From an uncultured Gammaproteobacteria bacterium (lineage in GTDB: Bacteria; Pseudomonadota; Gammaproteobacteria; CAMYKB01): DNA of 37,084 nt. The DNA lies in contig CAMYKB010000018.1 of NCBI GenBank assembly GCA_947258875.1, positions 1 to 37,084 on the forward strand, given 5' to 3'. This document shows positions 1-37,084 of the stretch, piece after piece (position 1 is the first letter of the stretch; every line of letters starts with the position of its first letter). Made by a program: the position numbers and the translations under genes. Below the pieces are notes generated by a model. The model ran no database searches. It had not been told where the DNA came from and saw only the letters and a list, made by a program, of their open reading frames with translations.

Positions 1-930
1 ATGCCCAGGATGGATGGCATCACCTTCTTACGTAACCTGATGCGTCTCCGACCCATGCCGGTGATCATGATTTCAGCCCTCACTCAAAAGGGAGCAGAGC
101 ATAGTTTGCAGGCACTGGAACTTGGGGCGCTGGATTTCATCGGTAAACCCAAACTTGATCTTGAGCACAGTCTCGCGAACTACACAGAAGAAATTATTGC
201 AAAAGTAAAAATGGCGTCAAACACAACCGCACACATACGCAGCAGCTCAAGCCTGCGAAATAATAGATTGAATCATACATCGTCGCTAGTCTGCTCAAGT
301 AACAATAACGTTGTCACGACAGACACGATCATAGCTATCGGTGCATCAACAGGCGGCACAGAAGCCATCAAGGAAATTCTAGTCAACCTGCCACCAGATA
401 CCCCTCCCCTCGTAATAACCCAACACATCCCTAAGGCCTTCAGCACCGCATTTGCCAGGCGCATGAATAGCCTTTCAGCCCTTACGGTCTGTGAAGCGGA
501 ACATCGACAACAAATCTTACCGGGCCACGCGTATATTGCACCGGGCGATCAACACCTACAAATCGCTCGCGATGGCGCAGGCTATCAGTGCAGATTGGAT
601 GATGGCACGTTAGTCAACCGACACAAACCATCGGTAGATGTATTATTTCGTTCAGTTGCCAAAAACGTTGGGGCCAGCGCAATTGGTGTACAGCTCACAG
701 GTATGGGAGATGACGGAGCACGCGGCATGAAGGAAATGCAGGATGCCGGCGCCTATACTATCGCGCAGGACGAGAAAACCAGCGTGGTATGGGGGATGCC
801 GGGAGAAGCCGTACGCCACGGCGGCGTGAGCAACATCCTGGCCCTTGACGAAATAGCTGGCGAAATCCTGCAAATAATCAAAACCGGCTGGACTAAAGCA
901 CATAATTCCCGGGCGAACGCGGCTTCATGA
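1..930 (+). CDS. cheB: CheB, chemotaxis protein-glutamate methylesterase (5' truncated)
   Basis: Removes methyl groups from (and deamidates) chemoreceptors and resets signalling sensitivity after phosphorylation by CheA. The reading frame is open from the window edge. The first visible residues are already inside the receiver domain (the MPRMDG loop that follows the phospho-acceptor Asp, then the ISALT and GKP strands), so the true start lies upstream. After a Ser/Asn-rich linker (about residues 75-108) comes the methylesterase domain with all three catalytic elements: Ser in GASTGG (residue 116), His in TQHIP (about 142) and Asp in GMGDDG (about 237). The C-terminus is complete, with TGA at 928-930. 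A CheY-like regulator follows in the same direction, so this is the tail of a chemosensory operon. Family assignment is secure. Confidence 0.95.
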   Translation: MPRMDGITFLRNLMRLRPMPVIMISALTQKGAEHSLQALELGALDFIGKPKLDLEHSLANYTEEIIAKVKMASNTTAHIRSSSSLRNNRLNHTSSLVCSSNNNVVTTDTIIAIGASTGGTEAIKEILVNLPPDTPPLVITQHIPKAFSTAFARRMNSLSALTVCEAEHRQQILPGHAYIAPGDQHLQIARDGAGYQCRLDDGTLVNRHKPSVDVLFRSVAKNVGASAIGVQLTGMGDDGARGMKEMQDAGAYTIAQDEKTSVVWGMPGEAVRHGGVSNILALDEIAGEILQIIKTGWTKAHNSRANAAS

Positions 931-1019
931 ATTCTGTTCATCGGTTATAATTGAATTAGACAAGATGCAGCATTTTATTATTCGAATATGTTGTACCACC
1001 AGGATATAAGGAGAGAGCC

Positions 1020-1382
1020 ATTAAAATTCTAATCGTAGATGACAGCCGCGCCATGCGACTGATCGTAAAGAAGACCATGCGTGAGGCCGGATACTCGGGA
1101 CACGATTTCATCGAAGCAGAAGATGGTGCCAAAGGCTATGACATGATCAAGACTGAATCACCTGATCTGATTCTCTGTGACTGGAACATGCCAGTAATGA
1201 CCGGCCCCGAACTATTGCAAAAATTGACAGATGAAGGCATCAATATCACATTTGGCTTCGTCACAACTGAAGCCACACCGGAAATGAAGACAAAAGCCAC
1301 AGAATTGGGGGCAAAGTTCCTAATCGCCAAACCAATAACACCCGAGTCCTTCAATACGGCATTGGATCCTATTATTGGGTAA
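1020..1382 (+). CDS. CheY-like single-domain response regulator, probable ATT start
   Basis: Stand-alone receiver of 120 residues. Acidic pocket Asp7-Asp8, phospho-acceptor Asp54 in CDWNMP, switch Thr82/83 and Lys104-Pro105 are all present. The DWNMP context is that of true CheY or its close relatives in chemosensory systems. The start is unusual. The first ATG (1053) would delete beta-strand 1 and both pocket aspartates. No ATG, GTG or TTG lies in frame between the upstream stop (TAG, 957-959) and 1053. An AAGGAG Shine-Dalgarno at 1008-1013 sits six bases before ATT at 1020, giving a protein that begins (M)KILIVDDSRAM. ATT initiation is known for infC and pcnB in E. coli; a sequencing error in an ATG is the alternative. 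It lies 89 bases after cheB. Confidence 0.85.
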   Translation: MKILIVDDSRAMRLIVKKTMREAGYSGHDFIEAEDGAKGYDMIKTESPDLILCDWNMPVMTGPELLQKLTDEGINITFGFVTTEATPEMKTKATELGAKFLIAKPITPESFNTALDPIIG

Positions 1383-1433
1383 CTGACGATGTCGGCAAGA
1401 TCACATCCTAAGACCCTACAGGCACACGCATGC

Positions 1434-1462
1434 CGTCACTTGCCGGCGACCCGGAAGTGACG
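1434..1462 (+). terminator. Hairpin downstream of the CheY-like gene
   Basis: Perfect 8-bp inverted repeat (CGTCACTT / AAGTGACG) whose inside refolds as CCGG/CCGG. It lies 51 bases after the stop codon. There is no T tract on either side, so it is at best a weak or Rho-assisted terminator, or an mRNA end-stabilising stem. Confidence 0.4.
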
Positions 1463-1730
1463 AAATTAACGACCCTGGCACCTACCACATAGATAAGTAT
1501 TTCTGCTGCGGTCGCCACGAGATCGTGCAGCGTTGCGACACTTCTACACTCCGTACGCCGTCCATGCAGTCGCATTACGCACAAGTGGATTCAGTTTTTA
1601 ACTCGTTAATAACCGGGACGGCTTACGTCGCCTCAGTTGGCTCCCAATACCAGCACAAGATACCCTACGCCGCTTCGGCCGTCGGCGCAGCTGCTTCCGC
1701 GCCTCCCCCTAATGAAATGCATCGAAGCTC

Positions 1731-1760
1731 AAAAAAAACCCCGCACCAAGCATGCGGGGT
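1731..1760 (-). terminator. Rho-independent terminator of the NasT/flavoprotein/globin operon
   Basis: Read on the minus strand: an 8-bp perfect stem (ACCCCGCA / TGCGGGGT, loop of seven) followed directly by a run of eight T. It lies 170 bases beyond the globin stop codon and closes the minus-strand operon. Confidence 0.85.
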
Positions 1761-1929
1761 AAGAGGAGGATCCTGTAAAATGTTTTATGGAAAATCCGAT
1801 TTACATTTCAATCATTAGTCTGAATTGGTATAAAACAGCGCTTCCTAACCGAATCTGCTCGGCCCTAGTTAAAACGGGTAACATAGCAGCTACAATTGAA
1901 CGCGGGCAGCGCAAACATCGCCATCACTG

Positions 1930-2346
1930 TTATGCCGCTGCTTCAGCCGCTGCCTCCTTCATAGTGTCGGCCAGCACGCCATAGACCATTGTCCAGGCTT
2001 CTTTCACCTCTGAGGTGAACGCCTCGCCCAAACCCTGTTCCAGGGTCCATAGCAATGCGCCTCCCACAGTGTCATAGTCTGCATCCTTGACGCCATAACC
2101 GACGTGACGTCTACCCAGCAACTGTACTGCAGGGACGACTTCCTCCAGACGATCCAGACCATTCACTGCGGTATTGATCATCTTCATCAGTTTGGCGCCC
2201 TGCTCCTGCATGTCCCCCTTGAATAACGGTTTGAGATCGGGATCCATGTCAAACAATTTCCCATAGAACAATTCCGCCGCTTTGTCGGCCATGGGCACAA
2301 CCTTGGCCCAACTTTCTTTCACCAGTACAGCTTGTTCAGGTGTCAT
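1930..2346 (-). CDS. Single-domain globin (bacterial haemoglobin, VHb-like)
   Basis: A 138-residue haem b globin with no reductase domain. Proximal His F8 is His81 in GRRHVGYGV, CD1 Phe is Phe42 in KPLF, B10 Tyr is Tyr28 in ELFYGKLF, and a Gln near 47-49 is placed for E7. A Tyr-B10/Gln-E7 distal pocket is typical of VHb and flavohaemoglobins that bind O2 and NO. The C-terminus ends in an alanine-rich tail. Its ATG overlaps the TGA of the preceding cytochrome gene (ATGA), implying translational coupling. It is the last gene of an operon controlled like nitrate-assimilation genes, so NO dioxygenation or NO/nitrite handling is the likeliest role (inference). The reductant could come from the flavoprotein encoded in the same operon. 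Confidence 0.92.
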   Translation of the reverse strand: MTPEQAVLVKESWAKVVPMADKAAELFYGKLFDMDPDLKPLFKGDMQEQGAKLMKMINTAVNGLDRLEEVVPAVQLLGRRHVGYGVKDADYDTVGGALLWTLEQGLGEAFTSEVKEAWTMVYGVLADTMKEAAAEAAA

Positions 2347-2735
2347 TTCTCTTCTCCTGTTTCGTCAATATAAAATTTCGCAAGCTCCACCATGTAATCC
2401 ACAGCGGCTTTCACTTCTGCATCGCTGAGCGCGGTGTTTCCACCGCGCTCAGGCATGTAACTGTCGTCTGGCCCGAAGAAGCCGTTTATGGCGTGATCGT
2501 AGAGTATTTCCCGCTGCTTGCTGACACGATGTCTCCACTCATTCGGCTTCATTGGAATCGGCGCATCTGCGACCCCGTAGCCATGACAGTTTTCACAGGT
2601 CCCGAGCCATACAATGCGACCGAAGTACAGATGCTCATCGCTGAACTCTACATAGGGTAAAGACCCTGCGCCGGCCGTTGCCGCTGCAAATAACACAACG
2701 ACCGCCGCCATGACTTTTCCCGCCCCTGAGCACAT
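2343..2735 (-). CDS. Small monohaem c-type cytochrome
   Basis: A 130-residue exported protein. A hydrophobic signal peptide or anchor (about residues 7-24) is followed by one haem site, CENCH, and a plausible axial Met in YMPERGGN. The order CENCHGYG...MP...LSDAEVKAAVDYM is that of class I cytochromes c (c5/cbb3-like). It begins five bases after the upstream gene ends and overlaps the globin start by four. Likely a mobile or membrane-tethered periplasmic carrier for the operon; its electron partner is not known. Confidence 0.85.
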   Translation of the reverse strand: MCSGAGKVMAAVVVLFAAATAGAGSLPYVEFSDEHLYFGRIVWLGTCENCHGYGVADAPIPMKPNEWRHRVSKQREILYDHAINGFFGPDDSYMPERGGNTALSDAEVKAAVDYMVELAKFYIDETGEEK

Positions 2736-2740
2736 CAGCC

Positions 2741-3337
2741 TTACAGCGGGATACGGATCACCACACCGCCCATCACGTCACCCAACTTGAAATCCCGCTT
2801 GGGGCTATCTTTGTGGTCGTTGTGACAGGACACACACACCGGAGCCACAGCAGTATCGGCGTATATGGCAGTGAAGTACTTCTTGCCGCCCAGGGTCTCC
2901 TCTGCGTAGTAATTCTCGCCCTTGTTTTCCGCAACAAACTTAAGGCCAGCCTTTTCCGCTTCCGTCTTGGGCGCATTCTGCTTATTAACCGGCCACATGG
3001 ATTGCAGGGAGTAGTTGAAGTTCACATCTGGCATATCGGCGGCGCGCTTAGCCGCCAGTTCCGAACCGAAGCGGAACATCTGCGCGGGCAATACCAAAGC
3101 CTTGTCGTCTTCGAAGTGCTCACTGGCCTTAATCACTTTTTCTTTTTTCACAAGGCGGTTCACGATCTTCTTGGTGTACACGGCACGGTCAGAATCCATC
3201 ACCAGGTGCAGGGCATCCGCCATGGCCTTGGGCGTAATCGATGGGGTACTACCGACATCGGCTGCCACAGCAACGGATAGTCCACCCAGTGTAGCCATCA
3301 CACCCAGGGTAACCAGACTTTTGCTTAATAACTTCAT
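2741..3337 (-). CDS. DUF3365 (Tll0287-like) periplasmic c-haem protein
   Basis: A 198-residue protein with a clear Sec signal peptide ending near VAVAA (about residue 25). The body has the DUF3365 pattern: an N-terminal helix, a FRFGSELAAKRA stretch, an NxNYSLQSMWPxN motif and a C-terminal lobe bearing a single CVSCHNDHKDSPKRDF haem site followed by GDVMGGVVIRIPL. Members are haem-bearing PAS-like domains found alone or in sensors. Here there is no transmitter domain, so it is either an electron carrier or a haem-based ligand binder. It lies 68 bases after the 11-haem cytochrome gene in the same operon. Confidence 0.8.
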   Translation of the reverse strand: MKLLSKSLVTLGVMATLGGLSVAVAADVGSTPSITPKAMADALHLVMDSDRAVYTKKIVNRLVKKEKVIKASEHFEDDKALVLPAQMFRFGSELAAKRAADMPDVNFNYSLQSMWPVNKQNAPKTEAEKAGLKFVAENKGENYYAEETLGGKKYFTAIYADTAVAPVCVSCHNDHKDSPKRDFKLGDVMGGVVIRIPL

Positions 3338-3405
3338 TGCAACATCTCCTCTCGTATCAGATTAAATAAACTTATCAAAAAGCGGGAAGACGTATCCAAC
3401 ATGGC

Positions 3406-4818
3406 CTACTCCTGAACACCCGCGGTTTCTTGCAGCGCACGCTGATGATCCCGTTCAGCGAGCTCCATACTTTTCACGTGTACAACGGATCGGCCGGCGA
3501 AATTTCTGTCGATCAACGCTCTGTCCGCCAATGAATCCAAAGTGAATTCCAGCCCATGGCAATGCAGGCAACTACCACGAATCATCTTGGAATTGGGCGA
3601 CAGGTTGGCACTCTGATTGTGCTCGACCATTACGCGGCTTACCCAGTCGTTCACATCGAAATCCACCCGTGGCATATGACAGCTGGCACAGGAAACACCA
3701 CTGCCCTCGGGTAACGCACCGCTTAGCTCTTTTTGCCAGAGTGCGAAGTGTGGTGATGCACTATAGGCAAGACTGTGCTCATCACTGTGGCAATCCAGGC
3801 AGGCGTCCACCGCTGCAGTATTCGTATCGTAGCCATGGGCCTTATGGCAGCTGTTGCAGGTAAGCGCCTTGTGGGCAGATTCCTGCTTCATGGGCAATCT
3901 GGCCATCGCCGGCGTCATGGGTGACAGCCCCACCGCCAGGCGCATACCATGCTTGCCTTTCTTAAAACGTTCGATCTCCAACCCGTGGCACCGGGCGCAG
4001 CCTGCATCCCCAGGATCATCCTGCCAGGCCGGATCCGCAGCTCCTCCCTGGGCCACCACATGACAGGCACTGCAATTCACCCCGGCCTGTGCATGGGCCG
4101 TAACGGACCAATCACTTTTGATGTCCTGACGGCCACCGCTATCCTCCGGCGCATCCGTGGCATCGGCATCCACGGGTTCCAGCGGATAGCGGTCATGGGG
4201 GTATTCCGTGATCTCGGCAAGTGCTTCGGCCAGACTACGCTCAGGCAAACGCTGTGTTTCCAGCATGTGTGGTTCATGCAGATGCTTCACCAGGAAGTCG
4301 GTATATAGCGCGCGATTGTTGTGAAAGTTGTGGCAACCAGAATCCTTGCAACTTTCGAAGGACATTCCTTCATGACTCGGCCGTTCTTTCGCAACCTCGG
4401 CGTGACAATGGAAACAGATATCCCGTGGCTGGGTCAGGCCATCCTTGAGCGTGATTTCCGGTCGGTGTTCGGTGTGGCACGTGATACAGTTCGTGGCCTC
4501 AATCTTTTCAAGACGGTCAGCGTTGCGTGGATCTGTAAATTTGCTGGCCGGGTGAGAATCATGGGGTTTCTTGCGGTCTTCTCCATGACAATCCACACAC
4601 GCCTGTTGAATCACTTCACCACCACCCAAGGCATCGGTGTGACAGCTGTCACAAGCCTGGCCGATCTGGTGATGCCCCGGACTCAAGGGGCCGGGCATAA
4701 ACATTGTCTTGTCATCGCTTTTAAACATGGTGTACGCCAATCCTGCGATCAAACCCAATATCATCAGTAACCAAATCACCCACAGCTTGTGCTGAGCTGT
4801 TGTGCTTGCCGTTGCCAT
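3406..4818 (-). CDS. Membrane-anchored undecahaem cytochrome c
   Basis: A 470-residue protein with an uncleaved-looking N-terminal helix (about residues 12-32), then a periplasmic multihaem domain. I count ten CXXCH sites and one CX4CH (CKDSGCH, fifth in order), 11 haems in all. The arrangement of paired CXXCH with distal His is that of the cytochrome c3/doubled-CXXCH superfamily; there is no NrfA-type CXXCK and no HAO-like P460 Tyr that I can see. An acidic insertion (about residues 211-233) separates haems 1-5 from 6-11. It starts five bases after the membrane flavoprotein stop codon, so it is the obvious periplasmic acceptor for that enzyme. It may be a nitrogen-oxide reductase or a wire; the sequence alone does not decide. 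Confidence 0.85.
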   Translation of the reverse strand: MATASTTAQHKLWVIWLLMILGLIAGLAYTMFKSDDKTMFMPGPLSPGHHQIGQACDSCHTDALGGGEVIQQACVDCHGEDRKKPHDSHPASKFTDPRNADRLEKIEATNCITCHTEHRPEITLKDGLTQPRDICFHCHAEVAKERPSHEGMSFESCKDSGCHNFHNNRALYTDFLVKHLHEPHMLETQRLPERSLAEALAEITEYPHDRYPLEPVDADATDAPEDSGGRQDIKSDWSVTAHAQAGVNCSACHVVAQGGAADPAWQDDPGDAGCARCHGLEIERFKKGKHGMRLAVGLSPMTPAMARLPMKQESAHKALTCNSCHKAHGYDTNTAAVDACLDCHSDEHSLAYSASPHFALWQKELSGALPEGSGVSCASCHMPRVDFDVNDWVSRVMVEHNQSANLSPNSKMIRGSCLHCHGLEFTLDSLADRALIDRNFAGRSVVHVKSMELAERDHQRALQETAGVQE

Positions 4819-4823
4819 GTTCT

Positions 4824-6818
4824 TCAGAACCAGTAGGTCTTAAAGACATGGAATCCCAACAAAGCCGGCAACGGCCATAAGAGCCAGATGTGCAACTGCT
4901 GTGACAGCTCCCGGGTCCGGCGAACCCACTTGCCGGGCAAACGGTGTTGCAGGCCGATAGCGCCGGCGGCCACAGCACCCACCAGCATCAGACCCACAAA
5001 GGACAGCATGAGCATCAGATTGAGGTTGTACCCGAGGCGCAACCCGGTATGGGCAATCAGGATTGCCGCTACCATTACACCGCTAAGCACGTGCACTACG
5101 CGCCAGCCGGCGAAGCTGCCAAGGGAAAATTTCTTGATGCGTTTACGCAGGCTAATCAAACTGACAAAGACACCCAGTCCCAGTAGCGTAAAACCAGTCG
5201 TTTGTTTCAAAAGTGCATCACGCCAGAGCATGTCCCAGCGCAGCGACCACTGCACGGAATCGGCATAGGGAATGTTGGGCATGACGAGGAAAACCAGGGC
5301 CAACACGAGGCTGAAGGCAGCGGCCCAGGTCAGTGCCCCACTGCCTTTTTCCGCTTCTATGGGCGTACTGCCACCCAGAAGCTCATTCAATAAAGGCTTG
5401 CATGAACCACACACCGTGGAAGCACCGGTACAACGGGCCAACGCCTCTGCATTTTGGCAACCGTTACCAATGGCCAGACTGAGCGCGCCACGGGTAACGC
5501 CTATGCATTGACATACCGTGGCGTTGGCCGGCCACTGAGTGACCTGCTCGGCCTCTTTTTCCGCCCACAAACGTCCCGTGGTCATGAAGCGCCTAAGCTG
5601 CCAGGGCCAGATGTGCCGCTGCTTGTTAATGGACTCTTGTACCCGGGCCAAATCCGGCCATTCGCCCACAGCCATGGCACCCACCAGGCGCCCGCGGTCG
5701 AGCAGCACTTTTTTATAAGATGTTCCTGTACTGTCGCGGTATATTTCACTACGTAGCTGACTGCCTGATTCATCCAGGCCGGTTCGCCCCATGCTGAACA
5801 CCGATACGCCCACTACTTTTAATTTCGTTGCCGACAGAGAACCGCTATAACGGCTGTCGCCACCCGTTAGACTGTGGGCAAGCACCGCAGCCTGCTCCAG
5901 GCCCGGCGCCACCTGGCCGTACAGCTTGCCGCGGTGTTCTGCACACTCTCCTACAGCAAACACATGTGGGTCACTGCTACGCATCTGGTCATCCACCTTG
6001 ATGCCGCGCCCTACGGCAATGCCCGCGCCCAACGCCAGTTGAATATTGGGTTTAATACCCGTGGCGATCACCAGGGTGTCACAGGCGATTTCCCGGCCGT
6101 TGCGCAAACGAATACCCGCAAGCTTCCCATCACCCAGCACCTCGCTAATGCCTTGCATCAGCAACGTCTGTATACCAAGGCTCAGTACATGTTCACGCAG
6201 GCGTTCGCCCGCTTCTTCATCCAGCTGCCGGGCCATCAGCGTGGGCGCGTGGTCCACCACGATGACTTCTGTGTTCGCGCGTTGCAGGCCTTTTGCAGCC
6301 TCCAGACCCAACAGACCAGCACCCAGCACCACAGTGCGGCGGCTTTTGATGCGACGCGCCATCAGGCGCTGGGTATCGTTGAGGTCGCGGAAAGTGAAGA
6401 CACCCGCCTTATCGAGCCCGGGAATATTCGGAATATGCGGAGAGGAACCTGTAGCGAGTACCAGATCAGTATAGGGCTGCTCACGACCGTGCTCGTCCAG
6501 CACTACACGATTCATTCTATCGATGCTTGTAATTGGGCAGTTATGGCGCTGTACCACAGTGGACTCACCGGTGACCGTAAGCGGGTTTTGGATAGACTCC
6601 AGACTGGCCTCACCCGAAAGCACTGAAGACAGGCGCACGCGGTTATAGGCCTCCCAAGGTTCGCCACCATAGAGCACAATGGATTGATACGAATTACGTT
6701 GCAGCACCTCATGGGCAACGCGCATTCCGACTGGGCCGGTACCCACAATCACCAAGGGCCGCCCCCATGGCGGTATAAATGGCGTTTCGCTACGCAATTT
6801 TTCTGCCGTCGCTGACAT
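4824..6818 (-). CDS. NirB-like FAD/BFD [2Fe-2S] oxidoreductase fused to a di-haem cytochrome b domain
   Basis: A 664-residue fusion. Residues 20-410 form a pyridine nucleotide-disulfide oxidoreductase fold (FAD site GTGPVG at 26-31, NAD(P) site GAGLLG) with the EPWEAYNRVRLS stretch typical of NirB/NasB nitrite reductases and rubredoxin reductases. Residues about 430-480 are a BFD-type [2Fe-2S] domain (CQC ... CGSC). Where NirB continues into sirohaem/4Fe-4S domains, this protein has about five membrane helices with two HX13H pairs (His576/590 and His643/657), as in ferric-reductase/NADPH-oxidase cytochromes b. Expected path (inference): NAD(P)H to FAD to [2Fe-2S] to two b haems to a periplasmic acceptor. 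I chose the ATG at 6818; the frame extends to 6896, but that stretch encodes the attenuator hairpins. Confidence 0.85.
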   Translation of the reverse strand: MSATAEKLRSETPFIPPWGRPLVIVGTGPVGMRVAHEVLQRNSYQSIVLYGGEPWEAYNRVRLSSVLSGEASLESIQNPLTVTGESTVVQRHNCPITSIDRMNRVVLDEHGREQPYTDLVLATGSSPHIPNIPGLDKAGVFTFRDLNDTQRLMARRIKSRRTVVLGAGLLGLEAAKGLQRANTEVIVVDHAPTLMARQLDEEAGERLREHVLSLGIQTLLMQGISEVLGDGKLAGIRLRNGREIACDTLVIATGIKPNIQLALGAGIAVGRGIKVDDQMRSSDPHVFAVGECAEHRGKLYGQVAPGLEQAAVLAHSLTGGDSRYSGSLSATKLKVVGVSVFSMGRTGLDESGSQLRSEIYRDSTGTSYKKVLLDRGRLVGAMAVGEWPDLARVQESINKQRHIWPWQLRRFMTTGRLWAEKEAEQVTQWPANATVCQCIGVTRGALSLAIGNGCQNAEALARCTGASTVCGSCKPLLNELLGGSTPIEAEKGSGALTWAAAFSLVLALVFLVMPNIPYADSVQWSLRWDMLWRDALLKQTTGFTLLGLGVFVSLISLRKRIKKFSLGSFAGWRVVHVLSGVMVAAILIAHTGLRLGYNLNLMLMLSFVGLMLVGAVAAGAIGLQHRLPGKWVRRTRELSQQLHIWLLWPLPALLGFHVFKTYWF

Positions 6819-6833
6819 TTCATTCACCCAAAC

Positions 6834-6886
6834 AAAAAGGCGCCCACTCCCGCACAAGTGCAATACCTGCGGAAATGGACGCCTTT
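6834..6886 (-). terminator. Attenuator (intrinsic terminator) controlled by the ANTAR hairpins
   Basis: Minus-strand transcript from 6886: a 19-bp stem counting G-U pairs. The 5' arm, AAA plus GGCGTCCATTTCCGCA, pairs with a 3' arm at 6854-6836. The loop is 13 bases and the element is closed by five T (6838-6834). It ends 16 bases before the chosen ATG of the flavoprotein. Default is termination; NasT-stabilised P2 should allow read-through. Confidence 0.9.
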
Positions 6887-6913
6887 GTCCACGCACCGGT
6901 CGGCTCTGACCGG
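6876..6913 (-). promoter_or_regulatory. ANTAR-target tandem hairpins P1 and P2 (NasT antitermination element)
   Basis: On the minus-strand transcript, P1 is CCGGTC-AGAGCC-GACCGG (6913 to 6896) and P2 is TGGAC-AAAGGC-GTCCA (6891 to 6876), separated by four bases. Both loops are hexanucleotides with A at position 1 and G at position 4, the signature bound by ANTAR domains (NasR, NasT, AmiR, EutV). The loop and 3' arm of P2 are the same bases as the 5' arm of the terminator that follows, so P2 and the terminator exclude each other. The element lies between nasT and the flavoprotein gene, so NasT is the natural ligand. Confidence 0.93.
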
Positions 6914-6994
6914 GCCTTTTTGTATCTCCAGCACCCGCCCTTGGGTACTGTTTCGATTACTGCAATTCCTGCTACCGATCTATTATTGTGTCGA

Positions 6995-7567
6995 TTAGCC
7001 CAGTAGCTTGGCGGAGGCGATCAGACTGTTAGCCACATCCACTATTCTCTGATTCTGCCCCATGGCCATGTCGCGAAGAGCCTTATAAGCTTTGCCTTCA
7101 CTCATGCCCCGTTTGTTCATCAGCATGCCTTTCGCCCGGTCAATCACTTTCCGATCATTCAGTGACTGCCTGGTTTTTTGCAGTTCGTCTTGCAGACCCT
7201 GCATCTTCCGGAACCGCGCGACCGCAATCTCCAGGAGAGGATTGAGCTGCCGCTCGTACAACCCATCCACTATATAGGCCGAAATACCGGCCTCTACGGC
7301 CACGCTGATGCTGTGCTTGCTGCCATCCGCCGTAAACATCACGATGGGTCGTGGAACCTCCCGGTTAACCTTTCCGATGCTTTCAAGGGCGCGCCGGCTG
7401 GGGTTCTGCAAATCCACCATCACCACATCAGGTTGTTGCAGGACGATTGCACGGAGCAGGTCTTCATCCACCGAGACATCACCGGTTACGATATGGCCAT
7501 CATCCTGCAGGATCTCCTGCAAAAAACTGACTCGTTCATGACGGTCAAACACGATTAGTACGCGCAC
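6995..7567 (-). CDS. nasT: NasT-type ANTAR response regulator / antiterminator
   Basis: A 190-residue protein with an N-terminal receiver-like domain (about 1-120) and a C-terminal ANTAR RNA-binding domain (about 130-190) containing the conserved KVIDRAKGMLM helix and the A-x-KALR-DMA segment. The receiver is degenerate at its start: IVFDRHER replaces the usual acidic pair, while the acceptor-site Asp in MVDLQNP is present. NasT proteins are usually controlled by binding the nitrate/nitrite sensor NasS; no nasS is in this window. Start is GTG at 7567 with GAGGTGG ten bases upstream. Its own transcript runs straight into the ANTAR-target leader. Confidence 0.93.
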   Translation of the reverse strand: MRVLIVFDRHERVSFLQEILQDDGHIVTGDVSVDEDLLRAIVLQQPDVVMVDLQNPSRRALESIGKVNREVPRPIVMFTADGSKHSISVAVEAGISAYIVDGLYERQLNPLLEIAVARFRKMQGLQDELQKTRQSLNDRKVIDRAKGMLMNKRGMSEGKAYKALRDMAMGQNQRIVDVANSLIASAKLLG

Positions 7568-7608
7568 CCTGTAATTTCCACCTCTGTTTCTTCAGCACTA
7601 ATTACTAG

Positions 7609-7625
7609 AGCAATGTCTGTGCCAA
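7609..7625 (-). promoter_or_regulatory. Sigma54 (-24/-12) promoter of the nasT operon
   Basis: On the minus strand the sequence TTGGCACAGACATTGCT matches the RpoN consensus TGGCAC-N5-TTGCW with the required GG-N10-GC spacing. It predicts transcription starting near 7598, about 30 bases before the nasT GTG. Confidence 0.8.
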
Positions 7626-7745
7626 GCAGGCGAATTGTTTCGACCAATCTTTGTAAAACAATCGCTTGTGTGGCATTCGCCCAATGCAGGAAAGCTTTTA
7701 GGTGGACCGGCTTCTGCACCGTTTTTGCCGGCATTACTCCGCGCG

Positions 7746-7762
7746 TTCACCAAAACGGTGCA
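7746..7762 (-). promoter_or_regulatory. NtrC-like enhancer site upstream of the sigma54 promoter
   Basis: TTCACC-N5-GGTGCA differs by one base from the NtrC dyad TGCACC-N5-GGTGCA. Its centre is about 155 bases upstream of the predicted start, a usual enhancer distance. A second half, TGCACCGTTTT at 7715-7725, is a perfect 11-bp inverted copy of AAAACGGTGCA at 7752-7762. NtrC is an inference from the motif and from the sigma54/NasT context. Confidence 0.5.
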
Positions 7763-7947
7763 AACCAATGCACATGCAAAATCAAAGCGCTTACCCTTTG
7801 CTGCTGTTTTTTCGGCAATCGCAACCGGTTTCACCATGCGTTGACCGCCCCGGCACGGGGCTTGCTGACTCTAATGCACTACACAGGCGCAATACTGCGC
7901 CGTGCACTACAGTCTTTGTTTTATGGACACTAAATTGCGACCACGAC

Positions 7948-9168
7948 ATGCCTGAAAATACACTTACTTTCATACTTGCCGGCGGTGTGGGTTCACGCCT
8001 GCAGCCGCTGACCTCGGACCGCGCCAAACCGGCTGTTCCCTTCGGCGGCAAATACCGCATCATCGATTTCACGCTGACCAACTGCCTGCATTCCGGTTTG
8101 CGCAAAGTCCTGGTACTCACGCAATACAAATCCCATTCTCTACAGAAGCACTTGCGTGACGGCTGGTCCATTTTCAATCCGGAACTGGGTGAATACATAA
8201 CGCCCGTACCCCCACAAATGCGCCATGGTGAACACTGGTATGCCGGCACCGCCGATGCCATTCATCAGAATCTATATCTTGTGGAACGCAGCGGCGCCGA
8301 ACAGGTGGTTATTCTTTCCGGCGACCATATCTACCGTATGGATTACGCCGCCATGCTCAACACCCACAGGGAAAACGCTGCCGATGTCACCGTGGCTTGT
8401 ATGGAAGTCCGCCTGGAGGCAGCTAAGGACTTTGGTATCATGCAGGTGGACGATACCCAACGCATTACCGCCTTTGAAGAAAAACCGGAAAAACCCATGT
8501 GTATCCCCGGCAATCCCGACAAGGCACTAGCCTCCATGGGTATCTATGTGTTTTCCACAAACCTGCTGATCCAGGTATTGCGTGAGGATCATGAAAACAC
8601 AAACTCCAGCCATGACTTCGGCAAGGACCTGCTGCTGGAACTTACAAAGTCACACAAGGTTTACGCTCACCATTTTGGCGGCAGCGAGGGTCGGGTTACT
8701 CCGGACCGTTACTGGCGAGATGTTGGAACGATTGACGCCTTTTATAAAGCCAACATGGATCTGCTAAAACCCGTGCCGCCCTTGAACCTTTATCAAAGCA
8801 ACTGGCCCATCCGTTCCTATGCGCGCCAACATCCCCCTGCCCGCACCGTGCCCGGACAATCCGGTAACGAAGGGTTTTTCATCAATTCGATTATTGCTGG
8901 TGGCACCGTAATCGCCGGCGGCAGCGTGCAACACAGCGTCCTGTTCGCGGACGTGTACGTGGGCGATGAAGCCATGGTGGAAAACAGCCTGCTGTTCGAT
9001 GGCGCGCGCGTGGGTGACGGTGCCATGCTGCGCAACTGCATCGTGGACAAGTGCGTGGAAATCCCAGCCTTTGAAAAAATCGGCTACGATACAGAGAAAG
9101 ACCGGTCGCGGTTTGCTGTTTCCGACAAAGGTATCGTGGTAGTACCCAAGGGGTGCCGGTTTGACTAA
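7948..9168 (+). CDS. glgC: Glucose-1-phosphate adenylyltransferase (ADP-glucose pyrophosphorylase)
   Basis: Makes ADP-glucose from glucose-1-phosphate and ATP, the committed step of bacterial glycogen synthesis. The protein has 406 residues from ATG 7948, close to the family length. It shows the N-terminal nucleotidyltransferase signature FILAGGVGSRLQPLT...KPAVPFGGKYR, the catalytic GDHIYRMDY motif, FEEKP, and a C-terminal left-handed beta-helix with hexapeptide repeats (about 290-385). The frame runs upstream to 7702, but the extra 82 residues are not GlgC-like, so the internal ATG is preferred although its Shine-Dalgarno is poor. It appears monocistronic and is not obviously linked to the surrounding cytochrome genes. 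Confidence 0.95.
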   Translation: MPENTLTFILAGGVGSRLQPLTSDRAKPAVPFGGKYRIIDFTLTNCLHSGLRKVLVLTQYKSHSLQKHLRDGWSIFNPELGEYITPVPPQMRHGEHWYAGTADAIHQNLYLVERSGAEQVVILSGDHIYRMDYAAMLNTHRENAADVTVACMEVRLEAAKDFGIMQVDDTQRITAFEEKPEKPMCIPGNPDKALASMGIYVFSTNLLIQVLREDHENTNSSHDFGKDLLLELTKSHKVYAHHFGGSEGRVTPDRYWRDVGTIDAFYKANMDLLKPVPPLNLYQSNWPIRSYARQHPPARTVPGQSGNEGFFINSIIAGGTVIAGGSVQHSVLFADVYVGDEAMVENSLLFDGARVGDGAMLRNCIVDKCVEIPAFEKIGYDTEKDRSRFAVSDKGIVVVPKGCRFD

Positions 9169-9186
9169 ATAAAATACTAGTGCGTT

Positions 9187-9203
9187 ATTCGGCCAAGCCG
9201 AAT
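9187..9203 (+). terminator. Short hairpin after glgC
   Basis: Inverted repeat ATTCGGC-CAA-GCCGAAT, 18 bases after the glgC stop. There is no T tract; it could act as a weak terminator or 3'-end stabiliser. Confidence 0.4.
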
Positions 9204-9268
9204 TAAACCTGAAAACCTCCTCACGCCAGCAATCCGGGATACCGGCACTCGCGCGGCAACTACAGATC

Positions 9269-9284
9269 TGGCACAAAGTATGCA
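9269..9284 (+). promoter_or_regulatory. Possible sigma54 promoter for the PDC-sensor gene
   Basis: TGGCAC-AAAGT-ATGCA keeps GG-N10-GC spacing and six of six -24 bases, with one mismatch in the -12 element. It predicts a start near 9295 and a 75-base leader before the ATG at 9369. Confidence 0.45.
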
Positions 9285-9368
9285 CTTTTACAGTTAACCG
9301 TAAGCTAATCACGGATCGTCCTGATTTCTGCACTAACATCTGCTGGAAATGTGATTTCTGGAGTAGAC

Positions 9369-10304
9369 ATGAACTATATCAGTGCACTCGAAAGTTACCA
9401 TCAGTACCGCGATACTATTCATGAACTGATGGCATCGATTGTTACCGGCGTTCATGATCATCGCCTGATCAGGAACGAAGATGCGCTGATCAGCTCTATG
9501 CAATGGCTGCAGAAGAATTACCCCTTCCTCAACCTGATATTCACCCTGGATGACCTAGGTGTACAAACAAGCCATAATATTTCCTGCCGCAATATTCACA
9601 ACAAACGACCCCCCAAAGGCCTGGGAGCCGATCGTAGTCATCGCCCCTACTATAAACTGGCAAAAGACAGTGACAGCGTCATCGTCACCGACCCCTACCT
9701 ATCAAGCGATAGTCATAACTTATGCATCTCTTCGGCGATTCGCTGCCTTAATGACGACAACTCATTGCTAGGCATATTGGTCATCGACATCGATCTAGCA
9801 GATGCCATCGAATTCCTCATGGGTGATACGCGCCGCAAAAGGTTTCAGCCGTTCTTTCTGGGCATCTACTCGCTAATTGTCATCGGTTTGTTTTTCGTGG
9901 TCGGTATCCTGCTTTATTCTGCGGCTGTGGAAATCAGCTCCTTGCTGCAGAGCGAACAGGCGAGTGATCTTCATTTAAAGCCCTTCGGAATTATCATTTT
10001 CCTTACCCTGGCACTGGCAATCTTTGACCTGGGAAAAACCATACTGGAAGAGGAAGTACTGATGCATAAGGATGTTTACCGACACAGCTCAACGCGAAGG
10101 ACCATTACCAGATTCATTGCAGCGATACTCATTGCAGTATCCATCGAGTCACTGTTGTTGATGTTCAAGTCGGTACTGGGTTCACCAGAGTATCTCAGCA
10201 ACGCGGTTGCGATGATGGCAACCGCTATCGGCCTGCTGGTTGGCTTAGGTGCTTATGTTTACCTCGGTGCCCGCGCCGAGGTAATTCTGAAAAATCGATC
10301 ATAA
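9369..10304 (+). CDS. PDC (Cache-like) sensor-domain membrane protein without output domain
   Basis: 311 residues from ATG 9369 (TGGAG five bases upstream; the GTG at 9351 is less likely). Residues about 1-150 form a PDC/Cache-type sensing fold, with DRSHRPYYKLAKDSD, a VTDPYLS strand, an ISSAIR strand and the closing LGILVIDIDL strand. There is no N-terminal membrane helix, which is odd because PDC domains normally sit outside the cell. Four predicted membrane helices follow (about 160-185, 205-225, 245-265, 280-305). No kinase, GGDEF, EAL or MCP domain is attached, so it may partner with another protein or regulate a transporter. Its specific function is unknown. Confidence 0.75.
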   Translation: MNYISALESYHQYRDTIHELMASIVTGVHDHRLIRNEDALISSMQWLQKNYPFLNLIFTLDDLGVQTSHNISCRNIHNKRPPKGLGADRSHRPYYKLAKDSDSVIVTDPYLSSDSHNLCISSAIRCLNDDNSLLGILVIDIDLADAIEFLMGDTRRKRFQPFFLGIYSLIVIGLFFVVGILLYSAAVEISSLLQSEQASDLHLKPFGIIIFLTLALAIFDLGKTILEEEVLMHKDVYRHSSTRRTITRFIAAILIAVSIESLLLMFKSVLGSPEYLSNAVAMMATAIGLLVGLGAYVYLGARAEVILKNRS

Positions 10305-10341
10305 AAGTATACTGAACCGGGGTACTGACATCAATTCGCAC

Positions 10342-10364
10342 GATTCAGCATCAAATGCTGAATC
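10342..10364 (+). terminator. Hairpin after the PDC-sensor gene
   Basis: Perfect 10-bp inverted repeat GATTCAGCAT-CAA-ATGCTGAATC starting 38 bases after the stop codon. No T tract follows, so terminator function is possible but unproven. Confidence 0.45.
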
Positions 10365-10792
10365 AAGAAATATTCGTTCATAGACAGCTACTCCCTTTAT
10401 CATGGACCTTGCCTGGCCGGCTGCGCTGGATCGCCGCCACCCGACACTCAATCTCATCTCATCCAGCTTACCCGCCAACGACTGCCTGGCAGAAAATAAA
10501 TCACTACTAAAACTCAGATGTTCGTTCATGAGATAAGATATTTAGTACAATGAGGCACATTACAGGTTGCCGATACCCCTATTTCTGCACCTCATACTCA
10601 TTCCTGAATACAGCAGTATTAGTAACCAACAGAGGCTCAATAAAAGCAACACGCAGACCATAAATCCCAGCCGCTTTTGTTGATCGAAGCAGACAAAATA
10701 ATTTCAGGCCTCAAAAAACATGTTTTTATTTATATTTCTGATAGTTACGGTACTTTTTTAGATATAATATATCGGCATCAAAATCGCTTTAA

Positions 10793-10837
10793 TTGATCTA
10801 TATCAATGTTCTATTAGCTCATCTTATAGACTATTAT
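10793..10837 (+). promoter_or_regulatory. FNR/ANR-dependent class II promoter
   Basis: TTGAT-CTAT-ATCAA (10793-10806) is a perfect FNR/ANR dyad. A -10-like TATTAT at 10832-10837 lies at the spacing expected for a box centred near -41.5. It predicts oxygen-limited activation of the tetrahaem cytochrome gene and probably the downstream export cluster. Confidence 0.8.
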
Positions 10838-10990
10838 AAGTAAGAAATTAGCTGATTGAGTTATCTTGCAATCAACCATTAAACTACAGTTAACTAAGGA
10901 GCCAAGGTTTTACAGTTATTCAGTTATACATTTAAGAGCCAGTCAGTCTCATACTCGCTCTTAATCCTACTTAAGTTGGAGGTGATCACC

Positions 10991-11680
10991 ATGAAACGAT
11001 TAAGAAAAACAACAGGGATGCTTGTATCTACCTTGCTTGCCGCGCTAGGACTTATGGCAGGCCAGGCTGTTGCGGGGACCATTGTCAATACAGCCCATGA
11101 TTTTTCGCTCAGTGGCTTTTCCGGCGGTGAAATTTGTGTGGTATGCCATACCCCGCATAATTCCGATACAGGCGTTAGCGAAGCTCCACTCTGGAATCAT
11201 TACTTAACGCAACAAACCTTCGCTATGTATAACACTCCCACAATGGATGCTACCCAGGACGCACAGCCGACCGGATCCTCCAAGCTGTGTCTGTCCTGCC
11301 ATGATGGTACGACTGCAATGGATGCGTTTGGTGGTGCTACGACGGGAACAATAGTGATGTCGGGTAATTCCGCCGTCGGTGCTGGTGACGATCTGACCGA
11401 TGATCACCCGATATCGATTCTGTATGACGCCGCACTAGCGGTCACTGATCCTGGTCTGCACGATCCGACAGCGACCACTGTGGAAATCGGCACAGGCGCC
11501 ACTGACGGTAAGACACGTAGCGGCACCGTTTCTGCAATGCTGTTGCCCGCTGACAAGGTACAGTGCTCATCATGCCACGACGTGCATAACAACTTCGTCG
11601 TACCTGGCCCCGCTGGCGAACCCTTCCTGAAAGTCTCCAAAGCAGGAAGTGCGCTCTGCCTGACTTGCCACAACAAGTAA
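10991..11680 (+). CDS. Secreted tetrahaem cytochrome c (CHTPHN family; nanowire-subunit candidate)
   Basis: 229 residues with a Sec signal peptide cleaved near AVA-GT (residue 28). Four haem motifs: CVVCHTPHN, CLSCHDGT, CSSCHDVHN and CLTCHNK at the very C-terminus. The PLWNH, SKLCLSCHDGT and DDHPIS segments recur in the 12-haem protein downstream and in the pseudogene near 33.6 kb, so this family has expanded locally. The Shine-Dalgarno GGAGGTGATC is fully complementary to the 16S tail, predicting very high expression. Small size, high expression, an outer-membrane conduit downstream and NHL partners are reminiscent of Geobacter extracellular tetrahaem filament cytochromes such as OmcE; that link is inference. 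A plain periplasmic carrier is the alternative. Confidence 0.88.
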   Translation: MKRLRKTTGMLVSTLLAALGLMAGQAVAGTIVNTAHDFSLSGFSGGEICVVCHTPHNSDTGVSEAPLWNHYLTQQTFAMYNTPTMDATQDAQPTGSSKLCLSCHDGTTAMDAFGGATTGTIVMSGNSAVGAGDDLTDDHPISILYDAALAVTDPGLHDPTATTVEIGTGATDGKTRSGTVSAMLLPADKVQCSSCHDVHNNFVVPGPAGEPFLKVSKAGSALCLTCHNK

Positions 11681-11692
11681 TACCTAAAGCTC

Positions 11693-11723
11693 CCCGCCCC
11701 GACGGCTATGCCAACGGGGCGGG
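11693..11723 (+). terminator. GC-rich stem-loop between the tetrahaem gene and the downstream cluster
   Basis: Nine-bp perfect stem CCCGCCCCG / CGGGGCGGG with a 13-base loop, 12 bases after the stop codon. There is no T run, so read-through is likely. It may protect the upstream mRNA and lower expression of the genes that follow, which would suit an abundant subunit followed by assembly proteins. Confidence 0.6.
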
Positions 11724-11767
11724 AGGGAGTATCATAAGACGCACAAAAACAAACACCGAATTTCACA

Positions 11768-12916
11768 ATGCCTATCAATCTCGTAACCTGCCTTTATGAA
11801 TTTTTCACAAAACGAATCTACTGGATAGCTACCGTTATTGGTTTCTCACTTCTGGCCGGCTGCGCCACCACGCCGCCCCCCGAAGAGCAGACCGAACTAT
11901 TTTATCCAGCGCCACCCGATCCGCCCAGACTGCAGTACCTAACACGTTTTTCTTCGCCCGGAGACCTGGTGAAAGACAGTTCCGGTTTAAAGAATTTCAT
12001 TGTCGGCAAAGAAACCGTCGGCGATCACCTGGTACAAAAGCCCTACGGCGTGGCATTATTTGACGGAAAAATCTATGTGGTCGACACCCGTGGCTCCGGA
12101 TATGGCATTTATGACCTCAAGCAACGCCGCACCGATTTTATTCGAGGCTCAGCCGGTGGCGCCATGAAAAAACCGATTAATATAACCGTTGATGTCGATG
12201 GCAGCAAATACATCACTGACACTGAGCGCAACCAGATCCTGATCTTCGATCGCAATGATAAATTCGTACGCGCCCTGGGTGCTGTCGATCAATTCAAACC
12301 CGCCGACGCCTTACCCATTGGTGATCGGTTGTATGTCACCGATATGTATCACCATCAAATCCAGGTATTGAACAAGGTTACTGGGGAACTCCTGTTTTCT
12401 TTCGGCAAGGCGGGTTCCGGTGATGATGAGCTGTTCCAGCCCACCAATCTGGCGCTAGGACCTGGCAATGAGCTCTATATCAGTGACACCGGTAACTTCC
12501 GCATACAAAAATACACACTCGACGGGCAGTTTATACGCAGTTATGGCAGTATTGGCGACAGTATCGGTCATTTCGCTCGCCCCAAGGGCATCAGCGTTGA
12601 CCGCTATGGCCACCTGTACGTAGTCGATGCCGCTTTTGAAAACGTCCAGATACTGAACCAGGACGGCACACCTTTGATGGTTTTCAGCCAGTCAGGCGAC
12701 AAACGCGGTAATATCAATCTGCCTACTGACATTATTATCGATTACGACAACCTGGAATATTTCCAGTCTTATGCGGAACCGGGGTTCAATCTGGAATATG
12801 TTGTGCTGATTGCAAGCCAGTTCGGAGTGAATAAGGTAGTCGTGTTCGGCTTTGGAAAAAAGGAGGGCATGGATTATTCAGTTTCAGGCACTGCCTCCCC
12901 GAGTGCAACACAATAA
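11768..12916 (+). CDS. NHL-repeat beta-propeller lipoprotein
   Basis: 382 residues. Signal peptide with lipobox LAGC (Cys32) followed by a Pro-rich linker (TTPPPEEQ), so a membrane-anchored lipoprotein, probably at the outer membrane since there is no Asp at +2. The body has about six NHL-type blades, recognisable as VDTRGSGYGIYD, ITDTERNQILIFD, VTDMYHHQIQVLN, ISDTGNFRIQKY and VVDAAFENVQIL. NHL propellers are protein-interaction platforms and often accompany multihaem cytochromes. It is related to the gene at 15109 and to the NHL gene at 26764. A role in assembling or docking the cytochrome conduit is inferred from position. Confidence 0.88.
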   Translation: MPINLVTCLYEFFTKRIYWIATVIGFSLLAGCATTPPPEEQTELFYPAPPDPPRLQYLTRFSSPGDLVKDSSGLKNFIVGKETVGDHLVQKPYGVALFDGKIYVVDTRGSGYGIYDLKQRRTDFIRGSAGGAMKKPINITVDVDGSKYITDTERNQILIFDRNDKFVRALGAVDQFKPADALPIGDRLYVTDMYHHQIQVLNKVTGELLFSFGKAGSGDDELFQPTNLALGPGNELYISDTGNFRIQKYTLDGQFIRSYGSIGDSIGHFARPKGISVDRYGHLYVVDAAFENVQILNQDGTPLMVFSQSGDKRGNINLPTDIIIDYDNLEYFQSYAEPGFNLEYVVLIASQFGVNKVVVFGFGKKEGMDYSVSGTASPSATQ

Positions 12917-13057
12917 CCGCTGTGTATGGCCGCGCCAGAGTATAGTTGATATCGCGGTAGACCCAACTTTTGTAGTTGAACAAGACCCGGAAACCGATAC
13001 CAGCTTGCGTGTTAGATATTCTGGCGAGCTTAATCGGCTGCAAATATTGCGAACAGG

Positions 13058-15109
13058 GTGAGTGTCTTGTATTCAATACAGAGCCATGACACTAAAGCGA
13101 CAGCCCGTTACCGGACTGCTTGTGTATACAGTCTGGGCCTGCTTATCACCCTGTCACCGCTGGAATTGTGCGCGCAATCAGCGGACATCCGAGCTTTCGA
13201 ATTAACCGGTGTGGAGGGCAATGTGGCGGCCCGCTACATCTACGATGACTACCGCCAGGACCGGATTGGTGGTGACGAAACTCATCAGACCCGCCCAACC
13301 TATGAGCAGGAAATTTATGTGCTGACACACAGCTATGCCTATCACCCCAATCTGCTGAATATGGATCTGGGTGGCGGGCTGCTGTTTATACAACAGGATT
13401 TCGAATCCGACCAGGGTGATAGCAGCTCGCAGGACATTCTGTACAACCTGACCGCACGACTCCACTTCCTCGAAGGCAAGCTCTACCCCTTTACGCTCTA
13501 CTATGACCGCAGCAATCCATCGGTCTCTACCAGCCTGTCAGGACGCTTTCTCACGGAAAATACCCGCTACGGTTTTAATGCCACCCTAAGGCAGCCCCTG
13601 CTACCCGTAACAGTAACCATGGAGGCGTCCCGCGTTGAAACTGATGGCTCCGGATTTGACACCAGCATCGACCAGACCACCGATCAGGCACAGATCAGCG
13701 CACAGAAATCATATGGCCGAGGTAATTCTGTGCGGCTGTCATTTCTCACATCAGAAGCCGTTTCAGCCAGCGGCAGCCTGGGACTTCCAATTCAACAGAC
13801 TTCGACGACAACACGCAGCACCGGTGTCGATGCCAGTAATTATTTTGGTGATAACAGGCAGCTGCAATTGATTCAGTCGTTTACCTATAACGACCAGGAA
13901 ACCGAACAATTGCAAAACCCTTCAATCGACGTCAAAAGCTCGCGTTACAGTACCGATTTGCGCTGGAATCACAACAAAAGCACGCGCTCTTTTTACCAAT
14001 ACAGGTTTCAAAACAGTGACCGTAGCGACGCCGATACCACCAATCATTCGGCCACCATTGGCGCAGCCTATGAACCCGAGCACGGGCTGCACGGCAGTAT
14101 GGATATTCATGGTGAAGATGAAGTTCAGGATACCAGCGGACTTGACCGCAGCCGATACGGCTCGCTCGTCGTGGCCGGTTACAATCGGGACATCCCAAAC
14201 GGCTCACTACACCTGGGTATGTCACTGCTTTATGACCGCACCGATCAGTCCAGCAATCAGGGTACAGCGCTGGTGATTGACGAGAACATCACCCTGGCGG
14301 GCACCACAGCGGTCAGCCTGCAACAGGACTTCGTCATTTCCAGCAGCATCGTCGTCACCAACCTGGCCAGCACGCAGACCTTCGTTGAAAACCTCGATTA
14401 CCGGGTTATAACCGTGGGTTCCAACACCGAAATTCAGCGCCTTATCGGTGGTAACATCCTTGATGGTGAAACGGTGAGCGTCGACTACCAGTACCAAACC
14501 GGCGGCACCTTCGAGTTTGACACTTTCAATCAAAGCTATTTTCTGAATCTCAGGTTCTACCGTTTTCATGAACTGTTTGCACAGTACCGCGACTCTTCAC
14601 AGACGGTGGTAAGTGGCGCGGCGACGACTCCACTGAATACTTCTGAAAATATTCTGGCGGGCGTACGCGTTGAATACCCCTTTCTCAGCGGCTGGTTAGT
14701 CGGCGGCGAAGCGAGCTATGAAGAGCAGGACCAAGGTATTTCACCCTTTACCCGCGAAAATTATCTTGCTTACATAGAAACCCTGTTACCGCGTGCCTCC
14801 AAGCTGCGCATCACCGGACGCCGTGAATTTAGGGAAAACGAGAATTCGGTCGAAGACGTGGATCTCTCCCAGGCGATTATCCGCTTCACATCACGGCCCT
14901 GGTTACGCACCACCTTGCGGGCAGAAGCGGACTATGAAGAAGACATAGGCGGAAGCCTTATCCGGCGTCGTATTGCTGAAAGTATCGGTCTCGACTGGCG
15001 CTACCGGCGCCTACTGTTTTCCGTGCGCGCCGAACATATTAACGAGCGACAAGGTGACAACGAACGGGAAAACAACAAAATCAGAGCGCAGTTGATACGG
15101 ACATTCTAA
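13058..15109 (+). CDS. Outer-membrane beta-barrel protein (porin of a porin-cytochrome conduit, candidate)
   Basis: 683 residues from GTG 13058, with a long signal peptide ending at LCA-QS (about residue 39). The mature part is dominated by alternating hydrophobic/polar strands rich in Tyr, Arg and Asp (for example RFYRFHELFAQYRDSS) and ends in AQLIRTF; a terminal Phe is the usual BAM recognition residue. There is no TonB plug and no haem or MtrB-like CXXC motif. The length is right for a 20-plus-strand barrel such as MtrB or the Geobacter Omb/Ext porins, but I see no specific family signature. Flanked by NHL lipoproteins and followed by multihaem cytochromes, and overlapping the next start (TAATG), it is best explained as the barrel that lets cytochromes cross the outer membrane. 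Confidence 0.8.
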   Translation: MSVLYSIQSHDTKATARYRTACVYSLGLLITLSPLELCAQSADIRAFELTGVEGNVAARYIYDDYRQDRIGGDETHQTRPTYEQEIYVLTHSYAYHPNLLNMDLGGGLLFIQQDFESDQGDSSSQDILYNLTARLHFLEGKLYPFTLYYDRSNPSVSTSLSGRFLTENTRYGFNATLRQPLLPVTVTMEASRVETDGSGFDTSIDQTTDQAQISAQKSYGRGNSVRLSFLTSEAVSASGSLGLPIQQTSTTTRSTGVDASNYFGDNRQLQLIQSFTYNDQETEQLQNPSIDVKSSRYSTDLRWNHNKSTRSFYQYRFQNSDRSDADTTNHSATIGAAYEPEHGLHGSMDIHGEDEVQDTSGLDRSRYGSLVVAGYNRDIPNGSLHLGMSLLYDRTDQSSNQGTALVIDENITLAGTTAVSLQQDFVISSSIVVTNLASTQTFVENLDYRVITVGSNTEIQRLIGGNILDGETVSVDYQYQTGGTFEFDTFNQSYFLNLRFYRFHELFAQYRDSSQTVVSGAATTPLNTSENILAGVRVEYPFLSGWLVGGEASYEEQDQGISPFTRENYLAYIETLLPRASKLRITGRREFRENENSVEDVDLSQAIIRFTSRPWLRTTLRAEADYEEDIGGSLIRRRIAESIGLDWRYRRLLFSVRAEHINERQGDNERENNKIRAQLIRTF

Positions 15110-16152
15110 TGAAACAACTTTTCAACATTCACTACGCAGTTATCGCCCTTGTGCTTGCACAGTTGTTGCTCAGCGGCTGCGCCTCATCACCACCGCTTGA
15201 TGCAGCCGGCGAAGCGCAACCGGTTTGGCCTGAAGCGCCGGCACTAGCGCGGATTCAATATATCAAAAGTATTTCCAGCGCCGCGGACGTGGGCATTAAG
15301 AAATCGCTCTGGGCCAGACTCGGCGAATTCATCAGCGGACCCACCAGCGACCGGCTGATAAGACCGATGGCGGTGGCCGCCGATGCCGAGGATCGAATTT
15401 ATGTTGCCGACCCCGGCGCCAAGGGGGTGCACCGCTTTGACCTGAGCAAAGGTAAATACAAACTACTGCAACGGGAAAAAAATTTACCCCTGTCGTCACC
15501 AGTGGGGCTGGCTATCGGCCCCGGCAACCGTGTGTATGTGAGCGATTCAGGGTTTGGGCAGATATATTCGGCTGCGCCAGGAGACAAGCACCTTTCACCT
15601 TTGGTATCGGACAGCGGCCTTAAACAACCTACCGGACTAGCATTTGATGCTGCCAACCAACGCCTTTACGTGGTTGACGCCGCCGAACATAACATCAAAA
15701 TTTATTCGCCCTCGGGAAGCCTGATTAAACAATTTGGCAAACGCGGCAGCGGGGTCAGTGAATTCAACTTCCCCACCGCGGCATGGCTGGATTCACAGGG
15801 TCCGCTGTTGATCACCGATTCTCTCAATTTCCGCATTCAACTGTTCTATCCGGATGAGTTGCCACTCGGCCAGTTCGGTCAACCCGGTGATGCATCCGGC
15901 AAACTGGCACGCCCCAAGGGTGTGGCCACGGACCGCGCCGGTCACGTCTATGTCGTCGATTCGATGTTCCACGCATTCCAGGTATTCGACAGAACGGGCG
16001 CCCTGTTACTGCACCTGGGCGAACAAGGGCACGGTGCCGGCCAGTTCTGGTTGCCTACTGGAATTTTTATCGCACCTGACGATACTATTTATATTGCTGA
16101 TTCACACAATCAGCGCGTGCAGGTCTTCCGTTATATTGGGGGTAACCCATGA
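15109..16152 (+). CDS. NHL-repeat beta-propeller lipoprotein
   Basis: 347 residues; lipobox LSGC with Cys24, followed by ASSPP. Six NHL-like blades can be followed (VADPGAKGVHRFD, VSDSGFGQIYS, VVDAAEHNIKIYS, ITDSLNFRIQLF, VVDSMFHAFQVFD, IADSHNQRVQVFR), the last closing the propeller. Overlaps the barrel stop by one base and the next start by four (ATGA), so the three genes are translationally linked. Similar in size and domain order to the lipoprotein at 11768, probably an ancient duplication around the barrel gene. Likely a structural partner of the barrel/cytochrome complex. Confidence 0.9.
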   Translation: MKQLFNIHYAVIALVLAQLLLSGCASSPPLDAAGEAQPVWPEAPALARIQYIKSISSAADVGIKKSLWARLGEFISGPTSDRLIRPMAVAADAEDRIYVADPGAKGVHRFDLSKGKYKLLQREKNLPLSSPVGLAIGPGNRVYVSDSGFGQIYSAAPGDKHLSPLVSDSGLKQPTGLAFDAANQRLYVVDAAEHNIKIYSPSGSLIKQFGKRGSGVSEFNFPTAAWLDSQGPLLITDSLNFRIQLFYPDELPLGQFGQPGDASGKLARPKGVATDRAGHVYVVDSMFHAFQVFDRTGALLLHLGEQGHGAGQFWLPTGIFIAPDDTIYIADSHNQRVQVFRYIGGNP

Positions 16153-17858
16153 AGCTCCAATGGTTAACGCTGTTACTGCTGTTGATGATGAACGCGGCCC
16201 ATGCGCAAATCGCAACTACCAAACATAACCTTTCCGTTTCCGGTCCGGGAACAGTGAAAGCCACGAGTGAACCGCAGATCTGTATTTTCTGCCATACTCC
16301 GCACAGCGCCTCGGCCGCCGCAGCGCTGTGGAACCGGCGCCAGCCCGGCAGTACCTATATCCCCTATTCAAGCACCACGGCTATCGCCAACCCCGGACAA
16401 CCCACCGGTTCGTCTATTCTGTGTTTGAGTTGCCACGACGGTACCATCGCGCTGGGTGATATTCTCAGTCGAACCAGCGATATCACCATGGCAGGCGGTG
16501 TTACCACCATACCGACTGGCGCAACGAATCTGAGCACCGATCTGTCTGATGATCACCCGATCTCCTTTGTGTATTCGACCAGTATCAGCAGTAGCGGGGA
16601 GTATGTAGACCCGAGCTCCCTGAGCGGACCCGTGCGTCTGGACGACAGTGGCATGCTGCAATGCACCAGCTGTCACGAGCCGCACGATAACAGTAACGGC
16701 AAGTTCCTGGTCAAGCCCGCCATCGCCTCTCAGCTGTGCACCACCTGCCACCAGAAAACCGGCTGGAACGGTACACCGCACAATCTTTCCGGCAAGACAT
16801 GGAATGGGCAAGGAGTAGATCCCTGGACTACAACGGAATGGAACACCGTCGGCGATAACGGCTGTGAAAACTGTCATCAACCACACTCCGCAGGCAGTGG
16901 CGAACGTCTGCTGCATTTCGCGGCAGAGGAGAACAACTGTGCGGCCTGTCATAACGGCAACGTTGCATCCCAGGACATCATGTCGGTTGTTGGCCAGTTC
17001 TCCGCCCACCCGCTGACCGACTCTACTGGAGTACACGATCCGACCGAAGCCAATATCGTCAACAATCGGCATGTCGAATGTGTCGATTGTCATAATCCGC
17101 ACGCAGCGCGTGCGGGCATGGATCCCGCTACCGGTGCACTCAATGCAATTCCAGGTGTGGATATTACCGGGGTCAATGTTGAACCTATTACGCAGACCTA
17201 TCAGCTGTGTTTCCGTTGTCATGGTGACAGCACCAACAAACCGGCACCGCTAACACCTCGGCAGATTACCCAGACCAATACCCGCCTGGAATTCCAGACG
17301 GCTAATCCCTCCTTTCATCCGGTCGCAGGATCAGGCGTCAATCCTGACGTTCCAAGCCTGATCACGCCGCTGACCACCGCCAGTACCATCGGGTGTAGCG
17401 ACTGCCATAATAGCAATGCTGCTGTCAGTGCTGGTGGTTCAGGCCCTGAGGGTCCGCACGGTTCAGCCTACGAGCCGATCCTGGTCAGACAATACGAGAC
17501 TCAGGACAACAGCTCGGAAAGCGCTTCCAATTATGCCCTGTGTTATGGTTGTCACGACCGCAACAGTATCCTCGGCGATCAAAGTTTCAGTCTGCATGAT
17601 AAGCACATTGTCGGAGAAAGGACCCCCTGCAATGTCTGCCACGACCCGCACGGCATCAGCAACACCCAGGGCAACAGCACCAATAACAGCCATCTGATCA
17701 ATTTTGACACCTCAGTGGTTTCCGCCATGGGAATGGGGGGCATGGGCGGCGATCAAATACAGTTCGTTGATAATGGCCGATTCGCAGGGAGTTGTACCTT
17801 GAGTTGTCATGGCGAGCAGCATATGAATTTCTCCTACGGTGGTGGGGGGGGCGGCTAG
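16149..17858 (+). CDS. Exported dodecahaem cytochrome c
   Basis: 569 residues; signal peptide cleaved at AHA-QI (residue 19). Eleven CXXCH sites and one CX3CH (CTLSCHGEQH, the last), 12 haems. The N-terminal quarter copies the tetrahaem protein at 10991 (CHTPHS, ALWNRR, ILCLSCHDGTIAL, LSDDHPISF, CTSCHEPH), so this looks like a tetrahaem module extended by further haem repeats. There is a glycine-rich C-terminus (GMGGMGGDQ and a final six-Gly tail). That tail is encoded across a run of eight G (17844-17851) just before the stop. No membrane anchor. Expected inside or outside the barrel of the conduit, or on the cell surface. Confidence 0.9.
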   Translation: MKLQWLTLLLLLMMNAAHAQIATTKHNLSVSGPGTVKATSEPQICIFCHTPHSASAAAALWNRRQPGSTYIPYSSTTAIANPGQPTGSSILCLSCHDGTIALGDILSRTSDITMAGGVTTIPTGATNLSTDLSDDHPISFVYSTSISSSGEYVDPSSLSGPVRLDDSGMLQCTSCHEPHDNSNGKFLVKPAIASQLCTTCHQKTGWNGTPHNLSGKTWNGQGVDPWTTTEWNTVGDNGCENCHQPHSAGSGERLLHFAAEENNCAACHNGNVASQDIMSVVGQFSAHPLTDSTGVHDPTEANIVNNRHVECVDCHNPHAARAGMDPATGALNAIPGVDITGVNVEPITQTYQLCFRCHGDSTNKPAPLTPRQITQTNTRLEFQTANPSFHPVAGSGVNPDVPSLITPLTTASTIGCSDCHNSNAAVSAGGSGPEGPHGSAYEPILVRQYETQDNSSESASNYALCYGCHDRNSILGDQSFSLHDKHIVGERTPCNVCHDPHGISNTQGNSTNNSHLINFDTSVVSAMGMGGMGGDQIQFVDNGRFAGSCTLSCHGEQHMNFSYGGGGGG

Positions 17859-17860
17859 CG

Positions 17861-18853
17861 GTGAAGACCTGGCTTTACTGCATCAGCCTCAGCGCACTGC
17901 TTGCGCTGATTGCAGGCAACAAGCCCTTGTATGCCGATAAAAATCCCGCAGCGTTAAGCTTCCTGGAGCAGCCCGAGCTGATCCCGCAATGGATCAAGGA
18001 GGGACGTCTAAAGGCTGAAGATATCCCCAACCCACACTGGCAGGAGCAGGCCTGTATGAGTTGCCATACAGGCAAGCCGGCGCCGGGAACGCCAGCCTTG
18101 CGCAACACTAACAGCGAAGCACTGTGCGCCAATTGTCATGGTCCGCTGCCGGTGCATGCCTATATTCATATCTCGGACGTCAAGCCCGATAGCGGCATGC
18201 TCAAGCGCATGCCTGAGGCCTATCGTCAGTCACTGCAACAGGGAAAGCTGGCCTGTATAAGTTGCCATGATCTCAAGGCCCAGTGCCTGAAAAACAGACG
18301 CGGCGAACAATTCAGCAACCCTGGTTTTCTTCGCGGGGCGCCTTTTAGCCATCGCACCGATCTGTGCTTCCGCTGCCATGACGCCAAGTCCTATCAGCGC
18401 ATTAACCCGCACGACCAGATTAGCGATGACGGTAAAGTACGCAACGCCACATGCCTGCTATGCCATGAAACAGAGGTGAAGTTAAAGACCGGAAAATCCA
18501 TCCGGGAAGTGGATTTTAATGTTGAAAATGATCTTGCTAAAGTGTGCACTGGTTGTCATTTATGGGTGCCTCATCCCGGTGGCCGCTTCATGTTTGCCGA
18601 GTCCTACAAGGACAGACAACGTACCGAGCATCTGTCGGTGCCCTCCGAGGCGATGAAAAAACACATGCTAGAGATGGAAGCAAAGAACAACATCGCCCTG
18701 CCCCTCGACCCGACCACCGGCAAGGTGTTTTGCGGCACCTGCCACAATGCCCATGAGAAAGGTTTAATAAAAAATGCGGCCGCCGCCAAAGGCGCCGGCG
18801 AAAAATACCGTCTGCGTATGCAGCAGATCTGCACTAACTGCCACGAGAAATAA
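17861..18853 (+). CDS. Exported octahaem cytochrome c
   Basis: 330 residues from GTG 17861, two bases after the previous stop. An ATG further upstream in this frame (17792) lies inside the 12-haem gene and would bury the signal peptide (KTWLYCISLSALLALIAG). Eight CXXCH motifs: CMSCH, CANCH, CISCH, CFRCH, CLLCH, CTGCH, CGTCH and CTNCH at the C-terminus. The pattern of paired CXXCH with ELCFRCH-type spacing is that of doubled-CXXCH cytochromes; there is no catalytic signature for nitrite, hydroxylamine or tetrathionate enzymes that I can see. Last gene of the conduit cluster. Likely the periplasmic feeder cytochrome. Confidence 0.87.
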   Translation: MKTWLYCISLSALLALIAGNKPLYADKNPAALSFLEQPELIPQWIKEGRLKAEDIPNPHWQEQACMSCHTGKPAPGTPALRNTNSEALCANCHGPLPVHAYIHISDVKPDSGMLKRMPEAYRQSLQQGKLACISCHDLKAQCLKNRRGEQFSNPGFLRGAPFSHRTDLCFRCHDAKSYQRINPHDQISDDGKVRNATCLLCHETEVKLKTGKSIREVDFNVENDLAKVCTGCHLWVPHPGGRFMFAESYKDRQRTEHLSVPSEAMKKHMLEMEAKNNIALPLDPTTGKVFCGTCHNAHEKGLIKNAAAAKGAGEKYRLRMQQICTNCHEK

Positions 18854-18872
18854 CGCCTGTATACACCCGCCC

Positions 18873-19604
18873 TCAGTTGTTCATGCATTCCTCAAAAATG
18901 GCGAATTTGTCACCCCGGGGTTCAATCGGCAGTTTTGATGCCGGCACTGAATAGACCTGGGACACAATCATGGGGATCATGTCATCCACCGCCTGGTGGC
19001 CGCTGCGCGGCAGGCGCTGTCGGGTTTGTGCAGCGTTATAACCATTGACCCGTTCCTGCATGGCGGCCACGAACAGATTGGCCGTATAATAACAGCCCAA
19101 CTCCTTTTCGCGATGCTGTTCGATCAGCCACACCGGATCCAGTTTACCCACCCTGCCGGCGATCAGCAGATCGTTAAACGCCGCAGTGAACCCCAGTAGT
19201 GAAAATTGCAGCTTATCACTCGCTTTGGCATGCTCACCGAACCAGATACGCAGATTCAGTCCAGCGATCATGCGCGCGATATATAGCGCTTTTTGTTCGC
19301 TGTCCAGTTCAATCCTGAACAAGCGGCTATCACGACGTTGCTCCAGCAGGGTCAGTGTGCTCTGGATTAATGGTCCACGATCAATAGTCAGACTGATCTG
19401 TGAAGGCGCGGCCGGCACCGGCCGGCTCACTGCAAGCACCAACAGAAAGTGTGTCTGCCTGGCCTCGTTATGGACGACAATCAGCTCGTGCCCATCGGGC
19501 GTAGTGCTGGTAATCCAGTGTCCATCGTCACTCTGCTTAAGCGTCCAGTCAGCCATTCCTATAACTGGTAGCAACAGAACGATTACCAGACAAATCTTCT
19601 GCAT
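18873..19604 (-). CDS. Exported protein of unknown function
   Basis: 243 residues with a Sec signal peptide (MQKICLVIVLLLPVIGMA). Not recognised. It has no haem motif. An N-terminal beta-rich half (SDDGHWITSTTPDGHELIVVHNE) is followed by an alpha-helical half (LLGFTAAFNDLLIAGR, NLFVAAMQERVNGYNAAQTRQRLPRSG). Two Cys only in the mature part (ELGCYY and FEECMNN), possibly one disulfide. Convergent with the conduit cluster and 77 bases downstream of the triheme gene, so it could be read from the module behind it. Confidence 0.7.
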   Translation of the reverse strand: MQKICLVIVLLLPVIGMADWTLKQSDDGHWITSTTPDGHELIVVHNEARQTHFLLVLAVSRPVPAAPSQISLTIDRGPLIQSTLTLLEQRRDSRLFRIELDSEQKALYIARMIAGLNLRIWFGEHAKASDKLQFSLLGFTAAFNDLLIAGRVGKLDPVWLIEQHREKELGCYYTANLFVAAMQERVNGYNAAQTRQRLPRSGHQAVDDMIPMIVSQVYSVPASKLPIEPRGDKFAIFEECMNN

Positions 19605-19681
19605 GACGACTCCTATTCAGCTAACGTTCCCTTCAACAATACGTCATCGGCTATACGGTGATTGAAAAGCCATTGCCGTTG

Positions 19682-20584
19682 TTATTTTCCCTCGTCATTG
19701 GTACCCGGTGACAAAAAGCTCGGTATATAGAATTCCTTGTACTTAAGAATCATGTTCACAACCGAAGTATCGGTCAGTTCCCCCACGCGTGTGCGTGGAT
19801 AACCCAATTCTGCGTAGGGAAGATACTGATCTGTTTCATTATGGCATTCCTTACAAACGATCGGATCACTGCTGACCTTGCGGTGAATCACCTGCTTCAT
19901 CTGCGATTTCTGTTCCGGCCCCAGGCGATCCTGTTCACTGATAAAACGTTCGACAAATGCCATTTCCTTGGTACCGTGAATAAACGCAAACGCGCCACCC
20001 TGCTCCTTACCCGGTGATATTTTGGCCCCGTAGTTCCCATATGTCGGATAGAAGCTCGCTGACTCGGTACGGTATGACTCCTCTATATCGCGAAAGGCAA
20101 CAGGGTTTGGCACCACCTCGCCGTTGTCTTTGTTGTACCAGCGATATTGCCTGTCTGTCCCGTCGTCTTCAGCAACATGACAGGTCTCGCAGGCTAGGTA
20201 AAATGCGTGCATGTTCAAAAAACTGCGTATTTCCCTGGACTCGTCGTGGGGCACATTACCATGGCAGCGTACACAGATACTCGCCTGATCCTCCTGCAAC
20301 TCGAAACCAATATGGTGAAACCTACCTTCAATGTAAGGCTGTTCGATCAGCTTATAACCAAGATCCGTTCTACTGGTCTGCGTTTGTTCCTTGATCAATT
20401 TCGCAAACATCCGTTCTTCTTCGGTTTCGATTTCGGCGCCGCCCAACTCCAGCAATGACGTAGATGCGGCCTCTTTGCCCTCGAAACCGAAAATCAGGGG
20501 AAACATGAAATAACCGTACCAAATTGTAAATGCCATCAGAAACAGCACGTACAGCTTAAAAATCAGGCGCTTGAAAAATCTCAC
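19682..20584 (-). CDS. Membrane-anchored trihaem cytochrome c, module A
   Basis: 300 residues. One N-terminal membrane helix (about 8-32) with a periplasmic C-terminal domain. Three haem sites: CVRCHGNVPH, CETCH and CKECH; many free His and Met could serve as distal ligands. It pairs with the trihaem protein at 25692: shared blocks include the first haem followed by PH and a LNMH segment, an LACETCHV/IGCMTCHT pair, a QYRW/QYRF strand, and the ending VxMILKYKEFYIPSFL versus VDKYREFYLPRLF. The ATG overlaps the stop of the cytochrome b gene. Likely electron exit subunit of an inner-membrane quinone-linked complex. Confidence 0.85.
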   Translation of the reverse strand: MRFFKRLIFKLYVLFLMAFTIWYGYFMFPLIFGFEGKEAASTSLLELGGAEIETEEERMFAKLIKEQTQTSRTDLGYKLIEQPYIEGRFHHIGFELQEDQASICVRCHGNVPHDESREIRSFLNMHAFYLACETCHVAEDDGTDRQYRWYNKDNGEVVPNPVAFRDIEESYRTESASFYPTYGNYGAKISPGKEQGGAFAFIHGTKEMAFVERFISEQDRLGPEQKSQMKQVIHRKVSSDPIVCKECHNETDQYLPYAELGYPRTRVGELTDTSVVNMILKYKEFYIPSFLSPGTNDEGK

Positions 20585-21396
20585 CAGTCGTACTCCTCTC
20601 CGGCGAAATGTTGCGGCTTGACTTCATCCTCCAACCCGGCTTCGATCATGATTTTCACATACTGTGCGTAGTGCTCGTGAATCATTTCGTCTTCAGTGAG
20701 ATAACCCGTCAGCCATACCGTCGCGGCCGGAAACTTCTCGGGCGCATAATGCACGTTGTACCAATGCACGAAGAACAGGAACAACACCGCGAGCAGGGCC
20801 TCGTCGGTATGCATGATGTAAGCAGCGTTGAGCACAATCCCCGGCAGAAAATGCGTTATTTCGTCCCGCCACCAAAGCAGCACACCGGCCGGACCGAGTA
20901 TCGGTATACCCCAGTAAGGCGCGAAATAATCGAACTTCTCACGCCACGACATGCGATCGTGACGTGGCGGCCTGTTCGTGAAGTACAACAGGTACTTCCA
21001 CACATGCAGGATATCGAAGAAATCTTTTTTGTTCGGCACCATCTCCTGGGTAAAAAAAGCCTTCACTCCGCTGCCAAATGTAAGCCGTCCTTGCTGTTTC
21101 AGACCGCCCAGGTCATTTTTGATAAACAATGCCAGCCAGTAAATCGTATGGTAGACAAACAGGCCCAGTAACACCGTGCCTGCCGCGCGGTGAATCAGCG
21201 GCGCAAGCTCCGTGCCACCCATAAAGTCATACAGAGGTTTGGCCCAGGGCTCTTCTGCATGGCGCAGCGGAAAGCCGGTCAGCGCCAGGGTCAGCACCGA
21301 GCTGAACAGGATCACGTGCTGTACACGTTGATGCGCCGAAAATCGGTAGAAATAGCGCTTGCCGCCTTTATAAACAATCGGGTCATATTTCGCCAT
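20581..21396 (-). CDS. Di-haem-type membrane cytochrome b, module A
   Basis: 271 residues, four membrane helices, like the cytochrome b subunits of formate dehydrogenase, Ni/Fe hydrogenase and thiosulfate reductase. Candidate haem ligands: His in RVQHVILF (helix 1), LIHRAAG and VYHTIYW (helix 2), and HTDEALLAVLFLFFVHWYNVH (helix 4). The N-terminal extension found in its paralogue at 24615 is missing here. It lies between an octahaem and a trihaem cytochrome gene with almost no spacing. In such complexes this subunit exchanges electrons with menaquinol or ubiquinol; direction cannot be read from sequence. Confidence 0.87.
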   Translation of the reverse strand: MAKYDPIVYKGGKRYFYRFSAHQRVQHVILFSSVLTLALTGFPLRHAEEPWAKPLYDFMGGTELAPLIHRAAGTVLLGLFVYHTIYWLALFIKNDLGGLKQQGRLTFGSGVKAFFTQEMVPNKKDFFDILHVWKYLLYFTNRPPRHDRMSWREKFDYFAPYWGIPILGPAGVLLWWRDEITHFLPGIVLNAAYIMHTDEALLAVLFLFFVHWYNVHYAPEKFPAATVWLTGYLTEDEMIHEHYAQYVKIMIEAGLEDEVKPQHFAGEEYDW

Positions 21397-21409
21397 AACT
21401 ACGCCTCCG

Positions 21410-22504
21410 TCAGGCCTCGGGCTTCTTATTGCGGATTCGATGGTGCGGAGTATTGCCTTCCTTATCCTTGAAAAATGCGAAGCGTGGGAACAGGCGGCGT
21501 AGCAGCTCCAAGAAGATCAGTGTCAGGAAAAAATACAGCACCACAGCCATCAACGCCTTGAAGAACATCAACATGTAAAACTGCAGGGGATATTTATCCC
21601 GGTCATACGTGACATGGGTCTGGAAACCGGCGAGCATGGCTCCGGCCTTTTCATGACAGTCGGAAGTCCGGCAGGTCGCACTGAGATTGGCCTTATTCAC
21701 GGATGAAGTCGGTTGGTCCTGCGCTTCGATCAGATGGGTGTTTTCTCCCGGCACAACATGACAATCGAGGCAGTCGGGGGTGCGTTCCGAACCCAGCGCA
21801 ATTAATTTGCCGTGAAAAGTCTGCTTATAAGTTGTCACCACATCATCGAGCTCATGCCGCTCGCGAAAATCAGGATCCTGATGACACTTGGCGCAAACCT
21901 CTATGGTTTCCATCGGGAAACGGGTCTTGTGCAAACGCGAGGTCACATGCTCATAGAAATCCTCCGCGAAATCGCCACTGGTATGACAACTCTTGCAACG
22001 GCTGATGGCGCGCGCCGTGATCCCCGGTTTTACTTCTCCCTTATACACGGACAGCGGCCGATAAAGCGGCTGGTCATGGCAGTCTTTACAGCCTGGATAG
22101 TCCTCATGATGAGGCTTCGGATTGCCTTCGGCATCCAGGCTGCTGTGCACACTGGTAGCCAATGTGTCTGCAATCGACTGGTGCGAAAACTTGACATTAC
22201 CTGACGGTTCAACAATGTGACATTGCTGTGTACAAGTCACTTTCTTCGCGGGTTTGTGCGGGATACGATCGATATCGGAGTGACAGTCCTTGCACTTGTT
22301 GCGGCGATGCGGCCCGGCGTCAAATAATTCCTGATTGAGATAAAATAATCTGAATTTCCCGTTTTCATCAATGCGGCTCAATCCCCTATGCTTATGGCAT
22401 AAGACGCAGTTAAGCTCGTCACCAGCTGGCGCTGGTTCCGGAAACCCTGTCAATGCCATAACTGCAGCGATAGTAACAAGGGATCTTCGAAAACATTGAT
22501 TCAT
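21410..22504 (-). CDS. Octahaem cytochrome c with C-terminal membrane anchor, module A
   Basis: 364 residues. Signal peptide ending near APAG (residue 28). Eight haem sites in this order: CVLCH, CKDCH, CTQQCH (CX3CH), CKDCH, CKSCH, CAKCH, CLDCH, CRTSDCH (CX4CH). A TM helix at about 310-335 (FFKALMAVVLYFFLTLIF) and a basic tail anchor it. Aligned blocks with the gene at 23478 include HK.....RI, VTC...CH, SFHGK/TFHGK and CLDCHV, so the two are clear paralogues. Promoter with FNR box about 70 bases upstream. Probable periplasmic electron acceptor or donor of the module; enzymatic activity cannot be excluded. Confidence 0.87.
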   Translation of the reverse strand: MNQCFRRSLVTIAAVMALTGFPEPAPAGDELNCVLCHKHRGLSRIDENGKFRLFYLNQELFDAGPHRRNKCKDCHSDIDRIPHKPAKKVTCTQQCHIVEPSGNVKFSHQSIADTLATSVHSSLDAEGNPKPHHEDYPGCKDCHDQPLYRPLSVYKGEVKPGITARAISRCKSCHTSGDFAEDFYEHVTSRLHKTRFPMETIEVCAKCHQDPDFRERHELDDVVTTYKQTFHGKLIALGSERTPDCLDCHVVPGENTHLIEAQDQPTSSVNKANLSATCRTSDCHEKAGAMLAGFQTHVTYDRDKYPLQFYMLMFFKALMAVVLYFFLTLIFLELLRRLFPRFAFFKDKEGNTPHHRIRNKKPEA

Positions 22505-22541
22505 AGATCACGCCACTGTTGTTGATCGCACTGCTGAGACG

Positions 22542-22584
22542 ATTATTGCCTATCGGCACTCACGACAACGTTGATCTATATCAA
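22542..22584 (-). promoter_or_regulatory. FNR/ANR-dependent promoter of module A
   Basis: TTGAT-CTAT-ATCAA at 22571-22584, the same 14-mer as at 10793. On the minus strand a -10-like AATAAT (22547-22542) lies where a class II FNR promoter needs it, predicting a start near 22536, some 30 bases before the octahaem ATG. Confidence 0.8.
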
Positions 22585-22701
22585 AAGGCACTGTTATAGC
22601 TGCTCAGGAGGCGATGCTCGTGTGTTTCAGCATCAAACAGCAAGGGTGCAGGTTAAACGTGGCGTTATACCGCTACGCTGCTAGACTTGCGCGCCGTAAA
22701 T

Positions 22702-22830
22702 TTATTCGGCGAAAATCAGGAACCAGATAAGTATCAACAACGGTATCACAGCAACTGCCGTCGCAATACACCAGATACAAACTTTGCGAATCTCTCTTTC
22801 CGGTTCGGACTTAACAGGCGTCGTTTTCAC
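22702..22830 (-). CDS. Small single-span membrane protein (42 residues)
   Basis: GTG start at 22830 with GGAAGGAG ending eight bases upstream, one of the best ribosome sites in the area. A charged N-terminus (KSEPEREIRK) is followed by one hydrophobic helix of about 22 residues (ATAVAVIPLLILIWFLIF) with a CIWC motif at its start, then Ala-Glu-stop. Not recognised. It lies between the two divergent cytochrome modules, outside both operons. The CXXC could be redox-active or bind metal; small-protein calls of this length need experimental support. Confidence 0.55.
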   Translation of the reverse strand: MKTTPVKSEPEREIRKVCIWCIATAVAVIPLLILIWFLIFAE

Positions 22831-23099
22831 TCGAGCCGCTCCTTCCTGGACAGGTGACGACATTCATTACAATATATTATAGGATTATCTACTTACCAAA
22901 AACACATTATGTGTATCAGTCTAGTCCAGAAATCCTATCACCACAAGGAAGACGACGCGGTTGGCATTAGCCCACATACTGGCACCAAGGACTTGGTTGT
23001 CAGGAAAAATCGGGTAAGGCGCCCTATGTGCAATCTGGCTTACAACATCATGCCGTCACAGCTCGATATGCGTGCTGGAGACTAGGCATCGCCAGCTGT

Positions 23100-23312
23100 T
23101 CAGCCCCGGCGGTAGACCACCCACCAGTCGCACACCGAATAACCTATACCGCAAACCGCTGACCATAAACTGGTCGCCAGAAACCAGCCCACAGCACTCT
23201 GCGGAGCATTGCCCCACTCGGACCAGGCGAAAATGGCAGAAACCACCAGGAAAATCATCATCCAGACAATGCGGTTAATTGTCTTTGTGCGCAGCAAGGT
23301 TTCAGCATTCAT
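23100..23312 (-). CDS. Small two-helix membrane protein (70 residues)
   Basis: An Arg/Lys-bearing N-terminus (LLRTKTINR), then helix 1 (IVWMMIFLVVSAIFAW), a short polar loop and helix 2 (AVGWFLATSLWSAVCGIGYSV), ending WWVVYRRG. Unknown family. The ribosome site is weak. Position between the FNR-controlled modules and the membrane-like composition make it plausible; a chance frame is still possible. Confidence 0.5.
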   Translation of the reverse strand: MNAETLLRTKTINRIVWMMIFLVVSAIFAWSEWGNAPQSAVGWFLATSLWSAVCGIGYSVCDWWVVYRRG

Positions 23313-23393
23313 GCTGACATGTCCCGAAGCTTGAAATATCCTTTATAAACATAGCTATAACCACATCTTGTGTTAGGATGATCAACAATTGTA

Positions 23394-23433
23394 TTGATAT
23401 AAATCAATGGAGACATGGCCACGACATCATAAT
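23394..23433 (+). promoter_or_regulatory. FNR/ANR-dependent promoter of module B
   Basis: TTGAT-ATAA-ATCAA (23394-23407), a perfect dyad with a different spacer, and a -10-like CATAAT at 23428-23433 placing the start near 23440, 38 bases before the octahaem ATG. Confidence 0.8.
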
Positions 23434-23477
23434 CTCCATAGACGGTTAGTTCCATACCAAAACAACAAGGCCAAATC

Positions 23478-24596
23478 ATGGTCCGCATACCGAAAACAAG
23501 GAAAACGTGGTGGTTGGCTGTCGTCGCATGTTTGATGTTTACTGACAGCGGCCTCGCCTTCGAGGATGACGAAGGCTGTTTACTGTGCCACAAATATCCG
23601 AAAATGGGCCGCATCACGGACGAAGGTACGCGCCGCACCTACTATGTCATGCCACATGTGTTCGGTTCCACCGTGCACCGCAACGTTCCCTGCACCGACT
23701 GTCATACCTACATCAAACAACTCCCTCACCGGGAGGTCAAGACCGGTGTCACCTGTGATACGGAGTGCCATTCCATCAAGAACCCCGCCACCGGCAAACC
23801 GTTCAGCCACAAACCCATTGCGGAGCAATATCAACGCAGCACACACGGGCGCGAGAAACTCGCTGAAGGGCATGACGCGGATAAACCCTACTGCGTAACT
23901 TGCCATCGAAACCCGATTTACAATCCCGATGAACAGGGACCACCACCACGCATCGTGGCGCGCTGCGTCATTTGTCACGAAGACAATAAATTCGTCGAGA
24001 ACTGGTACAAACACACCAGTCGTCGCATCCGTGAAGTGAAACGCTCATCGGAAGAAATCGTCGCCTTGTGTTCATCTTGCCATGGTGATGAACGCCTGGT
24101 GCAACGTCACATGAAAGCCGCTAAGGAGGAAGGCCGGGAACTGGGCCGAAAATACCGTGACGCCGTGGAATCCTATAACGAAAGTTTTCACGGCAAGATC
24201 ACACGCTACGGCTTCCGCAAGGCGGCAAACTGCCTGGACTGCCACGTCGACAACGAAAATTATTATCTCAATGCACACTTTATTCGTCCCTCCCGGGATC
24301 CGCAGTCACCAGTAAGCTCTGAAAATAAAGCAAAAACCTGCAAGCGCTGTCACACCTATGCCAATGAGAATTACGCGGCGTTGGATCCACACCCAACCGA
24401 CGATCCACAAGACAGCCCGTTTCGCTATTACGCCGAAATCACCTACAACTGGGTAGGCAATGTTGTCATCGTACTGCTCGTTTCTTTGGCGATGTTGGAA
24501 ACCATAGGCCGCCGCCGTGACGGTGTAGGTTGGCGTCTGCACAGCGGTTCTTCCTGGTGGCGCCGTTCAAAACGCGGACGCAATCGGATTATCTGA
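23478..24596 (+). CDS. Octahaem cytochrome c with C-terminal membrane anchor, module B
   Basis: 372 residues; signal peptide (WWLAVVACLMFTDSGLAF). Haem motifs in order: CLLCH, CTDCH, CDTECH (CX3CH), CVTCH, CVICH, CSSCH, CLDCH and CKRCH. The third, CX3CH, is in the same position as in its module A paralogue, while the eighth is an ordinary CXXCH here. A TM helix at about 325-345 is followed by a strongly basic tail (RRSKRGRNR), cytoplasmic by the positive-inside rule. The first gene of a run continuing through the 24-haem gene at 30740. Likely couples the membrane cytochrome b to downstream periplasmic carriers. Confidence 0.88.
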   Translation: MVRIPKTRKTWWLAVVACLMFTDSGLAFEDDEGCLLCHKYPKMGRITDEGTRRTYYVMPHVFGSTVHRNVPCTDCHTYIKQLPHREVKTGVTCDTECHSIKNPATGKPFSHKPIAEQYQRSTHGREKLAEGHDADKPYCVTCHRNPIYNPDEQGPPPRIVARCVICHEDNKFVENWYKHTSRRIREVKRSSEEIVALCSSCHGDERLVQRHMKAAKEEGRELGRKYRDAVESYNESFHGKITRYGFRKAANCLDCHVDNENYYLNAHFIRPSRDPQSPVSSENKAKTCKRCHTYANENYAALDPHPTDDPQDSPFRYYAEITYNWVGNVVIVLLVSLAMLETIGRRRDGVGWRLHSGSSWWRRSKRGRNRII

Positions 24597-24614
24597 CGGA
24601 GGCATGCACAATAC

Positions 24615-25574
24615 ATGAAACTTTCCACCGAGGCAGCAGCTATTCTTGAGACCTCCATGCACATCAACAAGGTGAGCGATAAGGAGCGCAGTGATATCGA
24701 AAACGTGATTGCGGCAATGCCGGACGATCGCGTGATGCTATACAAAAACGTGGTCTCCAACCCGATCGGCGATCTCCCGCGTTATTCGATCCACATCCGT
24801 ATTCAACATATGCTGACTTTTGTAACTTTTCTGACGCTGGCCTTCACCGGATTACCAATCGCATTTTTCGATCACTTTTGGGCACAGCCGCTGAACAGCA
24901 TTATTGGCGGCGTCGATGTATCGAGGGTCATCCACCGCACCTTGGCCGGCGTAATGATTTTCAGCATGCTGTACCACATAGTCACCATCACACTCGGGCC
25001 CATTCAGCAAATGATGGGGAGCCGCTTTGAATGGCGACGCACCATTATTCCAACTCTGAAAGACGTCAGAGACTTCAAAGAAGATATCTTATATTTCACA
25101 GGCACCCGTAATCAGCGGCCGGAAATGGATAAATTCATGTACAAGCAGAAGATCCATTATTTTGCTGCCGCTTTCGGTAACATGGTCATGATCATATCCG
25201 GATCGTCATTCCTATTCCCCGAATTCTGGGCTGCGGTACTGCCGGTCGATATCGCCGCCAATTTCCAGGAAATGATGCGCCTGTCACATCCGCACGAAGC
25301 ACTGCTGGCACTATTGGTCATTGCATTCTGGCACTGGTACAACGTTCACCTCGCCCCCGGGCGTTTCCCAATGCAGTGGACCTTCCTCACCGGCAAAATC
25401 ACCCGCGAACACCAGATCGAAGAACACTTCCTGGAGTATTTACGCAACCTGGTGGAACTGCCGGAGGAACGCGCCTACCTCATGGATATCCTGGAAGCGC
25501 GCGAGCTGAATGCGAGTGAAGAGACCATTGCAACACAGGTCGGCATTCAGATCAGTGAAGAACCCGAATCATGA
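24615..25574 (+). CDS. Di-haem-type membrane cytochrome b, module B
   Basis: 319 residues: a soluble N-terminal segment of about 60, then four helices with candidate haem His in RIQHMLTF, VIHRTLAG, LYHIVTI and HPHEALLALLVIAFWHWYNVH. The C-terminal tail is longer than in the module A paralogue and includes the shared GKITREHQIEEH/GYLTEDEMIHEH motif. GGAGG lies 12 bases before ATG 24615, a long gap; the nearer ATG at 24604 gives a four-codon frame. The stop overlaps the start of a 38-codon gene. Probable quinone-interacting subunit of the module. Confidence 0.88.
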   Translation: MKLSTEAAAILETSMHINKVSDKERSDIENVIAAMPDDRVMLYKNVVSNPIGDLPRYSIHIRIQHMLTFVTFLTLAFTGLPIAFFDHFWAQPLNSIIGGVDVSRVIHRTLAGVMIFSMLYHIVTITLGPIQQMMGSRFEWRRTIIPTLKDVRDFKEDILYFTGTRNQRPEMDKFMYKQKIHYFAAAFGNMVMIISGSSFLFPEFWAAVLPVDIAANFQEMMRLSHPHEALLALLVIAFWHWYNVHLAPGRFPMQWTFLTGKITREHQIEEHFLEYLRNLVELPEERAYLMDILEARELNASEETIATQVGIQISEEPES

Positions 25575-25687
25575 TGAAACCACTGACACCCGTACAGAAG
25601 ATCATTGCTTACAGCACGCTGTTTCTGGTGTTTTGCTGGACCCTGTTTGGGCTCTTTGCGATGTGGTTGATTATCACGGAGTATTGA
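25571..25687 (+). CDS. Small single-span membrane protein in module B (38 residues)
   Basis: ATG 25571 (or 25574) overlaps the cytochrome b stop as ATGA, and the stop lies four bases before the trihaem ATG, so the frame fills the gap between two operon genes exactly. The protein is MKPLTPVQKIIAY followed by one hydrophobic helix (STLFLVFCWTLFGLFAMWL) and IITEY. The position and size recall accessory small subunits of terminal oxidases and reductases (CydX, CcoQ type), but there is no family match I can name. Module A has no counterpart, because there the two large genes overlap directly. Confidence 0.75.
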   Translation: MMKPLTPVQKIIAYSTLFLVFCWTLFGLFAMWLIITEY

Positions 25688-25691
25688 AGCG

Positions 25692-26780
25692 ATGCATCAG
25701 ATCAGCAACGAATTGTTTTTCTTCATCGTCCTGACGGTGCTGCTGTTCGTGCTGCTTGGTATTGCAATGCTGGTCATCATAGATCACAAAGCGAAAATCC
25801 CCGACGCCTTCCACAATGATCCCTTCAGCATCAGTGGCCTACGCCGCGGGCATCCGGTGATCAGTTTTTTGACCACGTTTATTCTGGGCACCATCATACT
25901 GGCATTGTTATTCGAAATGACTGTCACCCTCGCCGATCACCTTGGTTTTTCACGCACTAGCGACGACCGGCCACAACTGTTAAAGCAGTTAAAGGAGCAA
26001 CGTTTCACGGAGCGTATGCGCCACTTTCACAACGAGCCGGAACAGGACCTGGTCAATCTGGGGAAAAAACAGGTTTGCTTCTATTGCCACGGTGACTATC
26101 CGCATTCTAAACAGCAAATGGTTCGAACCCTGCTTAATATGCACACTCAGTTCATCGGTTGCATGACTTGCCATACCGATCCACGCAAAGTGCCGGAAGA
26201 ACAGTACCGCTTTAAGTGGCTCAATTATTCGGGCATCGACGTCACGGGGCCACCATTTGGAACCAGTAATGATGCAGATACCGGCTTTCTGGTCGAGACC
26301 GATGATCTCTACTCCAAGATCGTTGTCTATGCAGGCGATGGCGATGAACAACGGTTACTGGAAATCACTGAAGACCTGGATGAGGTACAGGAATTTCTGC
26401 AAATACGTGAATCGCTGTCGGATCAGGACCGGGAAGCACTGAAGAAACGCTTTCATACCCTGGTCAGCCCCAAGGGTCGTTTTTGTTCACGCTGTCATAC
26501 GCAGGAGCAGGAAAGCTTTCTACCCTTCCGGGAACTCGGTTTTTCCGAGCAAAGACTCTTTGATGTCACCAACCTTAACCTGATTGGCATCGTTGACAAA
26601 TACCGTGAATTTTATCTTCCCAGACTGTTTGACAGCGAGTTATCCTTACCTGACACGCAATCCCTGGTCGGCGAGCAGCACAAGGAAGAAATCAGCAATG
26701 AAGAAACCACGAAACCCAGGGCCTGGTGGCGCAAGACTGCACCCTCTCCGGGTGGGGATGCAGATGCATCGACACAATAA
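25692..26780 (+). CDS. Membrane-anchored trihaem cytochrome c, module B
   Basis: 362 residues. Two N-terminal membrane helices (about 8-32 and 53-75; module A has one) then a periplasmic domain with CFYCHGDYPH, CMTCH and CSRCH. The insertion between haems 2 and 3 is long (about 100 residues) and rich in Asp/Glu. The C-terminal 60 residues are low-complexity and charged. The central region aligns with the gene at 19682. The final 17 bases overlap the start of the NHL gene. Likely passes electrons from the cytochrome b to the octahaem protein or outward. Confidence 0.86.
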   Translation: MHQISNELFFFIVLTVLLFVLLGIAMLVIIDHKAKIPDAFHNDPFSISGLRRGHPVISFLTTFILGTIILALLFEMTVTLADHLGFSRTSDDRPQLLKQLKEQRFTERMRHFHNEPEQDLVNLGKKQVCFYCHGDYPHSKQQMVRTLLNMHTQFIGCMTCHTDPRKVPEEQYRFKWLNYSGIDVTGPPFGTSNDADTGFLVETDDLYSKIVVYAGDGDEQRLLEITEDLDEVQEFLQIRESLSDQDREALKKRFHTLVSPKGRFCSRCHTQEQESFLPFRELGFSEQRLFDVTNLNLIGIVDKYREFYLPRLFDSELSLPDTQSLVGEQHKEEISNEETTKPRAWWRKTAPSPGGDADASTQ

Positions 26781-27699
26781 AACCATGTCACGTATTCTGG
26801 TAATTATATTATCGCTGACAACATATTCGATCGGTAACACAGCCCCCTCCATCCCCACACAGCATGTAAAGCCATTGAGGGAACTGGTTGGAGGGGCGGC
26901 CGGCCCGCTGTCACTACCCAGTGACGTCGCCACCGATTCACGCCACGTATATGTGGTCGATGGCGGTAACCACCGTATTGTTACCTTTGACCGAAATGGC
27001 AAATACCGTTTCCAATTCGGAGGACAGGGTAACGAACACGGTCATTTCGAAAGCCCGGTGGGCATAACGGTCGCCGCTGGAAACGTCTATGTGGCGGACA
27101 GCGGCAATCACCGCATCCAGGTCTTTGATCAAAACGGTGGATTCAAACGCAGCATCGTAACCCGTAGCAAAAAAGGCCTCATACGGCCGATCGACATCGC
27201 CGTTTCCCCTGACGGAAAACAGCTATATGTTACCGAAAATACCAGCCACAAAGTCGTCGTCATGGCACCCGATGGGCGTCTGCTACGGGAATGGGGCGGC
27301 AACGGTTTCAATACCGGTCAGTTCCGTTATCCGGCGAGCATAACTCGACTGAACGACGACCGTGTGGCGGTGGTCGATGTGCTGAATACCCGGGTTCAGG
27401 TATTCAATTCCTCAGGTAGTCTCTCGTTGGTGGTCGGTGACTGGGGTGTGTTACCAGGCCAGTTGTTCCGCCCTAAAGGGGTTGCGGTTGACCACGATGG
27501 CCGGTTTTATGTCTCCGATAGTTATATGAATCTTATTCAGGTTTTCGCAAATTCCGGACAGTTTCTGTATGTACTCGGCAAGAGCGGTAAACCCTACCCA
27601 TTTGACACTCCCGCTGGTATTGCGGTGGACGACAGGCAACAGTTATACGTCGTCGAAATGCTCAAAAACAAAGTCTCCGTATTCGCACTGCAACCATGA
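26764..27699 (+). CDS. Secreted NHL-repeat beta-propeller protein
   Basis: 311 residues from ATG 26764, or 304 from ATG 26785; the frame runs further upstream inside the trihaem gene. A Sec signal (SRILVIILSLTTYSIGNTA) with no lipobox, unlike the two NHL lipoproteins at 11768 and 15109. Six blades are visible: VVDGGNHRIVTFD, VADSGNHRIQVFD, VTENTSHKVVVM, VVDVLNTRVQVFN, VSDSYMNLIQVFA and VVEMLKNKVSVFA. Sits between module B and the 24-haem cytochrome and overlaps both, so all are probably co-transcribed. A scaffold for the large cytochrome is a reasonable guess. Confidence 0.88.
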   Translation: MHRHNKTMSRILVIILSLTTYSIGNTAPSIPTQHVKPLRELVGGAAGPLSLPSDVATDSRHVYVVDGGNHRIVTFDRNGKYRFQFGGQGNEHGHFESPVGITVAAGNVYVADSGNHRIQVFDQNGGFKRSIVTRSKKGLIRPIDIAVSPDGKQLYVTENTSHKVVVMAPDGRLLREWGGNGFNTGQFRYPASITRLNDDRVAVVDVLNTRVQVFNSSGSLSLVVGDWGVLPGQLFRPKGVAVDHDGRFYVSDSYMNLIQVFANSGQFLYVLGKSGKPYPFDTPAGIAVDDRQQLYVVEMLKNKVSVFALQP

Positions 27700-30600
27700 C
27701 TTGCTATCAGAGATACCGACACCTCGCACACTTATTCATCTGCTTTATCGGCCTGCTATTGATTGTTGGCACCCCCGCTGACGCCGCGCCGCGCCTGCCT
27801 TCGGCGAAGCGTGAGTGTGCGCTGTGTCACATCATGTGGCTGACTGAATTCAAACGTGATGACGTGACGCCGTTGATCGCCTACGATCCCAAGCCGGTTG
27901 AAAAAAGCGGCCGCCAGGACGTGTCCAGCACAGAACGCATGTGCTTATCTTGTCATGACGGCTTTGTTCTGGAATCGCGCTTCCTGTGGAAACAAAATCA
28001 ACACACCCACCCGATCGGACAGAAACCCTCCGAACACATTCAGATTCCCATCGTTGATGGAAAAAACCTGTTTCCGCTGAACGACGATGGAAAAGTCTAT
28101 TGTGGTACCTGCCACACGGCTCACGGCATCGACTGGTCCGCCAAGGATTCACCTATTTTCATGCGCGTGCGCAGCCGTGACGGCGAGCTGTGCCAGGCCT
28201 GTCACAAGGAGAAAACCACCGGCCCGGCGCAAGGTAATCATCCGATTAAAGAAAAACCCGTGGTGCGCCCGGGATTTCTGGAAACCACGCGCGCGCAGTT
28301 GAGCAACGACAATACCGTCACCTGCCAGAGCTGCCACAGCGCCCATGGCGCCGCGTCTAAAGAAAAGATCCTGGTGACCGAAAACCTGGACTCACAGCTG
28401 TGTCGCAACTGCCACGAAGACCGTCATGCATCAGACCTTACGCAAGCTGCTGCGAAGAAAACGCATCCAGTCAATATTGTTCCACGGCAAGCCAAAATTC
28501 CGGAAACGCTGTTAACAGCGGGCGCTAAGCAGGGAAGCAAAGGACAGTTGATCTGCCAAACCTGTCACAGCCCGCACGATTCGAAGACCCAGCACGGCAT
28601 CCTGGTTAAAGACAATAAAGACTCGCAGTTATGCCGCAGCTGCCACAATAAACAACAACAGGTGGCCGGTGGCAAACACGATATGCGTTTGAGCAATCGT
28701 CAGGCCGTAAATATACGGGGCGAAACGGTCGATAAAGGCGGCACTTGTAGCGCCTGTCATCTGCCGCACGACGGCGAAGGCCCAAAGATGTGGGCGAGGA
28801 AGCTGCCCCCTAATACCGAACCGATGGCTGCAGTGTGTCTCAGTTGCCATAGTAAAAAAGGCCTGGCATCAAAACACGGTGTTGGCGAATACAGTCACCC
28901 GGTTGGCTTTGCTATGGGTAAGGCCGGAGAAAACATCAAACTTCCAGGGTTCAGTCTCGATGGTGTTAAGTTTGATAACGCAGCTAACGGCTCAGTGACC
29001 TGCGCCAGCTGCCATGATGCACACCAGTGGGACCCGAACCAAACCCTGCAGTCGGTCAGTTCCGAGACTGAGGGTGATGCCAGCAACAGTTTTTTACGCA
29101 TCCGCAATAACCAGGACTCTAAGCTCTGCAGAACCTGCCATAAGCAGCAGTTATATATCGTCGGCAGCGAACATGACCTAACCGAAACTGCTCCCGACTC
29201 GGTCAATGCCTTGAACCAGAAACCCAGCCAGGCCGGTATTTGTGGCAGTTGCCACCATGTGCACAACGGCTTAGGACCGCGCATGTGGGCGCGCAAGCTG
29301 CCGCCCGGCATCGAACCAGCTGCAGCCAACTGTGTGAGTTGCCACAATCCTGACGGCATCGCAAAAGAGAAAGCCATCGATCAGCACAGTCATCCCGTAG
29401 GCGTTTCCATCGACAACATTGGAATCAAGGCAACACTAGACAAATGGGTGAGCCGTTTTCCCGCACCACTCGGCTTAAAAGCACCCCAGCCATTACCGCT
29501 TTATGATGAACGCGGTCACTCGTTGTCCGGCGGCCAGGAGATCGGTTGTGGCACCTGCCACGATCCGCACCGCTGGTCACCTGACAGTACGCTCGCCAAG
29601 ACCGATGTCGAGGGTGACGCTGGTTCGAGCTTCCTGCGAATTGCGGACCATGGCAACAGCGAGCTGTGTATCAATTGCCATGCCGATAAAAGCATTGTCA
29701 AGCACTCGAAGCATGGCGCCAAGGACTTATCAATAAATGGCAAATCAAAAGCGGGGCCATGCAGCAACTGCCACCAGCCCCATCAAACCAAGGGCGCATT
29801 CCTGTGGGCACGCGACACCGGGAGCGGTGAGGCGCCTGTCGAAAAACTGTGCACCAGTTGTCACCGCGATGGTGGTACGGCCAAGAAGAAGCTCACCGGA
29901 GATTTCAGCCACCCAATTGGCATTGAACTAGCTGATCACATGAAGGATCCATCGTTACCCCTGTTCAAACCCGGCAGCATTGAAAGATCCAAACAGGGCA
30001 AGATCGACTGCACCACTTGTCACGATCCGCATCAGTGGGATCCCGCTGACATGAACAGCCTCGCCGGCTCTGGTAAAAAGGTTGAGGGTGATGCAAACAC
30101 CAGCTTCCTGCGCGTGAGCGCCGGAGAGAACAGCGAGCTCTGTATCCGTTGTCATACACGCCAACAAACCGTGCTGAAAACGGATCATGATATGTCCGTA
30201 TCCCAACCCAGGGCGACCAACACCAAACGACAGACGGTCACCGAGTCCGGGGTCTGCGGTCAATGCCACAGTATCCACAACGCCAGTGATTCGTTCCGCT
30301 TGTGGGCGCAGGAGACTTCGCGCGGACAAAACCGCAATGAACGTTTGTGCCTAAGCTGCCATAGCAAAAACAGTATCGCCGCCAACAAGGTGCCTGCAGC
30401 AACATCGCACCCACCCGATGTCCATGTTTGGTCAGGACCGTCGCGTGAGGCCTTGCGGCCGCAGGCCCAGGCCCATTTACCGGTTTTCGACAACAATGGC
30501 GAAGCCTCGAAAACCGGGATCATCAGTTGCCCAAGCTGTCACGACCCGCATCAGTGGCGGGCCGGAGCCACCGCGGCCGGCCCAGGTTACAATAGTGAAG

Positions 30601-30740
30601 GTGATACACAAAACAGCTTCTTGCGGCTTACCGACACTCGTGCCTTCGTGTGTGCCGACTGCCATGGCCTGGATTCAATTTACCGCTACAAATACTTCCA
30701 CTCCCAAAAATCTCACCAGAAACATTCATTATTTCGCTGA
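27696..30740 (+). CDS. Exported 24-haem cytochrome c with internal repeats
   Basis: 1014 residues; signal peptide ending at ADA-AP (residue 30). I count 24 CXXCH motifs, no CX3CH or CX4CH. From haem 11 the chain repeats a unit of about 155-180 residues: CxxCHDxHQW, an EGDxxxSFLRI strand, LCxxCH, QxGxCxxCHxxHN, xWAR, a further CxxCH, then HPxG. Full copies start near 29000, 29547 and 30007, and a half copy near 30526, so four haems per unit. The first third holds looser versions. No anchor and no surface-lipid box. The ATG overlaps the NHL stop. A large periplasmic or extracellular electron reservoir or wire is likely; nothing points to an enzyme site. Confidence 0.92.
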   Translation: MTCYQRYRHLAHLFICFIGLLLIVGTPADAAPRLPSAKRECALCHIMWLTEFKRDDVTPLIAYDPKPVEKSGRQDVSSTERMCLSCHDGFVLESRFLWKQNQHTHPIGQKPSEHIQIPIVDGKNLFPLNDDGKVYCGTCHTAHGIDWSAKDSPIFMRVRSRDGELCQACHKEKTTGPAQGNHPIKEKPVVRPGFLETTRAQLSNDNTVTCQSCHSAHGAASKEKILVTENLDSQLCRNCHEDRHASDLTQAAAKKTHPVNIVPRQAKIPETLLTAGAKQGSKGQLICQTCHSPHDSKTQHGILVKDNKDSQLCRSCHNKQQQVAGGKHDMRLSNRQAVNIRGETVDKGGTCSACHLPHDGEGPKMWARKLPPNTEPMAAVCLSCHSKKGLASKHGVGEYSHPVGFAMGKAGENIKLPGFSLDGVKFDNAANGSVTCASCHDAHQWDPNQTLQSVSSETEGDASNSFLRIRNNQDSKLCRTCHKQQLYIVGSEHDLTETAPDSVNALNQKPSQAGICGSCHHVHNGLGPRMWARKLPPGIEPAAANCVSCHNPDGIAKEKAIDQHSHPVGVSIDNIGIKATLDKWVSRFPAPLGLKAPQPLPLYDERGHSLSGGQEIGCGTCHDPHRWSPDSTLAKTDVEGDAGSSFLRIADHGNSELCINCHADKSIVKHSKHGAKDLSINGKSKAGPCSNCHQPHQTKGAFLWARDTGSGEAPVEKLCTSCHRDGGTAKKKLTGDFSHPIGIELADHMKDPSLPLFKPGSIERSKQGKIDCTTCHDPHQWDPADMNSLAGSGKKVEGDANTSFLRVSAGENSELCIRCHTRQQTVLKTDHDMSVSQPRATNTKRQTVTESGVCGQCHSIHNASDSFRLWAQETSRGQNRNERLCLSCHSKNSIAANKVPAATSHPPDVHVWSGPSREALRPQAQAHLPVFDNNGEASKTGIISCPSCHDPHQWRAGATAAGPGYNSEGDTQNSFLRLTDTRAFVCADCHGLDSIYRYKYFHSQKSHQKHSLFR

Positions 30741-30800
30741 TTACTCTGCTAGAATTCAAGTTTCAAGACGCCAGGCCGATATAGAGCTCAGAAACCTTAT

Positions 30801-30880
30801 TTCGTGACAAGGGCTAACCGGTTGAAAAACCGGGGCGCAAAGTTACCTGCCTGTCGCCGCAAGGCCATGGTCGAGGGACT
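30801..30880 (+). ncRNA. GEMM-I (cyclic dinucleotide) riboswitch-like leader
   Basis: The core GACAAGGGCTAACC (30806-30819) is followed by the stem CCGGTT-GAAA-AACCGG, whose GNRA tetraloop is the docking loop of the GEMM-I fold. Next come GGCGCAAAG (30834-30842), a second stem-loop GCC-GCAA-GGC (30856-30865) and CATGGTCG (30866-30873). These match, in order, the conserved blocks of c-di-GMP-I riboswitches (GGGCAAACC ... GGACGCAAAG ... AUGGU). The third G of GGGC corresponds to the ligand-contacting G of c-di-GMP types rather than the A of cGAMP types. The closing P1 helix is not obvious. A Shine-Dalgarno follows at 30884-30890. A -10-like TAGAAT is at 30750-30755. Confidence 0.82.
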
Positions 30881-30894
30881 TCCGGAGGAATGCT

Positions 30895-31416
30895 GTGAAG
30901 TACTTTAAGATTGTACAATCTGTAATGGGGGCCGGTTTAGTAATTGTCAGCACCATGAGCAATGCAACTGCCGGTGGCTTTGCAGATGCACTCAAGGATT
31001 TCGTACTTGGACGCGAAGCGCATGCAAGTATACAGGGATCTCAATTGCCAATTACCAGCATATCCTACCAGTGCATGCGTTGTCACGATGGCAGTCGTGG
31101 CCAGGCAATAACGCTTAAATCCACCGACACAGCTCTTCGCTTCACGGGCCATACCAATAGCGACCATCCCGTTGGCATGCGTTATTCCGAGTACGCACGA
31201 CCGGAACTGGGTTCGTATGTTGACCCGGCCCGCTTAGATAACCGGGTACAACTGGAAAACGGCGAGGTAACCTGTATTACCTGTCACGAAACCGATGTCA
31301 GTCGCGTCACTGCTGCATCACTGCAACTGCCTGCTGAAGCGGCCTGTACCGCAACCGGCAATTTGACGGTTGGATCCACACCAACCGATTTATGCCTGTC
31401 CTGCCATGTGATGTGA
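30895..31416 (+). CDS. Exported trihaem cytochrome c under riboswitch control
   Basis: 173 residues from GTG 30895 (GGAGGA five bases upstream). Signal peptide to about residue 27 (NATAGG). Haem sites CMRCHDGS, CITCHETD and CLSCHVM at the C-terminus. The blocks SDHPVGMRYSEYA, GSYVDPARLDNRVQLENGEVTCITCHE and the final LCLSCH follow the tetrahaem family at 10991 and the 12-haem protein, but the first CHTPH site is gone, leaving three haems. Its own leader carries the GEMM-I-like element. Possibly a surface or periplasmic partner made only at certain c-di-GMP levels. Confidence 0.88.
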   Translation: MKYFKIVQSVMGAGLVIVSTMSNATAGGFADALKDFVLGREAHASIQGSQLPITSISYQCMRCHDGSRGQAITLKSTDTALRFTGHTNSDHPVGMRYSEYARPELGSYVDPARLDNRVQLENGEVTCITCHETDVSRVTAASLQLPAEAACTATGNLTVGSTPTDLCLSCHVM

Positions 31417-31419
31417 TCT

Positions 31420-31501
31420 CTGGCAGGATAAATCGCCAGCAGCGCGTTACACAGCCCTCCGGATCAGGTTTGTAAGTACCTGTTGTTCCCTCCTACCGCG
31501 C
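31420..31501. other. Structured intergenic segment of unknown type
   Basis: Two nested dyads in the 160-base gap between genes: CTGGC (31420-31424) with GCCAG (31435-31439), and an outer GCGCG (31442-31446) with CGCGC (31497-31501) enclosing CAGGT/ACCTG (31465-31469 with 31478-31482, loop of eight). The minus strand contains AACCTGATCCGG, which resembles one arm of the TPP riboswitch, but the CUGAGA arm is missing. It might be a terminator/attenuator between the triheme and NrfJ-like genes, or an uncharacterised RNA. Confidence 0.4.
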
Positions 31502-31575
31502 AGGGTAAAATCCATTGCAGACCCCTATTCCGACCGGACGTTTCTTAAATCAACCTACCCCGTGGAGTACGCAAC

Positions 31576-32283
31576 GTGAACACCCGCCTAGCAACAAAGT
31601 TTTTACTCGCCAGTATCGTTTGCCTGTTATCCGTTTACATGCCCCTCAGCCAGGCCCAACCCGAAGCGCTAACCAACACCGGCGACAAAATCTACGGCAC
31701 CGTTGTGGAAACCAAGGATGCCGGGGGCTACACCTATGTTCAACTGGATACCGGAAAAGAGAAGTTGTGGGCGGCGGGGCCGGTGACCGCTCTCAGCATC
31801 GGCAGCATGATCGCCATCAGCACCCAGATGCCGATGACAAATTTTCAAAGTAAAGCATTTGGCCGCGATTTTGAACTCATCTACTTTGTTCCCGGATTTA
31901 TTACCGATCAAGCGGAATCCCAAAAGAGCGTGATGGATCCACACAGCTCAATCCGTCAAGCCAAGCAAACGCCTGTAAGCGGCATCAAAAAAGCCGACAA
32001 CGGCAACACCATCGCCGAAATTCTGGAAGAGCAACAAGCGCTAAATGGAAAGCCTATTGTCGTCCGTGGAAAAGTGGTCAAGTACAATGCCGAGGTGCTC
32101 AACAAGAACTGGCTTCATATTGCTGATGGTAGTGGCGACAAGGATTTAACGGTTACGACTGACAGTAGTGCAAAGATTGGAGACGTGGTCCTGGTTAACG
32201 GTGTGTTAACACTGGACAAGGATTTTGGCTACGGCTATCGCTATGAAGTCATTATCGAAGACGCCGAAGTCATCGTAGAATAA
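31576..32283 (+). CDS. NrfJ-like periplasmic OB-fold protein
   Basis: 235 residues from GTG 31576 (GGAG eight bases upstream). Signal peptide cleaved near SQA-QP (residue 28). Residues about 35-95 carry GTVVETKDAGGYTYVQLDTGKEKLWAAGP, a pattern of NrfJ-type proteins found beside some periplasmic cytochrome/nitrite reductase genes. The C-terminal half (about 145-235) has a nucleic-acid-binding-like OB fold (KPIVVRGKVVKYN...NWLHIADGSGDKDLTVTT) repeated in weaker form from the N-terminal half. No Cys at all in the mature protein, so it binds no haem covalently. The role is unknown; the NrfJ name rests on motif memory. Confidence 0.75.
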   Translation: MNTRLATKFLLASIVCLLSVYMPLSQAQPEALTNTGDKIYGTVVETKDAGGYTYVQLDTGKEKLWAAGPVTALSIGSMIAISTQMPMTNFQSKAFGRDFELIYFVPGFITDQAESQKSVMDPHSSIRQAKQTPVSGIKKADNGNTIAEILEEQQALNGKPIVVRGKVVKYNAEVLNKNWLHIADGSGDKDLTVTTDSSAKIGDVVLVNGVLTLDKDFGYGYRYEVIIEDAEVIVE

Positions 32284-32342
32284 ACCACCTCGCCATTATT
32301 GTTTGTAGAAGTTGATATAGCGGTCTCACGGAGCCTTGCCCG

Positions 32343-32495
32343 ATGATGGATATCCTCGAGCCGCTGGTCCCTTATTTACCGTTTTTTCTTGTGTTCGTCT
32401 GGGGCCTATATCGGATGCTTTTAAAAATAGGCTACAGGTTACTGTCAAACCCTCTGCAAGAAAAAAAGGGGACCGCTGAGAAATCGGATGATTAA
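32343..32495 (+). CDS. Small single-span membrane protein (50 residues)
   Basis: ATG 32343 with GGAG nine bases upstream; 50 codons to TAA. MMDILEPLVPYLPFFLVFVWGLY is a hydrophobic helix, followed by RMLLKIGYRLLS and a charged tail EKKGTAEKSDD, giving an N-out/C-in topology. Located 59 bases after the NrfJ-like gene in the same direction. Not recognised. Codon use and composition look gene-like, but short length keeps certainty moderate. Confidence 0.55.
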   Translation: MMDILEPLVPYLPFFLVFVWGLYRMLLKIGYRLLSNPLQEKKGTAEKSDD

Positions 32496-32595
32496 TATAG
32501 CTTGAAAGCCTGCAGTTGCGTTGCACCCAGGCGCGCATTTTCAATGTATAACGCAGATTGTATATAACGGCAGGAGAGTTTAGTGAGAACGACGA

Positions 32596-33192
32596 CTAGC
32601 GGGTTTCAAAACGAGTCATCAGTGCCTCGGCGGATTGTTTGGCTTTATTCAGATCCTCAACACTGAGAACATCACCGATCAGGTCGCGATAATTTTTCGC
32701 GGATTCCTGGCCACGCCGGGTTGCCACATCCATCCAGGCATAAGCCGAAACATAGTCGGTTGCGACACCCTGGCCCTTGAAATACTTGACACCGACCGCA
32801 TACTGCGCGCCAACGTAACCATCTTCCGCAGCGCTCATGTACCACTTGAACGATAACTCGTGATCAGCCTGAGCGTCTCTGTATTGAGTCTCGTAAAGCT
32901 TCCCCAGATTAAACATGGCTTCGGCACTGCCTTGCTCCACCGCCATTTCTAACCACTTCAACGCTTCTGAACGGTTTTTGACAACGCCTAATCCTTTTGC
33001 ATGCATTGCACCCAGGTTGATTTGTGCGGATACATCACCTTGTTCAGCTGACTCGGTCCAGATGGTTTGTGCCTTCTGATAGTCGCCCGCATTAAATGCC
33101 GACATACCCTCATCCACCTGCTCTGCGTACACCCAGGGAACGTGTAAAAAAACCGATGCGATAACACACAAGAGCAACACTCTAAGTAACAT
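32596..33192 (-). CDS. Exported Sel1-repeat (TPR-like) protein
   Basis: 198 residues; signal peptide (RVLLLCVIASVFLHVPWVYA). Three to four Sel1 repeats of about 36 residues: YQKAQTIWTESAEQGDVSAQINLGAMHAKGLGV, SEALKWLEMAVEQGSAEAMFNLGKLYE, SFKWYMSAAEDGYVGAQYAVGVKYFKGQGV and SAYAWMDVATRRGQ. Sel1 proteins form alpha-alpha superhelices and act as adaptors for periplasmic or secreted partners. It stands alone between a small membrane gene and a cytochrome pseudogene, so its partner cannot be inferred. Confidence 0.9.
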   Translation of the reverse strand: MLLRVLLLCVIASVFLHVPWVYAEQVDEGMSAFNAGDYQKAQTIWTESAEQGDVSAQINLGAMHAKGLGVVKNRSEALKWLEMAVEQGSAEAMFNLGKLYETQYRDAQADHELSFKWYMSAAEDGYVGAQYAVGVKYFKGQGVATDYVSAYAWMDVATRRGQESAKNYRDLIGDVLSVEDLNKAKQSAEALMTRFETR

Positions 33193-33363
33193 TTTCAGGC
33201 CTCAGTAACTCGTCAATGGCATTTGAGAAATCCTATTAAAGCAAGAAACAGCAGTTGGGTAAATATTTGGGGACCATTGGTTAAGTCTGAGTGGGATGAG
33301 TAGATGCTTTTGGACACACATCAACCGCGCACGACTTAATCAGGGGATTCCCTAATTGCGCTA

Positions 33364-33850
33364 TTACTTTCCATGACAATAAAGGCACATCTCGGACCCC
33401 TGCATAGACATCCTCAACAGATTCGGAAGATGGCCGCATTGTGTACATCGTGACAGCTTGCGCATTCAACAAATCTCTCAAAAAAAGCAGATCAAATGAA
33501 AACAGCCGCCATGAACAAAATGACAATTTGAGCACACCAACGATTCGTTCTGATGCTCCCACTTGATACTAACGGGATGGTCATCCGAAAGGTCGGCAGT
33601 CAAATCCACGCGTCCGGGCGCAAAGTGCGTGCCTATATTACCGCCAAAATCATCAATCGCTACTGTTCCATTCTGACACGACAAACACAACTTGATCACT
33701 CCCCTCGGTTGGGCTTCAGGCTGGACCACCAACGTTGGACTGGTATACATCGCAAGTTGGCGGAGGTCACCTGGTGATTCCACAGGGCTGCGTTGGCGCC
33801 ACTGGCAGAGGCATGCTCTATGGTGATATCCCGACCTCGATACTTTATCC
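33364..33850 (-). pseudogene. Decayed tetrahaem cytochrome c gene (CHTPHN family)
   Basis: Reading the minus strand across frames restores a relative of the gene at 10991: HASASGANAALWNHQVT, then after a frameshift near 33765 MYTSPTLVVQPEAQPRGVIK, KLCLSCQNGTVAIDDFGG, DLSDDHPVSIKW and VCSNCHFVHGG. An in-frame TGA near 33480 follows, then ECASCHDVHN, another frameshift near 33415 and finally MCLYCHGK before TAA at 33364. Decay is plain: the first CHTPH site has become TIEH, the second has lost its haem His (CLSCQ), and the frame is broken at least three times. The 5' end could reach about 33950. No function is expected. Confidence 0.85.
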
Positions 33851-34242
33851 CCGGGTTAAGTTTTTTGCGACCGACCGTTTTTTTCAACAAATAACGCCAC
33901 TCTCTAAATTCTTCTCTTTCGCAATATTTCGCCAAGCCGTCTGATTGTTTCAGAAGTAAATTTTATATTATATAAATATATTTGATATGTTAATTGTGGC
34001 TAGTAGTACGTTGTCCGCTATCAGGAGGGATGTGAACCCTGCTGTGGCTCACTCACTGTTTCTGCGTATGCTCCAAGGGCTGACTCGAGGTCCATCGCAT
34101 CCACATTCGCCCTGTATGGGCTGCAACGATCAAAAAAACCTGGAAAATTGATCTAGCGCAATAACACTCTTTTTCACTATCTTACGATACCCTCATATTC
34201 TTGCTATAAGCAAAAATTCACTTCCAGGCTTGGGGGTACACC
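33851..34242. other. Intergenic region upstream of the PKD/cytochrome gene
   Basis: About 390 bases, partly very AT-rich (33960-34000), with no supported gene. Contains an imperfect FNR-like half-dyad (TTGAT-CTAG-CGCAA, 34148-34161) with TACGAT at 34183-34188, and a ribosome site GGGGG before the ATG at 34243. The string CACTCTTTTTCACTAT (34164-34179) recurs nearly identically at 36820-36835. Confidence 0.5.
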
Positions 34243-36717
34243 ATGATCAGTTCGAATCGCTTCTTGCGGCGTATAATGGTAACCGCGACCTTAATTATTC
34301 TGGCAGGGCTGATGGTTGCTCCGCCTGCATTCGCCTTTCAAACGTATTTAGATGAGTTCAACACCACCTATAGTACAGCTGGCACCCGACTTGATAGCTG
34401 CGGCTTGTGTCACTTTAATTTCGCAGGTGGAGGGGCAAGGACACCCTATGGCGAAGACTATCGTCTCAACAACTACAATGCAGCTAACATAGGCACCTTG
34501 GATTCTGACAGCGACAGTGTCAGTAACGACCTGGAAGCTGCCGCTGCGACGCTGACCATGCCGGCCTATAGCTGCGCAAACTATGTCGACGCGCTCAATG
34601 CCCCGACCAATCTCGCGGACTATGTGGATCCGAATAACCCGGGTTGTCCGGGCGCAGGCGAACCACCGATCGCGAATCCAAACGGGCCTTATGTGGTCCT
34701 GATCGGCAGTTCGGTTACGTTCAGCAGCGCAGGATCAACAGACCCAGACGGTACCATTGTGTCCTACCTCTGGGCCTTTGGTGATGGCGGAACCAGCACG
34801 GAGGCCAACCCAACCTATACCTATACATTATCTTTTCAGGCGACAATTACTGCGACACTGACCGTCTCAGACAACGACGGCAATTCGAGTTCAACAACAT
34901 TCAAAGTATTCCTTACGGATACACCGAATACTCCACCAACAGCAGACGCCGGTCCGGCGGTAACGGGTCAAGTCGGTACGCCCGTGCAGTTTAACGGTTC
35001 TGCCTCATCGGACCCGGAAGGTGACGCCCTGAGTTATCAATGGGACTTCGGTGATGGCATGGCGGGCACAGGCGTCATGCCGACCAATAGTTACGGACAA
35101 TGCGGCTTGTACAATGTCACATTAACCGTGCAGGACAACATTGGCCTGAGCGGCACTGCAACGACCACGGCGAATATCGCCAGCACCGGCACCACCGCAC
35201 CAGTGGCCAACGCCGGTGGCGATACCGCGGGTAACTACAGCGGTTCGGCTGGCAGTAACATCGCCTTTGACGGTTCTGCCTCTGCCGATCCCGACTGCGA
35301 TATTGTCAGTTACGCCTGGAATTTCGGTGATGGCAACACAGGTACCGGAGCCACGATACTGCACAGCTATACTACCGCAGGCAGCTATGTGGTCACCTTG
35401 ACCGTGACCGACAATGACGGTCTGACGGCGAGCGCGTCGGCCACAGTGACCGTTGTGGATACCGGGCCCCTGGACGGCGCGGCCCTGTATGATACCAATT
35501 GTGCAGGTTGCCATGGTGCCGGTGCCAACAGTACCAAGGTGGGCGCGGATGCCACCCGCATCAACAACGCCATCACTGGCAATGTTGGCAACATGGGTTT
35601 CCTCAGCACCCTGACAGCCGCGGAGGTCACCGCCATCGCGGATTACCTCATCTCGCTGGCGCCACCGCCACCACCGCCGGGTACTCCACCGGACGGCGCG
35701 GCCCTGTATGATACCAATTGTGCAGGTTGCCATGGTGCCGGTGCCAACAGCACCAAGGTGGGCGCGGATGCCACCCGCATCAACAACGCCATCACTGGCA
35801 ATGTTGGCAACATGGGTTTCCTCAGCACCCTGACAGCCGATGAGGTCACCGCCATCGCGGATTACCTCATCTCACTGGCGCCACCGCCACCACCACCGGG
35901 TACTCCACCGGACGGCGCGACCCTGTATGATACCAATTGTGCAGGTTGCCATGGTGCCGGTGCCAACAGCACCAAGGCAGGCGCGGATGCGATTCGTATC
36001 AACAACGCCATCATTGGCAATGTCGGCAACATGGGCTTCCTCAGCACCCTGACAGCTGATGAGATCAATGCGATTGCAAGCTACCTCATGTCCGTGGGGA
36101 CTCCATTACCCCCACCCATCGAGGGTTGCATGTTCTCACCGCCGGGTGATCACACCGACAAGGAAGACGGCTGCTATCACAAGTCAGGCAAGGACTATCC
36201 ATACAGCAACAGCTGTGCAAGCTGTCATGGTTCCGACCTGACAGGTGGAACTGCACCATCCTGCTACACCTGTCACGGAGAGGAGTGGAATGAAGATGCC
36301 CCACCGCCAGGCAGCCAATTGCCTCCGGGGCATACTGACTCAGAGAACGGCTTCCTGCATAAAACAGGTAAGGACTATCCGTACAGCAACGGCTGCACCA
36401 GCTGTCACGGAGTCGATCTCACTGGTGGTATTGGTCCGTCCTGCTTCTCCTGCCATAACAAGGAATGGAGGGAAGATGCTCCGCAGACAAGTAGCCCGAC
36501 ACCTTCGGATCACACTGATTCTGAGGACGGCTTCTTGCATAAGTCAGGTAAGGACTACCCGTACAGCAACGGCTGCACTAGCTGCCACGGCAGCGACCTT
36601 ACCGGAGATATAGGCCCATCCTGCTTCAGCTGCCATAACAAGGAATGGAAGGAGAGCGATCCGAATCAAGGCTACACCGGATCATCATACTGGTGGTCAC
36701 GTTGGGATTCAGACTGA
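34243..36717 (+). CDS. Modular secreted PKD-domain multihaem cytochrome (10 haems)
   Basis: 824 residues; signal peptide to about 31. Order: N-terminal monohaem lobe (CGLCHFNFAGG) with a DSDSDSVSND calcium-loop-like stretch; three PKD domains (about 141-225, 229-314, 318-408; YLWAFGDG, YQWDFGDG, YAWNFGDG); three near-identical class I cytochrome domains of 73 residues (NCAGCHGAGANSTK) joined by APPPPPP linkers; three di-haem repeats of 60 residues (HTDxEDGFLHKSGKDYPYSNGC..CHG...CFSCHNKEW). One plus three plus six gives ten haems. PKD domains are extracellular spacers or adhesion modules, so this is probably a surface protein that carries electrons. A terminator follows 38 bases on. Confidence 0.9.
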   Translation: MISSNRFLRRIMVTATLIILAGLMVAPPAFAFQTYLDEFNTTYSTAGTRLDSCGLCHFNFAGGGARTPYGEDYRLNNYNAANIGTLDSDSDSVSNDLEAAAATLTMPAYSCANYVDALNAPTNLADYVDPNNPGCPGAGEPPIANPNGPYVVLIGSSVTFSSAGSTDPDGTIVSYLWAFGDGGTSTEANPTYTYTLSFQATITATLTVSDNDGNSSSTTFKVFLTDTPNTPPTADAGPAVTGQVGTPVQFNGSASSDPEGDALSYQWDFGDGMAGTGVMPTNSYGQCGLYNVTLTVQDNIGLSGTATTTANIASTGTTAPVANAGGDTAGNYSGSAGSNIAFDGSASADPDCDIVSYAWNFGDGNTGTGATILHSYTTAGSYVVTLTVTDNDGLTASASATVTVVDTGPLDGAALYDTNCAGCHGAGANSTKVGADATRINNAITGNVGNMGFLSTLTAAEVTAIADYLISLAPPPPPPGTPPDGAALYDTNCAGCHGAGANSTKVGADATRINNAITGNVGNMGFLSTLTADEVTAIADYLISLAPPPPPPGTPPDGATLYDTNCAGCHGAGANSTKAGADAIRINNAIIGNVGNMGFLSTLTADEINAIASYLMSVGTPLPPPIEGCMFSPPGDHTDKEDGCYHKSGKDYPYSNSCASCHGSDLTGGTAPSCYTCHGEEWNEDAPPPGSQLPPGHTDSENGFLHKTGKDYPYSNGCTSCHGVDLTGGIGPSCFSCHNKEWREDAPQTSSPTPSDHTDSEDGFLHKSGKDYPYSNGCTSCHGSDLTGDIGPSCFSCHNKEWKESDPNQGYTGSSYWWSRWDSD
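35472..36110 (+). repeat. Three tandem 219-bp repeats encoding cytochrome c domains
   Basis: Units begin at 35472, 35691 and 35910, an exact 219-bp (73-codon) period. Units 1 and 2 are almost identical at the base level, and unit 3 differs by scattered changes toward its end. Each ends in a proline linker (PPPPPPGTPPDG). The near identity implies recent duplication or ongoing homogenisation. Confidence 0.95.
36151..36690 (+). repeat. Three tandem 180-bp repeats encoding di-haem modules
   Basis: Units begin at 36151, 36331 and 36511, an exact 180-bp (60-codon) period. Each encodes HTD, GKDYPYSN, a CxSCHG haem and a CxxCH haem ending in EW. They are more diverged than the 219-bp repeats just upstream. 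Confidence 0.92.
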
Positions 36718-36754
36718 TAAGACCAATGCGATACTGAGTTAGTGTGCAGTAGCA

Positions 36755-36790
36755 AGTAAAACGGGCGGCCGCAAGGTCGCCCGTTTTACT
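36755..36790 (+). terminator. Rho-independent terminator after the PKD cytochrome gene
   Basis: Sixteen-bp stem (arms 36755-36770 and 36775-36790, one G-T pair) with a GCAA loop. The stem contains AAAA on one side and TTTT on the other, so it can terminate transcription from both directions. Confidence 0.85.
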
Positions 36791-37084
36791 GTTTAGAGAA
36801 AAAATACAGATTGCCGCTAGCACTCTTTTCACTATTTTTATCTAGAGTATACGGCATTTCGAAAAAGGCTCTTTTTAGGAATTCACGCCGAGGCACTTGG
36901 TTGACCTCAAAACCCTTCGGTCAAAAGATAGTTTGGAAAATTGGGGACAAACACTGTCAGGATAACGGCTACACGAGTTCGGCGTGTTATGATTTTTACT
37001 GATGGCGCGCCCGGAAGGATTACTCCGCACTTCCCTGTGCTCCGCCCCTCCGGGGCCAGCGGCAAATAACGCCGCTGTTCAAAA
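36791..37084. other. Right edge: no supported gene
   Basis: 294 bases. It holds a second copy of CACTCTTTTCACTAT (36820-36835) and a GC-rich tail with short dyads (CCGGAAGG, CCTCCGGGG) that is cut by the window end. A 63-codon frame at 36811-37002 has no recognisable content. Confidence 0.5.

Follow-up and report, generated by a model that had tools for sequence, protein, structure and literature searches.

A conserved operon with NasT-type control that combines a NirB-like membrane flavoprotein, an 11-haem cytochrome and a globin, and its possible role in nitrate use

Organization and regulatory elements of the operon

The minus strand of the gammaproteobacterial contig CAMYKB010000018.1 carries a whole operon at positions 1731–7624 of the window, that is, of the 37,084-nt stretch of DNA that was analysed. 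From 5' to 3', it comprises a sigma54 site, nasT, an ANTAR-type double-hairpin attenuator, a gene for a NirB-like membrane fusion protein, genes for an 11-haem cytochrome, a DUF3365 protein, a cytochrome c and a globin, and a terminator. Inspection of the sequence and profile searches recovered the gene order of the preliminary description, and every gene lies where it had been placed on the minus strand. The features are the following:

7609..7624, minus strand: sigma54-type -24/-12 promoter site TGGCACAGACATTGC (consensus match)
6995..7567, minus strand: response regulator of the nasT type carrying an ANTAR RNA-binding domain, 190 aa (Pfam scores: ANTAR 66.6 bits, Response_reg 35.3 bits)
6896..6913, minus strand: hairpin P1 of the attenuator, ccggtcAGAGCCgaccgg, with A1 and G4 in its hexaloop (rule of PMC3369931)
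6875..6892, minus strand: hairpin P2 of the attenuator, gtggacAAAGGCgtccat, with A1 and G4 in its hexaloop (rule of PMC3369931)
6830..6890, minus strand: strong intrinsic terminator overlapping P2 (mutually exclusive fold), then a U-tract (folding)
4824..~6818, minus strand: fusion of NirB-like FAD/NAD, Rubredoxin_C, BFD [2Fe-2S] and C-terminal membrane domains, ~664 aa (Pfam/NCBIfam; conserved residues; hydrophobic segments)
3406..4818, minus strand: membrane-anchored 11-haem c-type cytochrome, 470 aa (11 haem motifs; N-terminal hydrophobic segment 14–32)
2741..3337, minus strand: DUF3365/Tll0287 haem-c Cache-type protein with signal peptide, 198 aa (PF11845 69.7 bits, cut-off 24.1, E 5e-19)
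2343..2735, minus strand: periplasmic mono-haem cytochrome c, 130 aa (PF13442 36.2 bits; N-terminal hydrophobic segment)
1930..2346, minus strand: cytosolic single-domain globin, 138 aa (PF00042 59.6 bits, E 5e-16; no hydrophobic leader)
1731..1759, minus strand: operon terminator, GC stem and U-tract (direct sequence reading)

The sigma54 consensus is matched three times in the window, and only TGGCACAGACATTGC stands at the start of the operon. Nine other loci have similar sites no more than about 390 nt ahead of the fusion gene. The nasT product is the sole ANTAR match that a profile search detected in the genome, and 13 related loci have a nasT homologue in the vicinity of the module.

ANTAR-target attenuators consist of two hexaloop hairpins with A1 and G4, the second of which is overlapped by a terminator (PMC3369931). 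The leader of the operon displays each of these elements. P1 and P2 are separated by a linker of 3 nt as drawn, which becomes longer with the outer pairs open, and the folding energy amounts to -34.8 kcal/mol for the terminator segment and -71.1 kcal/mol for the entire leader. No Rfam family matched at the attenuator. A strict search for the double hairpin upstream of the fusion gene was positive in 9 of 33 loci, whereas dinucleotide-shuffled sequences would give 0.09. The earlier proposal of a gene set of its own kind, conserved and controlled through sigma54 and ANTAR, is supported.

It had also been considered that a conventional nas cluster elsewhere might use the same leader. In the form in which it was put, this was not borne out: the scanned nas-cluster regions of the genome contain no double hairpin, and a lone hexaloop hairpin precedes the apparent nirB promoter. 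A NasS-type cytosolic nitrate-binding partner was not found in the assembly, which is 98.5% complete; the sole NrtA-family match in the genome carries an export signal and is the protein of the transporter.

Domains and cofactor motifs of the encoded proteins

The fusion protein, numbered from the codon at 6821 with Met as residue 2, shares with the assimilatory NADH-nitrite reductase NirB the FAD/NAD domain, Rubredoxin_C and the BFD domain, whose cysteines (C437/C439/C471/C474) are invariant in the alignment. By contrast, the sirohaem half is absent, and a membrane domain that contains four invariant histidines takes its place. Assignment as NirB was rejected, because the match to the family model TIGR02374 (416 bits, residues 23–496) stops at residue 496, the sirohaem/4Fe-4S domain is missing and the score lies below the cut-off of 578. 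The four histidines form the pairs H577-X13-H591 and H644-X13-H658, which likely mark two b haems. The acidic residue that closes the second beta strand points to NADH as the electron donor.

Ferric reductases and NADPH oxidases combine a cytosolic FAD with two transmembrane haems and deliver electrons outside. The fusion resembles them in its cytosolic FAD and in the two membrane haems suggested by the HX13H pairs, but it carries a BFD domain and a NirB-type instead of an FNR-type flavin domain. No match in Pfam or in fold links the two: the membrane domain has no PF01794-type match (the best is DUF4405 at E 0.18), and a Foldseek search with it returned generic helical bundles only, without identifying a family.

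The 11-haem cytochrome contains ten CXXCH motifs and one CX4CH, a 10 + 1 pattern that is repeated in 32 of 33 homologues. Every haem motif ends in His, and CXXCK is absent. Twelve non-motif histidines are conserved in the family and could ligate all 11 haems; therefore, no open site is evident. The C-terminal six-haem half bears a weak likeness to NrfA and hydroxylamine oxidoreductase (HAO), and the profiles of NrfA and octahaem nitrite reductase both match it. The similarity to NrfA extends over few residues, and the haem motifs may have inflated it. The best Foldseek match is hydroxylamine oxidoreductase, and is weak (E 0.03, TM 0.27, model pLDDT 63). The active-site His361 of octahaem nitrite reductase lies 18 residues ahead of the corresponding haem motif; H357 of the window protein is conserved and lies 20 residues ahead of the CXXCHMP haem, the two histidines not being paired in the printed alignment.

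The C-terminal haem stretch with CXXCHMP and the weak fold similarity are thus common to this protein and the NrfA/octahaem nitrite reductase/HAO superfamily. The protein differs in its eleven haems, in its N-terminal membrane anchor, in the lack of CXXCK and in its PF02335 (NrfA) score of 19.5 bits against a cut-off of 24.1, and on the last two grounds it was rejected as a member of the NrfA family. Among the 21 genomes that carry the module no separate NrfA was convincing, and in many of them the NrfA family model matches the module's own 11-haem protein. A search for plasmid homologues of this protein found none.

The CXXCH of the DUF3365 protein is invariant in an alignment of 34 sequences. 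The axial Cys is missing, as the cysteines of the window protein are confined to the haem motif and none other is conserved in the family alignment. A single-sequence search of the PDB yielded chance matches only. According to a 2026 preprint (PMC12889525), a Cys-less DUF3365 member binds NO tightly and a Cys-bearing one does not; the NO binder is a signalling-fused protein, whereas stand-alone members are given redox roles, and DUF3365 domains act as sensors in signalling proteins. The protein encoded here agrees with DUF3365/Tll0287 haem-c Cache proteins in the PF11845 match, the CXXCH and the stand-alone periplasmic form, but it has no axial Cys (a trait of the redox-type subgroup) and appears as a fixed partner in a putative multihaem electron pathway.

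Homologues of the mono-haem cytochrome c are present in 19 loci. The family score and the absence of a reductase domain identify the last product as a single-domain globin, with 3wfw and 3s1i as the nearest solved structures (E ~1e-31). The globin slot is occupied by three classes according to lineage, namely the common type, a second Globin-family type (loci L037 and L045) and a truncated globin (L058 and L059), and L058 adds a Fer2/FAD/NAD reductase. The globin is missing beside the fusion, 11-haem and DUF3365 genes in several loci, and therefore it is not always needed there.

Conservation and genomic context

In nearly all of the 34 related loci, the genes for the fusion, the 11-haem cytochrome and the DUF3365 protein occur together, with correlated distances. 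Most of the loci belong to Gammaproteobacteria, and the cultivable Halochromatium glycolicum is among the carriers; the one from Verrucomicrobiales (L041) neighbours nrt-type ABC genes. Confinement of the gene set to its source strain, which had been named as an objection, is clearly contradicted by these loci. About half of them have nasT or nrtABC adjoining the module. Carriers are enriched in ANTAR proteins (18/21 versus 68/253, p 1e-7) and in NirB (17/21 versus 107/253, p 9e-4), in tests made without correction for phylogeny.

Profile searches of all operon proteins found no Molybdopterin and no NIR_SIR domain. The initial statement that nitrate and nitrite reductases are lacking consequently holds for the operon and fails for the genome, where such domains sit on contig C16. 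On another contig lies a conventional nas cluster with nrtABC, narK, nirBD and a molybdoenzyme gene of the nasA type; a nap operon, napFDAGHBC, is located elsewhere in the genome, which also encodes NnrS. Judging by these genes, the organism can make periplasmic nitrite via Nap. The operon is therefore accessory and not a replacement, and the view that it substitutes the catalytic part of a nas operon has to be abandoned. Replacement of nitrate reductase is ruled out by the NasA-type matches among the 21 carriers (13 long and five more shorter, the present genome included), and replacement of NirB is ruled out for most of them by the 17 with NirB. In carrier G052, a sulfite/nitrite reductase gene lies close to NasA. 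Neither assimilatory NasA nor NirB was found in carriers G010 and G179, and the association with nitrate assimilation therefore does not hold for every carrier.

Possible function and relation to known systems

We tentatively propose that the operon encodes an accessory NADH-driven transmembrane redox module of the nitrate-use regulon that lowers reactive nitrogen species, a reading that we regard as possible, somewhat short of probable. Its purpose would probably be to clear toxic nitrogen oxides formed during nitrate use, by a chemistry that we infer. NADH would reduce the FAD in the NirB-like domain, and electrons would pass through the BFD [2Fe-2S] cluster and the two membrane b haems to the anchored 11-haem cytochrome, with the DUF3365 protein and the cytochrome c as its putative periplasmic partners. 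Most likely, NO and/or nitrite would be reduced at the periplasmic c-haems, and reactive nitrogen from nitrate reduction would fall, while the cytosolic globin would handle NO within the cell. Expression is expected to depend on sigma54, as a response to nitrogen limitation, and on NasT, which would let transcription read through the attenuator. Also supported is the pathway suggested at the outset, which would lead from NAD(P)H across the membrane to c-haems in the periplasm and is accompanied by a globin.

The new evidence favours reactive-nitrogen handling, since three globin classes fill one slot, the DUF3365 protein has no axial Cys, and the weakly NrfA/HAO-like 11-haem C-terminus occurs in carriers with no convincing separate NrfA. 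Detoxification of NO or nitrite by the module is plausible on circumstantial grounds. In favour of nitrogen-oxide clearing, we further count the Nap-capable periplasmic nitrite and NnrS, the linkage of the three core genes, their nasT and nrtABC neighbours, the enrichment of ANTAR and NirB, and the NO defence by a NasT-controlled globin and flavoprotein in Bradyrhizobium. Against it, we count the lack of CXXCK and of an evident open haem site, the weak NrfA similarity, the loci without a globin, the carriers G010 and G179, and the stand-alone form of the DUF3365 protein, a form to which PMC12889525 gives redox roles, the Cys-less NO binder of that preprint being fused to signalling domains. 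A bolder version is rather doubtful, namely that of an enzyme complex of an entirely new category, a quinone-independent NADH:periplasmic multihaem cytochrome oxidoreductase under NasS-less NasT control, serving assimilation and not respiration, with the 11-haem protein as a new NO/nitrite reductase outside NrfA, cd1, Cu and Nor.

It is unlikely that the 11-haem protein acts as an NADH-fed periplasmic nitrite-to-ammonium reductase, an assimilatory counterpart of the respiratory NrfA that would trap nitrite formed by Nap or escaping from Nas. The C-terminal similarity to NrfA and octahaem nitrite reductase, including the placement of H357 like that of His361, would suit such an enzyme, as would the lack of a convincing separate NrfA in the carriers, the periplasmic nap and the sigma54/NasT control; yet the CXXCK catalytic haem is missing, the two histidines are not paired in the alignment, most carriers already have NirB and the globin is left unexplained. 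Less probable still, the module might feed Nap or other periplasmic acceptors with NADH electrons that bypass the quinone pool, or dump excess reductant under nitrogen limitation. The nap operon here includes a napC and napGH, the recurrent neighbours of the module do not include nap genes and the globin again has no part, although the topology fits NADH-to-periplasm transfer, the 12 conserved histidines suggest a fully ligated conduit, and both this genome and G045 have nap. A large multihaem/NHL/cytochrome b561 cluster at 10976–36717 of the window raises the thought of an inner-membrane entry to extracellular electron transfer, which is very improbable, as no multihaem cluster recurs beside the module in related loci, unlike nasT and nrt genes, and the regulation is nas-type. 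Weakest is the idea of a DUF3365 periplasmic NO/redox sensor, with cytochromes only setting its redox state, that informs a NasS-less NasT: it draws on the sensor role of DUF3365 domains (PMC12889525) and on the failure to find a NasS-like second NrtA-family protein in the genome, but no link from the periplasm to cytosolic NasT is encoded, and a sensor would not need both NADH input and as many as 11 haems.

If the proposed clearing of reactive nitrogen is correct, nitrate assimilation in many sulfur-oxidising and related Gammaproteobacteria would have a dedicated NADH-driven electron export to periplasmic haems, and the flavin half of NirB would have been recruited as the cytosolic terminus of a transmembrane route. 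It would represent a new way of removing NO or nitrite and might affect how much nitrite and N2O sediments release. The genes form a compact, conserved set that comes with a clear regulatory prediction; therefore, the proposal is directly testable.

Searches of the open literature found no description of this gene set, nor of such a link between nitrate assimilation and electron export, and only PMC4724949 and PMC12889525 were relevant. Compared with a Nas nitrate-assimilation operon, the ANTAR regulator and its cognate leader are present and the reductase is lacking; compared with the NasS-NasT system, the same regulator and leader are present and the NasS partner was not found. The leader shares with ANTAR-target attenuators (PMC3369931) the hexaloop pair with A1/G4 and the terminator over the second hairpin, but it governs an undescribed gene content and stands next to a presumed NasT without NasS. 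The closest described operon is narK-bjgb-flp-nasC of Bradyrhizobium japonicum, in which a globin and an NAD(P)H flavoprotein accompany a nitrate reductase under NasS-NasT control and for which NO defence was shown (PMC4724949). Both operons combine a globin and an NAD(P)H flavoprotein with control of the nitrate-assimilation type by NasT. The operon described here was not assigned to the Bjgb/Flp NO-detoxification module because it lacks the NasC nitrate reductase, and no NasS was found; by contrast, its flavoprotein is membrane-bound through a haem domain, and a periplasmic 11-haem cytochrome, a DUF3365 protein and a cytochrome c are added.

Operon layout and predicted electron route

The operon occupies the minus strand of the window, which is contig C18 of a 3.01 Mb source assembly that is 98.5% complete. 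Gene calls at these positions agree with the gene content and coordinates of the preliminary description:

7609-7624, minus: sigma54 site ahead of nasT
6995-7567, minus: nasT
between nasT and the fusion gene, minus: attenuator
4824 to about 6818, minus: fusion (NirB-like FAD/NAD, BFD and membrane domains)
3406-4818, minus: 11-haem cytochrome
2741-3337, minus: DUF3365/Tll0287 protein
2343-2735, minus: mono-haem cytochrome c
1930-2346, minus: globin
1731-1759, minus: terminator

Residues 23-496 of the fusion match NirB with 416 bits, under the cut-off of the NirB model, and the four cysteines of the BFD domain are invariant. The sirohaem half of NirB is replaced by a membrane domain containing H577-X13-H591 and H644-X13-H658, in which all four histidines are invariant among 34 sequences. 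In 27 of the 34, Glu or Asp occupies the site that usually discriminates NADH from NADPH, which suggests NADH as the likely substrate. The 11-haem protein carries ten CXXCH motifs and one CX4CH, a pattern shared by 32 of 33 relatives.

The most likely function is a route from NADH to the 11-haem protein with periplasmic reduction of NO and/or nitrite, complemented by an internal globin. Electrons from NADH would reach the 11-haem protein by way of FAD, then [2Fe-2S], then two b haems, a topology and cofactor set predicted from the sequences. The putative substrates, NO and/or nitrite, would be reduced at a periplasmic c-haem, and the globin would handle NO inside the cell. This direction of electron flow would be expected from established redox potentials and the membrane potential.

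Beside the 3' end of the operon are CheB-like and CheY-like genes (1-930 and 1053-1382, plus strand). A glucose-1-phosphate adenylyltransferase-like (glgC-type) gene (7702-9168, plus strand) diverges from nasT; such genes also occur near the module in the related loci L044 and L047, and may tie glycogen storage to nitrogen status. Positions 10976-36717 are an extended series of genes for multihaem c-type cytochromes, NHL-repeat and cytochrome b561-like proteins, with MtrC/MtrF-like domains and a PKD/cytochrome fusion; the series resembles a gene cluster for extracellular electron transfer. Amid its multihaem genes lies a c-di-GMP-I riboswitch (30802-30886, plus strand; 63 bits, over gathering).

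Leader RNA and nitrate assimilation

The leader forms two hairpins whose six-base loops, AGAGCC and AAAGGC, both start with A and have G as their fourth base, and a strong terminator overlaps the second hairpin. Tandem hexaloop hairpins with a terminator over the second constitute the experimentally defined arrangement of ANTAR targets (PMC3369931). Under a strict definition, hairpin pairs precede the fusion gene in 9 of 33 loci, where dinucleotide shuffles predict 0.09. In a few of these the stems are weaker candidates or the pair sits near or beyond the start codon, so the good cases are somewhat fewer than nine, yet far above chance. Sigma54-type sites lie upstream in nine loci besides that of the window.

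The source genome encodes one ANTAR protein and one NrtA-family protein. Because the latter is an exported transporter component, no NasS is recognisable in this genome, although NasT is encoded. Upstream of its nas genes there is one lone hexaloop hairpin, and no pair like that of the operon leader was found there.

The nas genes, on contig C16, comprise nrtABC, a protein kinase/PP2C gene, narK, nirB, a nirD-like reading frame, a NasA-type molybdoenzyme and an iron-sulfur/DmsC-type anchor fusion protein; the NasA-type label reflects only similarity and position, the best NCBIfam scores being under the cut-offs of all named families. Contig C12 carries napFDAGHBC followed by nnrS. The proposal that the catalytic part of a nas system had been exchanged for a haem route is thus not upheld, and the reported lack of nitrate or nitrite reductases is true of the operon and not of the genome. 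Since these reductase genes are separate, the operon is a supplement to nitrate use.

Several carriers have a PP2C phosphatase/kinase gene beside narK in their nas clusters (L122 4146-5885, minus strand; also L123, L130 and L131). In L122 (10846-14873, plus strand) a NasA-type molybdoenzyme adjoins an Fe-S protein that has a DmsC-type membrane anchor fused to it, possibly a quinol-fed assimilatory nitrate reductase; similar pairs occur in L130, L131 and L133.

Conservation of the module

The gene set is conserved outside the source strain. The fusion, 11-haem and DUF3365 genes are co-located wherever the contig is long enough (34 distinct loci), and of 274 genomes sampled evenly across the class 21 carry this module, a count that excludes a partial 22nd match; in a phylum sample it is rare beyond the class. 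The relatives are mostly metagenome bins with mechanically called ORFs. Of the 17 loci found in a scan of GTDB species genomes, 15 bear the label Gammaproteobacteria or that of a group inside it (among them Halochromatium glycolicum, Thiogranum, Ca. Thiobius and Thiotrichaceae), one is labelled Proteobacteria only and one Verrucomicrobiales. Pairwise distances of the three proteins correlate (r 0.65-0.77; permutation 0/500), as expected under joint inheritance; organism phylogeny alone also gives such a correlation. A second copy in genome G179 (L157 7720-10341, plus strand) is apparently degenerate or misread, its DUF3365 part alone matching in the mechanical ORF set.

Recurrent neighbours among the 34 loci are nasT, nrtA and nrtB (13 loci each), nrtC-like ATPases (15) and an alginate-export-type porin (8). 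With kinship ignored, ANTAR proteins are commoner in carriers (18/21 versus 68/253 non-carriers, p 1e-7), as is NirB (17/21 versus 107/253, p 9e-4). The module is strongly, though not absolutely, tied to nitrate assimilation: carriers G010 and G179 have no visible assimilatory NasA or NirB.

Globin, haem proteins and competing functions

A globin related to that of the window is present in 23 of the 34 loci and the cytochrome c in 19. Among solved structures, the common type is closest to 3wfw and 3s1i, both bacterial globins. At the same position, L037 and L045 encode a divergent Globin-family protein, and L058 and L059 a truncated globin, followed in L058 by a Fer2/FAD/NAD reductase. That different globins have repeatedly been recruited at this one position is an argument for a globin being part of the function. 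L155, a distant member lacking an adjacent globin, has a hemerythrin-domain gene upstream of the trio (12316-12849, minus strand).

The main rival makes the 11-haem protein an NADH-fed, ammonium-forming nitrite reductase. As a clue to function that bears on the favoured reading as well, the C-terminal part of the 11-haem protein matches NrfA and octahaem nitrite reductase family profiles (E 1e-7 to 1e-4), and in many carriers the match of the NrfA model is this very protein. The best PDB match of its predicted structure (mean pLDDT 63, N-terminal half poor) is a hydroxylamine oxidoreductase, weakly. All these matches are short, and haem motifs may inflate them. The protein has no CXXCK haem and has 12 conserved non-motif histidines, enough to serve 11 haems, so it may be a conduit only. 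Further rivals cast the module as an electron supply or overflow line, as the place where electrons enter an extracellular transfer pathway, or as a sensing system.

Another clue to function is the DUF3365 protein, which has no cysteine beyond its haem motif and so lacks the axial Cys of Tll0287. A 2026 preprint reports tight NO binding by a signalling-fused member without this Cys, and not by a stand-alone member that has it (PMC12889525); the protein of the module is stand-alone yet Cys-less, and neither class fully fits.

The electron route from NADH to the 11-haem protein is, provisionally, not known from other systems in the mainly open-access literature searched. Its best-supported function, NO/nitrite handling around nitrate assimilation, is already known from others. 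In Bradyrhizobium, the narK-bjgb-flp-nasC operon, controlled by NasS-NasT, links nitrate assimilation to a globin and a flavoprotein, and cells that have lost this globin are NO-sensitive (PMC4724949).
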